64,000 nt of DNA from contig JAUIJL010000001.1 in assembly GCA_030431255.1 (NCBI GenBank), forward strand, positions 310,001-374,000, read 5' to 3'. The notes beneath the pieces are model-generated. The model saw only the letters and a program-made list of their open reading frames with translations, made no database searches and was not told the DNA's origin. The position numbers were made by a program, and so were the translations under genes. This document shows, one piece after another, positions 1-64,000 of the stretch (position 1 is the stretch's first letter; every line of letters begins with the position of its first letter). The stretch comes from Thermoanaerobaculia bacterium. GTDB taxonomy: Bacteria > Acidobacteriota > Thermoanaerobaculia > Multivoradales > J023.

Positions 1-594
1 ATTCCGAACCGAGACTTCGTCTTCTTTTATACCCATCTGCCGGATTTCGTGAACCACCGGATGACCGCTTCGGAGTTGGAAAAGGTGAGGGCGGGGATCT
101 ACGACACGGCGACGGAGAAGATGGTGCGCAGGGTTTATATGGCGGTGGACGAAACGCTGCAAGCTGTGCTGGACACCCTCGGCGCGGACACGACGGTTTT
201 GGTGGTCTCCGATCATGGAGTCGATCTGCTGGTGGAGGGACGGACGAAGCGAGTCGATCACGCCCTCGGTCCGGATGGGGTGTTTTTCTTTCGCTCCGGA
301 ACCGGAGTCGAGGATCTTCGCCGTCTGCTGCCGAGTCGGGTAGATCTCTACGACCTGGCACCCACCGTGCTCGATCTGGCGGGGCTGCCCATTCCTCCCG
401 CCATGAGCGGTCGATCGATGTCGAAGCTGGTCAGAGGTGAGCTCGGATTGCCGGTTTTGCAGGAGGCTTCGGAGACCGAGAGCCTGCAGCAGGTCCGAGA
501 TCGCGACCGGAGCAGCGAGTCTGAGGCGCAGAGCACCGCCACCGTCGACGAGCAGCTCCTGGAGCGCTTGCGTGCGTTGGGATATATCGGTTGA
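1..594 (+). CDS. Alkaline-phosphatase-superfamily (sulfatase/phosphodiesterase-like) hydrolase, C-terminal part
   Basis: The frame is open from the first base, so the N-terminus and probably the catalytic nucleophile lie outside the window. The visible 197 codons carry the metal-binding hallmark VVSDHG of the superfamily, a later histidine in VDHALG, and the typical RVDLYDLAPTVLDLAGLP segment that precedes the C-terminal domain of arylsulfatases and type I phosphodiesterases. It ends in LLERLRALGYIG, a tail I associate with large acidobacterial members. Its stop overlaps the start region of the BNR protein that follows, so they are probably one operon. The substrate (sulfate ester, phosphodiester or phosphoglycerol) cannot be told from this half. 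Confidence 0.75.
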   Translation: MPNRDFVFFYTHLPDFVNHRMTASELEKVRAGIYDTATEKMVRRVYMAVDETLQAVLDTLGADTTVLVVSDHGVDLLVEGRTKRVDHALGPDGVFFFRSGTGVEDLRRLLPSRVDLYDLAPTVLDLAGLPIPPAMSGRSMSKLVRGELGLPVLQEASETESLQQVRDRDRSSESEAQSTATVDEQLLERLRALGYIG

Positions 595-611
595 GCCACT
601 GGAGACAAATC

Positions 612-2930
612 ATGCGATATGCCTTCCTTCCACCCGTCTGGCTTTTCGTGCTCGGCCTCGGCTCTTTGGGGCCCGTTCCGAGTGTCGAAGCTCACGCTCC
701 CCACGACGTGATCTACGACATCCGTTTTTCGCCGGACTACGAGCGAGACGGCACCGTTTACGTCATTGCCCGGGGGTCTTTCTTGGTCTCCCGAGATCGA
801 GGGGAAACCTGGATCCGGCGCATTCACGGGCTGGATTTGAGCGAGGGTAGCCGTCTGACTGCCCTGGAGGTCGTCCCTGGCTCGCCGATGACCCTCTACA
901 TGACCTCGACCCGGGACGGAGTCTTCCGATCAGCAGACGGGGGGAGATCTTGGGAGCGCACCGGCTCGGGGCCCGCAGACGTAGAGCTCCAGTGGATAGC
1001 GGCGGACCCGCGGCGCCCCCAGAGGATCGTCGTCGGTGGGCCGCGAGGTCTCTTTGCGACCGACACAGGAGGTAGGCCATGGCGTCGATTGCCCTTTGCC
1101 GGGCGCCCGACCGCAGTGGTCTTTGCGCCGAGCCGGTCTGCCGAGGGCTCGCAGATTGTGCTCGGCGATGCCTCGAATAATTTGTGGGGCTCGGCGGACG
1201 GCGAGCAATGGCGGCGGTTGGCCCGGATACCGGAAGGTCGGGGTATCCAAACCTTGGAGATCGTCGAGCACGTGAGCGATGGGATCGCCGTTTTGGTCGG
1301 AGCGCGCGGGGGCGGGTTTTGGGAGCTGCGAACGGTAGGGGCAGAGCTGGAATCCCTCGACGTCTCGGACCGCGGCTTACGGGGTCGTTCCGTCCGCTCG
1401 TTGGTGCATATCGATGATTTCGAAGGGTCGGGTCGCGCGGCGGTGCTGGCCTCCACTCGACAGGGTGGGGTTTTTGCCCGGCATGCCGGCGGCTCGTGGG
1501 CCGCGGTCGGACGCGGATTGACCCTCGATCATCAAGCGGACCGCGGCGGCTTTCCCCATTTTTCGGATCTGCGAAAATCGCCCGCTTTTGCTCGCGATAG
1601 GACCCTTTTCCTCGGTGGTTTCAACGGCCTCTTCCGCAGCCTGGACGGAGGCCGTCGGTGGACGGAGCTGACGACGCTCGCGGCGGAGCTGCCCGTGGAC
1701 GTGGCGTTGTTGGCGGAAGCGGGTCAGCCGGCTTTGCTGGCGGTCGCGACTTATCGAGCCGGTCTCTACATCAGCCGAGACCGGGGGAAAACCTGGGCCC
1801 GGTCCGTGGCGGGTTTGGAAAGCCCGGAGGTCGAAAACGGCTGCCGGCGTCTTTACCAAGTGGAGCCGTCACCGACGTTCAGCGCGGATCAAACCCTGTG
1901 GGTGTCCTCTCGAAATGCGGTGTTTTTATCCTCGGACGGCGGACGGTCCTTTGGCGAAACCCTCCGTTTCCGGGCCTATGGCTCCTCGTGGCCGGCGGGG
2001 GTGGCCAAGCGTTGGCGAGGGGTCGACGGGGCGGGCAAGCCGTCCATGGCAATCGTCGGACGTCGACCGGGGCGTCACCTGGTTTTCGTCGCCACCCGCG
2101 AAGGGGACGTCTTTCGGTCCGACGACTCGGGAGAAACCTTCGTGCATCTATCCAATGTTCTCGAATCCGCTTGGGCTGCCCGCCCGCCGCGACAGCTGGC
2201 GGTGTCGCCGGCCTTCGAGCACGACCGAACCTTGTTCATCGCGTCATACGGGGAGATCTACCGCTCGGTGAACGGCGGTCAGAGCTGGCAATGGGCCTCA
2301 CGAGGGCTCGACATCGAGCCGAAGAAGGCTCAGCTTTCGGTGCTGGTCTCACCCCGATTCGCAGACGATCAAACGCTTTTCGCGGCGGGCGCCGCAGGGC
2401 TGTTCGTCAGCCGTGATCGGGGTGAGACCTGGAGACGCAGCCGAGACGAGCCGCTTGAGGTCTTGGCTGCGTGGCCCGATCCGAATGGGACGTTGCGGCT
2501 CTGGGCCGGCTTGAAGGGTGGCGGCTTGCTGACCGCATTCGCCGATCGGTGGGTGCCTGGATCCACAAACCTGGCCGGCAACTCGACACCGTCTCACATG
2601 GCCTTGTTCAACGTCTCTACCTCACCGTTGACGATCACCACGACCCCGGCGGGCGAACCGTGGTTGGTGGGGTTCTCCGGCAAAACCTTGGTCAGCTCCG
2701 AAGACGGAGGCCAAACCTGGAGCCACCTCCATCTGCCGACGGACCTACCCGAGCCGACGACCGGCATCGCCCTCGGCACTCAGGAGCCGGATTTAAAATC
2801 CGCCGGCATGGATTTCGGGCCGGTCCTGGGTTGGACCCTTCTGCTCACGGCCGGAGTCCTGTTCGGACGCCGGCTCACTTTTCAATTCGTGAACGGACGG
2901 GGCATTCACGGTGAAACCAAGGGGATTTGA
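612..2930 (+). CDS. Secreted, C-terminally membrane-anchored BNR/Asp-box beta-propeller protein
   Basis: I chose the ATG at 612 rather than an in-frame TTG at 591 because GGAG lies 7 bases upstream and the protein then begins with a clean signal peptide (MRYAFLPPVWLFVLGLG, cleavage after SVEA). At least seven Asp-box motifs of the type S-x-D-x-G-x-(T/S)-W are visible, for example SRDRGETW, SADGGRSW, SRDRGKTW and SEDGGQTW, as in sialidase, VPS10 and Ycf48-like propellers. No sialidase FRIP motif is evident, so a binding or scaffolding role is more likely than neuraminidase activity. A hydrophobic stretch near the C-terminus (GPVLGWTLLLTAGVLF) followed by basic residues looks like a membrane anchor. 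It sits 3 bases before the next gene. Confidence 0.8.
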   Translation: MRYAFLPPVWLFVLGLGSLGPVPSVEAHAPHDVIYDIRFSPDYERDGTVYVIARGSFLVSRDRGETWIRRIHGLDLSEGSRLTALEVVPGSPMTLYMTSTRDGVFRSADGGRSWERTGSGPADVELQWIAADPRRPQRIVVGGPRGLFATDTGGRPWRRLPFAGRPTAVVFAPSRSAEGSQIVLGDASNNLWGSADGEQWRRLARIPEGRGIQTLEIVEHVSDGIAVLVGARGGGFWELRTVGAELESLDVSDRGLRGRSVRSLVHIDDFEGSGRAAVLASTRQGGVFARHAGGSWAAVGRGLTLDHQADRGGFPHFSDLRKSPAFARDRTLFLGGFNGLFRSLDGGRRWTELTTLAAELPVDVALLAEAGQPALLAVATYRAGLYISRDRGKTWARSVAGLESPEVENGCRRLYQVEPSPTFSADQTLWVSSRNAVFLSSDGGRSFGETLRFRAYGSSWPAGVAKRWRGVDGAGKPSMAIVGRRPGRHLVFVATREGDVFRSDDSGETFVHLSNVLESAWAARPPRQLAVSPAFEHDRTLFIASYGEIYRSVNGGQSWQWASRGLDIEPKKAQLSVLVSPRFADDQTLFAAGAAGLFVSRDRGETWRRSRDEPLEVLAAWPDPNGTLRLWAGLKGGGLLTAFADRWVPGSTNLAGNSTPSHMALFNVSTSPLTITTTPAGEPWLVGFSGKTLVSSEDGGQTWSHLHLPTDLPEPTTGIALGTQEPDLKSAGMDFGPVLGWTLLLTAGVLFGRRLTFQFVNGRGIHGETKGI

Positions 2931-2933
2931 GCC

Positions 2934-4157
2934 ATGGGGATTTGGAAAAATTTGATCGATCAGGCGGAAGCCCAGGAGCGACGTCGGGCATTGATGGGTT
3001 GTTGTTTTTTGATCGCTTTATTGGCGCGCGTGGCCGCATCGAGCTATTTGGGATGGGCTGCCCCGGTGTCCGAGTGGGGAGACGATCCTTCCTATCTCAA
3101 GCATGCTCGACAATGTGTGGATTCAGAGCCCTATTCCAACCTCTGGTTTCCGCCCGGATATATCTTGATCTTGGCGCTACTGACGGCCTTATTCGACGAT
3201 TGGGTCGTGGTGGCGGCTCGTGGGCTTCAGGTTCTTCTGGGCGCAACGACCTCCTTGCTGCTCTTCGACACCACCCGTCGGCTCAGCTCGCAGATTCCGG
3301 CCTGCATCGTCGCCTTGATTTTCGCGGTCTACCCAGGGCATCTCTACATGGGCTGGCGAATCATGGCGGAGGTGGTCTTCAGCTTCACGTTGATGCTCGC
3401 CGTCTGGATTTTCGTGGCGTTTTACGGCGATGCCCGACGCGCCCCCTATTTGGGCTTGGGCGCCGTGCTCGGGATCGCATGCATCACCAAGTCCAATCTC
3501 TTGCCGTGGCCTTTGCTGATCGGCTTGGGGCTGGTGATCGAAGGGTTCCGCGGTGCTCGCCCCCGTGCACAGGGGGTCTGTGTTCTCCTAGCCTTCGGGC
3601 TGGTCTACACCGCGGTGCCGATTTCCAATTGGCTCGGCGGCGGCCATGCCCATCCGCTGCCGGGAAACGCCGGCGCGACCCTTCGGATGGGAAATCATGA
3701 GGAAGCCGGTGGATACAACATGAATTTACCTGGTCATCTCCTCCTTTCGGAATCGGTAGACAAAGAGCCGCTCGGACGTGATCTCGAGTATTTTCGCAGC
3801 GGCTTGAGCTCGATTCTGACGCGGCCATGGCATTTTGGCTCCCGGATGCTGAAGAAGATCGCCAATGCCTACGGTCCTTTTCCCCAAGCCCGGTCTCTAG
3901 CGTCAAGCCGAATGGGCCGGTGGCTTTACGCGTTGACTTGGACACCTCTTCTGCCTTGGATCTGGCTCGGACTGTTTCGCAAGGACGTTTGGGCGCCCCG
4001 GGTGTCGATTCTTTATTGGGCCCTAGGGGTCCATCTTCTGATGGTCGTCCTATTCTCCGGTAGCCCCAGATTTACCTTGCATATTTTGCCCATCTGCCTC
4101 GTTTTGGTGGGATTGGGGTTGAGCCCGAGGGGCCCTAAGCCCGCTGGGCCCTGCTAG
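2934..4157 (+). CDS. GT-C fold (GT39/PMT-like) integral membrane glycosyltransferase
   Basis: This 407-residue protein is almost entirely hydrophobic, with about ten predicted membrane helices. After the first helix comes an acidic motif, EWGDDPSYLKHA, in the position of the catalytic Asp/Glu of polyprenyl-phosphate-sugar-dependent GT-C enzymes (ArnT, PMT and PIG-M type). The pair FPPGYIL at the second helix is also typical. It probably transfers a sugar from a polyprenyl phosphate donor on the outer face of the membrane. It starts 3 bases after the BNR protein stop, so translation is likely coupled. The acceptor is unknown. Its 3' end overlaps the convergent regulator by 108 bases. Confidence 0.7.
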   Translation: MGIWKNLIDQAEAQERRRALMGCCFLIALLARVAASSYLGWAAPVSEWGDDPSYLKHARQCVDSEPYSNLWFPPGYILILALLTALFDDWVVVAARGLQVLLGATTSLLLFDTTRRLSSQIPACIVALIFAVYPGHLYMGWRIMAEVVFSFTLMLAVWIFVAFYGDARRAPYLGLGAVLGIACITKSNLLPWPLLIGLGLVIEGFRGARPRAQGVCVLLAFGLVYTAVPISNWLGGGHAHPLPGNAGATLRMGNHEEAGGYNMNLPGHLLLSESVDKEPLGRDLEYFRSGLSSILTRPWHFGSRMLKKIANAYGPFPQARSLASSRMGRWLYALTWTPLLPWIWLGLFRKDVWAPRVSILYWALGVHLLMVVLFSGSPRFTLHILPICLVLVGLGLSPRGPKPAGPC

Positions 4158-5816
4158 TCTCCTCGGCTGTTTCCGCAGCCGAGCCTGATGGTCCTTCAGG
4201 GCCTTGACACCGACCTTGAGAAACTCGGCGATGCGTCGGGGATCGGGGCCGACCTTCCGCTCGGATTCTTGGATCTCCTGCCACGATAAATCCTTAGCCC
4301 GCCGCAGCGTGGGATGCTCTTGGATGCGCTTGTCGAGCGCCGTTCGGTGAACCCCGAGCAGCTCTGCGGCCTTCGAGATCACACGTTTGGCCTTCTCAAG
4401 GGCTTCTTCGAGCTCCTCATCGGTGACCGAATCGATGTCCCGATAGCTCGTCCTTGCTTTTCGGGCTTTGACCGCCGGGGTAGGGCTTTCCGTCAGGGCA
4501 GAGCTCGGCGGCGGCTCGGAGCTTTTGGGATCCGGGATGACGTTGATTTGCGTCGGCGCCTCGCTGCGCAGGGCGGTGGCTTCGAGCAGGCCCTCCAGCT
4601 CCCGCGGCAACACCATGTGCGGACGTTCCAGGTTGTTGCGGACCAATTTGAGCACCACGCCCCTGAGCTCCCGCACGTTGCCGGGCCAGGCATAGCGGGT
4701 GAGTCGATCGATCAGCCAGCCCGGAATCCAAGGCAGCTCACCATCGGCGGCGGGGGCGAGAAGGTCGGAGCGTTTGAGCTTCTCGAGCTCTTGGCGGGCA
4801 AAGTGGTAGAGCAGTCGAGGGATGTCCTCCCGACGCTCCCTGAGCGGGGGCAACAATACGGAGTTGTAGTTGAGGCGGTGGTAAAGCGGTGCCAAGAAAG
4901 CTCGCTCGGCCATGGCCGACTCGAGGTCCTGGTCCGTGGCGGCGATCAATCTGACGTCCACCGGCACGTCCTGGTGGCTGCCGACCCGCTGGATGGTCCG
5001 TTGCTCCACTGCCCGGTACAGCCGCTGCTGAACACTCAGGGCTGCGGAGCCGATCTCGTCGAGCAGCAAGGAAGAGCCCGCTGCCGCCTCGAAATACCCC
5101 TCTCGGGTTTTGGCATGGGTGAAGGCCCCGGACACCGTGCCGAAGAGCTCGGCGGTCACCAAATCTTCCTGCAGAGCGGCGACGTTGATCGCCCGCAGCT
5201 TTTTGCGGGCCCGCGGGCTTTGGCGATGGATGGATTGCGCCGCGAGCTCTTTGCCGCAGCCGTTCTCACCCCGAATCAAAACCGGCTCGTCGCTCTCGGC
5301 GGCTTGGGAGATCGACCGCCGAGCCCGTTGGAGCCCGGCGCTCATGCCCACCATGCCGTCCCGCTGGTGCGCCCAGCGAGGGGCGATGTCGTCGAGGTCG
5401 TGCAAGAGCAGGCATATGTGGTGGCCGAAAAGCAGCGTGACCCCACGTTCCAAGGATGCCTCGCTCAAACGCACGGATTCCCTGAGCAGCACACCTTCCA
5501 GGTAGATCTCCGCGTCGGTGCCGGCCGGCGCCACCGAGGTGCCTTGGGCATCGACGGTGATCCGCGCTTCCGGCTGCCGGCTGATCCGAAGATCGTCCAG
5601 GGGGCCGGTCGGCTGCTCGGGACGGCGGGAAATCACAAAGGTCGGCTCGGTGCGGGAAATATCGACCGATCCACCCTTCGATTTAAGACCCGAGAAGACG
5701 CAGTGGTCGCCCACCCTGCGGGGATCCCGGTGAGCGAGGATCGTCAACGCCAGGGGTGGTGGCAGCTTTCGTCCCTCGGGTCTGAAGTCTCGGATCGTGC
5801 TTTTGCGGTGGGCCAT
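4050..5816 (-). CDS. FHA-like, sigma-54-type AAA+ regulator with Fis-type HTH
   Basis: The frame stays open far upstream, but ATG 5816 is preceded by GGAAAG at good spacing and starts right before the FHA-like beta-rich domain (residues about 22-140). The AAA+ domain follows: Walker A GENGCGKE (183-190), L1 loop GAFTHA (230-235), Walker B LLLDEIG (250-256) and the arginine-rich LRERRED segment near 326. A helix-turn-helix, ISKAAELLGVHRTALDKRI, lies near the C-terminus, followed by a basic tail. Family knowledge: such proteins activate sigma-54 RNA polymerase through GAFTGA. Here the fifth residue is His instead of Gly, so sigma-54 contact may be altered. It is divergent from the giant Kelch/C25 gene and is its most obvious candidate regulator (inference). 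Confidence 0.8.
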   Translation of the reverse strand: MAHRKSTIRDFRPEGRKLPPPLALTILAHRDPRRVGDHCVFSGLKSKGGSVDISRTEPTFVISRRPEQPTGPLDDLRISRQPEARITVDAQGTSVAPAGTDAEIYLEGVLLRESVRLSEASLERGVTLLFGHHICLLLHDLDDIAPRWAHQRDGMVGMSAGLQRARRSISQAAESDEPVLIRGENGCGKELAAQSIHRQSPRARKKLRAINVAALQEDLVTAELFGTVSGAFTHAKTREGYFEAAAGSSLLLDEIGSAALSVQQRLYRAVEQRTIQRVGSHQDVPVDVRLIAATDQDLESAMAERAFLAPLYHRLNYNSVLLPPLRERREDIPRLLYHFARQELEKLKRSDLLAPAADGELPWIPGWLIDRLTRYAWPGNVRELRGVVLKLVRNNLERPHMVLPRELEGLLEATALRSEAPTQINVIPDPKSSEPPPSSALTESPTPAVKARKARTSYRDIDSVTDEELEEALEKAKRVISKAAELLGVHRTALDKRIQEHPTLRRAKDLSWQEIQESERKVGPDPRRIAEFLKVGVKALKDHQARLRKQPRRLAGPSGLRAPRAQPQSHQNEADGQNMQGKSGATGE

Positions 5817-6134
5817 CAAGATCTTTCCAAGTGTGGGTCGAAGACTTTTGGGGGTGGACGACACTTCCGACACATTCGACAGTGCCTTTTCTCGACAGAA
5901 ACCGGGAAAAGGAGCCATATCTGCCGGACGGAGCCGGCATGATATTTGATCCAGTCTTTTTGATCGTTCGGGCCCAAAGCGGCGTGTTTTTTGTGTCTGA
6001 TGCAGCCTTGGACTTCCAAGTGTCGCGTTTTTGACTGAGCAAATGGTATCAGCCTGAGCAGGTGTCAGATCTTCTCTGTGGCGAGTCGATATCGACACCG
6101 GCCCCACTATCCTGAAAGTGATGGGAGAAAGATC
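5817..6134. promoter_or_regulatory. Divergent regulatory region between the AAA+ regulator and the Kelch/C25 gene
   Basis: This 318-base gap separates two divergent starts. It holds a perfect 12-base palindrome, GTCGATATCGAC, at 6085-6096, 38 bases before the giant gene's ATG. TTCCAAGTGT occurs near both ends of the region (around 5827 and 6014). I see no convincing GG-N10-GC sigma-54 promoter core. The ribosome binding site of the downstream gene is GGGAGAAAG at 6123-6131. Confidence 0.35.
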
Positions 6135-9100
6135 ATGAGCAAGTCGTTGTCGGCTCCGATGTTTGAAATGGGTTTCCATGGCTTCTATCTGTGGATCGTG
6201 GCCCTGCTCGGCATCCTCGCCGTCATGCCGGTGGAGGCCCAAGATTGCGGCGAGAACGATGTCGGCGAGGGCAGCTGGCCGGCCGTGGGCCGCCTCGATC
6301 GGGGTCGGGAGGACGCGGCCATCGCGCCCCTTGGGGACGGTAATATGCTCTTGATCGGCGGTTTCGACGGCAGCTCCGTGCTCAGCTCCACGCGGATCTT
6401 CGATGGAATCACCGGCACGTTCAGAAACGGCCCGGAGCTGACGGTGGCAAGGCGGGGAGCGTCCGCCACCACCTTTGGGGATGGGCGGATCCTGGTGGTC
6501 GGCGGCCAAGGTGCCGACGGTCGACCCGTGGATTCCAGCGAGCTCTACGACCCAGCCACCGGTGAATTCGGCGCCCCGGAAAACATGCTCACGGGCCGTT
6601 ACGAGCACACCGCCACCTTGTTCGACGACGGCCGGGTATGGGTCGCCGGTGGCTCGGCGCTGCCCGACGGTGCAGACGACGCTGAGGAGACCGCGACCGT
6701 GGAGGCCTATCATCCGGCGTCCGGATGGACCGAGCAGCCCGACATGGAGGATGCCCGCCGCGGGCACACGGCCACCCGCCTCGACGACGGTCGAGTGGCG
6801 ATCATCGGCGGTCGGGGAGCCGGCTTTCAGCAGCTTGCCTCCATCGAGCTCTTCGACCCGTCGACGGACCTGTGGAGCTTGGGAAGCCCGATTCCCGACG
6901 GCCGAGGAGAGCACGCCACCGTTGCCCTCGACGACGGCCGGCTGGTGGTCTTCGGAGGCCTGGCCTGGCAGCCCGGTGATCCGGAGCCGGTGGCTTCGGC
7001 CAGGACCTGGATTTCCAACCCAGACTTGAGCTCGTGGACCGAGTGGCGGGAAATGAGAGATCCGCGGTGGCGGTTGTCCGCCCGCCGTCTGGCGGACGGC
7101 AAGATCCTGGTGGTGGGAGGAAAGGGTAACAACACCTGTGACCAGTGGGCTTCGGTGGAGCTCTTCGATCCCTTCACCTTGGTGGGCGGGCTGCCGCAGC
7201 TCACCACCCTCGCCCCCCTGCCCCTGGCCCGCTACCACTTCGCCATGGCCCTGTTGGGAGACGGCCGGGTGCTGGTGGCGGGTGGACGGAACGATGAGCC
7301 GTCGCTGCTCCAGCTCCCGTCGGCCTACGTTTTTTCGCTTGAAACCGGCGATTTCGTGCCCACGGGCTCGTTGATCGAGAGTCGAAAATCCACCGATGCC
7401 GTGCTGCTGCCGAATGGGCTGGTGCTGGTGGCAGTGGGCAGGAATGGGGACGGCGACTTGACGGGCAGCGCTGAGCTCTTCGACCTCGTGTCCGAGACCT
7501 TTCTGCCCACCGGGGGAGTGGAAGAAGCGAGGACCGCCGCGACCCTCAGCGTCTTACCCGACGGCCGAGCGGTTTTGGTCGGCGGCAAGGGTGCCGACGG
7601 GCCTCTCAAGACCTTGGACATCTACGATGCGTTTCATGGGACGTTTACCCGGCATGCCGACGTTTTGGTGCTGGGGCGGCAAGACCACACCACCAACGTG
7701 TTGGCGGATGGCTCGCTCTTGGTGTGTGGGGGATATATCGGTGGCGGAGCGTACGGAGACACCTGCGAGCGGGTGACCTTCGGGCCAGGTGGCCCATCGT
7801 CGGAGATCGTGGCCGAGCGTCCGGGTCTGCCGTGGTTCCGGCATTCGGCGACCCTCTTGGCGGACGGACGCATCCTCTTGGTGGGTGGCTCGGTGGCCCA
7901 GACCGGCAGCCTTGTCGACATTTACGATCCGTTTTTAGGTGCTCTCACGTCGCACACGCCGATGCAGGTCGCGCGTTACCGCCATGGGGCCGCGTCCCTG
8001 CCGGACGGTCGAGTGTTGATCACCGGTGGTAACGAAGGAATCCTCTCCGCGGAGATCTATGATCCGGCGACGAATAGCTGGTCTTCGGTCTCCGATATGG
8101 ACGAGGGCTTCAATGGCCACACCTCGCTGTCCTTGGCGGACGGCTCGGTGTTGATTTTCGGCGATCGCGGCGCCGGTGACCCCGACTCCAGGAGTGTCTT
8201 TCGTTTCGATGTGGCCACGGGGCTTTTCGTACGGGCGGGTGAGCTGGAGACACCCCGCCATGACGGTGCGAGTGTGGTCGTGGCCGATGGCCGGGTGCTG
8301 ACCCTAGGAGGCAACGACCCCTTGACGGAAGGCATCGACACCGCCGAGCTCTATTCGACCTTTGAGCTGCCGCCAGGCGCCTCAGTACCGATGCTCGAGG
8401 CGCCGGGCGGGATTCTGGATCCGCTGGTGGATTGGGTGATCCCGGGCACGGGTCTGCGTGCCGCTTTTGACAGCGGTGACGGCGGTCGGCTGAGCGCAGA
8501 GGATCGCTTGGTGCTCACCTTGAGGTCGTTGAGTGACGGTCGGGTCCGGCGGCTGGAGGTGGTCGAGGTCACGGCAAATAGCGTCCGGGTTCGGGCGCCC
8601 GCCCGTTATCCTGGAGACGGTGGCCTATTCGATCCGCCGCCGGCTGGATTCCACCTCCTGGCGCCGATCCTCGGCGGCCGGACGGGCCAGGGCGTGATCG
8701 TCGAGGTATCGTGCGGGCTGGCGGTGGCCGATCCCGAGGATCAAACGGTGGAGCTGCGGCAAGAAGGCCGGTTTGAGGCCATCGCCGACGGTGGCCGGAT
8801 CTACCAATGGCAGCGATCCGACGACGCCGGCGCGACTTGGCAGGATATCGAAGGGGCCGACGCTCCGGTCTACCTCACCCCGCCCGCCTTGGGGACCGAC
8901 CACGGCTCGCTATTCCGAGCCCAGGTCGACGCCGGTTGCGCCGGCATCACCACCGAGCCCGCGACCCTGAGCGTGACCGACGACGAGGATCCCGTGGTGG
9001 CGGTCAACCGCCCCGCGGAGGGCGAGGTGTGGCTGTTGTCGCCCGCAGGGGGAGAGCAGAATCGGCAGGTGGTGACTTGGTCGATCCAGGATGATTTGCC

Positions 9101-12100
9101 GCTCGCCTCGTTGGAGGTAGAGCTGCATTGGACCACCTTCGATGGTTCCGAGGGATCCGAAGCCCTGTGCGGCCCGAATCGCTGCGATCCCCCGGCGCCC
9201 GAGAGCCGGGAGGTGCTCTTCGCCTTGCCCACGGGTCCTCCCGGGGGTGTCGGCGCGCGATACCAAATCCGGGTCCTGGCCGAAGACGTGGCCGGAAATA
9301 CGGCCGAGGGCTTCAGCGGCGAGTTCTTGATGGTGTCCGAAGACCAAAGCCGCCGGACCCTCTTTTTAACTCACCGTGGACGCTTGGAAGAGGTGTTTTC
9401 ACCCGCAGAAATTGAAGCGCTCTTCGCATCCCTACGCCAATTGGCCAACCATCCCCGGGTGGCGGGCTTGATCGTCGATTTGCAGCAGAGCCCGGGATTC
9501 GACGCCCAGGCGCTCATGGACTGGCGAGATGGCCCGGGCGATCCGGAGCTGGCCAATCGAGTGCTGTTCGGAGATGGAGGAGCCCACGGCGTGGTCCTTG
9601 CCCTGCTCGAAGCCTATCCCGGAGTGGAGCATTTGGTGATCGTCGGAGGGGACGAGATCGTGCCCTTCGCCCGCCTGCCCGACGAATCCCCGATCCTACG
9701 GCCCAGCGATTACCGCGACCACCAGCGGGGTGAGCCCGGCAGTATTTTGGTGGCGCCGGAAACCGTAGGTGCTCTGGAGGCGGATCGCTACTTCAGCGAC
9801 GATCCCTTGGCGGTGCTCGAGCCCCTCAGTCCCGAGGATCTCAACGCCCACAGCTTGATGCTGCCCGATTTGAGCGTCGGTCGTTTGGTGGAGACCCCGG
9901 AGGAGATGAGCGGCGTCATCGATCGCTTTCTCGACCGCGACGGTGTCGTGGATTTGGGCGCGGGCGATGCGACGATGGGAGCAGGGCTCAGTGGCTACGA
10001 CTTCCTGACCGACGCTGCCTTGAGGGTGGCGTCGATTCTGGGAGCTTTGTTGGGTGAAAGCTCGGTGGATGCATCCCTGGCCGATGGGGTGTGGAGCGAT
10101 CCGGCACCGGATCCAGACGCCGCCCGCTCGGCCCTGCTCGACCTCTTGGAGGCCCCCAAATCCCTCTACGGACTCTTCGGCCATGCCCACCACCTCGGTT
10201 TGGGGGTTCCGGGGCTCGATCGATTCGACCAGCAGGCCTTGGACGGATTGGAGATCTCCGGTGGGGACCTCTGCGGCAATGTGGCGTCCGGCGGCTCATC
10301 GATCGATTGGGATTTGGCAGGCGCGGTGATCTACGGTGTCGGCTGCCACGGCGGCTTGTCCGTGCCCGACTCGTGTCCTGTCGAGGCTTCTTACGACCTT
10401 CCTCAGGCCCTGCTCGGCTCCGGGGCCTTGGGGTATTTGGCCAATTCCGGCTACGGCTGGGGTCTGCTCTACGGCATCGGCTACGCCGAGCGGTTAGTGG
10501 AGCTGTTCACCGAGCAGCTCGAGCTGGGAGCGGTGGAGCTAGGGGTGGCGGCCCGGCAGGCCAAGCGGCAATATCTGCTCGAAAACACTCGGCTCGACCC
10601 TTTCGACGTCAAGACCTTACAGCAGTGGATTCTTTTCGGGCTGCCCATGGTCGAGCTGCGTCCAGGATCGGGCGGGGATGGGCTCGGGCGCCAGGAGGAG
10701 GGGCAAGGCGTGCCCTTGGACCACGAGGTATCGAGCCCCGACGATCCCGATCTACCTCCCGGTTTGACCCGGGTCAGCACACGGATCGATTTTTCGGCGG
10801 AAGGGGTCTACCGCCTTTTCGATGCCGGCGGCGTCGAGCAGCCGGTGGGCACGCCGTGTCTGAGCCCTGAAGGTTGTTATTACGTCCTCAACGGCTTGAC
10901 CACCGGCGAGTCGGACCTGCCGGTAGAGCCCTTCTTCACCTACGACGCCCGGCTCTCGGGAGCCCGTCCGCGGGGTGTGCTGTGGCTCGGTGGCGAGGTC
11001 TCGGTGACCCCGGGTTGGGTCCCCGTCATCGGTCGCTTGGCCTCGAACGAGGATGAGAGTATCGAGGTGCTGCCGCCCAATCTGCCACTGATGGTGATGA
11101 CCGGGCCGATTCCCACGGAGCTCGGCAGCGGTTGTGCTCAAGGCGAGGTCACGCCCTTTGGTGGCCAAGGCGGAGACGCCGCTCGGGTGACGGTGACCGC
11201 CGGAATCACGGTCTACGATGATTTCGAGCTCGATTCGGCCTCCCACCACCGTTTTGATACCTATGAGCTTGAGACCTTCTATGCCGACGGTCCGTGCCCA
11301 GGGCAGGGACCGGAATTCGGTGATGGGCCCTTTGACGGTGCCTACCACCAGCGAGACGGAGCGGGTCTGCGCTTTGAGGTCCCGGTCAGCGATGCCGACG
11401 GGGTTTGGCGGGTGGTGGCGTTATGGACCTCGTCCGACGCCACGGCCTACTCGCCGGTGGAGCTTGAGCGGGGCGAGGACGGCGTGTTCCGCGGCCAGGT
11501 GCACCACGACGAGCTCAGCGGGTCGAACCTGACCTATTTGTTGCAGGCGGTGGACCGAAAGGGACGGGTGAGCTATCTACCGTTCGAAAGCCTTGATGAT
11601 CCCGCAGGCGCGGTGGGCACCGGGTTGCCGAGCTCGGGAATTCCTCTCGGATTGCCGCGCACGGTCCAAGTGGACCTCGAAGCACCGGCGTTGCCGCCCA
11701 CCCTGCGGGCCGTTCACACAGTACCGGAGTGGCGCCGGTTGAGCTCGGGTGATCGGCTCGACCTGGCGTTGGCGCGGCTCGATGTGGAGATCTCGGCCCC
11801 AGCGAATCCGCTGGCGGACATTCGCTTGATCGCCCTGGAGTCGGGTCAAGATCCCGTGTGCGCCGACGATCCTCTGAGCTGGCCGGGGCAGGTCTTTGCC
11901 GGTCCCACGGAAGAGATCTTAAGCCTGCGCTTGGGCGGATCCCCGCCACCGGCGGGCAGCTACCGCCTCCTGCTCTGCGATGTGCGAGATGTCCTTGGCG
12001 GAGCGTTTACAGAAACGTCGCTCGATTTTGAGCTCGAAACCGATCACTTGGTGTGGAACGGTGGCTTCGACATCGGGCTCGACGGGTGGTCGTCCGGCGG

Positions 12101-12602
12101 TGATCCAGCGGTCTTCTTCGTCGATCAAGACGCGTCCCAGGTGGCCGGCTCCTTCAGCCTACAGCTATCCGCGGGGCCGACCAGCCAACCCTCGGTGGAG
12201 CAATGCGTGGGGCTACCGGATCTGGACGGACCCAATGCCGTCTATCGGGTTGCCCTGCACGCCAGGACCGCCCACTGCGAAGGCGGTTTGGCCTTGGCCG
12301 GGCTTCGCCTCGAAGGATTCGCCGACGCCGCGTGCCAAGGTGCCACCGCCGAGCTCGGCGGCGTGGAGCTCGGTTTCTCCGATCCGGGTGAGCCAGGCCA
12401 TGATCACGGACAATGGGCCGGGGCGGATCGATATCTCAACGTGGCCGGCGAATGGGCTTCGGCCGGAATCGAGCTCTGGGCCACGGCCGACCGGCCGTGT
12501 GAGCTGTGGATCGACCAAGTGAGCCTCAGCCCGGCGATCGGGGCGATTTTCGTCGACGGATTTGAGAGTGGGGACCTGGGGCGATGGTCCACGGTCCCTT
12601 GA
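6135..12602 (+). CDS. Giant secreted Kelch-propeller / gingipain-type (C25-like) protein
   Basis: ATG 6135 follows GGGAGAAAGATC and opens a signal peptide (hydrophobic WIVALLGILAVMPVEA). The 2155-residue protein has three parts. Residues about 40-760 form a long series of Kelch units with recurring DGRVLVAGG-like strands. An Ig-like segment lies near 870-945. A C25 (gingipain-like) peptidase region starts near 1070 (RRTLFLTHRG) with a candidate catalytic His in LFGHAHH (about 1345) and Cys in GVGCHGG (about 1400). The C-terminal 700 residues look like beta-sandwich modules, and the protein ends IFVDGFESGDLGRWSTVP. In gingipains the His motif is GHG; here it is GHA, so activity needs testing. 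Several GGR/GGK-rich Kelch strands suggest an adhesive or substrate-binding role. Confidence 0.75.
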   Translation: MSKSLSAPMFEMGFHGFYLWIVALLGILAVMPVEAQDCGENDVGEGSWPAVGRLDRGREDAAIAPLGDGNMLLIGGFDGSSVLSSTRIFDGITGTFRNGPELTVARRGASATTFGDGRILVVGGQGADGRPVDSSELYDPATGEFGAPENMLTGRYEHTATLFDDGRVWVAGGSALPDGADDAEETATVEAYHPASGWTEQPDMEDARRGHTATRLDDGRVAIIGGRGAGFQQLASIELFDPSTDLWSLGSPIPDGRGEHATVALDDGRLVVFGGLAWQPGDPEPVASARTWISNPDLSSWTEWREMRDPRWRLSARRLADGKILVVGGKGNNTCDQWASVELFDPFTLVGGLPQLTTLAPLPLARYHFAMALLGDGRVLVAGGRNDEPSLLQLPSAYVFSLETGDFVPTGSLIESRKSTDAVLLPNGLVLVAVGRNGDGDLTGSAELFDLVSETFLPTGGVEEARTAATLSVLPDGRAVLVGGKGADGPLKTLDIYDAFHGTFTRHADVLVLGRQDHTTNVLADGSLLVCGGYIGGGAYGDTCERVTFGPGGPSSEIVAERPGLPWFRHSATLLADGRILLVGGSVAQTGSLVDIYDPFLGALTSHTPMQVARYRHGAASLPDGRVLITGGNEGILSAEIYDPATNSWSSVSDMDEGFNGHTSLSLADGSVLIFGDRGAGDPDSRSVFRFDVATGLFVRAGELETPRHDGASVVVADGRVLTLGGNDPLTEGIDTAELYSTFELPPGASVPMLEAPGGILDPLVDWVIPGTGLRAAFDSGDGGRLSAEDRLVLTLRSLSDGRVRRLEVVEVTANSVRVRAPARYPGDGGLFDPPPAGFHLLAPILGGRTGQGVIVEVSCGLAVADPEDQTVELRQEGRFEAIADGGRIYQWQRSDDAGATWQDIEGADAPVYLTPPALGTDHGSLFRAQVDAGCAGITTEPATLSVTDDEDPVVAVNRPAEGEVWLLSPAGGEQNRQVVTWSIQDDLPLASLEVELHWTTFDGSEGSEALCGPNRCDPPAPESREVLFALPTGPPGGVGARYQIRVLAEDVAGNTAEGFSGEFLMVSEDQSRRTLFLTHRGRLEEVFSPAEIEALFASLRQLANHPRVAGLIVDLQQSPGFDAQALMDWRDGPGDPELANRVLFGDGGAHGVVLALLEAYPGVEHLVIVGGDEIVPFARLPDESPILRPSDYRDHQRGEPGSILVAPETVGALEADRYFSDDPLAVLEPLSPEDLNAHSLMLPDLSVGRLVETPEEMSGVIDRFLDRDGVVDLGAGDATMGAGLSGYDFLTDAALRVASILGALLGESSVDASLADGVWSDPAPDPDAARSALLDLLEAPKSLYGLFGHAHHLGLGVPGLDRFDQQALDGLEISGGDLCGNVASGGSSIDWDLAGAVIYGVGCHGGLSVPDSCPVEASYDLPQALLGSGALGYLANSGYGWGLLYGIGYAERLVELFTEQLELGAVELGVAARQAKRQYLLENTRLDPFDVKTLQQWILFGLPMVELRPGSGGDGLGRQEEGQGVPLDHEVSSPDDPDLPPGLTRVSTRIDFSAEGVYRLFDAGGVEQPVGTPCLSPEGCYYVLNGLTTGESDLPVEPFFTYDARLSGARPRGVLWLGGEVSVTPGWVPVIGRLASNEDESIEVLPPNLPLMVMTGPIPTELGSGCAQGEVTPFGGQGGDAARVTVTAGITVYDDFELDSASHHRFDTYELETFYADGPCPGQGPEFGDGPFDGAYHQRDGAGLRFEVPVSDADGVWRVVALWTSSDATAYSPVELERGEDGVFRGQVHHDELSGSNLTYLLQAVDRKGRVSYLPFESLDDPAGAVGTGLPSSGIPLGLPRTVQVDLEAPALPPTLRAVHTVPEWRRLSSGDRLDLALARLDVEISAPANPLADIRLIALESGQDPVCADDPLSWPGQVFAGPTEEILSLRLGGSPPPAGSYRLLLCDVRDVLGGAFTETSLDFELETDHLVWNGGFDIGLDGWSSGGDPAVFFVDQDASQVAGSFSLQLSAGPTSQPSVEQCVGLPDLDGPNAVYRVALHARTAHCEGGLALAGLRLEGFADAACQGATAELGGVELGFSDPGEPGHDHGQWAGADRYLNVAGEWASAGIELWATADRPCELWIDQVSLSPAIGAIFVDGFESGDLGRWSTVP

Positions 12603-12625
12603 GGGCGGTTTCGGGTCGCGACTCG

Positions 12626-12654
12626 AACCTGGGATAGCTGCGCAATCCCAGGTT
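12626..12654. terminator. Hairpin between convergent genes
   Basis: Perfect 10-base inverted repeat AACCTGGGAT / ATCCCAGGTT with a 9-base loop, in the 111-base gap between the 3' ends of the Kelch/C25 gene and the kinase gene. No clear T-tract follows, so it may be Rho-assisted or only an mRNA 3'-end stabiliser. Confidence 0.6.
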
Positions 12655-12713
12655 AACGGTAGGAGTGCCCTCGGTATACCGCTCCTGCCGTGGGTGATCC
12701 GATGGTCATCGGC

Positions 12714-15488
12714 TTACGGCACGGCCTCTCCGTGCCGTAGCCGTTCGACCCTGGCCAAGCCCTCTTGGGCCCGAGCGGTATGGGCCGCCGGGTCGTCGAG
12801 CTCCTTCGACAGATCGATGGCTTTGGCGAAGGAGCTCTTAGCGGAGTCGAGCTCGCCGAGGTTGAGAAAGGAATCGCCTTGGAGCAATAGGGTGTAGATC
12901 TGGTGTGCAGGCTCGCCACCGCGTTCCGACTCTTCGAAATGGCCGAGGGCTTGGGGATAGAAATCCAAGGCTGAGCGGTGTCGTCCCAGGTTGGCTTCCA
13001 GCTCTCCCAGGTTGACCAGGGCGGAGCCTCGAAGCTGATGATGATCGATTTGCTCGGCCAGCTCCAGGCAACGCTTATAAAGGTCTGCAGCCCGATCCAG
13101 ATCGCCTGAGAGGTGATATACCACTCCGAGGTTGTTGGCGGTGGTCGCCGCCTCTCGCTGGGCGCCGATGCGCTCTAATCGCTCAAGGCTTGCCATCATG
13201 AGCGCCTTGGCTTCGTCCACCTGCCCGAGGTCGTTGAGCGCCATGCCTTCGTGCATCGACGCCTGGGCGTCTAGCGCTTCCACGGATTCGCCGTAGATGC
13301 CGGCGAGCTCGGCATATTTAATCCGGGCGCTTTGGAAGAGTTGGAGAGCGGCCGAGGCTTGACCCTGGTTGCGCATGAGGAGGCCCGCCCATTCCAAGGT
13401 TTGGGCTTCGAGCAACGGATCGTCGACGGCCGATAGCTCAGCCTGAGCCTTCTCAAGGGCTGCGCTCGCCTCCGAAGCTCGGTTTAACCCCTGGAGAGCG
13501 ATAGCCCGGTAGAGCAGGGCCAATCCCTTTGACCGGGAGGCCGCCAATTGCTGGGCATGCGCCAAGAAGTCGTCGGCAAGCCCGAGCGCTTGCTCGAATT
13601 GGGAGCTCTCGAGCAGCAGCCGCACGCGTGAGCGGGTCGCCGGCAGGCCCTTGAGGCTGCCATCTTTTTCGAGCTGATCCAAGACCGCCAACGCGTCCTC
13701 GGTGCTGACGGCTTCAGAGATTTCGAGCCATGCCCAGCCAGCTTCGAAATCGGTGCCAATGCTCTCATAGATCTGGCGTTTGGCGAGCGCTGCGCGTCGT
13801 GTTTTGGAGCTGAGCAAATCCCCTTGCAGGAGAATTTCTTGCTTCCAGTCGCCCAAAGCCGGCGATTCGAGGGCCTCTTCTACCGCGGCAGCCGCTCGGC
13901 GGCCGAAGCCCAGGTCGCGTAAGGCGTCGATCAACTGGGTTTGAATCGGCGCAGAGTCCGGTTCCTCGGCCAGGGCCAGCTCAAATAACCGGCGGGCGGC
14001 CATGGGAGTGGGAGCCAAGATTCCTCGGGCATAAAGGGCTCGGGCTTGCGCCTCGTTGGGCAGCTCCGCCCGCGCCCGGACGCGGGAAGCTCGGCTCGGC
14101 TGGATCGATGTCTGGCCGTAGAGCTGATCGGCCACTTGCTCGGCGAGCTTGGCGGCGGAGGTGCCGATGGAAGGGTCGAGGCGATAAGCGAGCTCACCGT
14201 CGGCGAGCCTGGCTGACGGCGTGACCCGCCACAAACCGCCCGTGCCGTCGTGGGCCTTGACCGTGCCGGCGATCCAACCGTCGATGCCCAGATATTGGGT
14301 CAACCTAGAGCCGTCTCGGGAAGCCTCAAATCCCGACGTTTCGATTTCTAGGTCCCGAAACGCGTCGAGCACCGTCTCGGGATCGACGATGCGCAACCCC
14401 GCCTGTTCCAGGTCCGCAGCGAGAGCCAACGAAAAGACCGCGGCTTGGTCCGGCTCGCCGTCGAACGGCAGCACGGCGAGCATTTGGCCGGTTGGGGGTG
14501 GAGGAGGTATCGGATCCGCCGGTATTTCTACGTCGTGTGCGGGGTCGTCCGGCTCGACGATTTCGAGGCCGATCCATATGGATACGCCAATGAGGAAGGC
14601 TGCCGCGAGCCAGAGGGCCCACCGAGCTTGCTGGGAAGGCTCATTCAGGCTTTGGACAATCTCATCCATCGACCCCGGCCGCCCCTCGAGATCCTTCCGA
14701 AGGCATCGATCCACCAGCTCGGAGAGCTCCACGGGAATAGACGAGTTGAGGCTGTGGGCCGGTGACGGATGCTTGAAGCGCAGGTTGTCTGAGGTTTCTA
14801 GCCGGTTCTCACCTCGAAACGGGCTGTGGCCGGTGAGCATGTGGTAAAGGGTCGCCCCAAAGGAGAAGATGTCCGTCGAAGGGCTCAGGGTCTCCCCGAG
14901 CAACTGCTCCGGGGACATATATTCGGGAGTCCCCAAGACCTGATCCGTCATGGTGTGACGGGTCGACTCGCTGAGGGGATTGAGGTCCTTCACCAGACCG
15001 AAATCCACTAGGACCAGTCGCTTTCCCCGCTCCGCCAACACGATATTCGCGGGTTTGACGTCGCGGTGGATCAGGTCATGACGGTGGATATGCTGCAGGG
15101 CCGAAGCGAGCTCTTGCGCATAACCCAAGGCTTTTTGAGGCTCGATCGACGTCACGTCGAGGAATCTATCCAGCGAGCTACCCGCCAGATGCTCCATGAC
15201 GATGGCGAATTTGGGCACCTCGGGGGGCTCCAATACCTCGAGGACCCGAACCACGTGGCGGTGGGGCTCTAGGGTGCTGAGCAGCGAGCCTTCTCGCAGG
15301 AAGCGCTTTCGCAGCTGAGCGATCTCCAGGGCGTCCAAACCATCGGTGCCGTGCTCGGAGATCCGCAACGTTTTTATCGCCACGATACGGCCCGAGTCCA
15401 TATGCTCAGCGCGAAATACCTCGCCCATGCCACCTCGGCCGAGGCGCTCCAACAGTCGATAGGGCCCGAAGCTCTGGGTTGTGCTCAT
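12714..15488 (-). CDS. PknB-type Ser/Thr protein kinase with C-terminal TPR-like region
   Basis: The N-terminal kinase domain has every key motif: glycine loop LGRGGMGEVF (16-25), VAIK Lys39, catalytic loop HRDVKPAN (141-148), DFG (162-164) and GTPEYMSPEQ. A single membrane helix spans about 290-311 (WALWLAAAFLIGVSIWIGLEIV) after the cytoplasmic kinase. Beyond it, an approximately 130-residue alpha/beta region (MLAVLPFDGEPDQ onward, resembling FlgO/adenylate-cyclase-associated regions) leads into TPR-type helical repeats to the end. The topology suggests an outward-facing sensor or scaffold coupled to a cytoplasmic kinase. Residues ALYARGILAPTPMAARRLFELALA mark the start of the repeats. The upstream 20 bases lack a strong Shine-Dalgarno. 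The physiological target is unknown. Confidence 0.88.
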   Translation of the reverse strand: MSTTQSFGPYRLLERLGRGGMGEVFRAEHMDSGRIVAIKTLRISEHGTDGLDALEIAQLRKRFLREGSLLSTLEPHRHVVRVLEVLEPPEVPKFAIVMEHLAGSSLDRFLDVTSIEPQKALGYAQELASALQHIHRHDLIHRDVKPANIVLAERGKRLVLVDFGLVKDLNPLSESTRHTMTDQVLGTPEYMSPEQLLGETLSPSTDIFSFGATLYHMLTGHSPFRGENRLETSDNLRFKHPSPAHSLNSSIPVELSELVDRCLRKDLEGRPGSMDEIVQSLNEPSQQARWALWLAAAFLIGVSIWIGLEIVEPDDPAHDVEIPADPIPPPPPTGQMLAVLPFDGEPDQAAVFSLALAADLEQAGLRIVDPETVLDAFRDLEIETSGFEASRDGSRLTQYLGIDGWIAGTVKAHDGTGGLWRVTPSARLADGELAYRLDPSIGTSAAKLAEQVADQLYGQTSIQPSRASRVRARAELPNEAQARALYARGILAPTPMAARRLFELALAEEPDSAPIQTQLIDALRDLGFGRRAAAAVEEALESPALGDWKQEILLQGDLLSSKTRRAALAKRQIYESIGTDFEAGWAWLEISEAVSTEDALAVLDQLEKDGSLKGLPATRSRVRLLLESSQFEQALGLADDFLAHAQQLAASRSKGLALLYRAIALQGLNRASEASAALEKAQAELSAVDDPLLEAQTLEWAGLLMRNQGQASAALQLFQSARIKYAELAGIYGESVEALDAQASMHEGMALNDLGQVDEAKALMMASLERLERIGAQREAATTANNLGVVYHLSGDLDRAADLYKRCLELAEQIDHHQLRGSALVNLGELEANLGRHRSALDFYPQALGHFEESERGGEPAHQIYTLLLQGDSFLNLGELDSAKSSFAKAIDLSKELDDPAAHTARAQEGLARVERLRHGEAVP

Positions 15489-15811
15489 TGCATAGAGAGT
15501 CGGCTAAAAAATATTTCAACTTATCAGCAAGGGAGCCCCGGGATCTCCACAGATCCGGCAATGGGTCCCACGGCTTTTCGCCGGCGATACGAGAAGAAGA
15601 TCGAGCAACAAGATGATCGGCCTAGCGATTATCTCACAAGCGGATGCCGGTGCCGACTCCTTCGCAGACCGCGGGCTTTTTCGTCGAATTGGTCGGGCTC
15701 TTCGACTTTCTCGAAGCGAATCATTGGATTGCCTCGGAACGACGCTCGACCCACACAACCCAGCGGGGCCAGAAAGGATCGCGGCCGGCGAGCGGAGCGC
15801 AGACGGGCCTG
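15489..15811. other. Gap between two minus-strand genes, no gene seen
   Basis: A 323-base gap. It has an A+T-rich patch (15502-15520) just upstream of the kinase start that could hold its promoter, but no box combination is convincing. I see no RNA gene, repeat or conserved short frame here. Confidence 0.4.
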
Positions 15812-18586
15812 CTAGGCCGGCAGCTCCTCCGTGATCTCCGCCACCAACTCCTCGGCCCGCTCCCGTTCGTCGTCGGAGGCTTTGAGCGCGGCACAGGGCT
15901 CGAGGATCTGGAGGGCCAAGCGTAGGATTTCTTCCGGCTCAGAGACGGATTCCAGGGGGATGGGTCGGCGCCGGGCTTCGCAGGGATCACGGTCTTCGGC
16001 TCGCTTCTGTAGGGCTTCGGCGGCGTCGCAACGCCCATAGACCTCGGCAGTGGCATCGAAGCGAGCGGGGAAGATGTGGGGGTGTTCTTGCTCGGCTTCC
16101 GACAGACGTCCGAGGGCTAGCAGCGACGTCCAGAGGTGGTAGCGGTTGACGTGGACCCTGATCTCGGCGGCGAGCAGGTCGTGGAGCATGGGCTCGGCTT
16201 CGTGGTAGGCGCCTGCGGAGAAGAGCTGATTGGCCAGCTCTTGGCGGGCGAAGAGGCCTGCTTCGGCAACGGTTTCGTCGGCATCGGCGGCGAGGCGAGC
16301 CAAGGTTTCGCCCGTGATCTTCCAGCGCTGCAAAACCTGAGTCGGGGCGTAGGAATCGAGCTGTGAGTGTAGAGCCTCGGCGATCCATCGACGATTCTCG
16401 GGCTCGTCGGAGTCGGCCAGGCTCACCAGGAATTTCAGCCGTTGATTGCGATTGCGGGTGCCGGCGGCGAGCCATTGCTCGAAGTCTTGCTCGGCCGGCC
16501 CGCGATGGCGGACGGCCTCCATCATATTCGACGGCAAACCTTCGAGCTGCTCGTCGGAAGGATCTTTGGGGGCACCGGCAAAGCCGCGGAAGCCCAGCCT
16601 TAGACAACGTAGCGCAGACTCCCGATGTCCTTCTCGGAGCAAGAGCCGACCCAGCTCTTGCCAGGCGCCGGCCATGTCTTGATCGTCGAGCTGCCAGGGG
16701 GATGGCCATTGGACCTGCCAATCCAGGGAAAGGGTGACGTCGCGTCCCAGAACCACGTCCCAGACCCACAGGGCTAAGCGGCGGACGGTGGCGGGGGAGC
16801 CGACGTGGACGTGATCCCCCAGCCGCGCCTGGAGGCGATCCTCTTCGGGGTGGTACGAAATGCTCAGATCTGCAGGCCACGGCCATTCCGCCTCGGTTCC
16901 CATGTCGTCGCAAGTGACTTCCCGCAGGTGACGTAGGGTCGCTGTGACGAGCTCTCGAGCGGCCTCGACAGTGGCGGAGGTCGCCGCGTCGGAGCCCACT
17001 GCGTCGGGGCCCACCGCCTCGGGCTCTCCAGCCTGGGAAGTTGGGCCGGCATTCAACTTGGACATCATGTTGGCGAGCGCTTCCGCGGCGCTCCCCGTAG
17101 TCGTCTTGGACACCGTCACGGCGGTCACGGCGTCCACCGATGTCGGCTCGGTGATCCGCTGGGGTAGCTGGAGCCCTTCCAGCTCTTCGGCCGAGAGCCC
17201 TTCAGCCAGCTCCCGCATTTGGGCATCGAATCGCCCGCGTCGCCAAGTCAGACCGAGGGCTTGGTCGAGTCGGTCGGCCTCGACCAGCCGGCGCAAGGCG
17301 TCCATGGGGCGATTTTGCTCGAGATCCAGCAACGCCGCGACTTCATGTAGGTCGGCGGTGAAACCCCTGCGTCCTCGGAGCTCGTCCCGCTCCGTGTCGG
17401 AGCTCGCCGCTTCCATGGTCCGTAAATCCTCTTCCGTCCTCGATCGAGCCGATTCCAAGGCCTCGACAAGGTGGTGTCGGGCACGCCGTAAATACGCGTC
17501 GCGGACCTCGCCCTTGGGTGGTTTCAGCTTCTTCTTACGGCGCAAGCGATCCGCGCACGGGTCGCCGCCCTGGGCTTTTGCCAGAAGGGCCCGCGCGACC
17601 CGACCCAAGCCGACGATGCGCGCGTCGGTCCAATCGCCGTGCTCGAAGAAATTGGCCGCCAAACGCACGGTTTGGTCGGCTTCGGCGACCTTCGAAAGGG
17701 TGCTCCAGGCCGCTTCGGCTGCGGCTTCATCGCCCTCCGCTAGGCAGGCTTCCCACAGACGCCAAGCCTGAATGTCCGTATGGAATTCCGCCTCCATCAG
17801 CACCGCCAAATGGGGCAGGATCTCCGGATAGGCCCCGTGGCACCACAATTTCCAAGTCAAATAGTCGAGGCCCCGCAAGCCTTCCTCGCGCACGGCCGGT
17901 ACCGGATCTTGCGCCAGCTTCAGGAGAGCCGGTCCGGCGTGTTGATTAAAGATCAGTCGATTGGAGCTACTCAAATGCCACAGCGCGGAATGCAGCTTCT
18001 GGGCGCAGCACCAGCGCTCGTAGGGATCTTCATGGTCGGCGAAGGGCGCGGCCTTCTTGGCCAGCGCGTTCGGGGTGGTCGACGCCGACGTGGCCTGATC
18101 CAGCTCGCTGCTGGGGTTTATCTCGTCTTCGATCTGCTCAAGCAGCCGCTGCTCCGACTCCGTGCCGGTCATCGACAATGCCGAGACGTCGAGACCGCGG
18201 CGCAAGCAGAAAAGACCTTCTTGCCGTTCCCCGGCCTCGATCCACGCCAGACCCGCTCGGCTCAAAGCCCGCCGGGCCTCGCGGTCGGTCAGCTCCTCGA
18301 CATCACCGTTTTGGCCGATCGGCGGCTCCAGCATCGCCCGCGATCCGTGCAATCGACCCGAATGAAACCCCCAAACCTCGGCGGCGAGCAGCAGCGGTGC
18401 CGACAGTCGGCCACGCACCGTGCGCTGGGGCTGCCCGTCGGTTCCGGGCAGCTCCACGATGAGGTCCGGACCTTCGACGCTCAGCTCGATGTTTTCAATC
18501 GGTGGGTGGTCGGGAAATCGTTCCTTGCCGTAGACGGCGAGGGCTTCGAGGACGGAGGGGCGGAGGGTTCGGCTGAGATTCGACAT
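15812..18586 (-). CDS. Helical-repeat protein with two related halves, function unknown
   Basis: I do not recognise this 924-residue soluble protein. It lacks a signal peptide and membrane helices and is rich in Ala, Leu and Glu, with TPR/HEAT-like helix pairs. The N- and C-terminal halves look like copies of one unit. Each has a short beta-rich region, then a helix pair ending in a leucine/cysteine-rich motif (EGLFCLRRGL in one half, SALRCLRLGF in the other), then a longer helical block containing a WRLWEACLAEGD or YHLWTSLLALGR strip. A low-complexity Ala/Glu/Ser linker lies between the halves (about residues 490-550). It lies 323 bases upstream of the kinase gene on the same strand; no functional link is shown. 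It could be a scaffold or adaptor. Confidence 0.6.
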   Translation of the reverse strand: MSNLSRTLRPSVLEALAVYGKERFPDHPPIENIELSVEGPDLIVELPGTDGQPQRTVRGRLSAPLLLAAEVWGFHSGRLHGSRAMLEPPIGQNGDVEELTDREARRALSRAGLAWIEAGERQEGLFCLRRGLDVSALSMTGTESEQRLLEQIEDEINPSSELDQATSASTTPNALAKKAAPFADHEDPYERWCCAQKLHSALWHLSSSNRLIFNQHAGPALLKLAQDPVPAVREEGLRGLDYLTWKLWCHGAYPEILPHLAVLMEAEFHTDIQAWRLWEACLAEGDEAAAEAAWSTLSKVAEADQTVRLAANFFEHGDWTDARIVGLGRVARALLAKAQGGDPCADRLRRKKKLKPPKGEVRDAYLRRARHHLVEALESARSRTEEDLRTMEAASSDTERDELRGRRGFTADLHEVAALLDLEQNRPMDALRRLVEADRLDQALGLTWRRGRFDAQMRELAEGLSAEELEGLQLPQRITEPTSVDAVTAVTVSKTTTGSAAEALANMMSKLNAGPTSQAGEPEAVGPDAVGSDAATSATVEAARELVTATLRHLREVTCDDMGTEAEWPWPADLSISYHPEEDRLQARLGDHVHVGSPATVRRLALWVWDVVLGRDVTLSLDWQVQWPSPWQLDDQDMAGAWQELGRLLLREGHRESALRCLRLGFRGFAGAPKDPSDEQLEGLPSNMMEAVRHRGPAEQDFEQWLAAGTRNRNQRLKFLVSLADSDEPENRRWIAEALHSQLDSYAPTQVLQRWKITGETLARLAADADETVAEAGLFARQELANQLFSAGAYHEAEPMLHDLLAAEIRVHVNRYHLWTSLLALGRLSEAEQEHPHIFPARFDATAEVYGRCDAAEALQKRAEDRDPCEARRRPIPLESVSEPEEILRLALQILEPCAALKASDDERERAEELVAEITEELPA

Positions 18587-18762
18587 AGGGCTGGACTACG
18601 TGATTCGGTGGGTGTGAGTTGCACTTTACAGACGGTTTGGGCCTCGAGAAATGACACAAAAATAGGCCCACTTCCGCCCTGATCAACAAGAGACGGCCGA
18701 GCCCGAGGCCGTCTTCCCATTTCGGATTTGCATTCTCCTCAATCGAGTTAAGGAATAAAACC

Positions 18763-19089
18763 ATGATCGAGCTCATTTTCCTCGTCGTTTCCCTATCCGC
18801 ATTTCAAGAAACCGCGAGACGTCGAGGTCTGAAGGGTTGGCCCTTCATCACCGTCGCTCTGGTTGGATTTCTTGTCTTCGGCAACCTCGCCATGTCGGTC
18901 TTCGGCATGGGCCCCCATTTTTTCTTCTCTTGGGGTTGGTTGGGCTTGACCTATCTATCGATATTTCTATTCGGTGGCCTGGGCAGATCCTTTCGGGAGA
19001 CATGGAATTGCCCGGAATGCCGGCTCTTCAATGGGCCGAGCACGATTGTTTGCCCTTGTGGTTTTAGGCCCGATGCAGGCTCGGTGTAG
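18763..19089 (+). CDS. Small membrane protein with C-terminal zinc ribbon
   Basis: AAGGAA precedes the ATG at good spacing. The 108-residue protein has about three hydrophobic segments (IELIFLVVSLSAF, WPFITVALVGFLVFGNLAM and FFFSWGWLGLTYLSIFLFGGLG). A compact cysteine cluster follows, CPEC-x10-CPC, typical of a cytoplasmic zinc ribbon. It is transcribed away from the helical-repeat gene and stops 5 bases before the end of the convergent cytochrome gene. The role is unknown; similar small proteins are often annotated as hypothetical. Confidence 0.65.
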   Translation: MIELIFLVVSLSAFQETARRRGLKGWPFITVALVGFLVFGNLAMSVFGMGPHFFFSWGWLGLTYLSIFLFGGLGRSFRETWNCPECRLFNGPSTIVCPCGFRPDAGSV

Positions 19090-19094
19090 CACTG

Positions 19095-22000
19095 TCAGGG
19101 TAGCGGCGAGGTGGGTCCGGTCCGGACGGGAGCCGCATGGACGGCTCCGCCTCGGACCGTTTCGGAGCTCCTTCGTGACTCCATGCCTCCTTGTGGCTCA
19201 CTGCTCGGCTCTGGGCTCCCCAAGGACACTTCCACCGTCGCCCCGACTTGCAGTCGCCAATCCTTGATCGGCGATTCCCGATCCTGGGTGTTGAGACGGC
19301 TGGCCAGGAAGTAGAGCCGTTGGATGTCGTCGAATTGGGTTTCGGGCACGGCGGCTTGGAAGCGTTGCATGAGGTAGTAGGGCGGAATCGCTTGGTAGAA
19401 GAGGGAGACGCGCACGGAGTCGGCCCGTTGGGCGGTTTCTTCGTCGAGAGTGATGCGGTAGGCCACCACGTCGGCGCCGGTGAGGGCCGGGTCGTAATAA
19501 TACGGATCGTCGGCGGCGTTGCCCCTGGCTTTGGTTTCCTCGGCGTAGGGGCCGTCGGGACGCCAGCCTCGGCCCCGCAGCCGGTTGTCTTTCAGGTGCT
19601 CGTCGAGCTCGAGGAAGCTGGTGGTGATTTGATCCTCGGAGTTTTTCACCAGCTCCTCGTAGATCTGGACCTGGTAGTCGCCGGTGATCTCCTCGTAATG
19701 GGGTTGGTAGTTGGTGCCCAGGCGAGGATCCTCGATCAGGAATTCCGTGGGCAGAGGCGTGCCGCCGTGGTCGACGATGACGCCGATTTCGTTGGTCTCG
19801 CCGGAGGCGAAGAGGGTGCGCCCCAGGTCGTCGAGGATCTCGAAACGGATGAAGGCTCGGCGGAATCCCACGCCGGAGGGGAAGAAATGCCCCGCCAAGT
19901 TGGCCACGCCGACTTCGGCGTAAACGGTGTTGCCGTTTTTCGAGACGTTGGCGACCTCGACCTCCACGGATTCGTGTTTCGCCAGCTGTAGACCGGATTG
20001 TTGGGCAGTGACCAGGGATTGTTGGGTGCCGACCATGTAGTCGGATTGCATGATGCCGAGCACCAGTGGGAATTGACGGAACATTTCGAGACCGAAGAGG
20101 TTGATGCCGGCCAACATGTGGCGAGCGAATTCCGGCCGTTTCTTGAGGGTCAGATCCTCGTTGGGCAGGGCGCGAGGCATGTAGGGAAAGTCGCCGCCGA
20201 CGGTGGATGCCTCAATGTTGGCGATACGCGGGCTCAGCTGCTTTTCCCGTCCGTCGGAGAGGTGGTACGTGTTGGGCATGTGGCAGGTCTGGCACGACTC
20301 CAGCTGCGGCTCGCCGTATCCCTGACCGGAGAAGACACTGTTGAGCCACTCCAGGTAGGTGGTTTGCTCGAAGCCGGCGCCGATTTGCTCACCGGTTTCG
20401 GCGTCGAGCACGGGCAGGTAGATGGCGTGGCAGGAGCCACACAGCTCGGATTCGAGAGTTTGCTTGCCGAAAACCGGCGTGATGCCGAGGGCGTTTTCCA
20501 TCGGTTTGGGAATCACGTCCTCGAATGGTCCATAGAGCTCGTCGGGCGGTCCGGTGTTGAAGTTGCCGGTGAACGTCTCGGGAGTGCCCAGGCCTTCCTC
20601 GGAGATGTGATGGCAGACGGCGCAGGAGATGCCGTCGCGACCCAGCCCACCGTACATCGCTTGCCCGGATGAGGCCTGCTTCGGGTCGGATCCCGGCCAC
20701 GCGGCCATCATCTCGCGGGTGAAATATTTTTCCTCGGGGTTGTCCAGGTGGAATTGCCGTTGACCCATGGCGCCGTGGCACTTGAGGCAGAGATTGGCGA
20801 TGTAGTCGGCCTTTTGGGGGAAGTACTGCTGCTCGCTCTCGAGCTGGGAATAAAAGATCGGATCCCGGCCGGCCAAACCCATCATCGACGCCTGCCATTC
20901 GCCGTAGGGCGAGACGTTGATTTCGGCGTCGCCGTCGGTGATCTGCATGTTGGGGCGAGTGGAATTCAGGATGGAGGCGTCGTGGCAGCCCTGGCATTGG
21001 TCGGAGGTGATGAAGAGCTGGTCGGCGTTTTCTGTGGACGGCACGTGGTCGTAGGTGCGTGCCGGGAAACGCTTTTTCCACACCGAGTCCCAGGAGACGT
21101 CGTCCCAGGGAGTGAAGCGGGAGAAGGTCTCGGCAAAGAGCGGGTTGGCTTGGTCGAGGGGTGGGGCGTACGGGTTGTCCAAATGCGCAGCGGCGGCGTG
21201 GGAGGCGACGGTTTCGATGTCGCCCTTATGAGGTGTTTTTTCGGCCACGTCCGCCCGGGGCGCGCTGCTCTCGGTTTGGAAGGTGAGCTTGGCGGGAAAG
21301 ACGGTGCCGTCACCCACGACGTTGTCCAAATCTGAAAAGGTGGAGTTGCTGATCGCCGAGGCGTGGCAGTTGATGCAGTAGTAGCCGAATTGGTACGACG
21401 GATAGATGACCTCGCCTGACGTGCCGCCGGTGAAATACTTCGGCGCGGTGGTGGGGCTCTTATCGAACCAATGGCTCGATGGCTCTGCGGGCATGGCTCC
21501 CCAATCCGGTGTGACCGCGGATAGCTCACCGTAAGGCAAGGTGGAGGCTTCGAAGGTGTCACCGTTGGTGAAATCGAACCAATACCAGCCGTCGAAAGAG
21601 GCCGACCGCTTGCGAACCATCACCACCCAGGCGGTGATCGGCAGGTCTTCGGTGATGTTGGTTTTCACCACCCGGGTGCCGCTGCGCTCGCTGACGGGCA
21701 CGGTCGCGGCCAAGGCCTCGACCACTCCGTTCCAGCCCGTGCCCTCTTTGATGATGACCGAGCCGTCGGGCAAGGGTCTATCCGGATAGCCGTCGAGCAT
21801 CCATTGGTAGACCTCGGGTGAATAGTAAATTCGGCAAGGGATGTGGACGCCGTATTGGGAGTCCTTGGAGCCGTCGACGATGTTGCCCGAGGCGTCGACG
21901 GTTACGGTGCCGTTCAAACGGCCGGTGAGACGCCAATATTCGTCGTGCTGCCAGTCGCCGTATTCCTTGGTTTTGAGGTAATGCCAGACCTCTTCGTTGT

Positions 22001-22121
22001 AGGCGACCTGGGCCAAGGGATCCGTCGGAGGCGGGCCGGGGAAGCCATTCGTCGGCGTGCCGCCGGCGAAAAGGATGGAGCTCGTCGAGAAAAGAGTGAG
22101 GAAGAGGACGAGACGTTTCAT
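19095..22121 (-). CDS. Secreted hexaheme c-type cytochrome
   Basis: ATG 22121 is preceded by GGAGG and starts a signal peptide (MKRLVLFLTLFSTSSILFAGG). Six CxxCH haem sites are visible: CINCH (near residue 249), CQGCH (374), CLKCH (444), CAVCH (499), CGSCH (560) and CQTCH (609). The sixth is followed by MPNTYH. The ~400 residues after the last haem are beta-rich (AEVGVANLAGHFFPSGVGFRRAFI...), resembling a cytochrome P460/C554-like accessory domain; this is only a resemblance. It starts 42 bases after the stop of egtB on the same strand, so it may be the last gene of the ergothioneine operon. The electron partner is unknown. Confidence 0.82.
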   Translation of the reverse strand: MKRLVLFLTLFSTSSILFAGGTPTNGFPGPPPTDPLAQVAYNEEVWHYLKTKEYGDWQHDEYWRLTGRLNGTVTVDASGNIVDGSKDSQYGVHIPCRIYYSPEVYQWMLDGYPDRPLPDGSVIIKEGTGWNGVVEALAATVPVSERSGTRVVKTNITEDLPITAWVVMVRKRSASFDGWYWFDFTNGDTFEASTLPYGELSAVTPDWGAMPAEPSSHWFDKSPTTAPKYFTGGTSGEVIYPSYQFGYYCINCHASAISNSTFSDLDNVVGDGTVFPAKLTFQTESSAPRADVAEKTPHKGDIETVASHAAAAHLDNPYAPPLDQANPLFAETFSRFTPWDDVSWDSVWKKRFPARTYDHVPSTENADQLFITSDQCQGCHDASILNSTRPNMQITDGDAEINVSPYGEWQASMMGLAGRDPIFYSQLESEQQYFPQKADYIANLCLKCHGAMGQRQFHLDNPEEKYFTREMMAAWPGSDPKQASSGQAMYGGLGRDGISCAVCHHISEEGLGTPETFTGNFNTGPPDELYGPFEDVIPKPMENALGITPVFGKQTLESELCGSCHAIYLPVLDAETGEQIGAGFEQTTYLEWLNSVFSGQGYGEPQLESCQTCHMPNTYHLSDGREKQLSPRIANIEASTVGGDFPYMPRALPNEDLTLKKRPEFARHMLAGINLFGLEMFRQFPLVLGIMQSDYMVGTQQSLVTAQQSGLQLAKHESVEVEVANVSKNGNTVYAEVGVANLAGHFFPSGVGFRRAFIRFEILDDLGRTLFASGETNEIGVIVDHGGTPLPTEFLIEDPRLGTNYQPHYEEITGDYQVQIYEELVKNSEDQITTSFLELDEHLKDNRLRGRGWRPDGPYAEETKARGNAADDPYYYDPALTGADVVAYRITLDEETAQRADSVRVSLFYQAIPPYYLMQRFQAAVPETQFDDIQRLYFLASRLNTQDRESPIKDWRLQVGATVEVSLGSPEPSSEPQGGMESRRSSETVRGGAVHAAPVRTGPTSPLP

Positions 22122-22163
22122 AGGGCCTCCGATCATTTTGGGTGGGTCGTTCGGAATGGGAGC

Positions 22164-23507
22164 TCAAGAAGATCCAGCGGCTAGGCGAATGCCGTTGAAG
22201 GCCCAGCGCTGATCCGGGTAAAAGAAATTGCGGTAGGTGAGTCGGGTATGACCCGCGGGGGTCACGCAACATCCGCCCCGCAGCACCCGTTGGTTGCACA
22301 TGAATTTGCCGTTGTACTCGCCGATGGCGCCCTCGTCGGGTCGAAAGCCCGGGTAAGGTCCATAGTCGCTGGACGTCCACTCCCACAGATCGCCGAAGCA
22401 TTGGCGAGGGGCATTTGCGGGCTCGCCGGCGTCTTTGGCGGCGAAAGGGTGTAGCCGTCCGCTGTCGACGAAATGGCCCGTCGGCTCGAGCCCGGCGGCG
22501 GCATGCTCCCACTCGAATTCCGTGGCCAAGCGGGCGCCGGCCCAGCGAGCATAGGCGTCGGCCTCGTAAAAGCTGACGTGGCAAACCGGCGCGTGGGGAT
22601 CCAGGGTGTGGGGGCCATCGAGGGTGTATTCCATGGGCTCGCCGTCGCGTTCGAACCAATAGAGCGGCGCCCGCCAAGCCTGCCGTCGACAGGCCTCCCA
22701 GCCGTCGGAAAGCCAAAGCTCGTGTCGGTCGTAACCGCCGTCGGCGATAAATGCCTGATACTCGCTGTTGGTCACCAAGCGATCGGCGAGCCGGTAGGGC
22801 TCGAGGAAAACCCGATGGCGAGGGCCTTCGTTGTCGAAGCAGAAGCCGTCGAAGAGCGTGCCGTCGGAGGCTGCGCCCGAAAAACCCACGGAGACCACAC
22901 CGGCGTCGTAGTCGATCCAGTTCAAGGGTTTTGCCTCCGGACAGCGCTCGAGCTCACCGTTTCGATAGGCAGGCAGGACGGGATTGCGCGACAGGTTGTA
23001 TTTGAGGTCCATGAGCAGGAGCTCTTGGTGCTGCTGCTCATGGTTCAAACCCAGAGCAAGACGGCATTGGATGTCCGCGCTGTGTTGGGACGGCGGGTTC
23101 TCCAGCAGCTCGGCCATGGCTCGGTCGACGTGGGCGCGGTAAGCGTAAACCTGTTTCACCGTGGGTCGCGAAAGGGCTCCGCGCTCCGGTCGCGGGAAGG
23201 GCGAGCCCACCCCCTGGTAATAGCTGTTGAAGAGATAGGTGAAGAGCGGGTCGAAGGCTTGGTAGCCGTCGACATAGGGCTCCAACAAGAACGTCTCGAA
23301 AAACCAGCTGACGTGGCTCAGATGCCATTTCGCCGGGCTGGCGAAGTCGGCGGTTTGGATCACGTAATCCTCGGTTTCCAAGGGCTCGCACAGAGCCTCG
23401 CTCTGGGACCGAACCCGACGGTAGGCGTCGAGAGCCTTTTTAGGGGTAGGCGGTGACGCTGCGGATTGGGCTCCCACGGATGGGGTGTCGACAAGGCTAG
23501 CGGTCAT
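22164..23507 (-). CDS. egtB: Ergothioneine biosynthesis sulfoxide synthase EgtB
   Basis: EgtB joins a sulfur donor (cysteine or gamma-glutamylcysteine) to hercynine, using a non-haem iron. The N-terminal DinB-like half carries the iron ligands: HLSHVSWFFE and the HX3HXE motif in NHEQQHQELLLMDLKYN. The C-terminal half is an FGE-sulfatase domain with LRGGCCV, WEWTSSDYGPYPGF and YRNFFYP. At 447 residues the length suits the family. The start ATG 23507 is preceded by AAGGAG and overlaps the stop of the ATP-grasp gene as ATGA, so the two are translationally coupled. Whether cysteine or gamma-glutamylcysteine is the donor cannot be read from the sequence. Confidence 0.92.
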   Translation of the reverse strand: MTASLVDTPSVGAQSAASPPTPKKALDAYRRVRSQSEALCEPLETEDYVIQTADFASPAKWHLSHVSWFFETFLLEPYVDGYQAFDPLFTYLFNSYYQGVGSPFPRPERGALSRPTVKQVYAYRAHVDRAMAELLENPPSQHSADIQCRLALGLNHEQQHQELLLMDLKYNLSRNPVLPAYRNGELERCPEAKPLNWIDYDAGVVSVGFSGAASDGTLFDGFCFDNEGPRHRVFLEPYRLADRLVTNSEYQAFIADGGYDRHELWLSDGWEACRRQAWRAPLYWFERDGEPMEYTLDGPHTLDPHAPVCHVSFYEADAYARWAGARLATEFEWEHAAAGLEPTGHFVDSGRLHPFAAKDAGEPANAPRQCFGDLWEWTSSDYGPYPGFRPDEGAIGEYNGKFMCNQRVLRGGCCVTPAGHTRLTYRNFFYPDQRWAFNGIRLAAGSS

Positions 23508-24871
23508 GCCGGTGCTCCTTGGGGCAATGTCGGCTTTGGGTTTTCGGAATCGAGCCATTCGGAGCTCGAGGGCTCAGCCTCCACGGGTCGGAGGTCAAAA
23601 GGCAGCAGCTCCATGCACTGGCGGTGTTTGCTCTCCAGGTCGGCGACGTCGGTGCCGCCGAGGTGCACGAGGGCGATGCGGAATGAGGCCATGTCCTGCA
23701 TGACATCCGACAATCTCCCGCCGGTGCGGGCGCTGATCTCCACCCGCGACTCGGGGAAGCGACGCCGCACCTCGGCGATGTCCGTGGCGCCGGGCACGCT
23801 CACCACCTGTCGGTCTTCGAAGACTCGCTCCACGAAGCTCGCGGCACAGGCGAAGTGTCCCGAGTCGGCGCTGAAGCCCGGATCTCGACCACAGGCCAGA
23901 CGCGCGGCGATCTCGAAGAGATTGGTGCCGTGGACCTTTTCGTAGAGGTCGGCGAAGCCTGAGGCGAGGCGAGGATTGACCTCGATGATCGAGACCCTGT
24001 GGTCGGTCGGGTCGTAGAAAAACTCGATGTTGAACAGCCCTTGGTCATAACCGATGCCGAGCATGAATCGCTCGGCGATGTCGGCCATGCGCCGGCGGGC
24101 TTCGTCGGGCAAAAGGGACGGGGTTTGGAAGCGGGCGAAGCTGATGGTGCCGGGATACATGATCGAGTCGACGATGCCCAAGATTTGGACCTCGCCCTGG
24201 TGGACGAGGCCGTCGAGGGTGCATTGGGTGCCGGTCAGCAGACCTTCGGCGATCAGGTCGTCGGCGTTCCCTTCGAACGGCCCGTCCAATCGGTGGAGCA
24301 AGGCGTTAAAAGCGTCGCGAAAGGGTTTCGGGGGCAAAAGATCCCGACCTTCCTGCCGACGCGTGGCCAGGGCGCGCCAAGTGTTTTCATCGCGGATCTC
24401 CTGGGCAAAGGCGGAAAACCGACCCTTGATGGGTTTGATGAAGAACGGGAAGGGCAGGGGCGGATCACCGATGCCGGACCGGTCGACGGGCAAGCGGGCG
24501 AAGGCGGGTGTGGCGTCCGGCACCAGTCGTCGCTGGGCTTTGCGCGACTCGAGCTTGTGCTGGCAGCGCATCACCGATTCCGGGCTCGGGCCCGGTAGAT
24601 CCAGTGCGTCGGCGTAGAAAGCGGCAAGGGCCGAGCCCGGGTGGTCGAGGGCGCTCACCAAGCCATCGATCCCCTCGCCGCGAAGCCGCTCGACGGAACA
24701 TTCCAGGTGGTCGCCTAGGTCGAAAGAGCTGTCGGCGGCGTAGAGCTTGGATTCGAAAAATGAGGCGTCATCGATGTCATAGCTGATGTCGAATCGACGA
24801 TCGATGCCCGCGCGCTCGATCTCCCGACGCTCGCGCCCGGACGGCGCCACCAGCCGGATCCGCGGGCTCAC
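23504..24871 (-). CDS. ATP-grasp ligase encoded between egtD and egtB
   Basis: The GTG at 24871 overlaps the egtD stop as GTGA and is preceded by a GGGGCGGA purine run; an upstream start would run back into egtD. The 455-residue protein shows the ATP-grasp signature: the ATP-binding Lys in PFFIKPIKGRFS, a long central region, and the metal-binding EVNPRLASGF segment near residue 310-330. The overall form matches carboxylate-amine/thiol ligases of the biotin-carboxylase-like group. In the family, such enzymes join a carboxylate to an amine through an acyl phosphate. Its placement suggests it either makes a thiol substrate such as a gamma-glutamyl or other peptide donor for EgtB, or modifies the product. 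This is inference; the usual EgtA is a GCS2-type ligase, not ATP-grasp. Confidence 0.75.
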   Translation of the reverse strand: MSPRIRLVAPSGRERREIERAGIDRRFDISYDIDDASFFESKLYAADSSFDLGDHLECSVERLRGEGIDGLVSALDHPGSALAAFYADALDLPGPSPESVMRCQHKLESRKAQRRLVPDATPAFARLPVDRSGIGDPPLPFPFFIKPIKGRFSAFAQEIRDENTWRALATRRQEGRDLLPPKPFRDAFNALLHRLDGPFEGNADDLIAEGLLTGTQCTLDGLVHQGEVQILGIVDSIMYPGTISFARFQTPSLLPDEARRRMADIAERFMLGIGYDQGLFNIEFFYDPTDHRVSIIEVNPRLASGFADLYEKVHGTNLFEIAARLACGRDPGFSADSGHFACAASFVERVFEDRQVVSVPGATDIAEVRRRFPESRVEISARTGGRLSDVMQDMASFRIALVHLGGTDVADLESKHRQCMELLPFDLRPVEAEPSSSEWLDSENPKPTLPQGAPA

Positions 24872-25851
24872 GTTCCGCCCCGCAGCAGGTGGACACTGAA
24901 GTAGTCCCGCTCGTCGGTCCACACGTCCAGGGTCGAGAAGCCGGCGCGTGCCGCCAGGTCTCGGAAGCCGTCGAGGGTGTATTTGTAAGAATTTTCGGTG
25001 TGGATCCGTTCACCCTCAACGAAGCTCACCCGATGCCCGGCCACCGTCACCTCGTGAGCGCACGACGCTTCGAGGTGCATTTCGATTCGCCCGAGCTGCT
25101 CATCGTAGAAGGCCACATGGCGGAAGTGGTTGAGATCAAAGTCGGCGTTCGCCAATCGGTTGATGTGGCTCAGCAAGTTTAGATTGAACTCGGCGGTCAC
25201 TCCTTGGGCGTCGTTATAGGCGGCGTTGAGAATGACCGGGTCTTTGCGCAGGTCCACGCCGATGAGCAGCCATCCCCGGGGGGCCACCTTGTGTCGTAAG
25301 TCGGAGAGAAAAGCGAGAGCGCGATCGGGTTCGAAATTTCCGATGGTGGAGCCGGGGTAAAAGGCGGCGAGGTTCAGGTCTTGGAGGGCCTCGGGTAGGG
25401 TCCATGGGCTCGTGTAATCCAGGCAGAGCAGGTGCACGTCGAGCCAGGGAAAGGCCTCCACGAGGTCTTCGCCGGAGGCTCGAAGGAATTCCTTGGAGAT
25501 ATCTATCGACACATAGGCCTGGGGATGCAGGTGCTCTAAGAGCAGGCGGATTTTGGTGGCGTTGCCGCTGCCCAGCTCCAAAATCGCGGCATCGGCACCT
25601 ATTGCAGCGGCCATGTCCGCACCGTAACGCTCAAAGAGCGCAAGCTCGGTGCGGGTCGGGTAGTACTCCGGAAGCTGGGTGATTTGCTCGAAAAGCTGGG
25701 AGCCTCGATGATCGTAGAGGTATTTGGGCGATAGGACTTTCTGGGGTGCGGTCAAGCCGGCGAGGATTTCTGCAGTCCGGTTTCCCGTGTCGGGAGCCAG
25801 ATCATAGAAGGTGAGACTCGGGGCGGTGAGGGTTTCCGGGTCCGTCGGCAT
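24868..25851 (-). CDS. egtD: L-histidine N(alpha)-methyltransferase EgtD
   Basis: EgtD trimethylates histidine to hercynine with S-adenosylmethionine. The start ATG 25851 has GAGGGAG upstream; 327 residues is the normal length. Diagnostic segments are QKVLSPKYLYDHRGSQLFEQITQLPEYYPTRTE at residues near 30-60, the SAM loop ELGSGNATK, FYPGSTIGNF, GVDLRKDPVILNAAYND and the C-terminal HTENSYKYT. It is the first of three overlapping genes with the ATP-grasp enzyme and egtB. I saw no canonical promoter in the 448-base region upstream, which instead contains a short repeat pair. Confidence 0.93.
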   Translation of the reverse strand: MPTDPETLTAPSLTFYDLAPDTGNRTAEILAGLTAPQKVLSPKYLYDHRGSQLFEQITQLPEYYPTRTELALFERYGADMAAAIGADAAILELGSGNATKIRLLLEHLHPQAYVSIDISKEFLRASGEDLVEAFPWLDVHLLCLDYTSPWTLPEALQDLNLAAFYPGSTIGNFEPDRALAFLSDLRHKVAPRGWLLIGVDLRKDPVILNAAYNDAQGVTAEFNLNLLSHINRLANADFDLNHFRHVAFYDEQLGRIEMHLEASCAHEVTVAGHRVSFVEGERIHTENSYKYTLDGFRDLAARAGFSTLDVWTDERDYFSVHLLRGGT

Positions 25852-26299
25852 AGAATCGCTCCCTCGCGATCGGCGAGCCTGAGGGCGCCTAGTCACGTCG
25901 GTCCAAGAGAAGGACGGGTCGCGGTAGTGGGCCCGATGAATAAGAAGATGCTGCCGAAATTCTAGCGATTGCGAACAGAGGACGCAAAGTGGAGTCGATT
26001 TGTGACCAGTCCTTGGATTGGCGTGGCAGGTCTGGGGTTGGTCGGGTCTGTTTTTTTGGGCAGGTGGTGGTCGCGAGCTAGATGGAGCCCTGGTGCCATG
26101 TAGATAGAGTCCTAGTACCATGTAGATAGAGGGTGGGGAGAGACATCTGATTGAACAGATTGAACATCGACATTACCTGCTTGGAAAATCATGGCGTTCT
26201 GCTCGGATTGAACGGTCGAAAGGCGCACCTTCCCTATCCCAAGACTTGAGCGATTTGCTTTCCAACGATGTGAGGCAACCAACGACGAAATAGCCCTGC
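25852..26299. other. 448-base gap upstream of egtD
   Basis: No gene is supported. The gap holds the repeat pair at 26092-26131 described separately and a T-run at 26050-26057. On the minus strand the egtD ribosome binding site is GAGGGAG just above 25851. Confidence 0.4.
26092..26131. repeat. Two REP-like 18-base direct repeats downstream of the RAYT gene
   Basis: GGTGCCATGTAGATAGAG (26092-26109) and AGTACCATGTAGATAGAG (26114-26131) are 16 of 18 identical, 22 bases apart. They differ by a few bases from the GGTGCCAGGTTGATGT family seen at 27513-27594 and 37906-38038 (GGTGCCA-x-GT-x-GAT shared). Located 169 bases past the stop of the transposase-like gene. Confidence 0.5.
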
Positions 26300-27265
26300 T
26301 TATCCAGGCCTCAACGGCTTCAATGTAAGCCCAGCCAATGCCCACGTCGGTTCGACGAACGGCAATCCGGGTGGAAACGTGTTCTGGGGAAACTCGACAT
26401 CGCGCTCGCCGGCTCTCAGGCGCTCAGCCGCCGCGCAGTAGGCGGCCAAGATCAATGAATATGCCTCTTTCATTTCTTGACGCACCTTTTTGCGAAAGGT
26501 GTGGAAAAGCGGTTGTGGGGATTTCTTGAGCTTTCTCGGGTAGTAGTGGGGGTCGCCGGCGAGCACGGCCTTCGCACCCAAGGGAGCAGTGCCGTTGGCG
26601 GCGTGATTTCCCGCGGTTTCTTCTTCGATTTCTCGAATGATGTCCAGGACGAGATCGCGGCGGGACTCCTGGCTCAGATGGGCCCAGCAAGGCAGCGGGG
26701 CGATGGGCAGCTCCAGATGCTCGGTGAAATCCTCAAGGGTGACGCTCTCGTCCCGTCGGCTCGCACGGTAGTAGCCTGAACGGTCGACCCAGATGCCTTT
26801 GAGGGGCTCGCCGGTGATCAAAGCGTCAAGGAAGTTGACACCGGGCCAATCCAGTGGGCTGGACACAAGTCCTTCTTTTGCACCGTGTTGGAGGTGATAG
26901 ACGAGCCGCCGAATTTGGGCCTCGGGCTCTTGGGAGACTTCCGAAGAGTGGTATCGATCGGGAAACGTGCGGGTCTTCCAATCATAAAGGATGCCGGTTT
27001 CGAAAGACAGCTTGCGAGTAAAGTGAGCCATGAAATCGGCCTGAATTTTGACGCTGGGAGCTTGCAGGTGTAGGTGAAAGTGGTTGCTGGCGAAAGCGCC
27101 GCTGTAGATCTCGACCGGATACTTTTCTCGGGCTTTGGCGAGCGCTCCGATAATGATTTGATTAAGACGTGGACTCGGTTTGATCAGGTGGCGGCCCTGG
27201 ATGCACCGATTCATGATCTCGACACCTGCGTTGGGTCGGGTCCAGAGGCGTGGGACCCTAGACAT
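26300..27265 (-). CDS. REP-associated tyrosine transposase (RAYT, Y1/HUH family)
   Basis: The 321-residue protein carries the paired metal-binding histidines of the HUH fold in SNHFHLHLQAPS (residues near 62-73) and the RAYT-type N-terminal segment with RCIQGRHLIKPSP. It also has an RRLVYHLQHGAKEGLV helix that resembles the position of the catalytic-helix motif of the family (YxxxNP-like sequences differ here). RAYTs cut single-stranded REP hairpins and are usually vertically inherited single genes rather than mobile elements. GAGGT precedes the ATG. No terminal inverted repeats or subterminal hairpins of an IS200/IS605 element are visible. Related short repeats on both sides (26092-26131, 27513-27594) and at 37906 support a RAYT/REP relationship. 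Catalytic tyrosine assignment is tentative. Confidence 0.75.
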   Translation of the reverse strand: MSRVPRLWTRPNAGVEIMNRCIQGRHLIKPSPRLNQIIIGALAKAREKYPVEIYSGAFASNHFHLHLQAPSVKIQADFMAHFTRKLSFETGILYDWKTRTFPDRYHSSEVSQEPEAQIRRLVYHLQHGAKEGLVSSPLDWPGVNFLDALITGEPLKGIWVDRSGYYRASRRDESVTLEDFTEHLELPIAPLPCWAHLSQESRRDLVLDIIREIEEETAGNHAANGTAPLGAKAVLAGDPHYYPRKLKKSPQPLFHTFRKKVRQEMKEAYSLILAAYCAAAERLRAGERDVEFPQNTFPPGLPFVEPTWALAGLTLKPLRPG

Positions 27266-27735
27266 GGTACACCTCTGGCCGTGCGATCCACTGAACGCCA
27301 GCCTCGAAGGCTATTCGATTTGCGGCGATACGGATTGTGCTGCTCATGATCGTCTCCTCTGTAGAAGGTTGTGTTTAAAAAGGCATATGCCTCTACTTGA
27401 GGAAGGACGGAGAAACGGCCGGCAATTCTGCAGTGCAGGCACATTGTTCAGAATCTGGGAGGTGTTCGAGCGGGAAGAGCTTCAGAAACAGAACCTCTAA
27501 AACATCCTCTAAGACATCAACCTGGTACCGGGACATAGGCACAGAACCTCCAGAACATCAACCTGGCACCCAGGCTGAACATCAACCTGGTACCAGGAAA
27601 GAGCAGTACGAGGGGAGAGCAGTACCAGGGGAGAGCATTGCGCAAGGCGGTTGTGGTTCGAGGTGTGGGTTTGGTCGCGAGCTTTCGGGGACAGGCCGGA
27701 GCGGGAGCTCAACCGAAACACGGTAACTTGACGGG
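27266..27735. other. 470-base gap with repeat cluster
   Basis: No gene is supported. It contains the three REP-like copies at 27513-27594. It also holds a related purine-rich tandem pair, GAGCAGTAC-x-AGGGGA (around 27600-27635), and two diverged ACAGAACCTC(C/T)-AGAACATC stretches (27487-27516, 27541-27560). Confidence 0.5.
27513..27594. repeat. REP-like repeat cluster, three copies with palindromic core
   Basis: Three copies of (A/G)ACATCAACCTGG(T/C)ACC start at 27513, 27554 and 27578. The last extends to the perfect 12-base palindrome CCTGGTACCAGG, and the middle one to CCTGG-CAC-CCAGG. Read on the minus strand they are GGT(A/G)CCAGGTTGATGT, the same word present six times at 37906-38038. 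Confidence 0.75.
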
Positions 27736-29136
27736 GTGAGATATCTCCTCGTTTTCGTTTCGACCGCCATCTTGCTCGGCTCGCCCGTCTGGGCCGAGCC
27801 GATGCAGACGGATCAGCTGGTGGAAGGTATCGCCTGCGCCAACGATCCTAGCCAGACGTACACCCTTTACCTACCGCCGGGTTACGGCACCGCGGAACCC
27901 GATCGGACTTGGCCCGTGCTCTTGATCTTCGATCCGCGGGGGCGAAGCGTGTTGGCGGCGGAGCTCTTCGTCGACGCCGCCAAGGACTACGGTTGGATTC
28001 TGATGAGCTCCGACAACACCCGGAGCGACACGGGTTGGGAGCCCAATCAAAAAGCCTTGGACGCCATGTGGCCGGAGCTGGGGCAGCGCTACGCCATCGA
28101 CCAGCGGCGGATCTACGCCACAGGATTTTCCGGCGGCGCGATCGCTGCCTATTATTTGAGCCGTGCCACCGGCGGGCTGGCGGGCATCATCGGGGTGGGT
28201 GGACGGTGGCCCCAGGGTTTGTCGTCGGACGATCTCGATTTCGCCCATTTCGGCATCGTCGGCACCACGGACTTCAACTACCACGAGATGCGTGAGATCG
28301 ACGCCATGTTCGCGGAGCAAAAGATCGTGCATCGACTGGAGGTCTTCGAGGGTCCACACCGGTGGATGGATTCGAACCTAGCCCGCGAAGGGGTGGAGTG
28401 GTTGGAGATCTTGGCGATTCGCTCGGGTTATCGAGATCGGGATCCCGCTGTCGAGGAGCGCCTCTTCAATAAGGACGTCGGACGCGCCGAGCAGTTGGAG
28501 GCGGAGCAGCGATGGCTTTCGGCCCTGCGTCGGTACCGGGCGATTCGTAGCACCTTCCATGGTTTGGTGGATCTGGACGCGGTGCGGGCGAAGATCGAGG
28601 CTTTGCAAGGAGACCCCCGAGTCACCGAAGCGGAGGTGATTGAAAGCCGTTGGGACGGGTTTTTCGTTCGCTATTGGACCCAGAATCTGCCGTTCCTCTC
28701 CCTGCTCAAGGATCGATCCCGGGCTGTGAGCACCAAAGAGATGATCACCCGACTCAAGATTCGGGATCTGCTCAAGCGGGCCGAGAAAGACTCCTATGAG
28801 GGCGTGGTCGCCCAGCGCGCGCTGCGCACGGTGTTTACCCAAAGTGGTTTCTATCTTTCCCGGGAGCTTGCCGCCGAAGGCCGCTTTCGGGAAGCGGTGG
28901 TCGCCCTCGAGGTGGCGCTTGCAATCCACGACGAGAGCTGGCGATCCTGGTACGACCTGGCCGGCAACGCGGCTCAAGCCGGCGAGCGGAAGAAAGCCTT
29001 GGGCGCCCTGACCCGAGCCGTCGAGCTGGGGTTCGACGACCCCGACGCCATGACCAGAGATTCCCGCCTCCACTCCCTGCGCAAGACGAAGGCTTACCGT
29101 GACTTGATGGATCGCCTCGCTGTAGCTCGGGAGTAG
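27736..29136 (+). CDS. Secreted alpha/beta hydrolase with C-terminal helical repeats
   Basis: A GTG start gives MRYLLVFVSTAILLGSPVWAEP, a signal peptide. The first ~220 residues are an esterase/PHB-depolymerase-like alpha/beta hydrolase: YLPPGYG, WPVLLIFDPRG, the nucleophile elbow GFSGGA (Ser near 131) and a late His in FEGPHRWM. The remainder forms TPR-like pairs (REAVVALEVALAIHDESWRSWYDLAGNAA, KKALGALTRAVELGF). The substrate is unknown. It is a lone gene, convergent with the next one, 40 bases away. A GGGG tract before the GTG is the only Shine-Dalgarno-like signal. Confidence 0.72.
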   Translation: MRYLLVFVSTAILLGSPVWAEPMQTDQLVEGIACANDPSQTYTLYLPPGYGTAEPDRTWPVLLIFDPRGRSVLAAELFVDAAKDYGWILMSSDNTRSDTGWEPNQKALDAMWPELGQRYAIDQRRIYATGFSGGAIAAYYLSRATGGLAGIIGVGGRWPQGLSSDDLDFAHFGIVGTTDFNYHEMREIDAMFAEQKIVHRLEVFEGPHRWMDSNLAREGVEWLEILAIRSGYRDRDPAVEERLFNKDVGRAEQLEAEQRWLSALRRYRAIRSTFHGLVDLDAVRAKIEALQGDPRVTEAEVIESRWDGFFVRYWTQNLPFLSLLKDRSRAVSTKEMITRLKIRDLLKRAEKDSYEGVVAQRALRTVFTQSGFYLSRELAAEGRFREAVVALEVALAIHDESWRSWYDLAGNAAQAGERKKALGALTRAVELGFDDPDAMTRDSRLHSLRKTKAYRDLMDRLAVARE

Positions 29137-29175
29137 AGACGGGTCGTTTGTCGGGCCGGCCGCACGACGTCGCGG

Positions 29176-31923
29176 CTACGGCGCGCAGGTTCCGTCGCGA
29201 TAGACGATCCTCAGCATGGCCGGCGAGCCGTCTTCCTTGGAGCTGAAGGCCAGGCTGTCGCTGGATCCCGAAGTGGGCTCGAAGGCCACACCTTCATGGC
29301 TCAGCAAACCGTCCAGCCAATTCGCCAGGGTGGCGGCCCCGCCGGCGTTGAAACCCATGGTGTAGGTGCCGTTACCGGCTTCGGTGTGGGCAAACGCCAT
29401 GGGATTCCCGGTGAGATCGGAGGCGCTGAAGCTACCGGACGACCAACCGGCGTTGTCCGTCGAATCGTTCCAAGTGGCGTCGGCCTCGGTCCAGGGCGTG
29501 CCCATCGCATACACCGGGTAGTAACCCGCGGTGTCGCTGGTGACGTGCAGGATCAGCTCGCCTCCCAAGAGCTCGCTGCCCAGCGGTAACGCGGGCAGGT
29601 CGAAGTGCAGCAGACCGGCCCGGTGGGCGGCGTTTTGGTCTTTGATCCACAGGGAGCTGTTGGAGCCCTTGGACGAATCGGGGCTGTCCTCCTTGAGATA
29701 GGTGTCCCGATCCGCGGCGATCTCCACCGCTTTAACTTGGCAGGGAGCGCAGGCCTCGGCGCGGAGCTGGAGATCCAACGCCCAATCCGGATTGTCGCTG
29801 ATCCACTTCTGATGCAGCTCCACGGCGATGACATTGGTGCCGGCCACCAACAGGCCCGCACTCGGCTCGGCTTGGTCTGTGTCCCAAGAGCTGGAGATCG
29901 CTCGCGTGCTCGAATCCGACGGCGACGGCAGGTTCGAGCGCAGCACCTCGGTGCCGTTCAAATAGACCACAGCGCCGTCGTCCCGCTCGATGTCGAGCTG
30001 CAACGAGGACACCAACAGCGGATCCGTGATCTGGAAGGTACGACGGAAGTAGCGGGTCACTCGGCTGCTGGTGGGCAGGGAGGTGTTGAGGGTGCTCGAC
30101 GAATTTCCGAGCAGGCTATAACCACTCGACCAGCCGCTATCGTCGTAGTCGATGGTGGTCCAGCCGGCCGGTGGATCGGCATCGAGCTCGTACTTCCAGA
30201 GCGATCCGTAGGCGATCAGCGGATAGCTCTCGCAATCGGCCACCAATCCGCCGTCGACGACCATTTGTTGGTCGGCATCGAGGCTCAGGTCCGATGAGAT
30301 CCACTGGGATCCGAAGATCAGCCCGCTATCGCCGCCTTCTGCGGTCGTGGCCCAACCCTGTGCTTCCAGCCGCAAGCGATAGTAGCCCGGCAGCAGGTTT
30401 GGGAAGCTGTAGTCGCCGTTGGAGTCGGTGGGCTGTGAGGCCAGGGTCTGACCGGATAGGGTTTCGAGGAAAACGGTCAATCCAGAGATCCCCGGCTCTC
30501 CACCTTCGAAAAGGCCGTTCCCGTCGTCGTTCCAGATAGTGCCCGAGATTTCGGCGCTTGCGCCCACGGGTTGGTAGGCCGCGTCGAGATCCAATCGTTC
30601 TTGATCCTGGGCCAGGTTGAAGCTCGCGATGTCGCCGAAGCCATTGATCGCGCTATCGCCGATGCTCACCGCTTGGAAACCCGCGGGAGGCGTGAAGCTC
30701 ATGGTGTACGAGCCGGCGTCCAGACCGTCGAATCGGAAGCTGCCGTCGATGCCGGTGGTGGTCTGCCAAATGGTGTTGCCGGATTGCAGCTCCACGTCGA
30801 CCCCCTCGATGCCCGGCTCGTTCGGCTCGTCGATACCGTCCCCGTCGAGGTCCGCCCAAACCCGATCACCGATCACGGCTCCGGATAGGCAATCCGAGAG
30901 GTAGGTCCGGACCTCGGTCCGTGCGTCGACCGCTTGTTGGGTGCCGGAGGAATCAAACGAATGGCCGACACCGGCGTAAACCGATAAGTCTAGATCCGAA
31001 GAGCCGGCCAGCACGCTCTTATCTTGGAGGATCTGCGGCGAGCCGACGGTCCAGAAGGAGTCCTGGTCGCCGTAGACCATCAGATACGGCGCGTAGGGAC
31101 GATAGAAGCCGTCGGTGGCGTCGCTGCCGCTGCCGAAGTAGCCGAAGAAGGCCGCACCGGGATAGTAGGACACTCCACAATTGAATCCCGCTTGACCGCC
31201 CAAGGGACGAGCCGGACGGGGGACCGCATAGGTGCCAGGTTGAGGGCCGGAGCTGGTGGATACGGTAAAGCTCGTTCCCATGGCGGCCTCGATGGCGTCG
31301 ACGTCGGCCATGGCACCGGCGACGCCGCCCGCGCCGTGGGAAAAGCCGAGCACCGCCACCCGATCCGAATGGACGGACGCTAGCCCGCGCAAGTAGTCGA
31401 GGGCGTCGAAGGCGTCCCGGGCACGTTCGTAGACGGGCGCGACGTCGGAATCCTCGGGCGGTTTTTTGTTCTGAAAAGTCGTGTAGCCCCTGGGACCGAA
31501 GCTGTCGAGCACCAGGACCACATAACCGTCTTGGCTGAGCATGTAGGCCCAATCGTCGAATTGGCTCTTCATGTCGCCGAGGGGCTCCTGCTCGTTGGGG
31601 GGATCGGTCCACATGCCGGCGGAGCCGTGTTTGACCACCACCGCCGGGAAAGGACCGTCCCCGGCAGGTTGGATCAGACGACCCCGAAGCTCGATCCGAT
31701 TGTCGGTCTCAGGGTCGCCGTCATCCCAGGTGTGAGGCACGTGGCCGAAAAAGCTCACCAGCTCGTCCGAAGCCGCGGCGGAGGCATTGGGTGCCGCCGG
31801 CAGAACGGCAAGGGCGGTGATCAGCAGCTGGGCCGCGAGCCGACCGGTGAGGGATTGAGGTCGGAAACGGGAGGCTGTGGCTGTGTTTGTGTCTATGTTG
31901 GAGCTCTTGGAAGAATGTCTCAT
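29176..31923 (-). CDS. Secreted dienelactone-hydrolase-like enzyme with Cna-B-like and carbohydrate-binding-like modules
   Basis: ATG 31923 has AAGGAGA upstream, and the 915-residue protein has a signal peptide ending near APNASA. Residues about 35-340 are a dienelactone-hydrolase-type alpha/beta fold: VVVKHGSAGMW, the nucleophile motif GFSHGAG (near 193) and GVGHSFD for the His. Two SdrD-B/Cna-B-like units follow (GDRVWADLDGDGIDEPNEPGIEG and GTIWNDDGNGLFEGGEPGISG), each followed by a G-x-(Y/F)-x-F-x-x-L-x-x-G strand pair. Then comes a jelly-roll module with DDGAVVYLNGTEVLR, and a C-terminal module resembling CBM96/DNRLRE-type (RDTYLKEDSPDSSKGSNSSLWIK). It probably acts on an extracellular polymer or ester. 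Confidence 0.75.
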   Translation of the reverse strand: MRHSSKSSNIDTNTATASRFRPQSLTGRLAAQLLITALAVLPAAPNASAAASDELVSFFGHVPHTWDDGDPETDNRIELRGRLIQPAGDGPFPAVVVKHGSAGMWTDPPNEQEPLGDMKSQFDDWAYMLSQDGYVVLVLDSFGPRGYTTFQNKKPPEDSDVAPVYERARDAFDALDYLRGLASVHSDRVAVLGFSHGAGGVAGAMADVDAIEAAMGTSFTVSTSSGPQPGTYAVPRPARPLGGQAGFNCGVSYYPGAAFFGYFGSGSDATDGFYRPYAPYLMVYGDQDSFWTVGSPQILQDKSVLAGSSDLDLSVYAGVGHSFDSSGTQQAVDARTEVRTYLSDCLSGAVIGDRVWADLDGDGIDEPNEPGIEGVDVELQSGNTIWQTTTGIDGSFRFDGLDAGSYTMSFTPPAGFQAVSIGDSAINGFGDIASFNLAQDQERLDLDAAYQPVGASAEISGTIWNDDGNGLFEGGEPGISGLTVFLETLSGQTLASQPTDSNGDYSFPNLLPGYYRLRLEAQGWATTAEGGDSGLIFGSQWISSDLSLDADQQMVVDGGLVADCESYPLIAYGSLWKYELDADPPAGWTTIDYDDSGWSSGYSLLGNSSSTLNTSLPTSSRVTRYFRRTFQITDPLLVSSLQLDIERDDGAVVYLNGTEVLRSNLPSPSDSSTRAISSSWDTDQAEPSAGLLVAGTNVIAVELHQKWISDNPDWALDLQLRAEACAPCQVKAVEIAADRDTYLKEDSPDSSKGSNSSLWIKDQNAAHRAGLLHFDLPALPLGSELLGGELILHVTSDTAGYYPVYAMGTPWTEADATWNDSTDNAGWSSGSFSASDLTGNPMAFAHTEAGNGTYTMGFNAGGAATLANWLDGLLSHEGVAFEPTSGSSDSLAFSSKEDGSPAMLRIVYRDGTCAP

Positions 31924-32015
31924 GGTTGGTCTCCTTGAGGTGAGTGGAAGGTTAGGGTCAGCACTCACCGCCAAAGCGCAAGGACATCCAACTTTCCCTC
32001 AAGAAGTTTCCGGAC

Positions 32016-32099
32016 GTAGGGTTGGGGCTTGCCCCCAACCGGGATCGCGCAGGCTCGGCACGGTGCCGGCTGACCGGCGGGGGCAAGCCTCACCTCTAC
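32016..32099. repeat. 84-base imperfect palindrome, terminator- or MITE-like
   Basis: Located between the hydrolase start and the UbiA stop. The ends are GTAG...CTAC, and the 11-base arms GGCTTGCCCCC (32026-32036) and GGGGGCAAGCC (32079-32089) are perfectly complementary. A nested hairpin GGTTGGGG/CCCCAACC lies at 32020-32040. It may act as the terminator of the minus-strand UbiA gene or be a non-autonomous repeat. Only one copy is seen here. Confidence 0.5.
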
Positions 32100-32112
32100 G
32101 CCGGAGCTGCTG

Positions 32113-33105
32113 CTAGGGCGAGCCGGGGACCGACAAGTAGTGAGGCACGGTCAATCGCTCGAGCTGGGGAAGGTCGATCCACGTCAGCAGCGCCAAGGCG
32201 GCGACCAACAGCAGGACGACGACCATGAGGGCCTTTTCCCGAAAGAGAGACTCCGGTGCCTGGGCCACAGACTCTTTTTTCAGTCCAATCCGCAGGTAGA
32301 CCGCGAAAAGAGTCGCGAATAGAGGCAGAGTCAGCAGGTATTCGATGCGGTATTTGACCAGGAAGACCGCCAGGAAGAACGCTGCCAATTGGGCGTAGAG
32401 GAAGGCTGAGACCAGCAGTCGGTTTTCCGTGTAGAAACGGAAGGATCGACGATAGAGGCTCAAGGCCTCCAGCCCGGCGGTGGCGGCGACACTGCGGTAT
32501 TCGGCGAGCCGTTTGACCGCCATCAAGAAGGCGCCACCCATCCAATAGGCCAACAAAAGACTCGACGGAGGCAGAGTCTCGGGCCACACCATGGCCCAGC
32601 CGAGGGTCAGACGGATCGGGTTGTTGATCGCTTCCGAGACCACGTCCAAATAGGCGCGGTCTTTAGTCCGAATGCCCGGCACGTTGTAGATTAGGCCGCT
32701 GACCAGAAAGGCCACGGAAGTGGCGAGGTAGAGATTGGAAACGGTGTTTGCCAGGGCTAAGCCGACAGCGGCTAGGCCCACATATTCGGCGATCACCACG
32801 GCTCGCGAAATCTGCTTCTGGACCGCCGGACGATTCGATTTGACGGGGTGATGGCGATCGGATTGAAGATCCAGCCACTCATTGAGCACATAGTTGGCCG
32901 AGGCGATGGCGCAGGCGGCGAGCAGACCGAGCAGGACCGGAGCCAACAGAGTCTGAGGATCGCTGGGATGCAGGATATAGGCGAGGGCGATGCCGGGGCC
33001 GATGAAGATGTGCTTGGTCCAATGGTCGGGCCTCGCCATGGCCACGTAATCCTTCCATCGCGCAGAGGGACGGGAATCGAGCTCAGCATTTGAGTCAGAT
33101 TTCAT
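32113..33105 (-). CDS. UbiA-family prenyltransferase (decaprenyl-phosphate phosphoribosyltransferase-like)
   Basis: About nine membrane helices and the two UbiA aspartate motifs are present: NEWLDLQSDRHHPVKSNRP at residues near 75-93, and the second in YNVPGIRTKDRAYLDVVSEA. The wording NxxxDxxxDxxHPxKxxRP and the opening RPDHWTKHIFIG are closer to DPPR synthases (which attach phosphoribose to polyprenyl phosphate) than to ubiquinone or haem-O enzymes. Such an enzyme would feed lipid-linked pentose donors to GT-C transferases such as the divergent gene at 33408. That link is inference. SD CAGGCG is weak. Confidence 0.8.
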   Translation of the reverse strand: MKSDSNAELDSRPSARWKDYVAMARPDHWTKHIFIGPGIALAYILHPSDPQTLLAPVLLGLLAACAIASANYVLNEWLDLQSDRHHPVKSNRPAVQKQISRAVVIAEYVGLAAVGLALANTVSNLYLATSVAFLVSGLIYNVPGIRTKDRAYLDVVSEAINNPIRLTLGWAMVWPETLPPSSLLLAYWMGGAFLMAVKRLAEYRSVAATAGLEALSLYRRSFRFYTENRLLVSAFLYAQLAAFFLAVFLVKYRIEYLLTLPLFATLFAVYLRIGLKKESVAQAPESLFREKALMVVVLLLVAALALLTWIDLPQLERLTVPHYLSVPGSP

Positions 33106-33115
33106 ATAAACGCCT

Positions 33116-33160
33116 GATGAAAAATCTTAGTGGTTCAAGAAACTGGATGAAAAATCTTAA
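33116..33160. promoter_or_regulatory. Tandem direct repeat upstream of the UbiA gene
   Basis: GATGAAAAATCTTA occurs at 33116-33129 and 33146-33159, exactly 30 bases apart (about three helical turns), 11 bases upstream of the UbiA start codon. The spacing fits a dimer-binding operator; no regulator is identified. Confidence 0.4.
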
Positions 33161-33312
33161 GTTGAAGGGGCAAGTTGCAGAATCTAGGGAGTTTGAAGGC
33201 TGGAGCGTAAGCATCTCAAGTCTACTCGTATTCGGTTCCATGTCACCCTAAGACATGCAATTTGTGCATGAAGTGTTTCTGGTGGAGTTTCCCCAGACCG
33301 TCGGCAAGCGTC

Positions 33313-33341
33313 CTGACAGTCGTGAAAGGGCGTGCTAGCAT
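33313..33341 (+). promoter_or_regulatory. Predicted sigma-70-type promoter for the GT39-like gene
   Basis: CTGACA (33313-33318), a 17-base spacer, then TAGCAT (33336-33341), with the start codon 66 bases further on. Of the 302-base divergent gap (33106-33407), this and the direct repeat are the only signals I see. Confidence 0.4.
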
Positions 33342-33407
33342 CCGCCGCCTACCGACGGCGGATATCCTCCGAGAATTCTCCAAAAGACTGCTGCTCCAGA
33401 GACCTCC

Positions 33408-35333
33408 ATGAGCCGAAAATTCCTCATCCTCCTGCTGTTAACACTCCTTTGTGTCATTGCCGGGGCGTTGCGCCTCTGGTACGCATCCAGCGAGCTGCAC
33501 ATCACTCGCTTCGAGGACGAGCGATACAGCCTCGAAAACGTACGGAAGATCTATTTCACCGGCGATCTCGAGCCCATGAGCGGCTTCTATCCGTCGCCGG
33601 TCTTCAACTTGCCGCAGGTCTGGGCCCTCAAGGCCAGTCAGTGGTTTCATGAGCGCACCGGCAAGCCGATCTTCGACGCCATGGGCGACAATTTTCGATT
33701 GAAGCCGACGGGTTTCTTTTTGACCCGGGTCTTTCCTGCGATCTACGGAACGCTGATGCTGCCGCTGATTTTCTTCATCGGGCGGCGCCTATTCTCGGAT
33801 GAGGTCGGTCTGATTGCCGCTTTGATCATGGCTTTCCTGCCCTGGTGCTTGCACAGCTCCGGATACAACAAACCCGATGCCTTGCTGATGATGGCCGTGT
33901 GTTTGGCCATGCACACCTCGTTGCGCGCGGTGGAGGGCGGCCGAGCATTGGATTACGCCCTGGCCGGCATGTCCATAGCGCTGGCCATGAGCGCCAAGCT
34001 GACCGGTGGCCTCACCGCCGTGCCGCTGATCGTGGGCACGGCGTTTTTTCTTCGGCGCCCCGGTCGAGTGCGCCGGGTGGCTTTGTTGGCCTTTGCGGGA
34101 GCCGTCAGCGCCGTGACCTTTGTGCTCACCAATCCTTTTTGGTGGGCCTACCTCCACTTCATCCGCATTTTGCAAGTGGACTACGCGGGCCGAACCGCGG
34201 CCACACCCTGGGAGATGCCCCGTCGGGTGGTGGAGCTGCACCTCGATAAATTGCTCTTCGGTCCCCTTTTCGGGGCACTATCCTTGCTCGCTTTTGTTGC
34301 ATTGGTGGTGCTGTGGCTGCGCGGGCAACGGGTCCAGGAGTCGACGGAGGACCCACGTTTGCCGTCGGCGTTGATGGCCATGATGCTGGCCTTTCCCTTC
34401 GCCTACACGGCCGCCTACATGTCGCAGACCAATTTCTTCAAACCCAATAACTTCCTGCCGGTAGCTCCGTTCACCGGTCTCGCCCTGGCTTGGTTGCTGC
34501 ACACCGCTTGGTCGTGGACGGCGAGCCGTCTGTCGTCGGGACTGCGACTATCGGCGACAGTGCTTGCCTCGTTGGTCCTCACGGGTGTGTTTTTCGTTCC
34601 GGGTTTCAGATACGTGGAACGAAGCATCGTGCCGACCACCTTCGACGTCGCTCGTCATTGGCTGGGCCAACGCATGCGGCCGAATGTCGGTCGCACGGTG
34701 ATCCGGGACGCGTGGCAAGCGCCCAAGCCCGGTTGGGAGGGGGGGAGGAATCCCTTCCACAACGGCCTGTCTTCGGTGCGTAGCTTAGAGCTGGTGGCCT
34801 CGCGCTCCCTGGACCTGGAAATGGCGGACGGCGTGATGTTGCGCAACGACCTACAGGGTCGGACGTCCTGGGCCGAGAAGCTGGTCGCCGTTTCGCCGAA
34901 GACCCAATACAAGACGATTGAGCCGAAGCTGTTCCGAATACGCGGGCCGTCCGTGACCGCTGTCCTCAACCCGTGGGCCCGCCGCGGCAAAGGCAACGCC
35001 TCGATCGAGCCTTTCGACGATAGCACCCTACTGATCCGGCCGCCGACCCTGATGCCCAATGAGTATTGGACGGTCTTCGCGTGGATACCCACCTCCATGA
35101 GCGACCCCAACCGACCTCCGCAGGTTCTGCTGCCCGGCTCAGAGCTGCGGCTCGTGGATCTTCATCGGGCGGGCCAAAAAGGCCACGGTCACCTCTTCGT
35201 CAGCCGTCGTTTTCCCGCGCTTTCGGAGGGCGAGACCCTTCACCTAGTGTCGGAAGGAAGCTTTGGCCCCGGGGTTGGGCAAGCCAAGGTGGAGATCCAC
35301 GGCTGGGTCCGCTTGCCGGTCGAAGGGCCCTAG
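33408..35333 (+). CDS. GT39/PMT-like membrane glycosyltransferase
   Basis: The 641-residue protein starts with a hydrophobic helix (ILLLLTLLCVIAGALRLWY) followed by the acidic motif RFEDERYSLENV, the GT-C catalytic signature (in PMTs a DE pair). It has ~9-10 helices to residue ~400 and then a soluble C-terminal domain that is probably periplasmic. Motifs KPDALLMMAVCLAMH and SAKLTGGLTAVPLIVG resemble ArnT and PMT loops. It shares the divergent region with the UbiA-family gene, suggesting a joint role in lipid-linked sugar transfer (inference). The short word CTAGCCC/GGGCTAG at 35330-35344 spans its stop. Confidence 0.78.
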   Translation: MSRKFLILLLLTLLCVIAGALRLWYASSELHITRFEDERYSLENVRKIYFTGDLEPMSGFYPSPVFNLPQVWALKASQWFHERTGKPIFDAMGDNFRLKPTGFFLTRVFPAIYGTLMLPLIFFIGRRLFSDEVGLIAALIMAFLPWCLHSSGYNKPDALLMMAVCLAMHTSLRAVEGGRALDYALAGMSIALAMSAKLTGGLTAVPLIVGTAFFLRRPGRVRRVALLAFAGAVSAVTFVLTNPFWWAYLHFIRILQVDYAGRTAATPWEMPRRVVELHLDKLLFGPLFGALSLLAFVALVVLWLRGQRVQESTEDPRLPSALMAMMLAFPFAYTAAYMSQTNFFKPNNFLPVAPFTGLALAWLLHTAWSWTASRLSSGLRLSATVLASLVLTGVFFVPGFRYVERSIVPTTFDVARHWLGQRMRPNVGRTVIRDAWQAPKPGWEGGRNPFHNGLSSVRSLELVASRSLDLEMADGVMLRNDLQGRTSWAEKLVAVSPKTQYKTIEPKLFRIRGPSVTAVLNPWARRGKGNASIEPFDDSTLLIRPPTLMPNEYWTVFAWIPTSMSDPNRPPQVLLPGSELRLVDLHRAGQKGHGHLFVSRRFPALSEGETLHLVSEGSFGPGVGQAKVEIHGWVRLPVEGP

Positions 35334-35591
35334 CCCTGGGCTAGCCCGCATTTCGTACCAGCCTCCTGCTGCGACAACCTATCGATCCACATCTGCGGCG
35401 TCAGAAGCTGATTCTGCTTCAGGTAGGCCTTTCAAAACTCTCGAGAGACCGGGCTCCCACTGAGAGTTGCGGTCTTCGAGGCAAAATGGCGCGTTAAATT
35501 GTTGAATGGGTCGAATTCGCTGGCTCGTAATCGATGATATTAGTCGATTCGGCTGGTGAATTTATGTCTGATTTGAGTGGGGGAATTCGCC

Positions 35592-37364
35592 ATGAAGAGT
35601 CTCGATCGTCGAGCCGTCGTGGTTGGGTATCTCGTGCTGCCGGCTTTGGTCCTGGTGATCTCGGGAGCCGATGACAGGCTCGCCGAGGCGCACCGGGCGG
35701 AAAGGAGCTGGACCGAGGCGTTGGAGCAGGGTCGGAGGGTTTTGAAACTGGTGGAGGCGGAGCGAAGCGCGATGCTCAACCCTCACCTGACGAATCCGCT
35801 GCCGGCTTCGAATCGGCCGGTCTACGAGCTGCAAATCGAGCTTCTGATGGAGCTGCATCGGAGGGATCCGGGCGTGGGATACGACGTCGAGGCGTTCGAA
35901 GTCAGCGAGCGCTCCCGGGCTCGCAGTCTGCTGGAAGCATTGCCGCAGGACGACACGCTCAAGACTCCGAGGACCTCATCCGTCAACACCGAGCGGCTCG
36001 ACTTGTTGAATCGCCAAGTCGAGGTAGACGCAGGGCTTCGGGCCCATGCCGTTCGGGCCGAGCCCTTGGAGCTGTCGGCGATTCGAGAGCATGGGCTCGA
36101 TGCCGACACCCTGCTCTTGGAATACTTTCTCGGAGAGCGCTCAAGCTGGCTTTGGGCTGTATCTACGGAGCACTTAATCACGTTCGAGCTGGCTCCACGG
36201 GCGGAGATCGAGGCGGCAGCTCAAGTGCTCTATGGTGCGGTGACCGCTCGGGCCGTACGTCGCGATTTCGAAACCGACGAGGCCCTGCGCCGTCGGGTTC
36301 AGAAGGCGGATTTGGACTTTCCAAAAGCCGCCGCCGAGCTCAGCCGATTGTTGTTGGGGCCGCTCGAGGGCCTGCTGAACGATCAGCGTTTGGTGATCGT
36401 GGGCGATGAGATCCTGCAGGCCATTCCTTTTGCCATCCTGACCCGGCCGCGGGACTTCGGACCCTCGAAACCGCTGATGCTCCACCACGAAATCGTCGGC
36501 GCTCCTTCGGCTTCGGTGCTGGCCTCGTTGCGTCGAAGCCCGGCCGCTGTTGGTCCAGCCGCTCGCATCCTGACGATCCTAGCGGATCCGATCTTCGAAG
36601 CCGACGACGTTCGACTTTCCGCTTCTAAGCCGCGCGATTCCGATGCGTCGGTCCTTTCGCCGGAGTCCTTGCCGGATCAATTAAAGCTGCGAGATGCTTT
36701 GCGCTCCAGCGATCTCGGCTCCGGGGTGCTCGTCCGCTTGCCGGCCACCGGTGAGGAAGCTCGGAGAATCTCCAGACGATTGCCGGAGAACGAGGTTTTC
36801 GTGGCCTTGGGTTTCGAAGCCACTCGGGATCTCGTTCTTGCCGGCGGGCTCGCTTCATCACGCGTCTTGCATTTCGCTTCCCACGCTGTGACGGCGAGTG
36901 ATTATCCAGAGCCTTCGGGCATTGTGCTGACCCAATTTGATGTTGGAGGTCGGCCGGTCAACGGTTTTCTCACCGCCGCGGAGATCCGCCGCCTCGAGCT
37001 GTCCGCGGATTTGGTGGTGCTCAGCGCGTGCAAAACCGCGCTGGGCAAAAACGCCCGGGGTGAAGGTCAGCTGAGTCTCCACCGGAGTTTTATGGCCGCT
37101 GGGATCCCCGCGGTTCTCGCCAGTGTTTGGAGCCCTCAAGATCGGGCCACCGCGGAGCTGATGGATCGCTTCTATCAGGCTCTATTGGAGCAAGGGCTGG
37201 GTCCGGCCGCGGCCTTGCGGCAGGCCCAAACCTCCCTGTGGCGAGAGGGATACCAGCCCTATCATTGGGGTGGATTCGTGCTTCAGGGAGATTGGCGAGC
37301 GCCGGCGATCAGGGATTCCGCTACTCGTCGAGCCCTGGCCTCGACCCCTTCCCCGGGGGAGTAG
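35592..37364 (+). CDS. CHAT-domain protein (caspase-like)
   Basis: I chose ATG 35592 because it follows a GGGGGA run and opens MKSLDRRAVVVGYLVLPALVLV, a signal peptide or membrane anchor. After a short helical region (residues ~35-130, SRARSLLEALP) comes a CHAT fold. The catalytic pair is visible: His in VLHFASHAV (near 430) and Cys in VVLSACKTALG (near 479). The domain ends with RSFMAAGIPAVLASVWSPQD, the standard CHAT signature. The usual long TPR array before CHAT is missing, so this is a compact version. Peptidase activity in CHAT proteins is controlled by partners in known systems; the partner is not identified, though the tail-to-tail neighbour is a candidate. Confidence 0.85.
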   Translation: MKSLDRRAVVVGYLVLPALVLVISGADDRLAEAHRAERSWTEALEQGRRVLKLVEAERSAMLNPHLTNPLPASNRPVYELQIELLMELHRRDPGVGYDVEAFEVSERSRARSLLEALPQDDTLKTPRTSSVNTERLDLLNRQVEVDAGLRAHAVRAEPLELSAIREHGLDADTLLLEYFLGERSSWLWAVSTEHLITFELAPRAEIEAAAQVLYGAVTARAVRRDFETDEALRRRVQKADLDFPKAAAELSRLLLGPLEGLLNDQRLVIVGDEILQAIPFAILTRPRDFGPSKPLMLHHEIVGAPSASVLASLRRSPAAVGPAARILTILADPIFEADDVRLSASKPRDSDASVLSPESLPDQLKLRDALRSSDLGSGVLVRLPATGEEARRISRRLPENEVFVALGFEATRDLVLAGGLASSRVLHFASHAVTASDYPEPSGIVLTQFDVGGRPVNGFLTAAEIRRLELSADLVVLSACKTALGKNARGEGQLSLHRSFMAAGIPAVLASVWSPQDRATAELMDRFYQALLEQGLGPAAALRQAQTSLWREGYQPYHWGGFVLQGDWRAPAIRDSATRRALASTPSPGE

Positions 37365-39355
37365 GGGCTTTCTTGCCAAATCACGTCGCCTCCGCGGTTG
37401 ATCAGCACGAGCAGCGCGTGGGGTGGCCGCTCGTGATCGGAAGCAATTCCAGGCGACAGCGTCTCTTCTGGCTCGGTAAGTCTGAGCATGGCATCTGCTT
37501 CTTCCGGCCCCACCGTGATGCGGAATCGGGTGCCTCGACCCAGCCGGTCGACGAGCGCTTTGTGCAGGGCTCGCAGAGAAGCGTCCGAGCCGAAAGCCGG
37601 CACGTGAAGGCTCTTTACCTCCGCGAGCGAGAGGTGAGCTTTGGCTCCTGAGCTGCCCCGTACCGGATCGCGCAGCGGTAAGTCGACCATTCCGGTTCGT
37701 GGAGGGGCCTCGTCGCGGTTGTCGGGCAACGGAGAGCCGGCCTCAGGGCTTTTGGTTTCGGAAATCGGAACCGAGCTCCGCGATTCGGTTGAGGTGGGTC
37801 GTTTCGATGGGGTGGTCGGCACCATAAGACCCCGGTCGACGGTCAGCAGGATCGCTCCAATCGCAGCAATGGCGGGCAACATCCAGCGTATCCGCGTTCG
37901 CCATCGGTGCCAGGTTGATGTCCGGGGCCGGTGCCAGGTTGATGTCAGGCGCCGGTGCCAGGTTGATGTCAGGCGCCAGGTTGATGTCCGGGGCCGGTGC
38001 CAGGTTGATGTCAGGCGCCATCGGTGCCAGGTGAATGTGAAAGCACGGATCGGGTTTGTTTCTCGATAGCGAATCTCGAGCACCTTGGCTCCGGGTCGTC
38101 GAAGGGAGGGGCGCTCGATGAACGAAATCACTTGGCCGTCGGGCAGCTCCGTCTCGACTCGCGATCTATCGCGGCCGTCGCTTTCGGCATCCTCCGGGCT
38201 GGACCAAGTCGGCAAATAGGTGGCGAGCCGTAGGGTGTGGTGTTGGTGCTCGCCATGAACCTCGACCACCCCGGCGTCCGCCGGTAGCTCGAACCGCGCT
38301 CGGGTGGCGGCCGGCAAAGGGATGGTGCCGACTTCTGTGCCGTCGACGACAATCGCGAGCTTGCCGAGCTTCCAAGCGGCGCGTCGCTCGTCCCGAAGCC
38401 GCAGCTCATCTTGCATCTGTCGACGCTCGGGGCCGGTGAGCGGCGTGGTGAATCGGCGACCTTCCTCGGGATCCCGGTCGTCCTCATCCGATGTCGAATC
38501 CGCAAAGAAGATCGGCACGGCGAGTTGGTTGTCCGGTGTGTCCAGCCCCAAGGCGCCGGTGAGGCCGGCGAAACAAGGGGGGTGTAGAAGGATGTGCATG
38601 CGAAGCAGCTCGTGCTGGTGCTCGTGCTCGGGGGCCGAGCCGCGACTCCGGAGCTCGGGCAGCTCATGGCGGCTGGGGTCGAAATCCTTGGGCAACCGGC
38701 AAGAAGTTTCCCAAGGGGTGAGCATGCGGAGGGTTTCGCCCACACATCGAATCAGGGCCTCCGTGGTGGGACGGGTTTCGAAGAGTTTTTCACCGTAGGT
38801 GCCGGTTTGCAGCCTCAACGCGGATCCGAAACGAGAGATCACCTCGTCGATCAGGATCTTCTTGCGCGCTCGCAGATAGTCGGTTCCGCGAAATTGCTCC
38901 ACGTCTTGAATCAGCACGTCGTAGACCTTTGTGGCTTCTTCGGTGCTGTAGCGATGGAGCAGGCGGCCGATCGCAATACAGACATGGAATGCGTTGCGCG
39001 GCAATGTGATCCGAACCAAGTGCTCGATGAAGCGCACGATCCTATCCTCGTCCGTCAGCCGAGCCTTACCCGGTTGCCGTTCTTGCTCGAGCTCCCGGAG
39101 CTCGGATTCCCGATAGATCAAATATTGCAGCAACGCGGCCTGACCCAGCATCACCTTATCCCGCCGTGGACGCCGCCGACCACGTCCGAGCAATCGGTAG
39201 GAGCGTCGTTTGACCTGCCGTAACGCCGCGGTCTCCCAGCGATCCATGGCCTCGATCGCAATCTCACGGGCCAAGCATCGATCCCGATGGATGAAATATC
39301 CCAGCTCGAAAGCTTTTTCCCAAAGATCTCTGGTCCGCTCCATATCCTTTCCCAT
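37283..39355 (-). CDS. Single-pass membrane protein of unknown function with in-frame REP-derived linker
   Basis: I do not recognise this ~690-residue protein. The N-terminal ~200 residues are highly basic and helical (MERTRDLWEKAFELGYFIHRDRCLAREIA...). A beta-rich middle carries DGTEVGTIPLPAATRARFELPADAG and HGEHQHHTLRLATYLP. A single membrane helix (WMLPAIAAIGAILLTV) lies near 495-510. The tail contains AKAHLSLAEVKSLHVPAFGSD..., reminiscent of LptE/DUF4136-like lipoproteins. The linker just before the helix is written in a repeat family (37906-38038). The start is uncertain: ATG 39355 has GGGGAA upstream, and an in-frame ATG lies at 39406. Its 3' end overlaps the CHAT gene by 82 bases. Confidence 0.55.
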   Translation of the reverse strand: MGKDMERTRDLWEKAFELGYFIHRDRCLAREIAIEAMDRWETAALRQVKRRSYRLLGRGRRRPRRDKVMLGQAALLQYLIYRESELRELEQERQPGKARLTDEDRIVRFIEHLVRITLPRNAFHVCIAIGRLLHRYSTEEATKVYDVLIQDVEQFRGTDYLRARKKILIDEVISRFGSALRLQTGTYGEKLFETRPTTEALIRCVGETLRMLTPWETSCRLPKDFDPSRHELPELRSRGSAPEHEHQHELLRMHILLHPPCFAGLTGALGLDTPDNQLAVPIFFADSTSDEDDRDPEEGRRFTTPLTGPERRQMQDELRLRDERRAAWKLGKLAIVVDGTEVGTIPLPAATRARFELPADAGVVEVHGEHQHHTLRLATYLPTWSSPEDAESDGRDRSRVETELPDGQVISFIERPSLRRPGAKVLEIRYRETNPIRAFTFTWHRWRLTSTWHRPRTSTWRLTSTWHRRLTSTWHRPRTSTWHRWRTRIRWMLPAIAAIGAILLTVDRGLMVPTTPSKRPTSTESRSSVPISETKSPEAGSPLPDNRDEAPPRTGMVDLPLRDPVRGSSGAKAHLSLAEVKSLHVPAFGSDASLRALHKALVDRLGRGTRFRITVGPEEADAMLRLTEPEETLSPGIASDHERPPHALLVLINRGGDVIWQESPYSPGEGVEARARRVAESLIAGARQSP
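37906..38038. repeat. Six in-frame REP-like repeats inside a coding gene
   Basis: Copies of GGTGCCAGGTTGATGT start at 37906, 37930, 37954, 37972 (first bases GGCGCC), 37996 and 38023 (diverged GGTGCCAGGTGAATGT). The steps are 24, 24, 18, 24 and 27 bases, all multiples of three, so the reading frame is kept. On the coding strand each reads as TSTWHR. Confidence 0.85.
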
Positions 39356-39496
39356 TGCATTCCCCAGGTAGGCGGGGTCATCGCATCGTCCGAGCCGCTG
39401 TTGCATCCCACCGGCGAGGGCCTTTCACCGGCTAGGGGCTCCGACTTCAACACTTCAACATCTGTGGCCAGTATGCATCGAAATCATCGGACAAGC

Positions 39497-39525
39497 GTGT
39501 GAACTTCCGAATCGAAAATTCACAC
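39497..39525. promoter_or_regulatory. Inverted repeat in the divergent gap before the LRR gene
   Basis: GTGTGAA (39497-39503) and TTCACAC (39519-39525) form perfect 7-base arms around 15 bases, within the ~296-base gap 39356-39651. It lies 127 bases before the LRR gene start, a possible operator. The gap holds no gene I can support. GGAGAGCG precedes the ATG at 39652. Confidence 0.3.
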
Positions 39526-39651
39526 ACCCGCTCGGTGCAGAGTCCTTCAAGCTCGGATGGAGAACCGCAAGACATAGCGCACAGCTTGAATCCCACAGCT
39601 TAGATCCCTTTGAGTTGAGAAAAGGGACGCTTCAAAGAAAAGGAGAGCGTC

Positions 39652-42600
39652 ATGGCGAGAGCGGCATCGACCCGAGCAAAAGGTTTTCTTCTTTCGATGT
39701 TTATTTTAACTCTCTTCTTGGCGGCCCCGACTTGGGCGGAGACGAGCTCGAAGGCCGAAGCGAATAGCTTTTGTTTCAGTGTGTTTCAGATCCCCTTTGC
39801 CCAATGCCAGGCCCTGGAGGCGCTCTACAACGCGACGGGTGGGCCGAGCTGGACCCAGAATTCGGGCTGGCTCGCCGACTTCGAGCCTTGTGGCTGGCAT
39901 GGCGTCAGCTGCGCGGGATCAAATGTGGCTTCGCTTTCTTTGGCCGACAACAAATTGGTGGGCACGATTCCCTCGGAAATCGGCGGCTTAACCTCGCTTT
40001 CGACCATCGATCTTTCTGAGAATTCGTTGAGCGGCTCTTTGCCCGCCACTTTCGGCGATCTCGATAATTTGGTGGCCCTGGATTTCTCTTTCAATGAGCT
40101 CAGTGATCTGGGCAGTGGCTTCAGCGGATTGGACGCGGTGCTCAGCGTCAAGATCAACGACAATGCGCTGACCGCCCTGCCCGCGGATTTCGATGCCCTC
40201 ACCACGCTGCAGCTCGCTTTCTTCAACCGCAACGCGCTGGAGGCGCTACCGGACCTCAGCGGCCTCAGCAACTTATCGACGCTGTCGGTCTCGGGTAATC
40301 TCCTGGAGGCCCTACCCGCCGGCACGTGCAGCCTTCCCGCCTTGACCGTGCTTGAAATCGGTTACAACAAAATTGTGCTTTCTCCGTCGGATCCCTGTTG
40401 GCCTCTGCTCGACGCTGGGGATATCCAAACCCAAACCGTGGCGCCGGTGATCGAGGATGCGTATGCCCATCCGGATCGACCGTTCGACGACGCCGTGATC
40501 GAGTGGACACCGATCGACTATTCGCAGGAAGGCGGTGGTTATCGCATTTATATGTCGCAGACGGAGAACGGCCCATACCAGCTGATCGGTCAGGTCGAGG
40601 ATAAGAGCGTGTCGACGTTCACGGCCAAAAACCTGAGCTCGGGGGAGCGCTATTTCTTCGCCATAGAAACCTACACCGATCCCCATGGGCTGAATCCGAA
40701 TGCTCTGGTCAGCGACCGGACCACCCCCTTTCCGTTGGGCAATTCCGCCCTGCCCGCGGCCGCCAGGACCCCGTGCCTGGCACATATCAACCAAATCGGC
40801 GCGGCTACCGGCAAAGCCCGGGCCCTTGAGACCGTCTATTTCCACGGCGTGGTCGGCGAGCTCGGTCATATCGCCGAACCGAGCTCCTATCATTGGACCT
40901 ATACGGCGGCCGATGACCAATGCGACCCGAAGAGCGGCTCGACTCCCGTCGATTTGTCGATGTCGCGCTCGTTTGCCACCAACGCCATTCCCGAGGGGCA
41001 TTGGCGAATCGACTTCATGGCCAGCGAAGACCCGCCACCGGCGGTTTGCATTCCCGACTTTCAATGCTTGACGATCCTTCCCGACCGCAGCCTTACGGAT
41101 CTCGAGATTCTGGCTTCGGAGGTGGAGATCACCCAGCCTGGGCCGCCATTTCAGCCGATCATCGGCCAGATCTCGACCCATACAAACGTCGCGATTCGGT
41201 TCACTGTCCACAATCGGAGCGCCATCAGCGAGCAAACTGAGGTGCGGGTGGAGGCCTGGGAGGGAGATCCCGACGATGGTGGCACGTTCATCGACAGGGT
41301 GGATATTCCGCAGATCGGTCCCCAAAGCCAAGTGATGGAGTCCATACCTTGGAATGTCGGTACCCAGGAGGGTTTCCGGGTGGTGACCCTGCGGACGGTC
41401 TATCGAGCCAACGTCGATGAGCAACATCCGGATTATCTCGATCCCTTGCATCCGGACTATCCACCGTATCCGGAGGCCGACACCGGTAATAACGAGGCCA
41501 CGACCCACGTGCTGGTGGGCACCCCGATCCTGGGCAATTTCGATATCGACGTGGATTGTGCCTTCGATCTTTCCGGCAACATCCTCGGTCAGCATTGGGC
41601 CGGGACTCCCACCCCCTTGTTCGGTGATGGGCATTATGCCTTCGGCAACCGTTTGCCGGTGATGGGGGCGGAGGTGGAGATTGTGATCTCGGATCCGGCT
41701 AATTCCAATCAGATCGTGCTCAGCCAACAGGGCCGGACCATCGCGCCCTACGGCACGTTCCGAGAGCTGGTGACGATTCCCGATGCGGGAACCTACGATG
41801 TAGTTGTACGCATCGACGACAACAACTTGATCGGTGAGCATCGCTTCCAGGTCACGGTCGTCGATCCACCGCCGTGGCCCAACCTCCACTTCGATCAACA
41901 CCCCTACTATTGCGCTCGCAATGCCATCACCTTTGAAGGGCCGCTAGTGTGGAATGAGGGCTGCCACTACTACACCGTGCAAGACGCCGAGGTCGACATT
42001 CGCGCGCTGCTCCACAACACGGGGTTTGCCGACGCCACTCAATATGAGGTCGAGGTTTGGGAAGGCCCTGTGGGCTCCGGAACCCTGCTCACCACCCATC
42101 CGTCCCCAGGTGTTCTGCCGGTCGGTGATGACATCTCTCTACAGATCCCTTGGCCGGCGATGCCTGCCGGCAATGAGGTAGGCTTTGTGCCTAACACGAT
42201 TACCTCATACAACATCTGCCTGGATGCGGATTTGATCCTGCCCATGGACGAGCTGACCCTGCTCGACAACCAAGTGTGTCGACGGCTGCATGTGTTGAAG
42301 AGGGCGCCGGACTTACACCCGACGAATATCCACTTCGGTCCTTGGCCGGTGCTGAACCCGACCCAAGCCGGTCCATTGGAATCCCTTGAGATCCATGCCG
42401 ACGTGATCAACATGACGCCGATTTCACTCAACGAGGGGTGTACGATGCCCCCTTGTGCCTTTGAGGTGACGTACTACAGCGGCCAGCCCGGTGCCGGAGG
42501 CACCTTGACTCTCGGTACTCAGATTTACACCCCAACCCCCAGTGAGTTGATGAACCGCGGAGATCGGATCAGCCTGCCGACGTTTATCTGGACACCGGAG

Positions 42601-45600
42601 GCCGCGGACGGGGCCGTGCACGGTTGGCAACCCATTTGGATCGTGGTCGACACCTTGGACCCCGATCCGAGCGATATGGTCGCGGGTGAGGTCGACGAGG
42701 CGCGAGAGCACAACAACGGGAATTGGAGCTGGATTTGCATCTACAAACCCGCCGCATCCTTCATCCGCGCCCATGCCCTCAACGCGACGAAATACGGGCT
42801 GCGCATCGGCGATACCATCGACTTGTGGCCCCATGTGCGCAACAAAGGGGAGCTCGATCACCTCACCGATGTCGATATCGACCTTTTCCTCGGTCATCCC
42901 GATGTTTCGGGCTCGGTGCCGATTGGCAGCTGCATGGTGCCTTCGATCATCCCTGGGCGAGGCGCTGTCGCGGGATGTATGACTGGGGTACCCTGGACCG
43001 CGGGCAATACCCCGGGCACGGTTTACGTCTACGCACGGATCCAAAGCACCTTGGAAACCTGGGCTCGCCGCTTGGACATCTATGCGGATCCACCGCCGGA
43101 CCTACAGATTTTCTCCCAGGACATCCTCCTGCCGGCCATGCCGCCGATGCTGAACACGAGCATCGATTTGAAAGCGGATATCCGCAACGTCAGTGAGGAA
43201 ACCGACGCCAACGGTTTTATCGTGCGTTTCTTTTCCGACAGCCCGGCGGGCACCACCGAGCTCGGATCCGTTCCCGTGCTCAATCTAGCCCACACGCCGT
43301 CGGGAGGCCCCCCGACTTCCATGCAGGTCATGGGTCCGTCGATGATGATCACCCAGCCCTATTACGCCTTTCGGGTGGAGATCGAGCCCAATCCCCTTGA
43401 GGGGGACGGCAATTTCGACGACAACGCAGCCACCACATCCTTGGCGGAGGTCAATTTGGGTCCCCAAGCCGGGTTTTATTACCCCCTCGAATTGCAATGG
43501 GATCCTGTACGCAACTTCTCGAGCAACAACCACGACGGCTCGGCCCAAGGCGGTGTCGCCAACTTCTGCGGCAAGCCGGCCTATGAGCATGGGAACGATC
43601 CGAATTTGAATACCTGCTTGTTCGGCCAATTCGACGGTGTCGACGACCGAATCGTGGTGCCCAGCACTCCGGATTTAGACTTCACCGACGAGCTGACGGT
43701 CATGGCTTGGGCACGGCCGACGCCAGACACCCTGCCGCAGGCCGGCGATGTGCTCGCCCGCGGAGATCGAGATATGTCCGGGGTGTTGCAACACGGCTTT
43801 GCCTTGGGCATCACGGACGGTCTGCCGCAGAGGCAGTGGGAATTCACGGTAGTGACTATGAACGGACGTTGCTCGGTCATGGGTAGCCCTATTGTCCCCC
43901 TCCTAGAGTGGGAATCCGTGGCCGCCACCTACGATGGATCAGACCTGAAGCTCTATGTGGATGGCGCTCTGGTGTCGACCCAGGGCTGCATGGGCAACAT
44001 CGATTGGGGCTCCAGCAGCTTCGATTTCGAAATCAGCCCCGCGGCCCGTCCCTTCCGGGGTTTGATCGACGAGGTTCGGCTCTTCGACGAGGTTCTGGAT
44101 CAACCCACAATCGATTCGACCCGTAGGCTGACCCGAACCTGCAATTGCGATTTGGTGGCCCCGATCGCCCGCAATCTCACCACCATGACGAATTACCAAG
44201 TGGATCCCAGCCTCGCCCCCGCGGACGAGCCTTTCCATCCGATTCAACGGGCGATCAACGAGGCCAATCCGGGGGATACCGTGGCCGTGCGCTGTGGCAA
44301 TCGCGAGGTTCCCGGTCCGACGAGCTTAAAAAGCGGCGTGCAGGTGATCGGTGGCTATGACCCGACGTGGGTGCGCACCAATTGTTCGTCGGATCGGACC
44401 ACCATCGACGGCTCTCTGGGCAGCTTCCGTTGCTTCGAGGCGAACGGCGTGGATGCCACGGCGTTGCTGGAGGAGATGGTGATCACGGGTTGCGAGAGCG
44501 CGACCTGTGGCGGAGGCTTCTACGGGATCAACACCGCCATGACCCTGAATAGGATCATCTTCGAAGACAACCGCGCCGATATGGGGGGTGGGGCGTGCTT
44601 CATCAATCCGGTTCACGCAAAGATCGAGAATTCGACCCTTCGAGACAACCATGTCGGTACCAGCGGCGGTGGATTATATGTTTTCGAGGGCGCGATGAAG
44701 GTCGTGGATGTGGATTTCGCCGGCAACACGTCCGGTATAGACGGCGGAGGCCTCTCCACCGACGGCTCGGCCCCCGTGTTGGGGCTGTACAATACGGTGT
44801 TCTTCGACAACTGGGCGAATCGTGGTGGCGCTGCCTTCCTGAGCGACGGCACCGTCTTGACGCTCTTCAACTCCCTGATGGTCCAAAACGACGCCGATAC
44901 CGGTGCCGGTGTCCGGTCCTACATGTTCTGTGGCACGCTCGATATCGACAACGCCACCGTGGCCGACAACAGCAACATCTCCCCGAGCTCGCCGATCGTC
45001 GATCTCGGAATGTCCTGCGCGGCCATGCCGACGGCGATCCTTGCCCAACTGGAGAACAGCATCATGCATCACAGCTCTCAGGATGAGATGTCTCCCTCCC
45101 ATTGGAAGCGCACATATTCCAACTTTAAGGGGGCGGTCACGGCGTCGGGCAATTTCGATGAGACTCCGACTTTCGTCGATGACTATTATCTTCCGCCTTC
45201 GAGCAACGATCCAGAGGACAACGTCGACGACGGATCCACGACCGCCATGGACGCGGGTCTAAGCGAAGAGCAGGGCTATCGGACGGTGTTCGTTGCCAAC
45301 TTGACCGATGGAGACCTAGATCAGGTGGATCTAGGTTTCCACCATCGGTTGCCCTTCACCTCCAATCAGCTCAAGAGGATCGGCCCGTCTTGGGTGGCGA
45401 GGTACCACCTGGATGAGCAGAGTTGGCGGCTTACGGGCGAGGTTCGAGACTCGAGCGGCCTCCACCACCACGGCCGGAAGGACGGTGCGGCTCATCATGC
45501 CCTGACGGATCCGGCATCGGGTACGTCCGGTCTCGGAAGCTGTGGCTACGGTTCCTTCAGCGCCGGTGATGGGATTCTGGTTCCTTGGGATCGAGACCTG

Positions 45601-46095
45601 GAAGTCGATGGTGATTTCACCGTCGCGGCTTGGGTTCGTCTGGCGCCCCCGATCGGCACGTCGATGTCGATCTTGCGGCACGGCAACGGTTTATACGGAT
45701 GGGAGCTGGCCTTCGACGGTGCAATTTGGCAAGCCACCTCGTATACAGGCTCGGCCGCCGAAACCGTCTTCGGCACCCAGGCCGTGCAGGCCGATCGGTG
45801 GTACCACGTCGCCATGGTGATGCGTGCCGGTACCTTGGAGCTCTACGTGGATGGAGCCTTCGACACGAGCATTCCAGCGGGCGGTACCGCCTGGGATCCC
45901 TTGGGCCCTGCGGATCTGCGCATCGCCGATAGCTCCTTTGCCGGTGATCTCGACGAAATCGAGATCCATGACGAGGCCCTGGGTCCGGCGGACATCTTGG
46001 CCCTGACGACAGCGAGCAAAGTGTGTAACTCACCGCTTTTCGCGGATGGTTTCGAAAGCGGCTCCAGCCAATACTGGAGCTACGAGGTCCAATAA
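39652..46095 (+). CDS. Giant secreted LRR/Fn3/CARDB/LamG/beta-helix protein
   Basis: A signal peptide (FLLSMFILTLFLAAPTWAE) opens this 2147-residue exoprotein. An LRR block at ~45-235 begins with a plant-like capping motif (CQALEALYNATGGPSW...GVSC) and repeats L-x-L-x-x-N. A Fn3-like unit follows (YRIYMSQTENGPYQLIG), then CARDB/adhesion-like beta modules to ~1280. A LamG domain comes next (FGQFDGVDDRIVVPSTPDLDF, MAWARPTP), then a right-handed beta-helix with Pbl-like turns (GGGLYVFEGAMKVVDVDFAGN). A second LamG unit (AAWVRLAPPIG, YHVAMVMRAGTLELYVDG) precedes the C-terminal LFADGFESGSSQYWSYEV. It is probably a surface or secreted adhesin/binding protein; no catalytic site is evident. Confidence 0.8.
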   Translation: MARAASTRAKGFLLSMFILTLFLAAPTWAETSSKAEANSFCFSVFQIPFAQCQALEALYNATGGPSWTQNSGWLADFEPCGWHGVSCAGSNVASLSLADNKLVGTIPSEIGGLTSLSTIDLSENSLSGSLPATFGDLDNLVALDFSFNELSDLGSGFSGLDAVLSVKINDNALTALPADFDALTTLQLAFFNRNALEALPDLSGLSNLSTLSVSGNLLEALPAGTCSLPALTVLEIGYNKIVLSPSDPCWPLLDAGDIQTQTVAPVIEDAYAHPDRPFDDAVIEWTPIDYSQEGGGYRIYMSQTENGPYQLIGQVEDKSVSTFTAKNLSSGERYFFAIETYTDPHGLNPNALVSDRTTPFPLGNSALPAAARTPCLAHINQIGAATGKARALETVYFHGVVGELGHIAEPSSYHWTYTAADDQCDPKSGSTPVDLSMSRSFATNAIPEGHWRIDFMASEDPPPAVCIPDFQCLTILPDRSLTDLEILASEVEITQPGPPFQPIIGQISTHTNVAIRFTVHNRSAISEQTEVRVEAWEGDPDDGGTFIDRVDIPQIGPQSQVMESIPWNVGTQEGFRVVTLRTVYRANVDEQHPDYLDPLHPDYPPYPEADTGNNEATTHVLVGTPILGNFDIDVDCAFDLSGNILGQHWAGTPTPLFGDGHYAFGNRLPVMGAEVEIVISDPANSNQIVLSQQGRTIAPYGTFRELVTIPDAGTYDVVVRIDDNNLIGEHRFQVTVVDPPPWPNLHFDQHPYYCARNAITFEGPLVWNEGCHYYTVQDAEVDIRALLHNTGFADATQYEVEVWEGPVGSGTLLTTHPSPGVLPVGDDISLQIPWPAMPAGNEVGFVPNTITSYNICLDADLILPMDELTLLDNQVCRRLHVLKRAPDLHPTNIHFGPWPVLNPTQAGPLESLEIHADVINMTPISLNEGCTMPPCAFEVTYYSGQPGAGGTLTLGTQIYTPTPSELMNRGDRISLPTFIWTPEAADGAVHGWQPIWIVVDTLDPDPSDMVAGEVDEAREHNNGNWSWICIYKPAASFIRAHALNATKYGLRIGDTIDLWPHVRNKGELDHLTDVDIDLFLGHPDVSGSVPIGSCMVPSIIPGRGAVAGCMTGVPWTAGNTPGTVYVYARIQSTLETWARRLDIYADPPPDLQIFSQDILLPAMPPMLNTSIDLKADIRNVSEETDANGFIVRFFSDSPAGTTELGSVPVLNLAHTPSGGPPTSMQVMGPSMMITQPYYAFRVEIEPNPLEGDGNFDDNAATTSLAEVNLGPQAGFYYPLELQWDPVRNFSSNNHDGSAQGGVANFCGKPAYEHGNDPNLNTCLFGQFDGVDDRIVVPSTPDLDFTDELTVMAWARPTPDTLPQAGDVLARGDRDMSGVLQHGFALGITDGLPQRQWEFTVVTMNGRCSVMGSPIVPLLEWESVAATYDGSDLKLYVDGALVSTQGCMGNIDWGSSSFDFEISPAARPFRGLIDEVRLFDEVLDQPTIDSTRRLTRTCNCDLVAPIARNLTTMTNYQVDPSLAPADEPFHPIQRAINEANPGDTVAVRCGNREVPGPTSLKSGVQVIGGYDPTWVRTNCSSDRTTIDGSLGSFRCFEANGVDATALLEEMVITGCESATCGGGFYGINTAMTLNRIIFEDNRADMGGGACFINPVHAKIENSTLRDNHVGTSGGGLYVFEGAMKVVDVDFAGNTSGIDGGGLSTDGSAPVLGLYNTVFFDNWANRGGAAFLSDGTVLTLFNSLMVQNDADTGAGVRSYMFCGTLDIDNATVADNSNISPSSPIVDLGMSCAAMPTAILAQLENSIMHHSSQDEMSPSHWKRTYSNFKGAVTASGNFDETPTFVDDYYLPPSSNDPEDNVDDGSTTAMDAGLSEEQGYRTVFVANLTDGDLDQVDLGFHHRLPFTSNQLKRIGPSWVARYHLDEQSWRLTGEVRDSSGLHHHGRKDGAAHHALTDPASGTSGLGSCGYGSFSAGDGILVPWDRDLEVDGDFTVAAWVRLAPPIGTSMSILRHGNGLYGWELAFDGAIWQATSYTGSAAETVFGTQAVQADRWYHVAMVMRAGTLELYVDGAFDTSIPAGGTAWDPLGPADLRIADSSFAGDLDEIEIHDEALGPADILALTTASKVCNSPLFADGFESGSSQYWSYEVQ

Positions 46096-46106
46096 TGACA
46101 AAAGCA

Positions 46107-46140
46107 AAGCGGGCGCGCCTCGTTGAGGGCGCGCCCGCTT
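46107..46140. terminator. Bidirectional hairpin terminator
   Basis: Perfect 13-base arms AAGCGGGCGCGCC (46107-46119) and GGCGCGCCCGCTT (46128-46140) with an 8-base loop, 11 bases past the LRR gene stop. It would also serve the minus-strand peptide genes, whose last stop is at 46168. Confidence 0.75.
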
Positions 46141-46167
46141 GGTTGCAGCTATTTAGAAGCGATCCGA

Positions 46168-46269
46168 TTATCCGCCGCCGCCGTCATCCTGGTCAGGATT
46201 TGGGAGGATAGGACAGGCGGGGCAGGGAACGTCCGCCGGCCCGGCCTTTAGATGGGTTTCTACGTTCAT
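46168..46269 (-). CDS. Tandem micro-gene, third in transcription order: 33-residue CPxC/Gly-tail peptide
   Basis: A short frame with an AGGAG Shine-Dalgarno 9 bases before ATG 46269. It encodes MNVETHLKAGP, then ADVPCPACP, ILPNPDQDD and a GGGG tail. It matches the two upstream paralogs over residues 1-20 except for three positions (12, 14, 18), while the codons for His6, Leu7, Lys8 and Gly10 vary between copies with no change in residue. That pattern argues for selection on the peptide. The CPxC pair could bind a metal or be modified. I do not recognise the family; a ribosomally made, modified peptide is one possibility, but no modification enzyme is next to it. Confidence 0.7.
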   Translation of the reverse strand: MNVETHLKAGPADVPCPACPILPNPDQDDGGGG

Positions 46270-46295
46270 GATGGAATCTCCTGAAGTGGTGGCGA

Positions 46296-46505
46296 GCCCG
46301 AGAATGGTTCCCGGGCGGGCCTTGGGTCAGCCGCCGCCGCCGCCGCTGCCGCCGCTGCCGCCGCTGCCGCCGTCATTGTCCGGGTTCTTGACCAAGGGGC
46401 AGCTCGGGCAGGGAATATCCTCGGGTCCGGCTTTCAAGTGGGTTTCTACGTTCATGATGGTGCCTCCTGAGGTGGTGGAACGCCCCGGGAATGGCTTCCC
46501 GGGCG
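46296..46505 (-). promoter_or_regulatory. Conserved hairpins between the micro-genes
   Basis: Each gap between micro-genes carries a related stem: 46481-46505 (CGCCCCGGGAA / TTCCCGGGCG, one bulge) and 46296-46316 (GCCCGAGAA / TTCCCGGGC, one mismatch). The gaps are 58 and 57 bases and also share the sequence around the Shine-Dalgarno, showing the unit of duplication is gene plus hairpin. They may protect mRNA ends or set the ratio of the peptides. Confidence 0.5.
46327..46455 (-). CDS. Tandem micro-gene, second in transcription order: 42-residue CPxC/Gly-Ser-tail peptide
   Basis: AGGAGG lies 9 bases before ATG 46455. Residues 1-20 are identical to the peptide encoded at 46514-46615 and carry Cys16-Pro-Ser-Cys19. 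The rest reads LVKNPDND followed by an expanded Gly/Ser tail made of GGS units ending in five glycines, written as GGC/AGC codons, so its length may vary by slippage. Same spacing and same flanking sequence as its neighbours. Probably part of a single transcript with the other two. Confidence 0.75.
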   Translation of the reverse strand: MNVETHLKAGPEDIPCPSCPLVKNPDNDGGSGGSGGSGGGGG

Positions 46506-46513
46506 TGCTTGGG

Positions 46514-46615
46514 TCAACCGCCGCCGCCGGAGTTTTCGTCCGGGTCCTTGATGAGCGGACAGCTCGGGCAGGGAATATCCTCGGGACCGGCCTTTAGATG
46601 GGTTTCTACGTTCAT
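46514..46615 (-). CDS. Tandem micro-gene, first in transcription order: 33-residue CPxC/Gly-tail peptide
   Basis: AAGGAGAT lies 6 bases before ATG 46615. After the shared 20-residue block it reads LIKDPDENS and GGGG. It lies 153 bases downstream of the GNAT gene stop. The 5' leader contains a hairpin (46644-46666) and a TTGACA hexamer on this strand (46692-46687). The shared block with two cysteines in a proline frame (CPSCP) and a variable glycine-rich end resembles leader/core architecture, but also a minimal secreted or structural peptide. No signal peptide or membrane segment is present. Confidence 0.75.
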   Translation of the reverse strand: MNVETHLKAGPEDIPCPSCPLIKDPDENSGGGG

Positions 46616-46643
46616 GGTGATCTCCTTGAATGTTGATAGTCTC

Positions 46644-46666
46644 AATGACCGGGTTTTCCGGTCATT
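46644..46666 (-). promoter_or_regulatory. Leader hairpin upstream of the micro-gene cluster
   Basis: AATGACCGG / CCGGTCATT arms of 9 bases around a 5-base loop, 29-51 bases above the first micro-gene ATG. No T-tract follows on the minus strand, so a 5' UTR structure is more likely than a terminator of the GNAT gene. A TTGACA -35-like hexamer sits just upstream (46692-46687), but a good -10 partner is not clear. Confidence 0.35.
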
Positions 46667-46768
46667 TCGTAGTGATTACCATTATGTGTCAATTCGCTTC
46701 GAAAGGAGATTTGCATTTCTGAGCGATCGGCCCGATTGTCTGAAGGCGTTTCCCTCGGCCTCCAACAT

Positions 46769-47527
46769 TTAGGCATCCAACATCAGGGTGACGCAATCGG
46801 CGGCTCGCCGGTAGCCGAGGCGCAGGGCGAGGCGTTGTGACACCGGGTTGGAGGCGTTCCATAGTGGTTTGAGACCTCGATCGAGGGCGGCTATGCAGAA
46901 GGCAGCCGCCGTCGAGGTGGCCAGCCCTCGGCCGCGAGAGTCCGGGTGGGTGGCGATGGCGACCTCGACGAGCTGGGTCGATTGCGCGTAGGAGGTGGCG
47001 GCGCAGGCGACCCTGCCATGGATGACCGCTCCCCAGGCCATGCCGTGTTGGAGCAGGGCCTGCGGGTCGGCGTGGGTTTGCAGGCCGTGGGGCTCGAGAT
47101 CGCGACCGAGCTGGTGGAGCTCGTCGATCTGGAGCGGTCTTATGGTGAAGCCTACCGCCGGATTTGCAGCCAGCTTTTCGAGGTGATCCCTGGAAAAAGC
47201 GTCGGGCGTAAAGCTGGTCATCTTCCAATCCCGTAGCCGCGACTCCCAGGCTTCAAACATTCGTCGATGCCAAGCCCAATCGGGATAAACCAGCTCCACG
47301 GGCGCCTGGACGGCGCGGATCGCATCTATCGCGTCGGCATGCTTGGAATCGCCACCGAAAATGGAGTAACAGCCCACATCCATCCGTGCGATCCGCGGGT
47401 GCTCCGAATCGTCGACCCAGACTTGCCCGATGCGTCCTTCCAGCACGGATTCACGGAGCGCGGGCAAGTGTGGATGGGCTGTAAATAGCGACCGGAGCCG
47501 TTCTCGAGATCCGTTGAATTCGATCAT
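46769..47527 (-). CDS. GNAT-family N-acetyltransferase
   Basis: The 252-residue protein has a GNAT C-terminal half with the acetyl-CoA pocket motif VEVAIATHPDSRGRGLATS (R-G-x-G-x-A) and the closing NASNPVSQRLALRLGYRR strand-helix. The N-terminal 120 residues (EGRIGQVWVDDSEHPRIARMDVGCYSIFGGDS) match the PF12746-type (ZmaR-like) N-terminal arrangement. The substrate is unknown; antibiotic, peptide and small-molecule acetylases share this form. It lies directly upstream of the micro-gene cluster on the same strand, which is the only hint of a joint role. Confidence 0.75.
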   Translation of the reverse strand: MIEFNGSRERLRSLFTAHPHLPALRESVLEGRIGQVWVDDSEHPRIARMDVGCYSIFGGDSKHADAIDAIRAVQAPVELVYPDWAWHRRMFEAWESRLRDWKMTSFTPDAFSRDHLEKLAANPAVGFTIRPLQIDELHQLGRDLEPHGLQTHADPQALLQHGMAWGAVIHGRVACAATSYAQSTQLVEVAIATHPDSRGRGLATSTAAAFCIAALDRGLKPLWNASNPVSQRLALRLGYRRAADCVTLMLDA

Positions 47528-47602
47528 GTCCGTTGTACGCAGCCATGCCCGCCAGGTTTGGAGGGATGGGTCGTTGGGACAGCGGATCTCTGCGGGCTCT
47601 CC

Positions 47603-47647
47603 ACGGACGATCGAGGCACGGACGATCGAGACACGGGCGATCGAGAC
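47603..47647. repeat. Three tandem 15-base repeats upstream of allB
   Basis: ACGGACGATCGAGGC (47603-47617), ACGGACGATCGAGAC (47618-47632) and ACGGGCGATCGAGAC (47633-47647) run head to tail. They end 24 bases before the allantoinase ATG, in the 144-base gap divergent from the GNAT gene. The shared CGATCG centre and exact period suggest iterated operators. Confidence 0.6.
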
Positions 47648-47671
47648 AGAAAATCAAGATAGAGTCTGGGC

Positions 47672-49033
47672 ATGGAATCACAGTTTTGGATCGTCGCCCC
47701 GCCGCCGGGCTCGGGACGGCAAGTGCTGCGCAGCCGACGGATCGTGACCCCCGACGGGGAGGTGGACGGTTTTTTGGTGGTCGAAGGTCCGAGCATCGAG
47801 TCTATTCACCCCGTGGGTGATGGAGCACCGGAGGGGGCGGTTCGGGATGTGGGGTCGGCGGCGATCCTGCCCGGTGGCATCGACCCCCACGTGCATTTGA
47901 ACGAGCCGGGGCGGGAGTCGTGGGAGGGCATGGACACCGGCACCCGGGCGGCGGCGGCCGGTGGCATCACCCTGGTGGTGGATATGCCCCTCAACAGCGA
48001 TCCTCCGACGGTGAAGCCGACGGCCATGGCGGCCAAACGCAGGACGGCGGAGGACCATCGGGACCGTGGCACCCTGTGGACCCAGCTGGCGGCCCACGCG
48101 GGTCTTGTGCCCGGTAATGAGGGGGAGATCGAGAGCTTAGTGGACGTCGGGGCCGCGCGGGTGAAGGCTTTCTTGACCCATTCCGGCATCGACGAATTTC
48201 CCGCCGTGGGGGAGCGGGAGCTGCGTCGGGCCATGGAGCGGCTGGCCCGGCGCGGCATACCTCTTTGGACGCATGCGGAATTGGATTCCGACTCCTCGCC
48301 TTCAGCGACGCCGGATCCCAACGCCTACAGTGCTTGGCTGGCGTCCCGCCCGGACACATTCGAGACCGAAGCGATCGAGCTTCTTTTGCGCTTGGTGCGG
48401 GAAACGGGGTGCCCCCTTCACATCGTGCATTTGGCGACCGCAGAGGCCTTGCCGATGTTGGCGGAGGCGCGAGCCGAGGGGCTACCCGTGACGGTGGAGA
48501 CCTGCCCCCACTACCTCACGTTTTCCGCCGAGCATTTGCCCGATGGGGATCCCCGATTCAAATGCGCCCCGCCGATCCGTGGCGAGCGGCACCGAGAAGC
48601 TCTTTGGCAAGCCTTGGGGGATGGACTCATCGATTGGGTGGCGTCGGATCATTCGCCGGCACCGCCCGGGCTGAAGGGCGGCGATCTTCTCTCCGCTTGG
48701 GGTGGCATCGCTTCGTTGCAGGTGTCGCGCTCAGCGCTCTGGACCGAAGCGCGGCGACGTGGATTCGACCTCGGGGATCTCGTGCGCTGGACGTCCGTCG
48801 CGCCGGCCCGGGGCCTGGGGCTGGAATCGTGCAAGGGTAGCTTGGCTCCGGGTTACGGCGCGGATCTGGTGATTTTCGATCCCGAGGCCCGTTGGACCGT
48901 AGTGGGTGCCGAGCTCGAGCATCGTCACCCCGAGACCGCTTACGAAGGCCTCGAGCTCCGTGGTCGGACTTTGGCCACTTGCGTCCGGGGTCGCTGGACG
49001 TGGGATGACGGCCTGGATCTCGAGGAGGGGTGA
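47672..49033 (+). CDS. allB: Allantoinase
   Basis: Opens the hydantoin ring of allantoin to allantoate. The 453-residue amidohydrolase has the binuclear metal site motif GGIDPHVHLNEPG, the carbamylated-lysine region ARVKAFLTHSG, HIVHLATAEALP, CPHYLTFSAEHL and VASDHSPAP, in the order and spacing of AllB-type cyclic amidohydrolases. Pathway context is decisive: OHCU decarboxylase follows with TGATG overlap, and uricase, HIU hydrolase and allantoate amidohydrolase lie on the opposite strand nearby. SD-like GTCTGGG precedes ATG 47672. The 15-base repeats upstream may be its regulatory sites. Confidence 0.92.
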   Translation: MESQFWIVAPPPGSGRQVLRSRRIVTPDGEVDGFLVVEGPSIESIHPVGDGAPEGAVRDVGSAAILPGGIDPHVHLNEPGRESWEGMDTGTRAAAAGGITLVVDMPLNSDPPTVKPTAMAAKRRTAEDHRDRGTLWTQLAAHAGLVPGNEGEIESLVDVGAARVKAFLTHSGIDEFPAVGERELRRAMERLARRGIPLWTHAELDSDSSPSATPDPNAYSAWLASRPDTFETEAIELLLRLVRETGCPLHIVHLATAEALPMLAEARAEGLPVTVETCPHYLTFSAEHLPDGDPRFKCAPPIRGERHREALWQALGDGLIDWVASDHSPAPPGLKGGDLLSAWGGIASLQVSRSALWTEARRRGFDLGDLVRWTSVAPARGLGLESCKGSLAPGYGADLVIFDPEARWTVVGAELEHRHPETAYEGLELRGRTLATCVRGRWTWDDGLDLEEG

Positions 49034-49563
49034 TGAGCGAGTTTTCGACCGGCCTGACCTTAGACGCCCTGAACGGGTTGCCGGATCAGCGGTTCACGGA
49101 ACACATGGCCGCTTGCTGTGGCTCGGAACGTTGGCAGCGGAAGATGTCGGCGCGACGCCCCTTTGCCGATGTCGACGCCTTGCTCACGGCCGCCGAGCAG
49201 GCGGCAGAGCGCTTGACGGAGCAAGATTGGCTACAAGCGTTTTCTCACCATCCCAGGATCGGCGACGTGGATGCGCTACGGCGCCGTTTCGGATCCCGCT
49301 CCGGGTCGTGGTCGCAGGCCGAGCAGACCGGGGTGGAAGGTACCGAGGAGTCGATTCTGGAACGATTGGCGGAAGGCAATCTGCGCTATGAGCAGCGATT
49401 CGGTTACATTTTCATCGTCTGCGCCAGCGGAAAATCCGCGTCCGAGATGTTGCAAATCTTGGAAAGCCGGCTGGGGAACGACCGGGACGAAGAGCTGATC
49501 GTCGCGGCGGGGCAGCAACGCAACATCACCCGCCTGCGGCTCTTGAAGCTGTTGGGTGTCTAG
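49033..49563 (+). CDS. uraD: OHCU decarboxylase
   Basis: Decarboxylates 2-oxo-4-hydroxy-4-carboxy-5-ureidoimidazoline to S-allantoin. ATG 49033 overlaps the allB stop (TGATG) with GGAGGGG just upstream, so coupling is likely; a GTG at 49030 is the alternative. The 176-residue protein shows the fold and catalytic histidine motif FSHHPRIGD, and the C-terminal NLRYEQRFGYIFIVCASGKSA block. Its stop codon interlocks with that of the convergent ATP-grasp-like gene (overlap 4 bases, the CTAG palindrome). Confidence 0.92.
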   Translation: MSEFSTGLTLDALNGLPDQRFTEHMAACCGSERWQRKMSARRPFADVDALLTAAEQAAERLTEQDWLQAFSHHPRIGDVDALRRRFGSRSGSWSQAEQTGVEGTEESILERLAEGNLRYEQRFGYIFIVCASGKSASEMLQILESRLGNDRDEELIVAAGQQRNITRLRLLKLLGV

Positions 49564-51275
49564 CCGGTCGGTGACTCGATCAATCCTGCGGCGGAGAGGG
49601 CGGCTTGCAGCTCGTTCAAGTGATCGACGGCTTGCCGTGGATCCCGACCGGTGATGCCCACCATGCCCCAGCGTCCGGGGATGGCGGCCACGGCATCGGC
49701 GAAGACCGGTCCGCGGTCGAAGGGGCGGGTGACTTCCAAGAACGCTTTGTGATCCGCGTGGGGCAGGGGGCGGAAGATGCGGGTCACGCCGTAGGGTTGG
49801 GCGTCCGTGCCTTTGACTCGCTGGGCTTGATCGAGGAAGGCGCGCAAGCATTCGGCGCCGGTGAACGAAACGTTCAGGTCCTGCACCCCCACCAACGGAC
49901 GATCCCCAAAACGTCCGCCGACCGTGCCGACTCCGAAATCGACACCGGTGAGCACTAGGCCCGGCTCCCGGCGCTCGAATCCGTCTTGGAAGTCGGCCAT
50001 GAACCGGCGGACGCGGGCGTATTGCTCCGAGGTCACGCCGAAGAGAGGGGCGGCGGCCTCGTCCAAGAGGATGTTGCCCTTCCAAGAAGTCCCCTCCATG
50101 AATTGGATGGTGGCTCCGGGCGCCACCTGGCCGGCGCGGATGTGGGCGGAAAGGGAAGTGGGCAGGGTCTGACCGCCGATCTCTGCTCGGCCGTAAAAGA
50201 CGTGGGCCTCGAGCACGTAGTCGTCACCGTGGACCCGGGCCTCGCGACCGAGGGATTCCAGGGTCTCGGTGTCGCGGAGCTCGATATTCGGAGTGATGCG
50301 CGCGCCGTCGCCGGATTCCGACGCCTTGAGGCAGCCCTTTTCCAGCCCGTATCGCCGACGCAAAAGCTCCGCGGCCTGAAGCAATTGGGGCACGAAATCT
50401 TCGGCGGGTCGGTCCCGACGCTCGATGGAATAACCCGGGAACGTGGGAGCGTCCGGGCAGATGCGTCGGGCCAGGGCGCAGTGCCGGCTCTCCAGCTCCA
50501 AACCGGCGACGGGATCCTGGAGCGGAGTCCACTGCGCTTCCAGCGACCGGGCCTGTGCCACGGTGGGGTGTAGGGTGGATTTGCGATTCCAGGCGACGGA
50601 AAGGGCCGGCCGGTTCGCTTCCACGGCCAGCTCGTCGAGGCCGGCTTGTCGGGCCGCCCACAGCAGGAAAAGCTGCATTTCTCGCTCGAAGGCGTAGAGG
50701 CGGATGAGCCGTGGCTCTCGGCGCAGGTGCTCTACCAGCCGGTCCACGGCCGAGCCGGGGGTCCGATGTCGGGCCAGGTGCAAGAGAGCGTGAGATAGGT
50801 AGTAATGGTCGCGATCTTCCAAGCAAAGGGCGTCTCGGCCGAGCACCGATACCGCTCCTCGCCAAGCGCGGGTGCGACCCACAGCCAGGTCCCCGGGGCC
50901 GGCCAAATACACGGATCGGGCTTCTTTGTAGGTGGTGAAGTCCCCGCCCCGTGCTCCCTTGGCCAGGGCGTCCAAATCGCCGTCGAAGGTGCGCAGCTCC
51001 GGGGTGGTGGAGTGCAAGATCACGGCGGGACGGCTCGCGGTTTCGCCCACGGCCGGCCGAAGCACGGTCTCGACCTGGTCCGCAAAGGCCTGGGCATCCA
51101 GACCCAACAGCTCGTGGGTGAGCTCGTCGACTTGCTCGGCGGTAAAACAAAGCGGACCGGTTTGGAGACCTTGCCAGCGGATGGCTCGTCCGTCGTCGAG
51201 CTCCACGGTCCACCCCGGCTCGGATTTCGGGGACGCTTCGTCTGGGGTCTGCGGTCGATCTTTGCGGCAAAGCAT
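49560..51275 (-). CDS. Unrecognised ATP-grasp-like protein coupled to allC
   Basis: ATG 51275 overlaps the allC stop (TAATG), strong evidence for the start and for co-translation; upstream in-frame starts would lie inside allC. The 571-residue protein has a ~320-residue N-terminal part I do not recognise. After it comes a stretch with ATP-grasp features: a Lys-rich nucleotide motif KGCLKASESGDGARI, a YVLEAHVFYG strand, and a late LTGVDFGVG...VQDLNVSFTGAECLRAF, similar to the D/E-x-N-x-x-x-TG end of ATP-grasp ligases (PGM1-like peptide ligases). In this place it might ligate or activate a ureide or its breakdown product. That is inference; the fold assignment is my reading only. Confidence 0.6.
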   Translation of the reverse strand: MLCRKDRPQTPDEASPKSEPGWTVELDDGRAIRWQGLQTGPLCFTAEQVDELTHELLGLDAQAFADQVETVLRPAVGETASRPAVILHSTTPELRTFDGDLDALAKGARGGDFTTYKEARSVYLAGPGDLAVGRTRAWRGAVSVLGRDALCLEDRDHYYLSHALLHLARHRTPGSAVDRLVEHLRREPRLIRLYAFEREMQLFLLWAARQAGLDELAVEANRPALSVAWNRKSTLHPTVAQARSLEAQWTPLQDPVAGLELESRHCALARRICPDAPTFPGYSIERRDRPAEDFVPQLLQAAELLRRRYGLEKGCLKASESGDGARITPNIELRDTETLESLGREARVHGDDYVLEAHVFYGRAEIGGQTLPTSLSAHIRAGQVAPGATIQFMEGTSWKGNILLDEAAAPLFGVTSEQYARVRRFMADFQDGFERREPGLVLTGVDFGVGTVGGRFGDRPLVGVQDLNVSFTGAECLRAFLDQAQRVKGTDAQPYGVTRIFRPLPHADHKAFLEVTRPFDRGPVFADAVAAIPGRWGMVGITGRDPRQAVDHLNELQAALSAAGLIESPTG

Positions 51276-52534
51276 TAGGGCGTGCTCTCGTTTCGGGCTA
51301 ATCGATGGATGAAGGCTTCGGTGACCCTGAGCGCGGCGGCCACGTCCTCGGCACGCACGGATTCGTCGGGGTGGTGGCTGATACCGCCGGGGGAGCGGAC
51401 CCACAACATGGTGACCGGCATGTGCTTGGAGAGGATGAGGGCGTCGTGACCGGCGCCCACATCCAATGCCGGTAGGTCGAGGCCGACATCTCCCGCCGCG
51501 TCCACCAAGACGTGGTCCAAATAGGGGTCCGCGGTCACCGAACCCTGTTGGTGGAGCACTTGAAACTCGAATTCCAGACCGCGCTTTTCAGCGACGGTCC
51601 GGCACAGATCCAACAAGGTGTCGACGGCGGTCGTCAGCTCGGCGTCTTGCGGATGACGGACGTCCAGGCTCAGCTCCACCGCGTTGGGGATGACGTTGCC
51701 GGCGCCGGGTCGGCATTCCAGCTTGCCCACCGTGGCCACCAATCGACCGTCGTCACAGGCCAGGTTTTCAGCGGCTAGGATCAGCTCGGCGGCGGCCGGC
51801 ATCGGATCCCGACGCAGGGCCATGGGGGTGGTGCCGGCGTGGGCGGCCCGTCCATGAAAGCTGAGCTGTAGCCAACAGGACGCCGCTAAGGAACGGAGGC
51901 GACCCACCGATAGATCTCGTGCTTCCAGCTGTGGGCCCTGCTCGATGTGCACCTCGAAATAACCCAGGGTTTTTCGCCCCCCGTAGCGGTGCTCGATGTC
52001 GTCGGGGCGGCAGCCGACGGTCCTCAAGGCAGCGGCCACGGAGGTTCCGTCGGCGTCTCGGCGTGCGAGCAGCTCGGCGTCCACGTCTCCTACCAAACCC
52101 CGGCTGCCGAGGAAGGGGGTGCCGAACCGCAGGCCCTCCTCGTCGGCAAAGCCGATCACCTCCAGGGCGAACGGCAGGGGACGGTCCTTGAGGCAGGCCG
52201 CGGCTTCCAAGCCTAAGAGAACCCCGAGCACGCCGTCGTAGGCACCGGCGTCGCGGACCGTGTCCAGATGCGAGCCGAGCACCAAAACGGGGGCGTCTTC
52301 GGACGGTCCGGGCCGCGCGCCGATCAGGTTGCCGGCGGGTCCCAGCTGGGGGGGCAAGCCGGCCTCGCCCATCCATTCGCCGACTCGCCGGTTCACCCGC
52401 TGCATGGCCGGGGAAAGATATCCACGGGTAATGCAGCCGGGCTCGTCCGTGATGCCGGCAAGCTCGGCGCAGCGGTCCAAAATGCGGGCAGCGCCCATCG
52501 TGTAGACAGCAGAGGGCGAAGCAGGTGAGGTCAT
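51275..52534 (-). CDS. allC: Allantoate amidohydrolase
   Basis: M20-family enzyme releasing ammonia and CO2 from allantoate to give ureidoglycine. Metal-site motifs are clear: GSHLDTVRDAGAYDGVLGV, DEEGLRFGTPFLGSR and HIEQGPQLE, and a SFHGRAAHAGTTPM dimerisation segment. 419 residues is normal. I place the start at ATG 52534; the frame is open upstream but the residues there do not resemble the family. It starts 20 bases after the uricase gene stop and ends in the TAATG junction with the ATP-grasp-like gene. Confidence 0.92.
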   Translation of the reverse strand: MTSPASPSAVYTMGAARILDRCAELAGITDEPGCITRGYLSPAMQRVNRRVGEWMGEAGLPPQLGPAGNLIGARPGPSEDAPVLVLGSHLDTVRDAGAYDGVLGVLLGLEAAACLKDRPLPFALEVIGFADEEGLRFGTPFLGSRGLVGDVDAELLARRDADGTSVAAALRTVGCRPDDIEHRYGGRKTLGYFEVHIEQGPQLEARDLSVGRLRSLAASCWLQLSFHGRAAHAGTTPMALRRDPMPAAAELILAAENLACDDGRLVATVGKLECRPGAGNVIPNAVELSLDVRHPQDAELTTAVDTLLDLCRTVAEKRGLEFEFQVLHQQGSVTADPYLDHVLVDAAGDVGLDLPALDVGAGHDALILSKHMPVTMLWVRSPGGISHHPDESVRAEDVAAALRVTEAFIHRLARNESTP

Positions 52535-52554
52535 GGTGTGTCGACGGGACGAGC

Positions 52555-53421
52555 TCAGAGGGCTATCCGTTCCACGGTGCCTTCGATCACCCCGGACGGC
52601 TCGTCCGTGGGCACGAAAATCCGGTTGGGATTGTCGAGCCCGATCGCTTCCAATCGGGCGAGCAAGCAATGTTTGTTGGGCATGCGCAGGGTGATCCGCT
52701 CGATGGATGGCTCCGCCCGCAAGGCGGCTTCCGCCATCCAATAGAGGGTGTGCTGCATGGAACGGCTTTCGTGATCCGCAAACGCGTCGAGCAAGGCCCG
52801 CCGGACTCGCCGGCGAGCCGTCGCGAAATCGATTGGATCGACCTGGGAATAGTCCCAAGTCGCCTCCAGGCGCGACGCCAAGATTCGATCCTCCGTGTCT
52901 TTCAACAGGGTGTATCGATCATGGTCGAAGTCGGTGAATCCCGAGCCACTGCTTTTGAGGATGCCCAGGCCGTCGATGCCCGAGGAAACGGTCTCGAGAC
53001 CGGACGCGGTCACGCAGACCTGAGCGGTCAGACGTTCCTCACCTCCCGCCACGAAAGCCGCAGCATATCCGTCGTGGTGTTGCCAGGGCTTTTCCGCTAC
53101 GGAGATGGTGGCTCGATCCACCGGGTCCCGGCTGCGGGTGAAGTGGCGTCCCAGGACCAAAGCGATGTGCTCACCGGTTTCGAAGGTGTTCTTGCGGGCC
53201 AGGGCATAAACCGTGTTTTTGATGCTGTCCGTGGGCAAGACTCGGCGATTGTCGCCTTCGGCATAGGCCTCGGCGAACGAGCCTTCCAGGGTGATGCACA
53301 GGGTGGCTTCAAAGAGACGGTGGGGTTTCACCGTCCGATCCAGGCGCATGAGCCGGACGTCGGCTTTGCCGTAACGATGGTCGACGAGGCGGCCGACTCG
53401 GGGCTCGGGATATGCAGTCAT
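52555..53421 (-). CDS. Urate oxidase (uricase)
   Basis: Oxidises urate to 5-hydroxyisourate without a cofactor. The family's signature blocks are present: DSIKNTVYALARKN (with the active-site Thr/Lys region), EKPW, the TLLKDTEDRI stretch, and MPNKHCLLARLEAIGL near the C-terminus. 288 residues fits. GGGGAGA precedes ATG 53421, and uraH ends 15 bases upstream. Uricase, HIU hydrolase and allantoate amidohydrolase are adjacent on this strand, so the flow is urate, HIU, OHCU, allantoin, allantoate, ureidoglycine. Confidence 0.93.
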   Translation of the reverse strand: MTAYPEPRVGRLVDHRYGKADVRLMRLDRTVKPHRLFEATLCITLEGSFAEAYAEGDNRRVLPTDSIKNTVYALARKNTFETGEHIALVLGRHFTRSRDPVDRATISVAEKPWQHHDGYAAAFVAGGEERLTAQVCVTASGLETVSSGIDGLGILKSSGSGFTDFDHDRYTLLKDTEDRILASRLEATWDYSQVDPIDFATARRRVRRALLDAFADHESRSMQHTLYWMAEAALRAEPSIERITLRMPNKHCLLARLEAIGLDNPNRIFVPTDEPSGVIEGTVERIAL

Positions 53422-53436
53422 CGGAGATTCTCCCCA

Positions 53437-53781
53437 TCAGCTGCCGCGGTAAGTGGTGTAACCGAACGGGCTGAGAAGCAAGGGTACATGGTAGTGCTCA
53501 TCTGAGTTGCGCACGGTGAAATGGAGCACGGCTTTAGGAAAAAACGTCTCTTGGCGCCGAGCATCGAAGTAGGCCTCGGTGTCGAACGTAAGACGATAAG
53601 AACCGGGTTGGAGGTCATGGCTGTCGGCCAACAAGTGGCGGGCTCGTCCATCGGCGTCGGTGACGTCTCGACCGAGCAGAGTGAAAACGCCATCGGTTTC
53701 CAGCTCCAACTGGATGGCCATCTCTGAGGCGGGGCGACCCAGGGCCGTGTCGAGCACATGGGTAGTGATAGGACCGGACAA
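53437..53781 (-). CDS. uraH: 5-hydroxyisourate hydrolase
   Basis: Transthyretin-related enzyme hydrolysing HIU to OHCU. The start is a TTG at 53781 with AGGAGA 7 bases upstream. It begins SGPITTHVLDTALGRPA with the catalytic-site His of THVLDT, has RHLLADSHDLQPGSYRLTFDT, and ends with the signature YRGS. 114 residues is a full-length domain with no signal peptide, so it works in the cytoplasm. Divergent from the blaI-like gene, 251 bases away. Confidence 0.95.
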   Translation of the reverse strand: MSGPITTHVLDTALGRPASEMAIQLELETDGVFTLLGRDVTDADGRARHLLADSHDLQPGSYRLTFDTEAYFDARRQETFFPKAVLHFTVRNSDEHYHVPLLLSPFGYTTYRGS

Positions 53782-53880
53782 AGAAGGTCTCCTAGAGGTC
53801 GAATGGTCCAGCTTTTATGGGTTTTTCTGGAGTATAACCCGGACCGGTTCCGATCTGGCCAGGAGAATTGCGGCCCGGGC

Positions 53881-54018
53881 TTGACTTTTCTGAGTCATGC
53901 TACAAAAATAGCACTATGCTGCGTTTGTAGCATGTCGCTCAGAAGTGTGACATGGCGAACGTGGCTCACGTGAAGCCGGCGCCGCAAGCAGGGTGCTGGA
54001 ACAACATGCTGCAAAACG
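53881..54018. promoter_or_regulatory. Predicted BlaI-type operator and promoter region
   Basis: CATGCTACAAA (53896-53906) and TTTGTAGCATG (53924-53934) form a perfect 11-base inverted repeat; TACA/TGTA cores are typical of BlaI/MecI operators. A third diverged copy, CATGCTGCAAAACG, lies at 54005-54018, just before the regulator start. TTGACT (53881-53886) with AAAAAT 17 bases later could be the promoter, overlapped by the first arm, which would suit repression. Whether the uraH side is controlled too is open. Confidence 0.6.
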
Positions 54019-54032
54019 CGTAGGGAAGAAGC

Positions 54033-54425
54033 ATGAATCCATCCACTGCCAAGCTGAGTCGTCGAGAACGGGAGATCATGGACATTCTGTACCGGCTCGG
54101 TGAAGCCACGGCGGCGGGGGTCCGCGAGCATCTGGCGGATCCGCCGAGTTATTCGGCGGTCCGTGCGATGCTCGCCAAATTGGAAGGCAAGGGCCACATC
54201 GAGCACGAGCAACAAGGGCCCAGATATGTCTTTTCGCCGGTGGTGGCCAAGACCGAGGCGCGGGATTCCGCGATCTCCCGCTTGGTGACGACGTTTTTCG
54301 GTGGCTCAACGTCTGCCGCGGTGACCGGTTTGCTCGGTCGCTCCGCCGGCGAGATGAGCGACGAAGAGCTCGACCAGCTGAAGGCCATGATTGAGCAAGC
54401 CAAACAGGACAGAGGTGAGGCATGA
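54033..54425 (+). CDS. BlaI/MecI/CopY-family transcriptional repressor
   Basis: 130 residues. The winged helix fills the N-terminus: LSRREREIMDILYRLGEATAAGVREHL and SYSAVRAMLAKLEGKGHIEHEQQGPRYVFSPV are the typical BlaI blocks. GGGAAGA precedes the ATG. It overlaps the next gene as ATGA, the standard pairing of BlaI repressor and M56 (BlaR1-like) sensor protease, so the sensor probably controls the repressor. The inverted repeat upstream suggests autoregulation. No beta-lactamase is nearby, so the signal is unknown. Confidence 0.92.
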   Translation: MNPSTAKLSRREREIMDILYRLGEATAAGVREHLADPPSYSAVRAMLAKLEGKGHIEHEQQGPRYVFSPVVAKTEARDSAISRLVTTFFGGSTSAAVTGLLGRSAGEMSDEELDQLKAMIEQAKQDRGEA

Positions 54426-55444
54426 GCTGGGCGATGGACGTTGCCGTGATCATCTTGACCAAGGGTAGCCTGCTGCTCGGGGTCGGTGCTCTCGCCGTCT
54501 TCGGTCTGCGACGGTCGAGCGCGTCCGGTCGACATTTGATCTGGACGCTGTCGGTGCTCGGTTTGGTGCTGCTGCCGGTGGGTGAGCGGCTCTTGCCGTC
54601 CATCGATTGGGCTTGGTTGCCCCGAGAGTCGGTGTCGACGGAAGGGGAGGCATTCCCGGTGATGCCGGTCCCGCAGGCGGTAAGCCCTTCGCAAACCGAT
54701 CCGATCGTGGTCCAGACCGCGCCATCGTCTTTCCAGTGGCATGGGCTCTTGCTCTGGTGCTGGCCGATCGTCACTCTCGGTTTGTGGGCTCGGCAGGTGG
54801 TCGGCATCCGTCGGCTTCGGCGATTGGAGACGGAGGGCGAGCCCTTCGAATCCGCTGATCTGCGCCGACTGGCCTCCCAGCTGGGACTGCGGGTGAAGGT
54901 GAGATTTCTGACCCATGCCCGGGCTCAAACCCCATGCACTTGGGGTGTGCTTCGGCCGGTCGTGCTCTTGCCCGAGTCGGCTGAGTCTTGGGGTGAGACC
55001 GAATGGCGTGACGTGGTCGTGCACGAGCTGGCCCACGTTCAACGCCTGGATTGGCTCTCCGATCAAATGGCGCGCTGGGTTTGTGCCCTCTTTTTCTTCC
55101 AACCGATGGTGTGGTGGGCGGCGGCGCGAATGGCCTGGGAAGCGGAGCTGGCCTGCGACGACAAGGTGCTGTCGTTCGGTGCGTCGGCACCGGACTACGC
55201 GGAGCGTCTGTTGGGTTTTGCCCGCGGCACCCGACGCGGACGGACGATTGCGGCCGCCGCCGCGCTACAAATGGCACGGTCCGAAGATCTCTCCCTACGC
55301 ATTGCGGCGATTCTCGATCCAAACTCAGGAGAACAGCCATGTCGCGAATCCATATCGTGCTCATCTTGGCCATTGCCTCGTTGTTGGTGGCCGCCATCGC
55401 CCCTTCCCAGCTGGTGCATGCCGTCGGCGGCAACGCGGAGGTGA
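54422..55444 (+). CDS. BlaR1-like M56 membrane metalloprotease
   Basis: Four or so membrane segments and a cytoplasmic zinc-protease motif HELAHVQRLDW with a following EAELACDDKV (third ligand Glu) are plain M56 features. Residue ~300 ends in SLRIAAILDPNSGE; after that the frame degenerates into Ser/Pro/Cys-rich sequence. The related frame, one base out, carries KLRRTAMSRIHIVLILAIASL, a normal M56-type membrane helix and extracellular start. So the annotated C-terminus after ~55318 is probably an artefact of a frameshift, and the sensor domain is the adjacent ankyrin piece. Confidence 0.85.
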   Translation: MSWAMDVAVIILTKGSLLLGVGALAVFGLRRSSASGRHLIWTLSVLGLVLLPVGERLLPSIDWAWLPRESVSTEGEAFPVMPVPQAVSPSQTDPIVVQTAPSSFQWHGLLLWCWPIVTLGLWARQVVGIRRLRRLETEGEPFESADLRRLASQLGLRVKVRFLTHARAQTPCTWGVLRPVVLLPESAESWGETEWRDVVVHELAHVQRLDWLSDQMARWVCALFFFQPMVWWAAARMAWEAELACDDKVLSFGASAPDYAERLLGFARGTRRGRTIAAAAALQMARSEDLSLRIAAILDPNSGEQPCRESISCSSWPLPRCWWPPSPLPSWCMPSAATRR

Positions 55445-55872
55445 GAGACGACCCGGCGGATGTCCCTTTGCTCGGGGCCGCGAAGGTCGGCGACCTCACC
55501 CTTTTAGAGCGGCTGATCGAAGCCGGTGAGGCGGTGAACGTGGGTGCGAAAGGGCAAGGGACTCCCTTGATTCAAGCCGCCTTGGGAGGACATCGAGCGG
55601 CGGTGGAGCTGCTCTTGCGTTCCGGTGCGGACGTCAATCTGGCGGAGATGGATGGTCCCCGCCGCATTCCACGCGCGCTGATCCAAGCGGCCGGCGCCGG
55701 ACAGATGGCGACGGTCAAGCTGTTGATCGCCCGCGGAGCAGACGTCAATAAGAGAGTGTGAGTCAAATCCTGGGGGTTGGGAGTCGAATCACGATCGCCT
55801 TTGTCGATGGCCCGCAAGGGCGGACACGACTCTGTCGTCGACCTCCTGATCCGGAGCGGCGCTCGCGAGTAG
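55339..55872 (+). pseudogene. Ankyrin-repeat C-terminal part of the M56 sensor, frameshifted and interrupted
   Basis: ATG 55339 has its own AGGAGA signal and would make 140 residues: a hydrophobic helix (IHIVLILAIASLLVAAIAP) and two ankyrin repeats (DVPLLGAAKVGDLTLLERLIEAGE, TPLIQAALGGHRAAVELLLRSGAD). In-frame TGA at 55759-55761 stops it. Beyond the stop the same frame continues with SPLSMARKGGHDSVVDLLIRSGARE to TAG at 55870, clearly another ankyrin repeat. The ~17 residues between DVN and SPL are longer than a normal loop, so the damage may be more than one point change. It could still be expressed as a shortened protein through reinitiation. Confidence 0.65.
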
Positions 55873-55901
55873 GTTGGGTTTTCCGGAAATAAAACGTTCG
55901 G

Positions 55902-55937
55902 GCCGGCCCGGGATCGCGGCTGCGACTCCGGGCCGGC
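55902..55937. terminator. Hairpin between the ankyrin remnant and the M12B-like gene
   Basis: GCCGGCCCGG (55902-55911) and CCGGGCCGGC (55928-55937) are perfectly complementary with a 16-base loop. Convergent position makes a bidirectional terminator likely; the flanks lack a long T-tract on the plus strand. Confidence 0.6.
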
Positions 55938-55965
55938 GCATACGGCGGTGCCGGTGATGACGTGA

Positions 55966-58860
55966 TTACGGCACGGCCGAAGCCCAGACGGTGGTGTCGC
56001 CGGATTCGAAGCCGTCCGTGAAGATGTCGTCCGTCAACCCGAGGCAAATTCGGACGTTGTCGATGCCGCCTTCCACCAGATCGCCACTGGCGGCTCCGTC
56101 GGAGGCTTGGACCCTCAGGCGCACACTGACCGGCGCGTTGTCGCGAAGCACCCAGGCGCCGGTCCAGACCGCGTTGTGGGTCACGTCGCCGATGTCGACC
56201 AGGGTTTCGAGCTCGAGGCCGGTGTTGCCCTCGACCAACACGATCGAGAAGCCGTCGCCGGCGTCGTCGGCCTCGTCCCGTTGGCCGTGGAAGTAATCCA
56301 CGAAGACGGCAATCAGATTGCCGGCACCGACGTTGACCGCCGGCGAGAGGGTCTCACAGGTGCCGCCGTCCACATCGTCTACACCCGCTCCGCCGCCATT
56401 GTTGGCGGTGAACCAGGAGAAGGTGCCACCGGCGGAGCCACCGACTTGGGTGGTGGTAGCTCCGGTCACCACCTCGTCCGGGGTGCCGCGGATGAAGGTT
56501 CCCGTGGAGCACGTGCTGGCGCCGTCGATCCAGCCGCCGTCGTCGCTTTCGAAACCGGTCTCGTAAAGGACCGCGGCACAAACCGGCTCGACGTAGACGG
56601 TGACCGAATCCGACGTGGAGCTCATGTCCGAGTCCGTGACCGTGGCGGTGATGATGTGAGTGCCCAGGCTCAGACTCGTGATCGCGAACGAGGCACCGGT
56701 GCCGATGGCCCCGTCTTGGGACGATGTCCACACGATGTCTGCAGACAGGGGGCCGTCTTCGGGGTCGCTGGCTGCGGCGTCGAAAGTGAGGGGCTGGCCG
56801 CGGACCACGGTGGCGCCGTCGATCGGCAGGTTGATCGCGACCTCAGGCACGCCGATGCCGAAGTCCACGTCGGAAATGTCGAAGAAGATGTTGTCCGCAC
56901 ATCGGACTTGGATCCGGGCGTTGGCGATCGCTGTATTCGGCAGCGTGACCGAGCGGGAGCCGGAGTTGGCGACCCCGGAGGCCAGGGATGTCGGATAGGT
57001 GAAGCCACCGTCGGACGAAAGGGTGATATCCACCGTGGCGCAGCTGATCGGCGCTTGATCCGTGGACGCCACGTCCCAGGCCACCGTTTGGCTGGAGCCT
57101 TGCAGTAGGCTGCCGGAGGTATTCGGGCTGATGACCCGAAACGGGCCGGCCGTGTCGACCACATCCACCGAGGTGGAATCGTCCATCACCCCGCCGCCAC
57201 CGGATTGGTTGTCCCGAGCCGTGAGGCGGAAATCCAAAGTGCGAGCATAGGTCGGCAAGATCTCACCGAGGGTTTGGGTGTCAGCCACCAAGTCGGAGAT
57301 CTGCGGGAAGGTCCGACACGGCGAGGCCGTCGGAGTGAACGAGCGGAAGATGGGAGCGTCGCCCACCGGGCTGTTGGGATGACCGGTTTGGCCGAGGTCG
57401 AATTGCTCCCAGCTGAAAGTCAAAGGATCCAGGTCCGGGTCGGAGCCGGTGCCGCAGAGCTCGAAGGGCGTCTCCAGTGGAATGGTGTAGGCGGCGCCGG
57501 CGTCGACGGTCGGTGGGTTGTTGCCCGTGGCGGTCTGCACCGGGCAACTGTTGCCGGTGCCGCTGGTGGAGTAGGAAATGATTTCGTCCAGGCTGATGCC
57601 GTGGAAGTAGGCGTCGCTATTGGATTGAATATTCTGCGAGCCGCAAATGCCGGCGTAGGCCTGGATGGTGGTGCCGCTGCCCGGCTCATAGGCGGTGGGT
57701 CCGTTGCGGTTAATGCCGGAGCAGCTGCCCTCGTCACCATTGAAGGTGTGGTTGCCGCCCCATTGATGGCCCATCTCATGGGCCACGAAATCGACCCAGA
57801 AGGGGTCACCGGTGGGGGAGCCGAGGCCGGTCACGCCCCGGGCCTTGGAGCCGTTGGCGCAGGGCACCCGCAAGGAGGCAATACCACCACCGCCGGTGCT
57901 GAAGACGTGGCCGATGTCATAGTTGGCGGAGCCGATCACCGCATCGACATTGGTTTGGTTCTGGCCCAACATGGTTTCCCCGTCGTCGTTCGTGTAGGGG
58001 TCCGTGGCGCCGTCGGTATAAACCAGCAAATCGTTGTTGGCGACCAGGGTCATGCGCAGGGCGACTTCCTGCTCGTAAATTCCGTTGACCCGATTCATGG
58101 CGGTGACGATCGCGGCTTGGCCGAGGCCCACCGTGCCGCCGTGAAAGTCCGTGTACTCGCCCGTGGCCGCCACCGCCAGGCGGTAGGTGCGCAACATGGT
58201 GCCGTTGCCGCCGCCGGTCCTTGTGGCTCGATATTGCTCCACCAAATGGGAATCCGCTCGCTCGGTCACATGGCAGCGAAAGTCATCGGGGCTGTCGACG
58301 TAGTCACGCTTCCAATAGCTGATGTGATGTCGCGTGTCCCGGGTGGAGTAAGGATCGATGAACACCGAGCCCCGGGGCGACAGGATCATGGCGTGGAAAC
58401 CCGTGGGGGTTCGATCGAATCGCACGGTGGCCGCCGGGTTGTCGATGCCTTGGCCACGATAGGTCTTGATCTCAGGAAATTTCGCCTCCAGACCGGGCTC
58501 CATGATCGGCGATTCCACAATGCGGAATTTGCCGAAGCTGCCGTCGGGCAGGGGCAAGCTGAGCACGACGCCGGAATCTTCCTGGAGATGCGCCCAGTCG
58601 GTGGTGCTTTCCCGCGGAGCTTGTCCCAAAATCGATTGGAGGAGCTCGTGGTCGAGCTCCACGGCTCGATAGCTCTTCGGCACAATCTGCCGCTCGGCTG
58701 AGGAATCTAGGGCGGAATCGACGATGGTGGATTTGAGGAATGCGTCGTCCACGTCCTTCCACAGCCGATCTTCGGCGACGTCTTGGGCGAGCACGGGCGA
58801 CATCGACATCGCTGTGAGCAGCACGGCGATGCCGAAACGAGGAGTGAGTCTGGTGTTCAT
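55966..58860 (-). CDS. Secreted reprolysin-like (M12B-type) metalloprotease with Ig-like modules
   Basis: I chose ATG 58860 (MNTRLTPRFGIAVLLTAMSMSPVLAQ), with a signal peptide. A propeptide of about 180 residues precedes a zinc protease domain with the metal motif HEMGHQWGGNHTF (HExGHxxGxxH, near residue 365), plus GICGSQNIQSNSD after it, as in reprolysins and related secreted peptidases. Ig-like/He_PIG-type modules follow (PEVAINLPIDGATVVRGQPLTFDAAASDPEDG). Then comes a C-terminal MAM/CBM-like unit (GFESDDGGWIDGASTC) and the tail IFTDGFESGDTTVWASAVP. Pro-domain and HExxH suggest autoactivation. It stands alone, convergent with the M56/ankyrin pair. Confidence 0.85.
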   Translation of the reverse strand: MNTRLTPRFGIAVLLTAMSMSPVLAQDVAEDRLWKDVDDAFLKSTIVDSALDSSAERQIVPKSYRAVELDHELLQSILGQAPRESTTDWAHLQEDSGVVLSLPLPDGSFGKFRIVESPIMEPGLEAKFPEIKTYRGQGIDNPAATVRFDRTPTGFHAMILSPRGSVFIDPYSTRDTRHHISYWKRDYVDSPDDFRCHVTERADSHLVEQYRATRTGGGNGTMLRTYRLAVAATGEYTDFHGGTVGLGQAAIVTAMNRVNGIYEQEVALRMTLVANNDLLVYTDGATDPYTNDDGETMLGQNQTNVDAVIGSANYDIGHVFSTGGGGIASLRVPCANGSKARGVTGLGSPTGDPFWVDFVAHEMGHQWGGNHTFNGDEGSCSGINRNGPTAYEPGSGTTIQAYAGICGSQNIQSNSDAYFHGISLDEIISYSTSGTGNSCPVQTATGNNPPTVDAGAAYTIPLETPFELCGTGSDPDLDPLTFSWEQFDLGQTGHPNSPVGDAPIFRSFTPTASPCRTFPQISDLVADTQTLGEILPTYARTLDFRLTARDNQSGGGGVMDDSTSVDVVDTAGPFRVISPNTSGSLLQGSSQTVAWDVASTDQAPISCATVDITLSSDGGFTYPTSLASGVANSGSRSVTLPNTAIANARIQVRCADNIFFDISDVDFGIGVPEVAINLPIDGATVVRGQPLTFDAAASDPEDGPLSADIVWTSSQDGAIGTGASFAITSLSLGTHIITATVTDSDMSSTSDSVTVYVEPVCAAVLYETGFESDDGGWIDGASTCSTGTFIRGTPDEVVTGATTTQVGGSAGGTFSWFTANNGGGAGVDDVDGGTCETLSPAVNVGAGNLIAVFVDYFHGQRDEADDAGDGFSIVLVEGNTGLELETLVDIGDVTHNAVWTGAWVLRDNAPVSVRLRVQASDGAASGDLVEGGIDNVRICLGLTDDIFTDGFESGDTTVWASAVP

Positions 58861-59054
58861 GGATAGCCTCATCAAGCAAGCACTTAGGTCCCTCTGCCGG
58901 GGCGAGGAGCGGAGGGAAGAAGGATCCGTAAAGGATCGGACTGAAACGGTAGGACTACCCTACACGTTTCGATGTCCCGAAAATGTGTGTTCTTGTCTTG
59001 GTTTCGCCAGGGCGATCCAGAATATTCATCGGTTCCGTGTCGTAAGGTTGTTCC

Positions 59055-59777
59055 ATGACGGAAGACTCACACTCCTCCTCGGATCCGACCTGGCTGCCCC
59101 GGACCGTCCTGCTCTTGGGCACCGACGCCGCGGGCAAAAATCACGTAGCACGGGTTTGGGCCCGGCGCATGCAAGAGCTCGGAGCGGCTCCGGTGGTCCA
59201 AGAAGGGTGGCTGGCGAGCGCACCCGCGGACCCCGACGCGGCCGACGAGAAGTCGTGGCTATCCCATCAAGCGGAGCAAGTGTTCTTGTGGGTCTTCCCG
59301 TGGATCGCCTGGTTCATGCCCTTCGCCCTGCTCTGGCTGCTCCGTCGGGACATTCGACGTTTCCGGCCGGACGGCTCGCGACGTCTGGTAGTGAGCCACA
59401 GCGCTCTGCGCATCCTCGCCTTCTGCCTCGGCGCGCGGGGTCAAAGACCCGACGATTTGCCGCGATCCCTGCGACAAGCAGTCCGGGGGATCCGGGAACG
59501 CAGCCACGCATTGGTAATCGTCTTGGATGTCGACCATGAGGTCCGTCAGCAGCGCATCGAGACCCGGCTTGCCCAAGGAGGCTCCGATCCCTTCGACCGA
59601 TACATGGTCGCCGATCCCGTCCGTTCCGAGCGGATCGAGGCCTGCATGGTGGACATGGCGGTCGAGCTGATGGACGCGCACCTCATCGTCAACAACTCAT
59701 TGGACGATGACTCCTTGTGGGCGGAGCTGAAAAAAGCCTGCGATCGGTTTGAAGCCTGCGATCGGTTTGAAGCCTAG
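59055..59777 (+). CDS. P-loop nucleotide-kinase-like protein with a membrane helix
   Basis: Walker A LLGTDAAGKNHVARVW (residues ~18-35) and a following Arg/helix layout resemble thymidylate-kinase-like and small-molecule kinases, and DVDHEVRQQRIETRL looks like the LID/arginine region. Unusual for that fold is a hydrophobic segment VFLWVFPWIAWFMPFALLWLLRR (residues ~75-98), which may anchor it to the membrane. The last 18 bases are duplicated (ACDRFEACDRFEA), a fresh tandem repeat at 59740-59775. Substrate unknown; a membrane location hints at a lipid or lipid-linked acceptor. Confidence 0.6.
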   Translation: MTEDSHSSSDPTWLPRTVLLLGTDAAGKNHVARVWARRMQELGAAPVVQEGWLASAPADPDAADEKSWLSHQAEQVFLWVFPWIAWFMPFALLWLLRRDIRRFRPDGSRRLVVSHSALRILAFCLGARGQRPDDLPRSLRQAVRGIRERSHALVIVLDVDHEVRQQRIETRLAQGGSDPFDRYMVADPVRSERIEACMVDMAVELMDAHLIVNNSLDDDSLWAELKKACDRFEACDRFEA

Positions 59778-60129
59778 GCCCGACCTCGAGCGTCGCCTTC
59801 TTGCGAGCGCCCGAGATCGGGCCGGTCCGTTCGTTTCTTTTTCCCGTCAGCAGGGTCGGCGATTCCGTGGGCTTGGCGGACCTGACGCTATGTGCCTTTC
59901 ATGCAAAGTGGCAGTAGTCGATGACCTTCTATTGGTACACTTTGCCTCGTCAAAGCGGTGCCTAGGCACGCAGTGGGCGTGCGGTGTGCTTTACGTCTGG
60001 ATCATATGACTAGGGCGGTGTCGAGAGCTTTCAAGGACGCACGTCGCTGCCTCAGATCGGCTCCTATCAATCCTCCATCCCAACGTTTCGGTCGGGATCG
60101 GCGGGACGAGTCACCAAGGGAGGAAAAGC
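59778..60129. other. 352-base gap with inverted repeat
   Basis: No gene is supported. GCAAAGTG (59903-59910) and CACTTTGC (59938-59945) form perfect 8-base arms, 27 bases apart. GGGAGG at 60118-60123 is the binding site for the TTG start at 60130. Confidence 0.35.
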
Positions 60130-62667
60130 TTGAACGAGTCACGCCCGAATCCGCTGATCGAAACTGTAGAGCCTGTCGTTGCCGATGCGGTGCGTCACCG
60201 CGTTGCGCATCTGAGCACTAGGGACGAGCGTTTGGACGGCCGGACGATTCGCATCGCTCGAAACGGCTCGGTTCGAGATTTGGTGTTCTTCGGCTCCTGC
60301 AGCTACCTCGGGCTGGAGCTGCATCCGGCCCTGATCGCCGGAGCGAAGGCCGCTGCCGAGACCCACGGATGCCAATTCTCGTCGTCCCGGGCTTATGTGT
60401 CCGTGGGGCTCTACGATGAGCTCGAGGAGCTTTTCGCACGTATTTTTCGGGGCCATCCCCTGATCGTCAGCCCGACCACCACTCTCGGCCATATGGCCGC
60501 GCTTCCCGTCTTGCTGGCACCGGACGACGCCCTCATTTTGGATCAGCAAGTCCACGCCAGCGTGCAAACGGCGGGGCGTTTGGCCAAACATCAGGGCACC
60601 CATGTCACCGTTGTGCCGCACAACAACCTCGATCGCTTGGAAGGGCGTCTTCGGCGGTTGAGAGCCCGCCATCGACGGATCTGGCTCGCCGTCGACGGGG
60701 TCTATTCGATGTTCGGCGACGTGCCTCCCCTCGAGCAGCTGACCGAGCTCATGGATTCCTACCCGCAGCTTCACCTCTATATCGACGACGCCCACGGCAT
60801 GAGCTGGGCAGGGGAGATGGGTTGTGGGCTCACCCTGAGCCGTCTGGGGCGTCTCAACGATCGAATGGTCATGGCCACGTCCTTGGCCAAGGGTTTCGGC
60901 TGCGGTGGGGGAGTCCTGGTCTTCGGTCGTGAAGAATGGGCTCGGCAAGTGCGCGCCTGCGGGGGACCGATGGTGTACTCAGGACCCATCCAGCCCCCGA
61001 CCCTCGGGGCGGCGATCGCTTCCGCCGGTCTGCATGTGGACGGCACCCTTGATGCCATGCAGGAGGAGCTGCGCTGCAAAACGCTGTGGGCCGACCAGGC
61101 CCTCCGGGAATCGGGCCTGCCGTTGCTTTCCAATCCGGGCATTCCCATTCTTTTCGTGCCGGTCGGCCTGCCGAGACGGGTCTACGAGATCCTGGAAGCC
61201 ATGATGGACGACGGCTTTTACCTCGACGCCGGCGTCTTCCCGGCCACTCCCATGACCCGCGGCGGAGTGCGCATGACCATCACCCGCCACTTGTCCGAGG
61301 CTGATATTTCGTCCATGGCGGAGCGGCTCAGCCATCACGTGCAACGGGTGTTGGCCGCCCACGGCAGCAGCCTGGGCGAGGTGGCACGACATTTCCGGCT
61401 CGAGGTGCCCGACGGTACGCCGGCTTCGCCGGAAAGCAGGCCGGCTCCGCCGGAAAGCAGGCCGGCTTCGCCGGAAAGCAGGCCGGCTCCGCTGAGAAGC
61501 TCGGGTGACGCCGGCACGCGGCCCGAGCGGGACGGCTCTTTGACCCACGAGCGGGATATTCGTCGCATGGATCGCGACACTTGGGATCGCTTGCTGGGCA
61601 CCCGTGGCAGCTTCGATTGGAACGGCGTGCGATTCCAGCAGGACTTCTTCCAAAGTCCGGATCGGGCCCCGGAAAACCGGTGGTCCTTTCACTACGTTCG
61701 CATCGACGATGCCGAGGGAACGCCGGTTCTTCTGACTTTCTTCACGGTCGCCCTGGCCAAGGAGGACATGCTTTCCGATGCCGCCGTGTCTTCGAAGGTC
61801 GAGGAGCTGCGCGGGCAAGACCCGTATTATTTGAGCTCCAAAATCGTCATGCTCGGCTCCCTATTGAGCGAAGGACGGCACCTCTACCTGGACCTGGACC
61901 ATCCCGCTTGGCGACAGGCCCTAGGACGTTTGCTGACCCTGATGAACGAGGTGCGACAACAGGAAGGCGCCAGTGCCGTGATTCTGCGCGACTTCGATTC
62001 TGAGGATCACGACCGTCTCCAATCCGCTTGCCTGGGCCTGGGATTTACCTCGTTTCGCATGCCCGACAGCTTCATGCTCGACCACCCCACGCCGTGGCAA
62101 GACGATCAAACCTTCGTTCGACGTCAGGTGGAGGGCTCCTACCGGCGCTTGCTACGGCGCCAGGTCTTGGAGCGTCAGGACGTTTTCGACGTGACCGTGA
62201 CGTCCTCACCGGTCGACCAGGAGCTGTTGGCCGCCCTCTATCGTCAGTACTTGGCGGTCCGTGAAGGCAAGCTCACCCTCAACACTTTTCCGTTGCCGGA
62301 CCCGCTCTTTTCGGCGTTCAATGAAGACCCGAGCTGGGAATTCCTTTTGCTCTACCTATCCGGCGACGAGTCCCCCCGTCTTGCCGGCGGCCAACGGGCC
62401 CCCGTGGCCTTTGCACTTTGTTATACCGGCTCCAACACATACGAAATGCTGATCGTCGGCCTCGACTACGACTTCGTCCACACCACCGGCTGCTACAAGC
62501 AGCTGCTTTTCCAATGCGCAAAAAGGGGTGCTCAGCGCGCCGGGCGGACGCTCATGGGTTTTACCGGCGCCCTGCCCAAGCGCACGGTCGGCGCCCGTCG
62601 CGTGCCGACCTTCGGCTTCGTGCAGCTGGACGACCACTACAGCCAAGACCTCCTGCGCACGCTTTGA
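60130..62667 (+). CDS. Alpha-oxoamine synthase fused to GNAT acyltransferase domain
   Basis: TTG start with GGGAGG 8 bases upstream. Residues ~1-415 are a PLP alpha-oxoamine synthase (KBL/SPT/AONS/CqsA family): FFGSCSYLGLELHPALI, SSSRAYVSVGLYDELEELFA, LYIDDAHGMSWAGEMG, the Schiff-base lysine in MATSLAKGFGCGGG (near 254), and VYSGPIQPPTLGAA. A Pro/Ser linker built of 21-base repeats (61420-61492) joins it to a second domain (residues ~480-845), a GNAT of the FemAB/BioF2-like type (YRQYLAVREGKLTLNTFPLP, YTGSNTYEMLIVGLDYDF). An amino-acid/acyl-CoA condensation followed by N-acylation is the obvious reading. Alternatives are an autoinducer synthase or biotin-type enzyme. Confidence 0.8.
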   Translation: MNESRPNPLIETVEPVVADAVRHRVAHLSTRDERLDGRTIRIARNGSVRDLVFFGSCSYLGLELHPALIAGAKAAAETHGCQFSSSRAYVSVGLYDELEELFARIFRGHPLIVSPTTTLGHMAALPVLLAPDDALILDQQVHASVQTAGRLAKHQGTHVTVVPHNNLDRLEGRLRRLRARHRRIWLAVDGVYSMFGDVPPLEQLTELMDSYPQLHLYIDDAHGMSWAGEMGCGLTLSRLGRLNDRMVMATSLAKGFGCGGGVLVFGREEWARQVRACGGPMVYSGPIQPPTLGAAIASAGLHVDGTLDAMQEELRCKTLWADQALRESGLPLLSNPGIPILFVPVGLPRRVYEILEAMMDDGFYLDAGVFPATPMTRGGVRMTITRHLSEADISSMAERLSHHVQRVLAAHGSSLGEVARHFRLEVPDGTPASPESRPAPPESRPASPESRPAPLRSSGDAGTRPERDGSLTHERDIRRMDRDTWDRLLGTRGSFDWNGVRFQQDFFQSPDRAPENRWSFHYVRIDDAEGTPVLLTFFTVALAKEDMLSDAAVSSKVEELRGQDPYYLSSKIVMLGSLLSEGRHLYLDLDHPAWRQALGRLLTLMNEVRQQEGASAVILRDFDSEDHDRLQSACLGLGFTSFRMPDSFMLDHPTPWQDDQTFVRRQVEGSYRRLLRRQVLERQDVFDVTVTSSPVDQELLAALYRQYLAVREGKLTLNTFPLPDPLFSAFNEDPSWEFLLLYLSGDESPRLAGGQRAPVAFALCYTGSNTYEMLIVGLDYDFVHTTGCYKQLLFQCAKRGAQRAGRTLMGFTGALPKRTVGARRVPTFGFVQLDDHYSQDLLRTL
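61420..61492 (+). repeat. 21-base in-frame tandem repeats in the fusion linker
   Basis: CCGGCTTCGCCGGAAAGCAG and its one-base variants start at 61420, 61441, 61462 and (partial) 61483. Period 21 keeps the frame, encoding PASPESR/PAPPESR units between the two enzyme domains. Confidence 0.8.
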
Positions 62668-62810
62668 GCTTCGAGTGGATCTATCGGGGGCTCGGTAAAG
62701 CTCCGACGGAGGAAGCGAATGTCTCCTCTCTCCTCGGCGCGTAGGGGGAGCAGCGAGTGGGATCCGATCTTAGGAAAGAACCCGGGCCATGGCCTAAGGG
62801 AGGTGAGCAG

Positions 62811-63200
62811 GTGGGGAAGGTGGTTGTTGAAAGCGTGAAATCCGGTTGCCGTTACCTGATGCTGGGCACGGGATTTGGTTATGGCTTGATGGACCGCTCT
62901 CCGCGGTGGTGGTCCTGGTTCCGATCCACCGAAGAGACCCGGCTCATGGCCTGTCTGTGTGATCGAGAAGGCCGGCTCGCCTGGTGCCCAACCGACGAGC
63001 TGCGGGTAGTGTCTATCGATGGTCAGGACGTTTCGGAGCTCCGAGAGATCAGCTTGCTCAATGAGCACAGTGAGCGACTAGTCGGGCACGACTTGTCTCG
63101 CCTGAACGAGGCCGCCAAGGAAAGGCCGGAAGACTTCAACCGGTGTGCCGATTGTGGCGCTATGCTTTCCGGGCCGATCTGCCCCAAATGTAACGGCTAG
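62811..63200 (+). CDS. Small C-terminal zinc-ribbon protein
   Basis: The frame could start at GTG 62757, but GTG 62811 has GGGAGG at good spacing and begins the sequence VGKVVVESVKSGCRYLMLG. The 129 residues are mostly helical, ending in a zinc ribbon CADC-x8-CPKC. No membrane helix. It follows the AONS-GNAT gene by 143 bases, so it may be in the same transcript. Function not recognised. Confidence 0.55.
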   Translation: MGKVVVESVKSGCRYLMLGTGFGYGLMDRSPRWWSWFRSTEETRLMACLCDREGRLAWCPTDELRVVSIDGQDVSELREISLLNEHSERLVGHDLSRLNEAAKERPEDFNRCADCGAMLSGPICPKCNG

Positions 63201-63249
63201 TCGGTCGTCGTCGGCCGAGATGGGAAGCGAGTATTCGTTGCGAGCGATT

Positions 63250-64000
63250 TTAGTAGCCCTCGACCACCGGGTCCCAGCCGAAAGCGTCTATCATCGTTTG
63301 CCTGTCTAGCCTGAGAGCAGCTAGGCGAAGCTTCAGCTCCCGTTCTGAAATGTCTGGACCATATTGTGCTCGGATCCGTCCCGCCGACAAGCTTGCGGCC
63401 GAGTAGCAGATATCTGTTTCGTGGAGCCCCAGCACCCCGACGCCGTAGCTTTGGCTGGTGATCGCCATGGAACGGTGGCGATGGACGACGCCCTTAGGAA
63501 ATCCGGTGGAGCCGGAGGAGTAGAGCCAAAAACAGTCGTCCTCGGGTTTTGAAGGAAAGGGCTGGAGGTCCGAGTCCGCCTCCGCCGCCAGCTTGACCGC
63601 ATCGTCGACCGTGAGTCGATGGGCGGGTCGTCGGGAGCTCCGCTCCAAGGCCGGGCCGATTTCCGACTCGAAGACTCCGGAATAGACCCATACCTCGGCG
63701 CCGGAGTCTTCGACCAAATATTGATAATCCTGGGAGCGCAGCAGGGTGCTGACCGGCACCGGCACGACTCCGGCATTGATCGCTCCCCAAAATAGAAAGA
63801 AAAACTCGGGGGTATCTTGCATCACCATCAGCTGGCGATCCCCCGGCTGGACGCCGAGCGCCCCGAGGGCTCGACCCCACCGGTTGACCTGCTCCGCCAG
63901 CTGCGCGTAGGTGATCTCTCGACTCTCGTACGTTCGGATCGCCGCCTTGGCGCCCCGGCCCTCGTCGAGATGGCGGTCGATGAAAGGTACTGCCGCGTTG
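63250..64000 (-). CDS. AMP-forming acyl/aryl-CoA ligase, partial and with a foreign C-terminus
   Basis: The frame runs off the window's end, so the true start is not seen. The visible 249 codons match benzoate-CoA-ligase-type ANL enzymes: EITYAQLAEQVNRWGRAL, MQDTPEFFFLFWGAINAGVVPVPV, and the ATP loop YSSGSTGFPKG. At DICYSAASL the match stops. Family members continue with KLFFAYGLGNA; here it becomes GRIRAQYGPDISERELKLRLAALRLD..., which resembles a different small-protein C-terminus (ISERELKLRL...FGWDPVVEGY). So the adenylation core is missing its second half, and the gene is probably non-functional or chimeric. It lies convergent with the zinc-ribbon gene. Confidence 0.7.
   Translation of the reverse strand, partial: NAAVPFIDRHLDEGRGAKAAIRTYESREITYAQLAEQVNRWGRALGALGVQPGDRQLMVMQDTPEFFFLFWGAINAGVVPVPVSTLLRSQDYQYLVEDSGAEVWVYSGVFESEIGPALERSSRRPAHRLTVDDAVKLAAEADSDLQPFPSKPEDDCFWLYSSGSTGFPKGVVHRHRSMAITSQSYGVGVLGLHETDICYSAASLSAGRIRAQYGPDISERELKLRLAALRLDRQTMIDAFGWDPVVEGY

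Follow-up and report, generated by a model that had tools for sequence, protein, structure and literature searches.

Three very short genes with a shared beginning and divergent ends follow one another in a Thermoanaerobaculia genome, and they raise the question of what peptides of this size and design are made for. They lie on the minus strand at 46168-46615 of the window, by which we mean the whole 64,000-nucleotide stretch of DNA that was analyzed, and comprise 33, 42 and 33 codons according to the ORF listing and translations. The trio are, quite probably, precursors of secreted peptides, in which a minimal ten-residue leader for a peptidase-C39 ABC transporter (PCAT) would be cut after Ala-Gly and the variable tail exported.

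Organization of the micro-gene trio

The three short frames with Shine-Dalgarno sequences that the first-pass annotation had described in a single orientation were all recovered as minus-strand ORFs. Copy 1 (46514..46615, 33 aa; MNVETHLKAGPEDIPCPSCPLIKDPDENSGGGG) is assigned from its ORF translation and best own-genome match, and copies 2 (46327..46455, 42 aa, with GGS/GGGGG in its tail) and 3 (46168..46269, 33 aa) from their translations. An AGGAG-type Shine-Dalgarno sequence, read directly from the minus strand, is found 6-8 nt 5′ of the ATG in every copy (AAGGAG at 46622..46627, AGGAGG at 46463..46468 and AGGAG at 46278..46282 for copies 1, 2 and 3, respectively). All three peptides start with MNVETHLKAG, and their tails diverge. 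This ten-residue leader occupies 46586..46615, 46426..46455 and 46240..46269 of the minus strand in the three copies; in copy 1 the cut is predicted after Ala9-Gly10, and in copies 2 and 3 the leader is assigned from the codon comparison of the copies and the family alignment.

Over codons 1-11, the three copy pairs differ by 4, 2 and 5 synonymous changes and by 0, 0 and 0 non-synonymous ones; over codons 1-20, the synonymous/non-synonymous counts are 6/0, 5/3 and 9/3. The synonymous codon changes noted earlier at His6, Leu7, Lys8 and Gly10 are correct. The proposal of a shared 20-residue leader holds for copies 1 and 2, which are identical over that length, but not for copy 3, which deviates at residues 12, 14 and 18; the block common to all three copies comprises residues 1-11, and in the family at large the conserved block ends at residue 10, with the A-G pair.

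The intergenic gaps measure 58 and 57 bases, and each folds, as had been reported, into a related hairpin of the CCCGGGAA type. The one separating copies 1 and 2 occupies 46480..46506 (z -2.01 when 46456-46513 is folded), and the one separating copies 2 and 3 occupies 46291..46321 (z -2.45 when 46270-46326 is folded). Another hairpin (ATGACCGG..CCGGTCAT) is positioned 5′ of copy 1 at 46645..46665 (z -2.04 when 46616-46700 is folded), and a terminator-like one, with 13 pairs in a consensus scan, 3′ of copy 3 at 46107..46140 (z -3.14 for 46080-46167), all on the minus strand. Hairpins were rejected as a family-wide element, the upstream regions of 121 members having a mean z of -0.75, with 23% below -1.5.

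Against Pfam, the window peptides matched zf-C2H2_5 only, far below the cut-off and for two of them, and against NCBIfam the three gave no match up to E 10. The neighboring LRR and GNAT genes form no BLAST cluster with the other neighborhoods compared. The LRR protein (39652-46095) is one of three window ORFs that end in an [IF]xDGFESGxxxxW-type motif, located at 46044 (+) in this protein and at 12554 (+) and 56016 (-) in the other two. A like ending is found in two large proteins beside other micro-genes of the same genome and in one 510-aa protein; its sequence suggests a tail used for sorting or anchoring. Elsewhere in the window, at 47672-49563 (+), an amidohydrolase gene adjoins one for an OHCU decarboxylase, a pair that we take to suggest ureide breakdown.

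A family defined by its first ten residues

The same start recurs throughout the trio's own genome (10.19 Mb, 54 contigs), in which a five-position leader pattern gave 17 matches where its reversed form gave 1, an excess beyond chance. Among the 17, there are 11 Shine-Dalgarno-led micro-ORFs. Further such micro-ORFs retrieved with five-position leader patterns are MNVTTHLRAGDGDNSQDDDSGHENVARFNVE, MHVTTHLQAGPGSSFCPSCPIHPSP, MNVTTHIQAGPNEYPWQGGG and MQVSTHLKAGDYDNDNLDDTPMDIHK, followed by MKVVTQLTAGPIFTVRPKSGGG, MVIKTQVKAGDVTVPACDGSSKEAGY, MNVQTTVIAGLPGLIIPNG and MRITTSLKAGNGNQVQPVTPPPSEIVGAIDPNG, and, less certainly, MQAQTQLRAGDGAIGGG. Members outside the trio begin in the same way, M-x-[VI]-x-T-x-[VIL]-x-A-G, and carry unrelated tails. 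The total, trio included, is given as about twelve micro-genes at ten loci because one copy (C16:67165) is doubtful, having Ala at position 3 and overlapping predicted ORFs. Directly upstream of the MQVSTHLKAGDYDNDNLDDTPMDIHK micro-gene is a gene for a 1248-aa protein that combines AMP-binding, carrier and aminotransferase domains (L092:6023-9769).

A whole-peptide profile search of 59 relatives returned mostly noise above E 0.01 and was replaced by a DNA pattern that combines Shine-Dalgarno sequence and leader. Among six weak profile matches outside G000 that were inspected (L006, L026, L007, L008, L015, L019), only L026 is a family member; the remaining loci of that search were covered by a motif scan alone. 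The DNA pattern gave 27 matches in 9 of 118 relatives, and its reversed form 0.

Extending the pattern scan to a collection of species genomes retrieved 59 stretches, 55 of them genuine: 51 hold strict members and 4 hold longer or edge-cut ones (L155, L182, L196, L197). The four false hits (L151, L154, L191, L199), which are long or overlapping ORFs, were removed before counting. Two or more members are present in 24 of the 51 strict-member stretches, with a maximum of nine. The genuine records come from Acidobacteria, Chloroflexi (Oscillochloris, Anaerolineae), Deltaproteobacteria, Myxococcota, Gammaproteobacteria (Methylobacter, Methyloglobulus, Thiotrichaceae), Planctomycetes and Gemmatimonadaceae; since the majority were assembled from metagenomes, individual cases may be misbinned. 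The first-pass annotation had let its reading depend on homologs that keep the start codon and Shine-Dalgarno sequence; these were looked for and exist. One of the false hits, L191:5361-7022, is a 553-aa ORF that starts with MNIQTKVKAG after a Shine-Dalgarno sequence and contains CNLRCKGCY, which we take to resemble a radical-SAM cluster motif.

Across loci, the family totals 126 distinct DNA members and 119 distinct peptides, which have 118 different tails of 4-61 residues (median 12); 41 of the 119 peptides have tails of 8 residues or fewer. Ala-Gly occupies positions -2/-1 in all 119 strict members, being part of the search patterns, and the five patterned leader positions are likewise conserved partly through search construction. 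In 758 Shine-Dalgarno-led micro-ORFs, a set enriched by the way the loci were fetched, A-G falls at residues 9-10 in 126 and in any other register (2-3 to 14-15) in 3 to 11. Among the 119 peptides, position -8 is V (89) or I (30), position -7 is mostly K (86; otherwise Q 14, T 5, E 5, R 4, S 3, H 1, V 1), position -6 is T/S, and position -4 is V (65), I (31) or L (23), hydrophobicity at this last site being demanded by the patterns. A GG variant accompanies two AG copies in L176, which fits a Gly-type cut site.

A cysteine is present in the tails of 19 of the 119 peptides, and CPxC in 5, namely the window trio and two others. CPxC is a mark of a sub-group, not of the family, and the earlier idea of metal-binding tags does not describe the family's nature; Zn binding was likewise rejected as the main reading on these counts.

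Some members depart from the simple layout. In L182, L196 and L197 the leader unit recurs along one protein, as in a multi-core precursor. Longer proteins of [LV]xVK[ST]xVKAGG..NHNQ repeats are encoded at L182:7452-8000 and L197:4482-5294 and in L196 and L202; the repeat protein of L197, the one scanned, had no Pfam match. In L039 (5415-5909 and 6158-6241), a micro-gene reads MKIKTHIKAG-PETAGVMGAEDSGVLPP, and its tail resembles the C terminus, PETAGVMGAEEGGIVPSSSSGS, of a 164-aa protein encoded just upstream, as if the end of that protein had been placed behind a leader. The leader was not found described in the open-access literature searched, and the micro-genes that share these first ten residues across several phyla apparently form an unnamed family.

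Linkage and co-occurrence with a C39 exporter

The family is associated with an exporter composed of HlyD and a distinct PCAT, often with a second ABC protein. Judged from sequence, the partner PCAT forms a subfamily of its own: the model built for the subfamily C39 domain scores at least 214 bits with 16 copies from relatives (14 of which served as its seeds) versus 31-50 bits with 30 other C39 ORFs. The PCAT C39 domains match Pfam PF03412. In L176, the transporter has a weak match to the C39 model (53.7 bits) and no Cys motif, and this lineage may differ in its transporter.

A micro-gene adjoins the exporter operon in 5 of the 16 relatives that carry it. In four (G012, G020, G034, G063) it is the first gene before HlyD and a PCAT of ~900 residues, and in G015 its end lies 14 bp from the end of the operon. 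The second ABC gene then follows in 6 of the 13 exporter operons examined, including that of the trio's own genome, which is on contig C50; a relaxed scan of this exporter's neighborhood found no micro-gene there. A conserved exporter neighbor had been anticipated, and the exporter does exist, but it is unlinked to the micro-genes in the own genome. Within 8 kb in the 59 pattern-fetched stretches, the subfamily C39 domain is present in 10, ABC-cluster genes in 17, HlyD in 11, and ABC or HlyD in 19; the ABC cluster derives from single-linkage BLAST and takes in generic ABC ATPases, so that 17/59 is wider than the exporter and the C39 count of 10/59 is stricter.

Co-occurrence extends the association beyond adjacency. 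In the order sample, all 9 micro-gene genomes are among the 16 subfamily carriers of 71 genomes (p 1.5e-7). In the phylum sample of 297 genomes, there are 7 strong carriers and an eighth genome with a weak match, and the 4 genuine micro-gene genomes all fall within the 7 (p 1.1e-7); 5 genomes match the micro-gene pattern if G007 is included, whose match is a 352-aa gene and not genuine. G221 was not counted as a carrier, its C39 match being weak (7.8e-21, 719 aa, one stop in the match). None of the four false-hit genomes, that of L191 among them, was found to contain the subfamily C39 domain. No micro-gene was found, by genome pattern or by relaxed scan of the exporter neighborhood, in 6 of the 16 relative carriers (G007, G010, G022, G029, G031, G040) or in 3 of the 7 phylum carriers (G007, G261, G349).

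A further 25 genomes were reached via 27 stretches with no subfamily C39 domain in view, out of the 55 genuine ones; the others comprise 18 stretches with ABC/HlyD, 7 from G003, G006 and G054, and 3 from genomes already included. The subfamily C39 domain is encoded elsewhere in 16 of these 25 genomes (E 6.1e-63 or better) and was not found in 9, the completeness of the 25 being unstated; L183, L185 and L201 are among the micro-gene carriers without it. The record of Methyloglobulus morosus KoM1 (L152), a carrier that can be grown, contains both a micro-gene and the PCAT. Two of the 27 stretches call for a correction: a fragment of HlyD lies at the edge of L179, and L162 belongs to a genome already present in the order sample (G026); without these two the count is 14/23. 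The values 16/25 and 7/297 come from differently drawn samples and are not compared by a statistic.

Among the 83 nearest neighbors at 51 loci, the top families are ABC (5), AAA_16 (5), ECF sigma (4), kinase (4), TPR (4) and HlyD (4). No modifying enzyme is among the families matched by at least 2 of the 83 neighbors, within the 25 families listed; 67 further families and singletons lie outside that listing. The radical-SAM or YcaO neighbor suggested earlier was likewise encountered neither among the four window neighbors nor among the recurrent families near the 51 loci. ECF sigma factors (PF07638), in many cases accompanied by a Ser/Thr kinase, are encoded in 8 of the 59 pattern-fetched stretches (L146, L148, L150, L163, L165, L182, L196, L202) and beside two own-genome micro-genes (L092:2604-6067); the BLAST cluster labeled STPK also takes in TPR proteins without a kinase. 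Genes of ~800 aa near the micro-genes (a BLAST cluster at 5 loci) were rejected as a partner, their orientation not being constant, and are presumably common permeases.

Proposed leader recognition and comparison with known systems

The peptidase domain of the partner transporter retains its catalytic apparatus. In a comparison of 26 subfamily domains with 30 others, from which L060 (the same gene as L097) and L062 (a cut subfamily piece) were left out, the catalytic Gln and Cys are present in 26/26 subfamily domains and the His and Asp in 25/26, one being cut short. The C39 profile matches the structures of PCAT1, ComA and LahT at E 1e-14 to 1e-7. At the site of the PCAT1 knot residue Ile59, 25 of the 26 subfamily domains have Glu/Asp, as do 24 at the next residue; in the 30 other domains the Ile59 site is L/V/I/M in 22 and K/R in 6, and the next residue K/R in 27.

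Known C39 domains bind the leader as a helix whose Leu-12 and Leu-7 sit in a hydrophobic knot, and they also read the residue at -4; published double-glycine leaders need Leu-12/Leu-7 in that helix (PMC6363468, PMC6959990). An acidic partner peptidase fits a lysine-rich leader. We infer from the sequences that a lysine-bearing, perhaps extended, leader would meet an acidic groove of the partner C39 domain, and that cleavage would follow Ala-Gly.

Double-glycine PCAT systems (ComC/ComA, CtA/PCAT1, LahT substrates) resemble the family in having an N-terminal leader that ends in a small-residue pair, hypervariable cargo, a C39 domain with catalytic Gln/Cys/His/Asp and a hydrophobic residue at -4. 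A cognate transporter with an intact C39 domain is also found, on the evidence of the PF03412 match, catalytic residues, linkage and co-occurrence. Unlike the known substrates, however, the family has a leader of only 10 residues, with no position -12; position -7 is polar or charged in 118/119 peptides, in place of the Leu-12/Leu-7 feature (with Glu-8); Ala stands at -2, in place of Gly-Gly, Gly-Ala or Gly-Ser at -2/-1; and the knot site of the partner C39 domain is Glu/Asp, where known ones are hydrophobic or basic. The departure of A-G from the usual G-[GAS] motif counts against the PCAT-leader reading. The family would work like a double-glycine system but lacks two of its defining features.

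A second point of comparison is provided by the NHLP/Nif11 precursors, which, as described by Haft et al. (2010), have a three-gene HlyD / C39-ABC / ABC exporter, several scattered precursors per genome and hypervariable C termini, and were detected through co-occurrence and clustering (PMC2887384). The exporter gene layout, scattered precursors, hypervariable C termini and mode of detection are all shared with the present family. In contrast, the window peptides, of 33-42 aa, have a 10-aa leader and no long nitrile hydratase- or Nif11-related leader domain, A-G replaces G-G, and there is no recurrent modifying enzyme. Six exporter proteins of G012, G020 and G034 also score far below the NCBIfam NHLP-type cut-offs (e.g., 161-183 bits versus 853 for TIGR03796).

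The Gram-negative and cyanobacterial double-glycine consensus, M(R/K)ELX3E(I/L)X2(I/V)XG(G/A), is attributed to Dirix et al. (2004) as quoted in PMC3140520. Going by this quoted form, the M-[RK] start, [IV] at -4 and a C39 exporter with HlyD are held in common, whereas the family is five residues shorter, is without the E-L, E and I/L positions, and has T at -6 and A at -2.

Alternative explanations

Related gene layouts are used by ribosomally synthesized peptides that are modified before export (RiPPs), and the micro-genes could be read in these terms: the leader would mainly recruit a modifying enzyme, the tail would be the modified core, and the exporter would finish the pathway. The leader/core layout, the Cys or Gly/Ser-rich character of part of the tails (Cys in 19/119) and an exporter layout like that of NHLP/Nif11 RiPPs speak for such precursors. 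Yet a recurrent modifying enzyme beside the precursor, the feature expected of RiPPs, is absent both from the families matched by at least 2 of the 83 neighbors at the 51 loci and from the surroundings of the window genes, and 41/119 peptides have tails of only 4-8 residues; we regard this reading as unlikely. It is quite improbable that the products are cytoplasmic or structural micro-proteins whose N terminus forms a short strand or serves as a binding motif (for metal, e.g., via CPxC) and whose link to the exporter is indirect. The repetition of the leader unit within the longer proteins of L182, L196 and L197 would be in keeping with this, as would the CPxC of the trio and two other peptides, but Cys ligands are not conserved across the family (CPxC in only 5/119), and one PCAT subfamily both co-occurs with the micro-genes and adjoins them.

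That the short ORFs and nearby hairpins constitute regulatory leader ORFs or attenuators, whose translation matters and whose peptide does not, is scarcely credible: residues stay fixed despite synonymous divergence, homologs occur in many phyla, the terminator-like hairpin lies directly 3′ of copy 3, and the upstream regions of the 121 members are, as a set, not unusually structured. Of the proposals made in the first-pass annotation, that of leader/core-like precursors agrees best with these data, given the protein-level constraint on the leader, the hypervariable tails, the homologs with start and Shine-Dalgarno sequence and the linked C39-peptidase exporter.

Proposed mechanism and implications

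A family with a common leader and hypervariable tails co-occurs and locally clusters with one PCAT subfamily, in which the PCAT catalytic residues are intact. Under the secreted-precursor reading, residues 1-10 (MNVETHLKAG) would serve as a minimal export leader, recognized by the N-terminal C39 cysteine-peptidase domain of the dedicated ABC transporter, which would cut after Ala9-Gly10. Together with its HlyD partner, and in many cases the second ABC protein, the transporter would then move the released tail to the outside. In the own genome, the operon on contig C50 would serve the ~12 unlinked micro-genes, of which the window trio would be the three with a CPxC, Gly-rich tail. Leader binding, cleavage after AG and export are likely steps on this scheme, and the tails would act outside the cell, conceivably as signals, antimicrobials or surface ligands; short repertoire-like tails suit signals or antimicrobials alike.

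A broader and more speculative possibility, which we put forward tentatively and would not ourselves favor, is a cross-phylum system in which one exporter with a lysine-reading C39 peptidase would release unmodified peptides of ~4-40 residues from unlinked genes, each with a private sequence and together making up a repertoire specific to the genome. These might function as a language, of signals or self/non-self tags, partly under the control of neighboring pairs of ECF sigma factor and Ser/Thr kinase.

Genes so small are easily missed by annotation, and the system could therefore be widespread without having been noticed. If the precursor reading is right, the short fixed leader would allow genomes to be mined for many secreted peptides that have been overlooked, in phyla about whose peptide communication little has been learned, and the partner transporters would represent a mode of PCAT leader recognition that operates without the hydrophobic Leu-7/Leu-12 knot.
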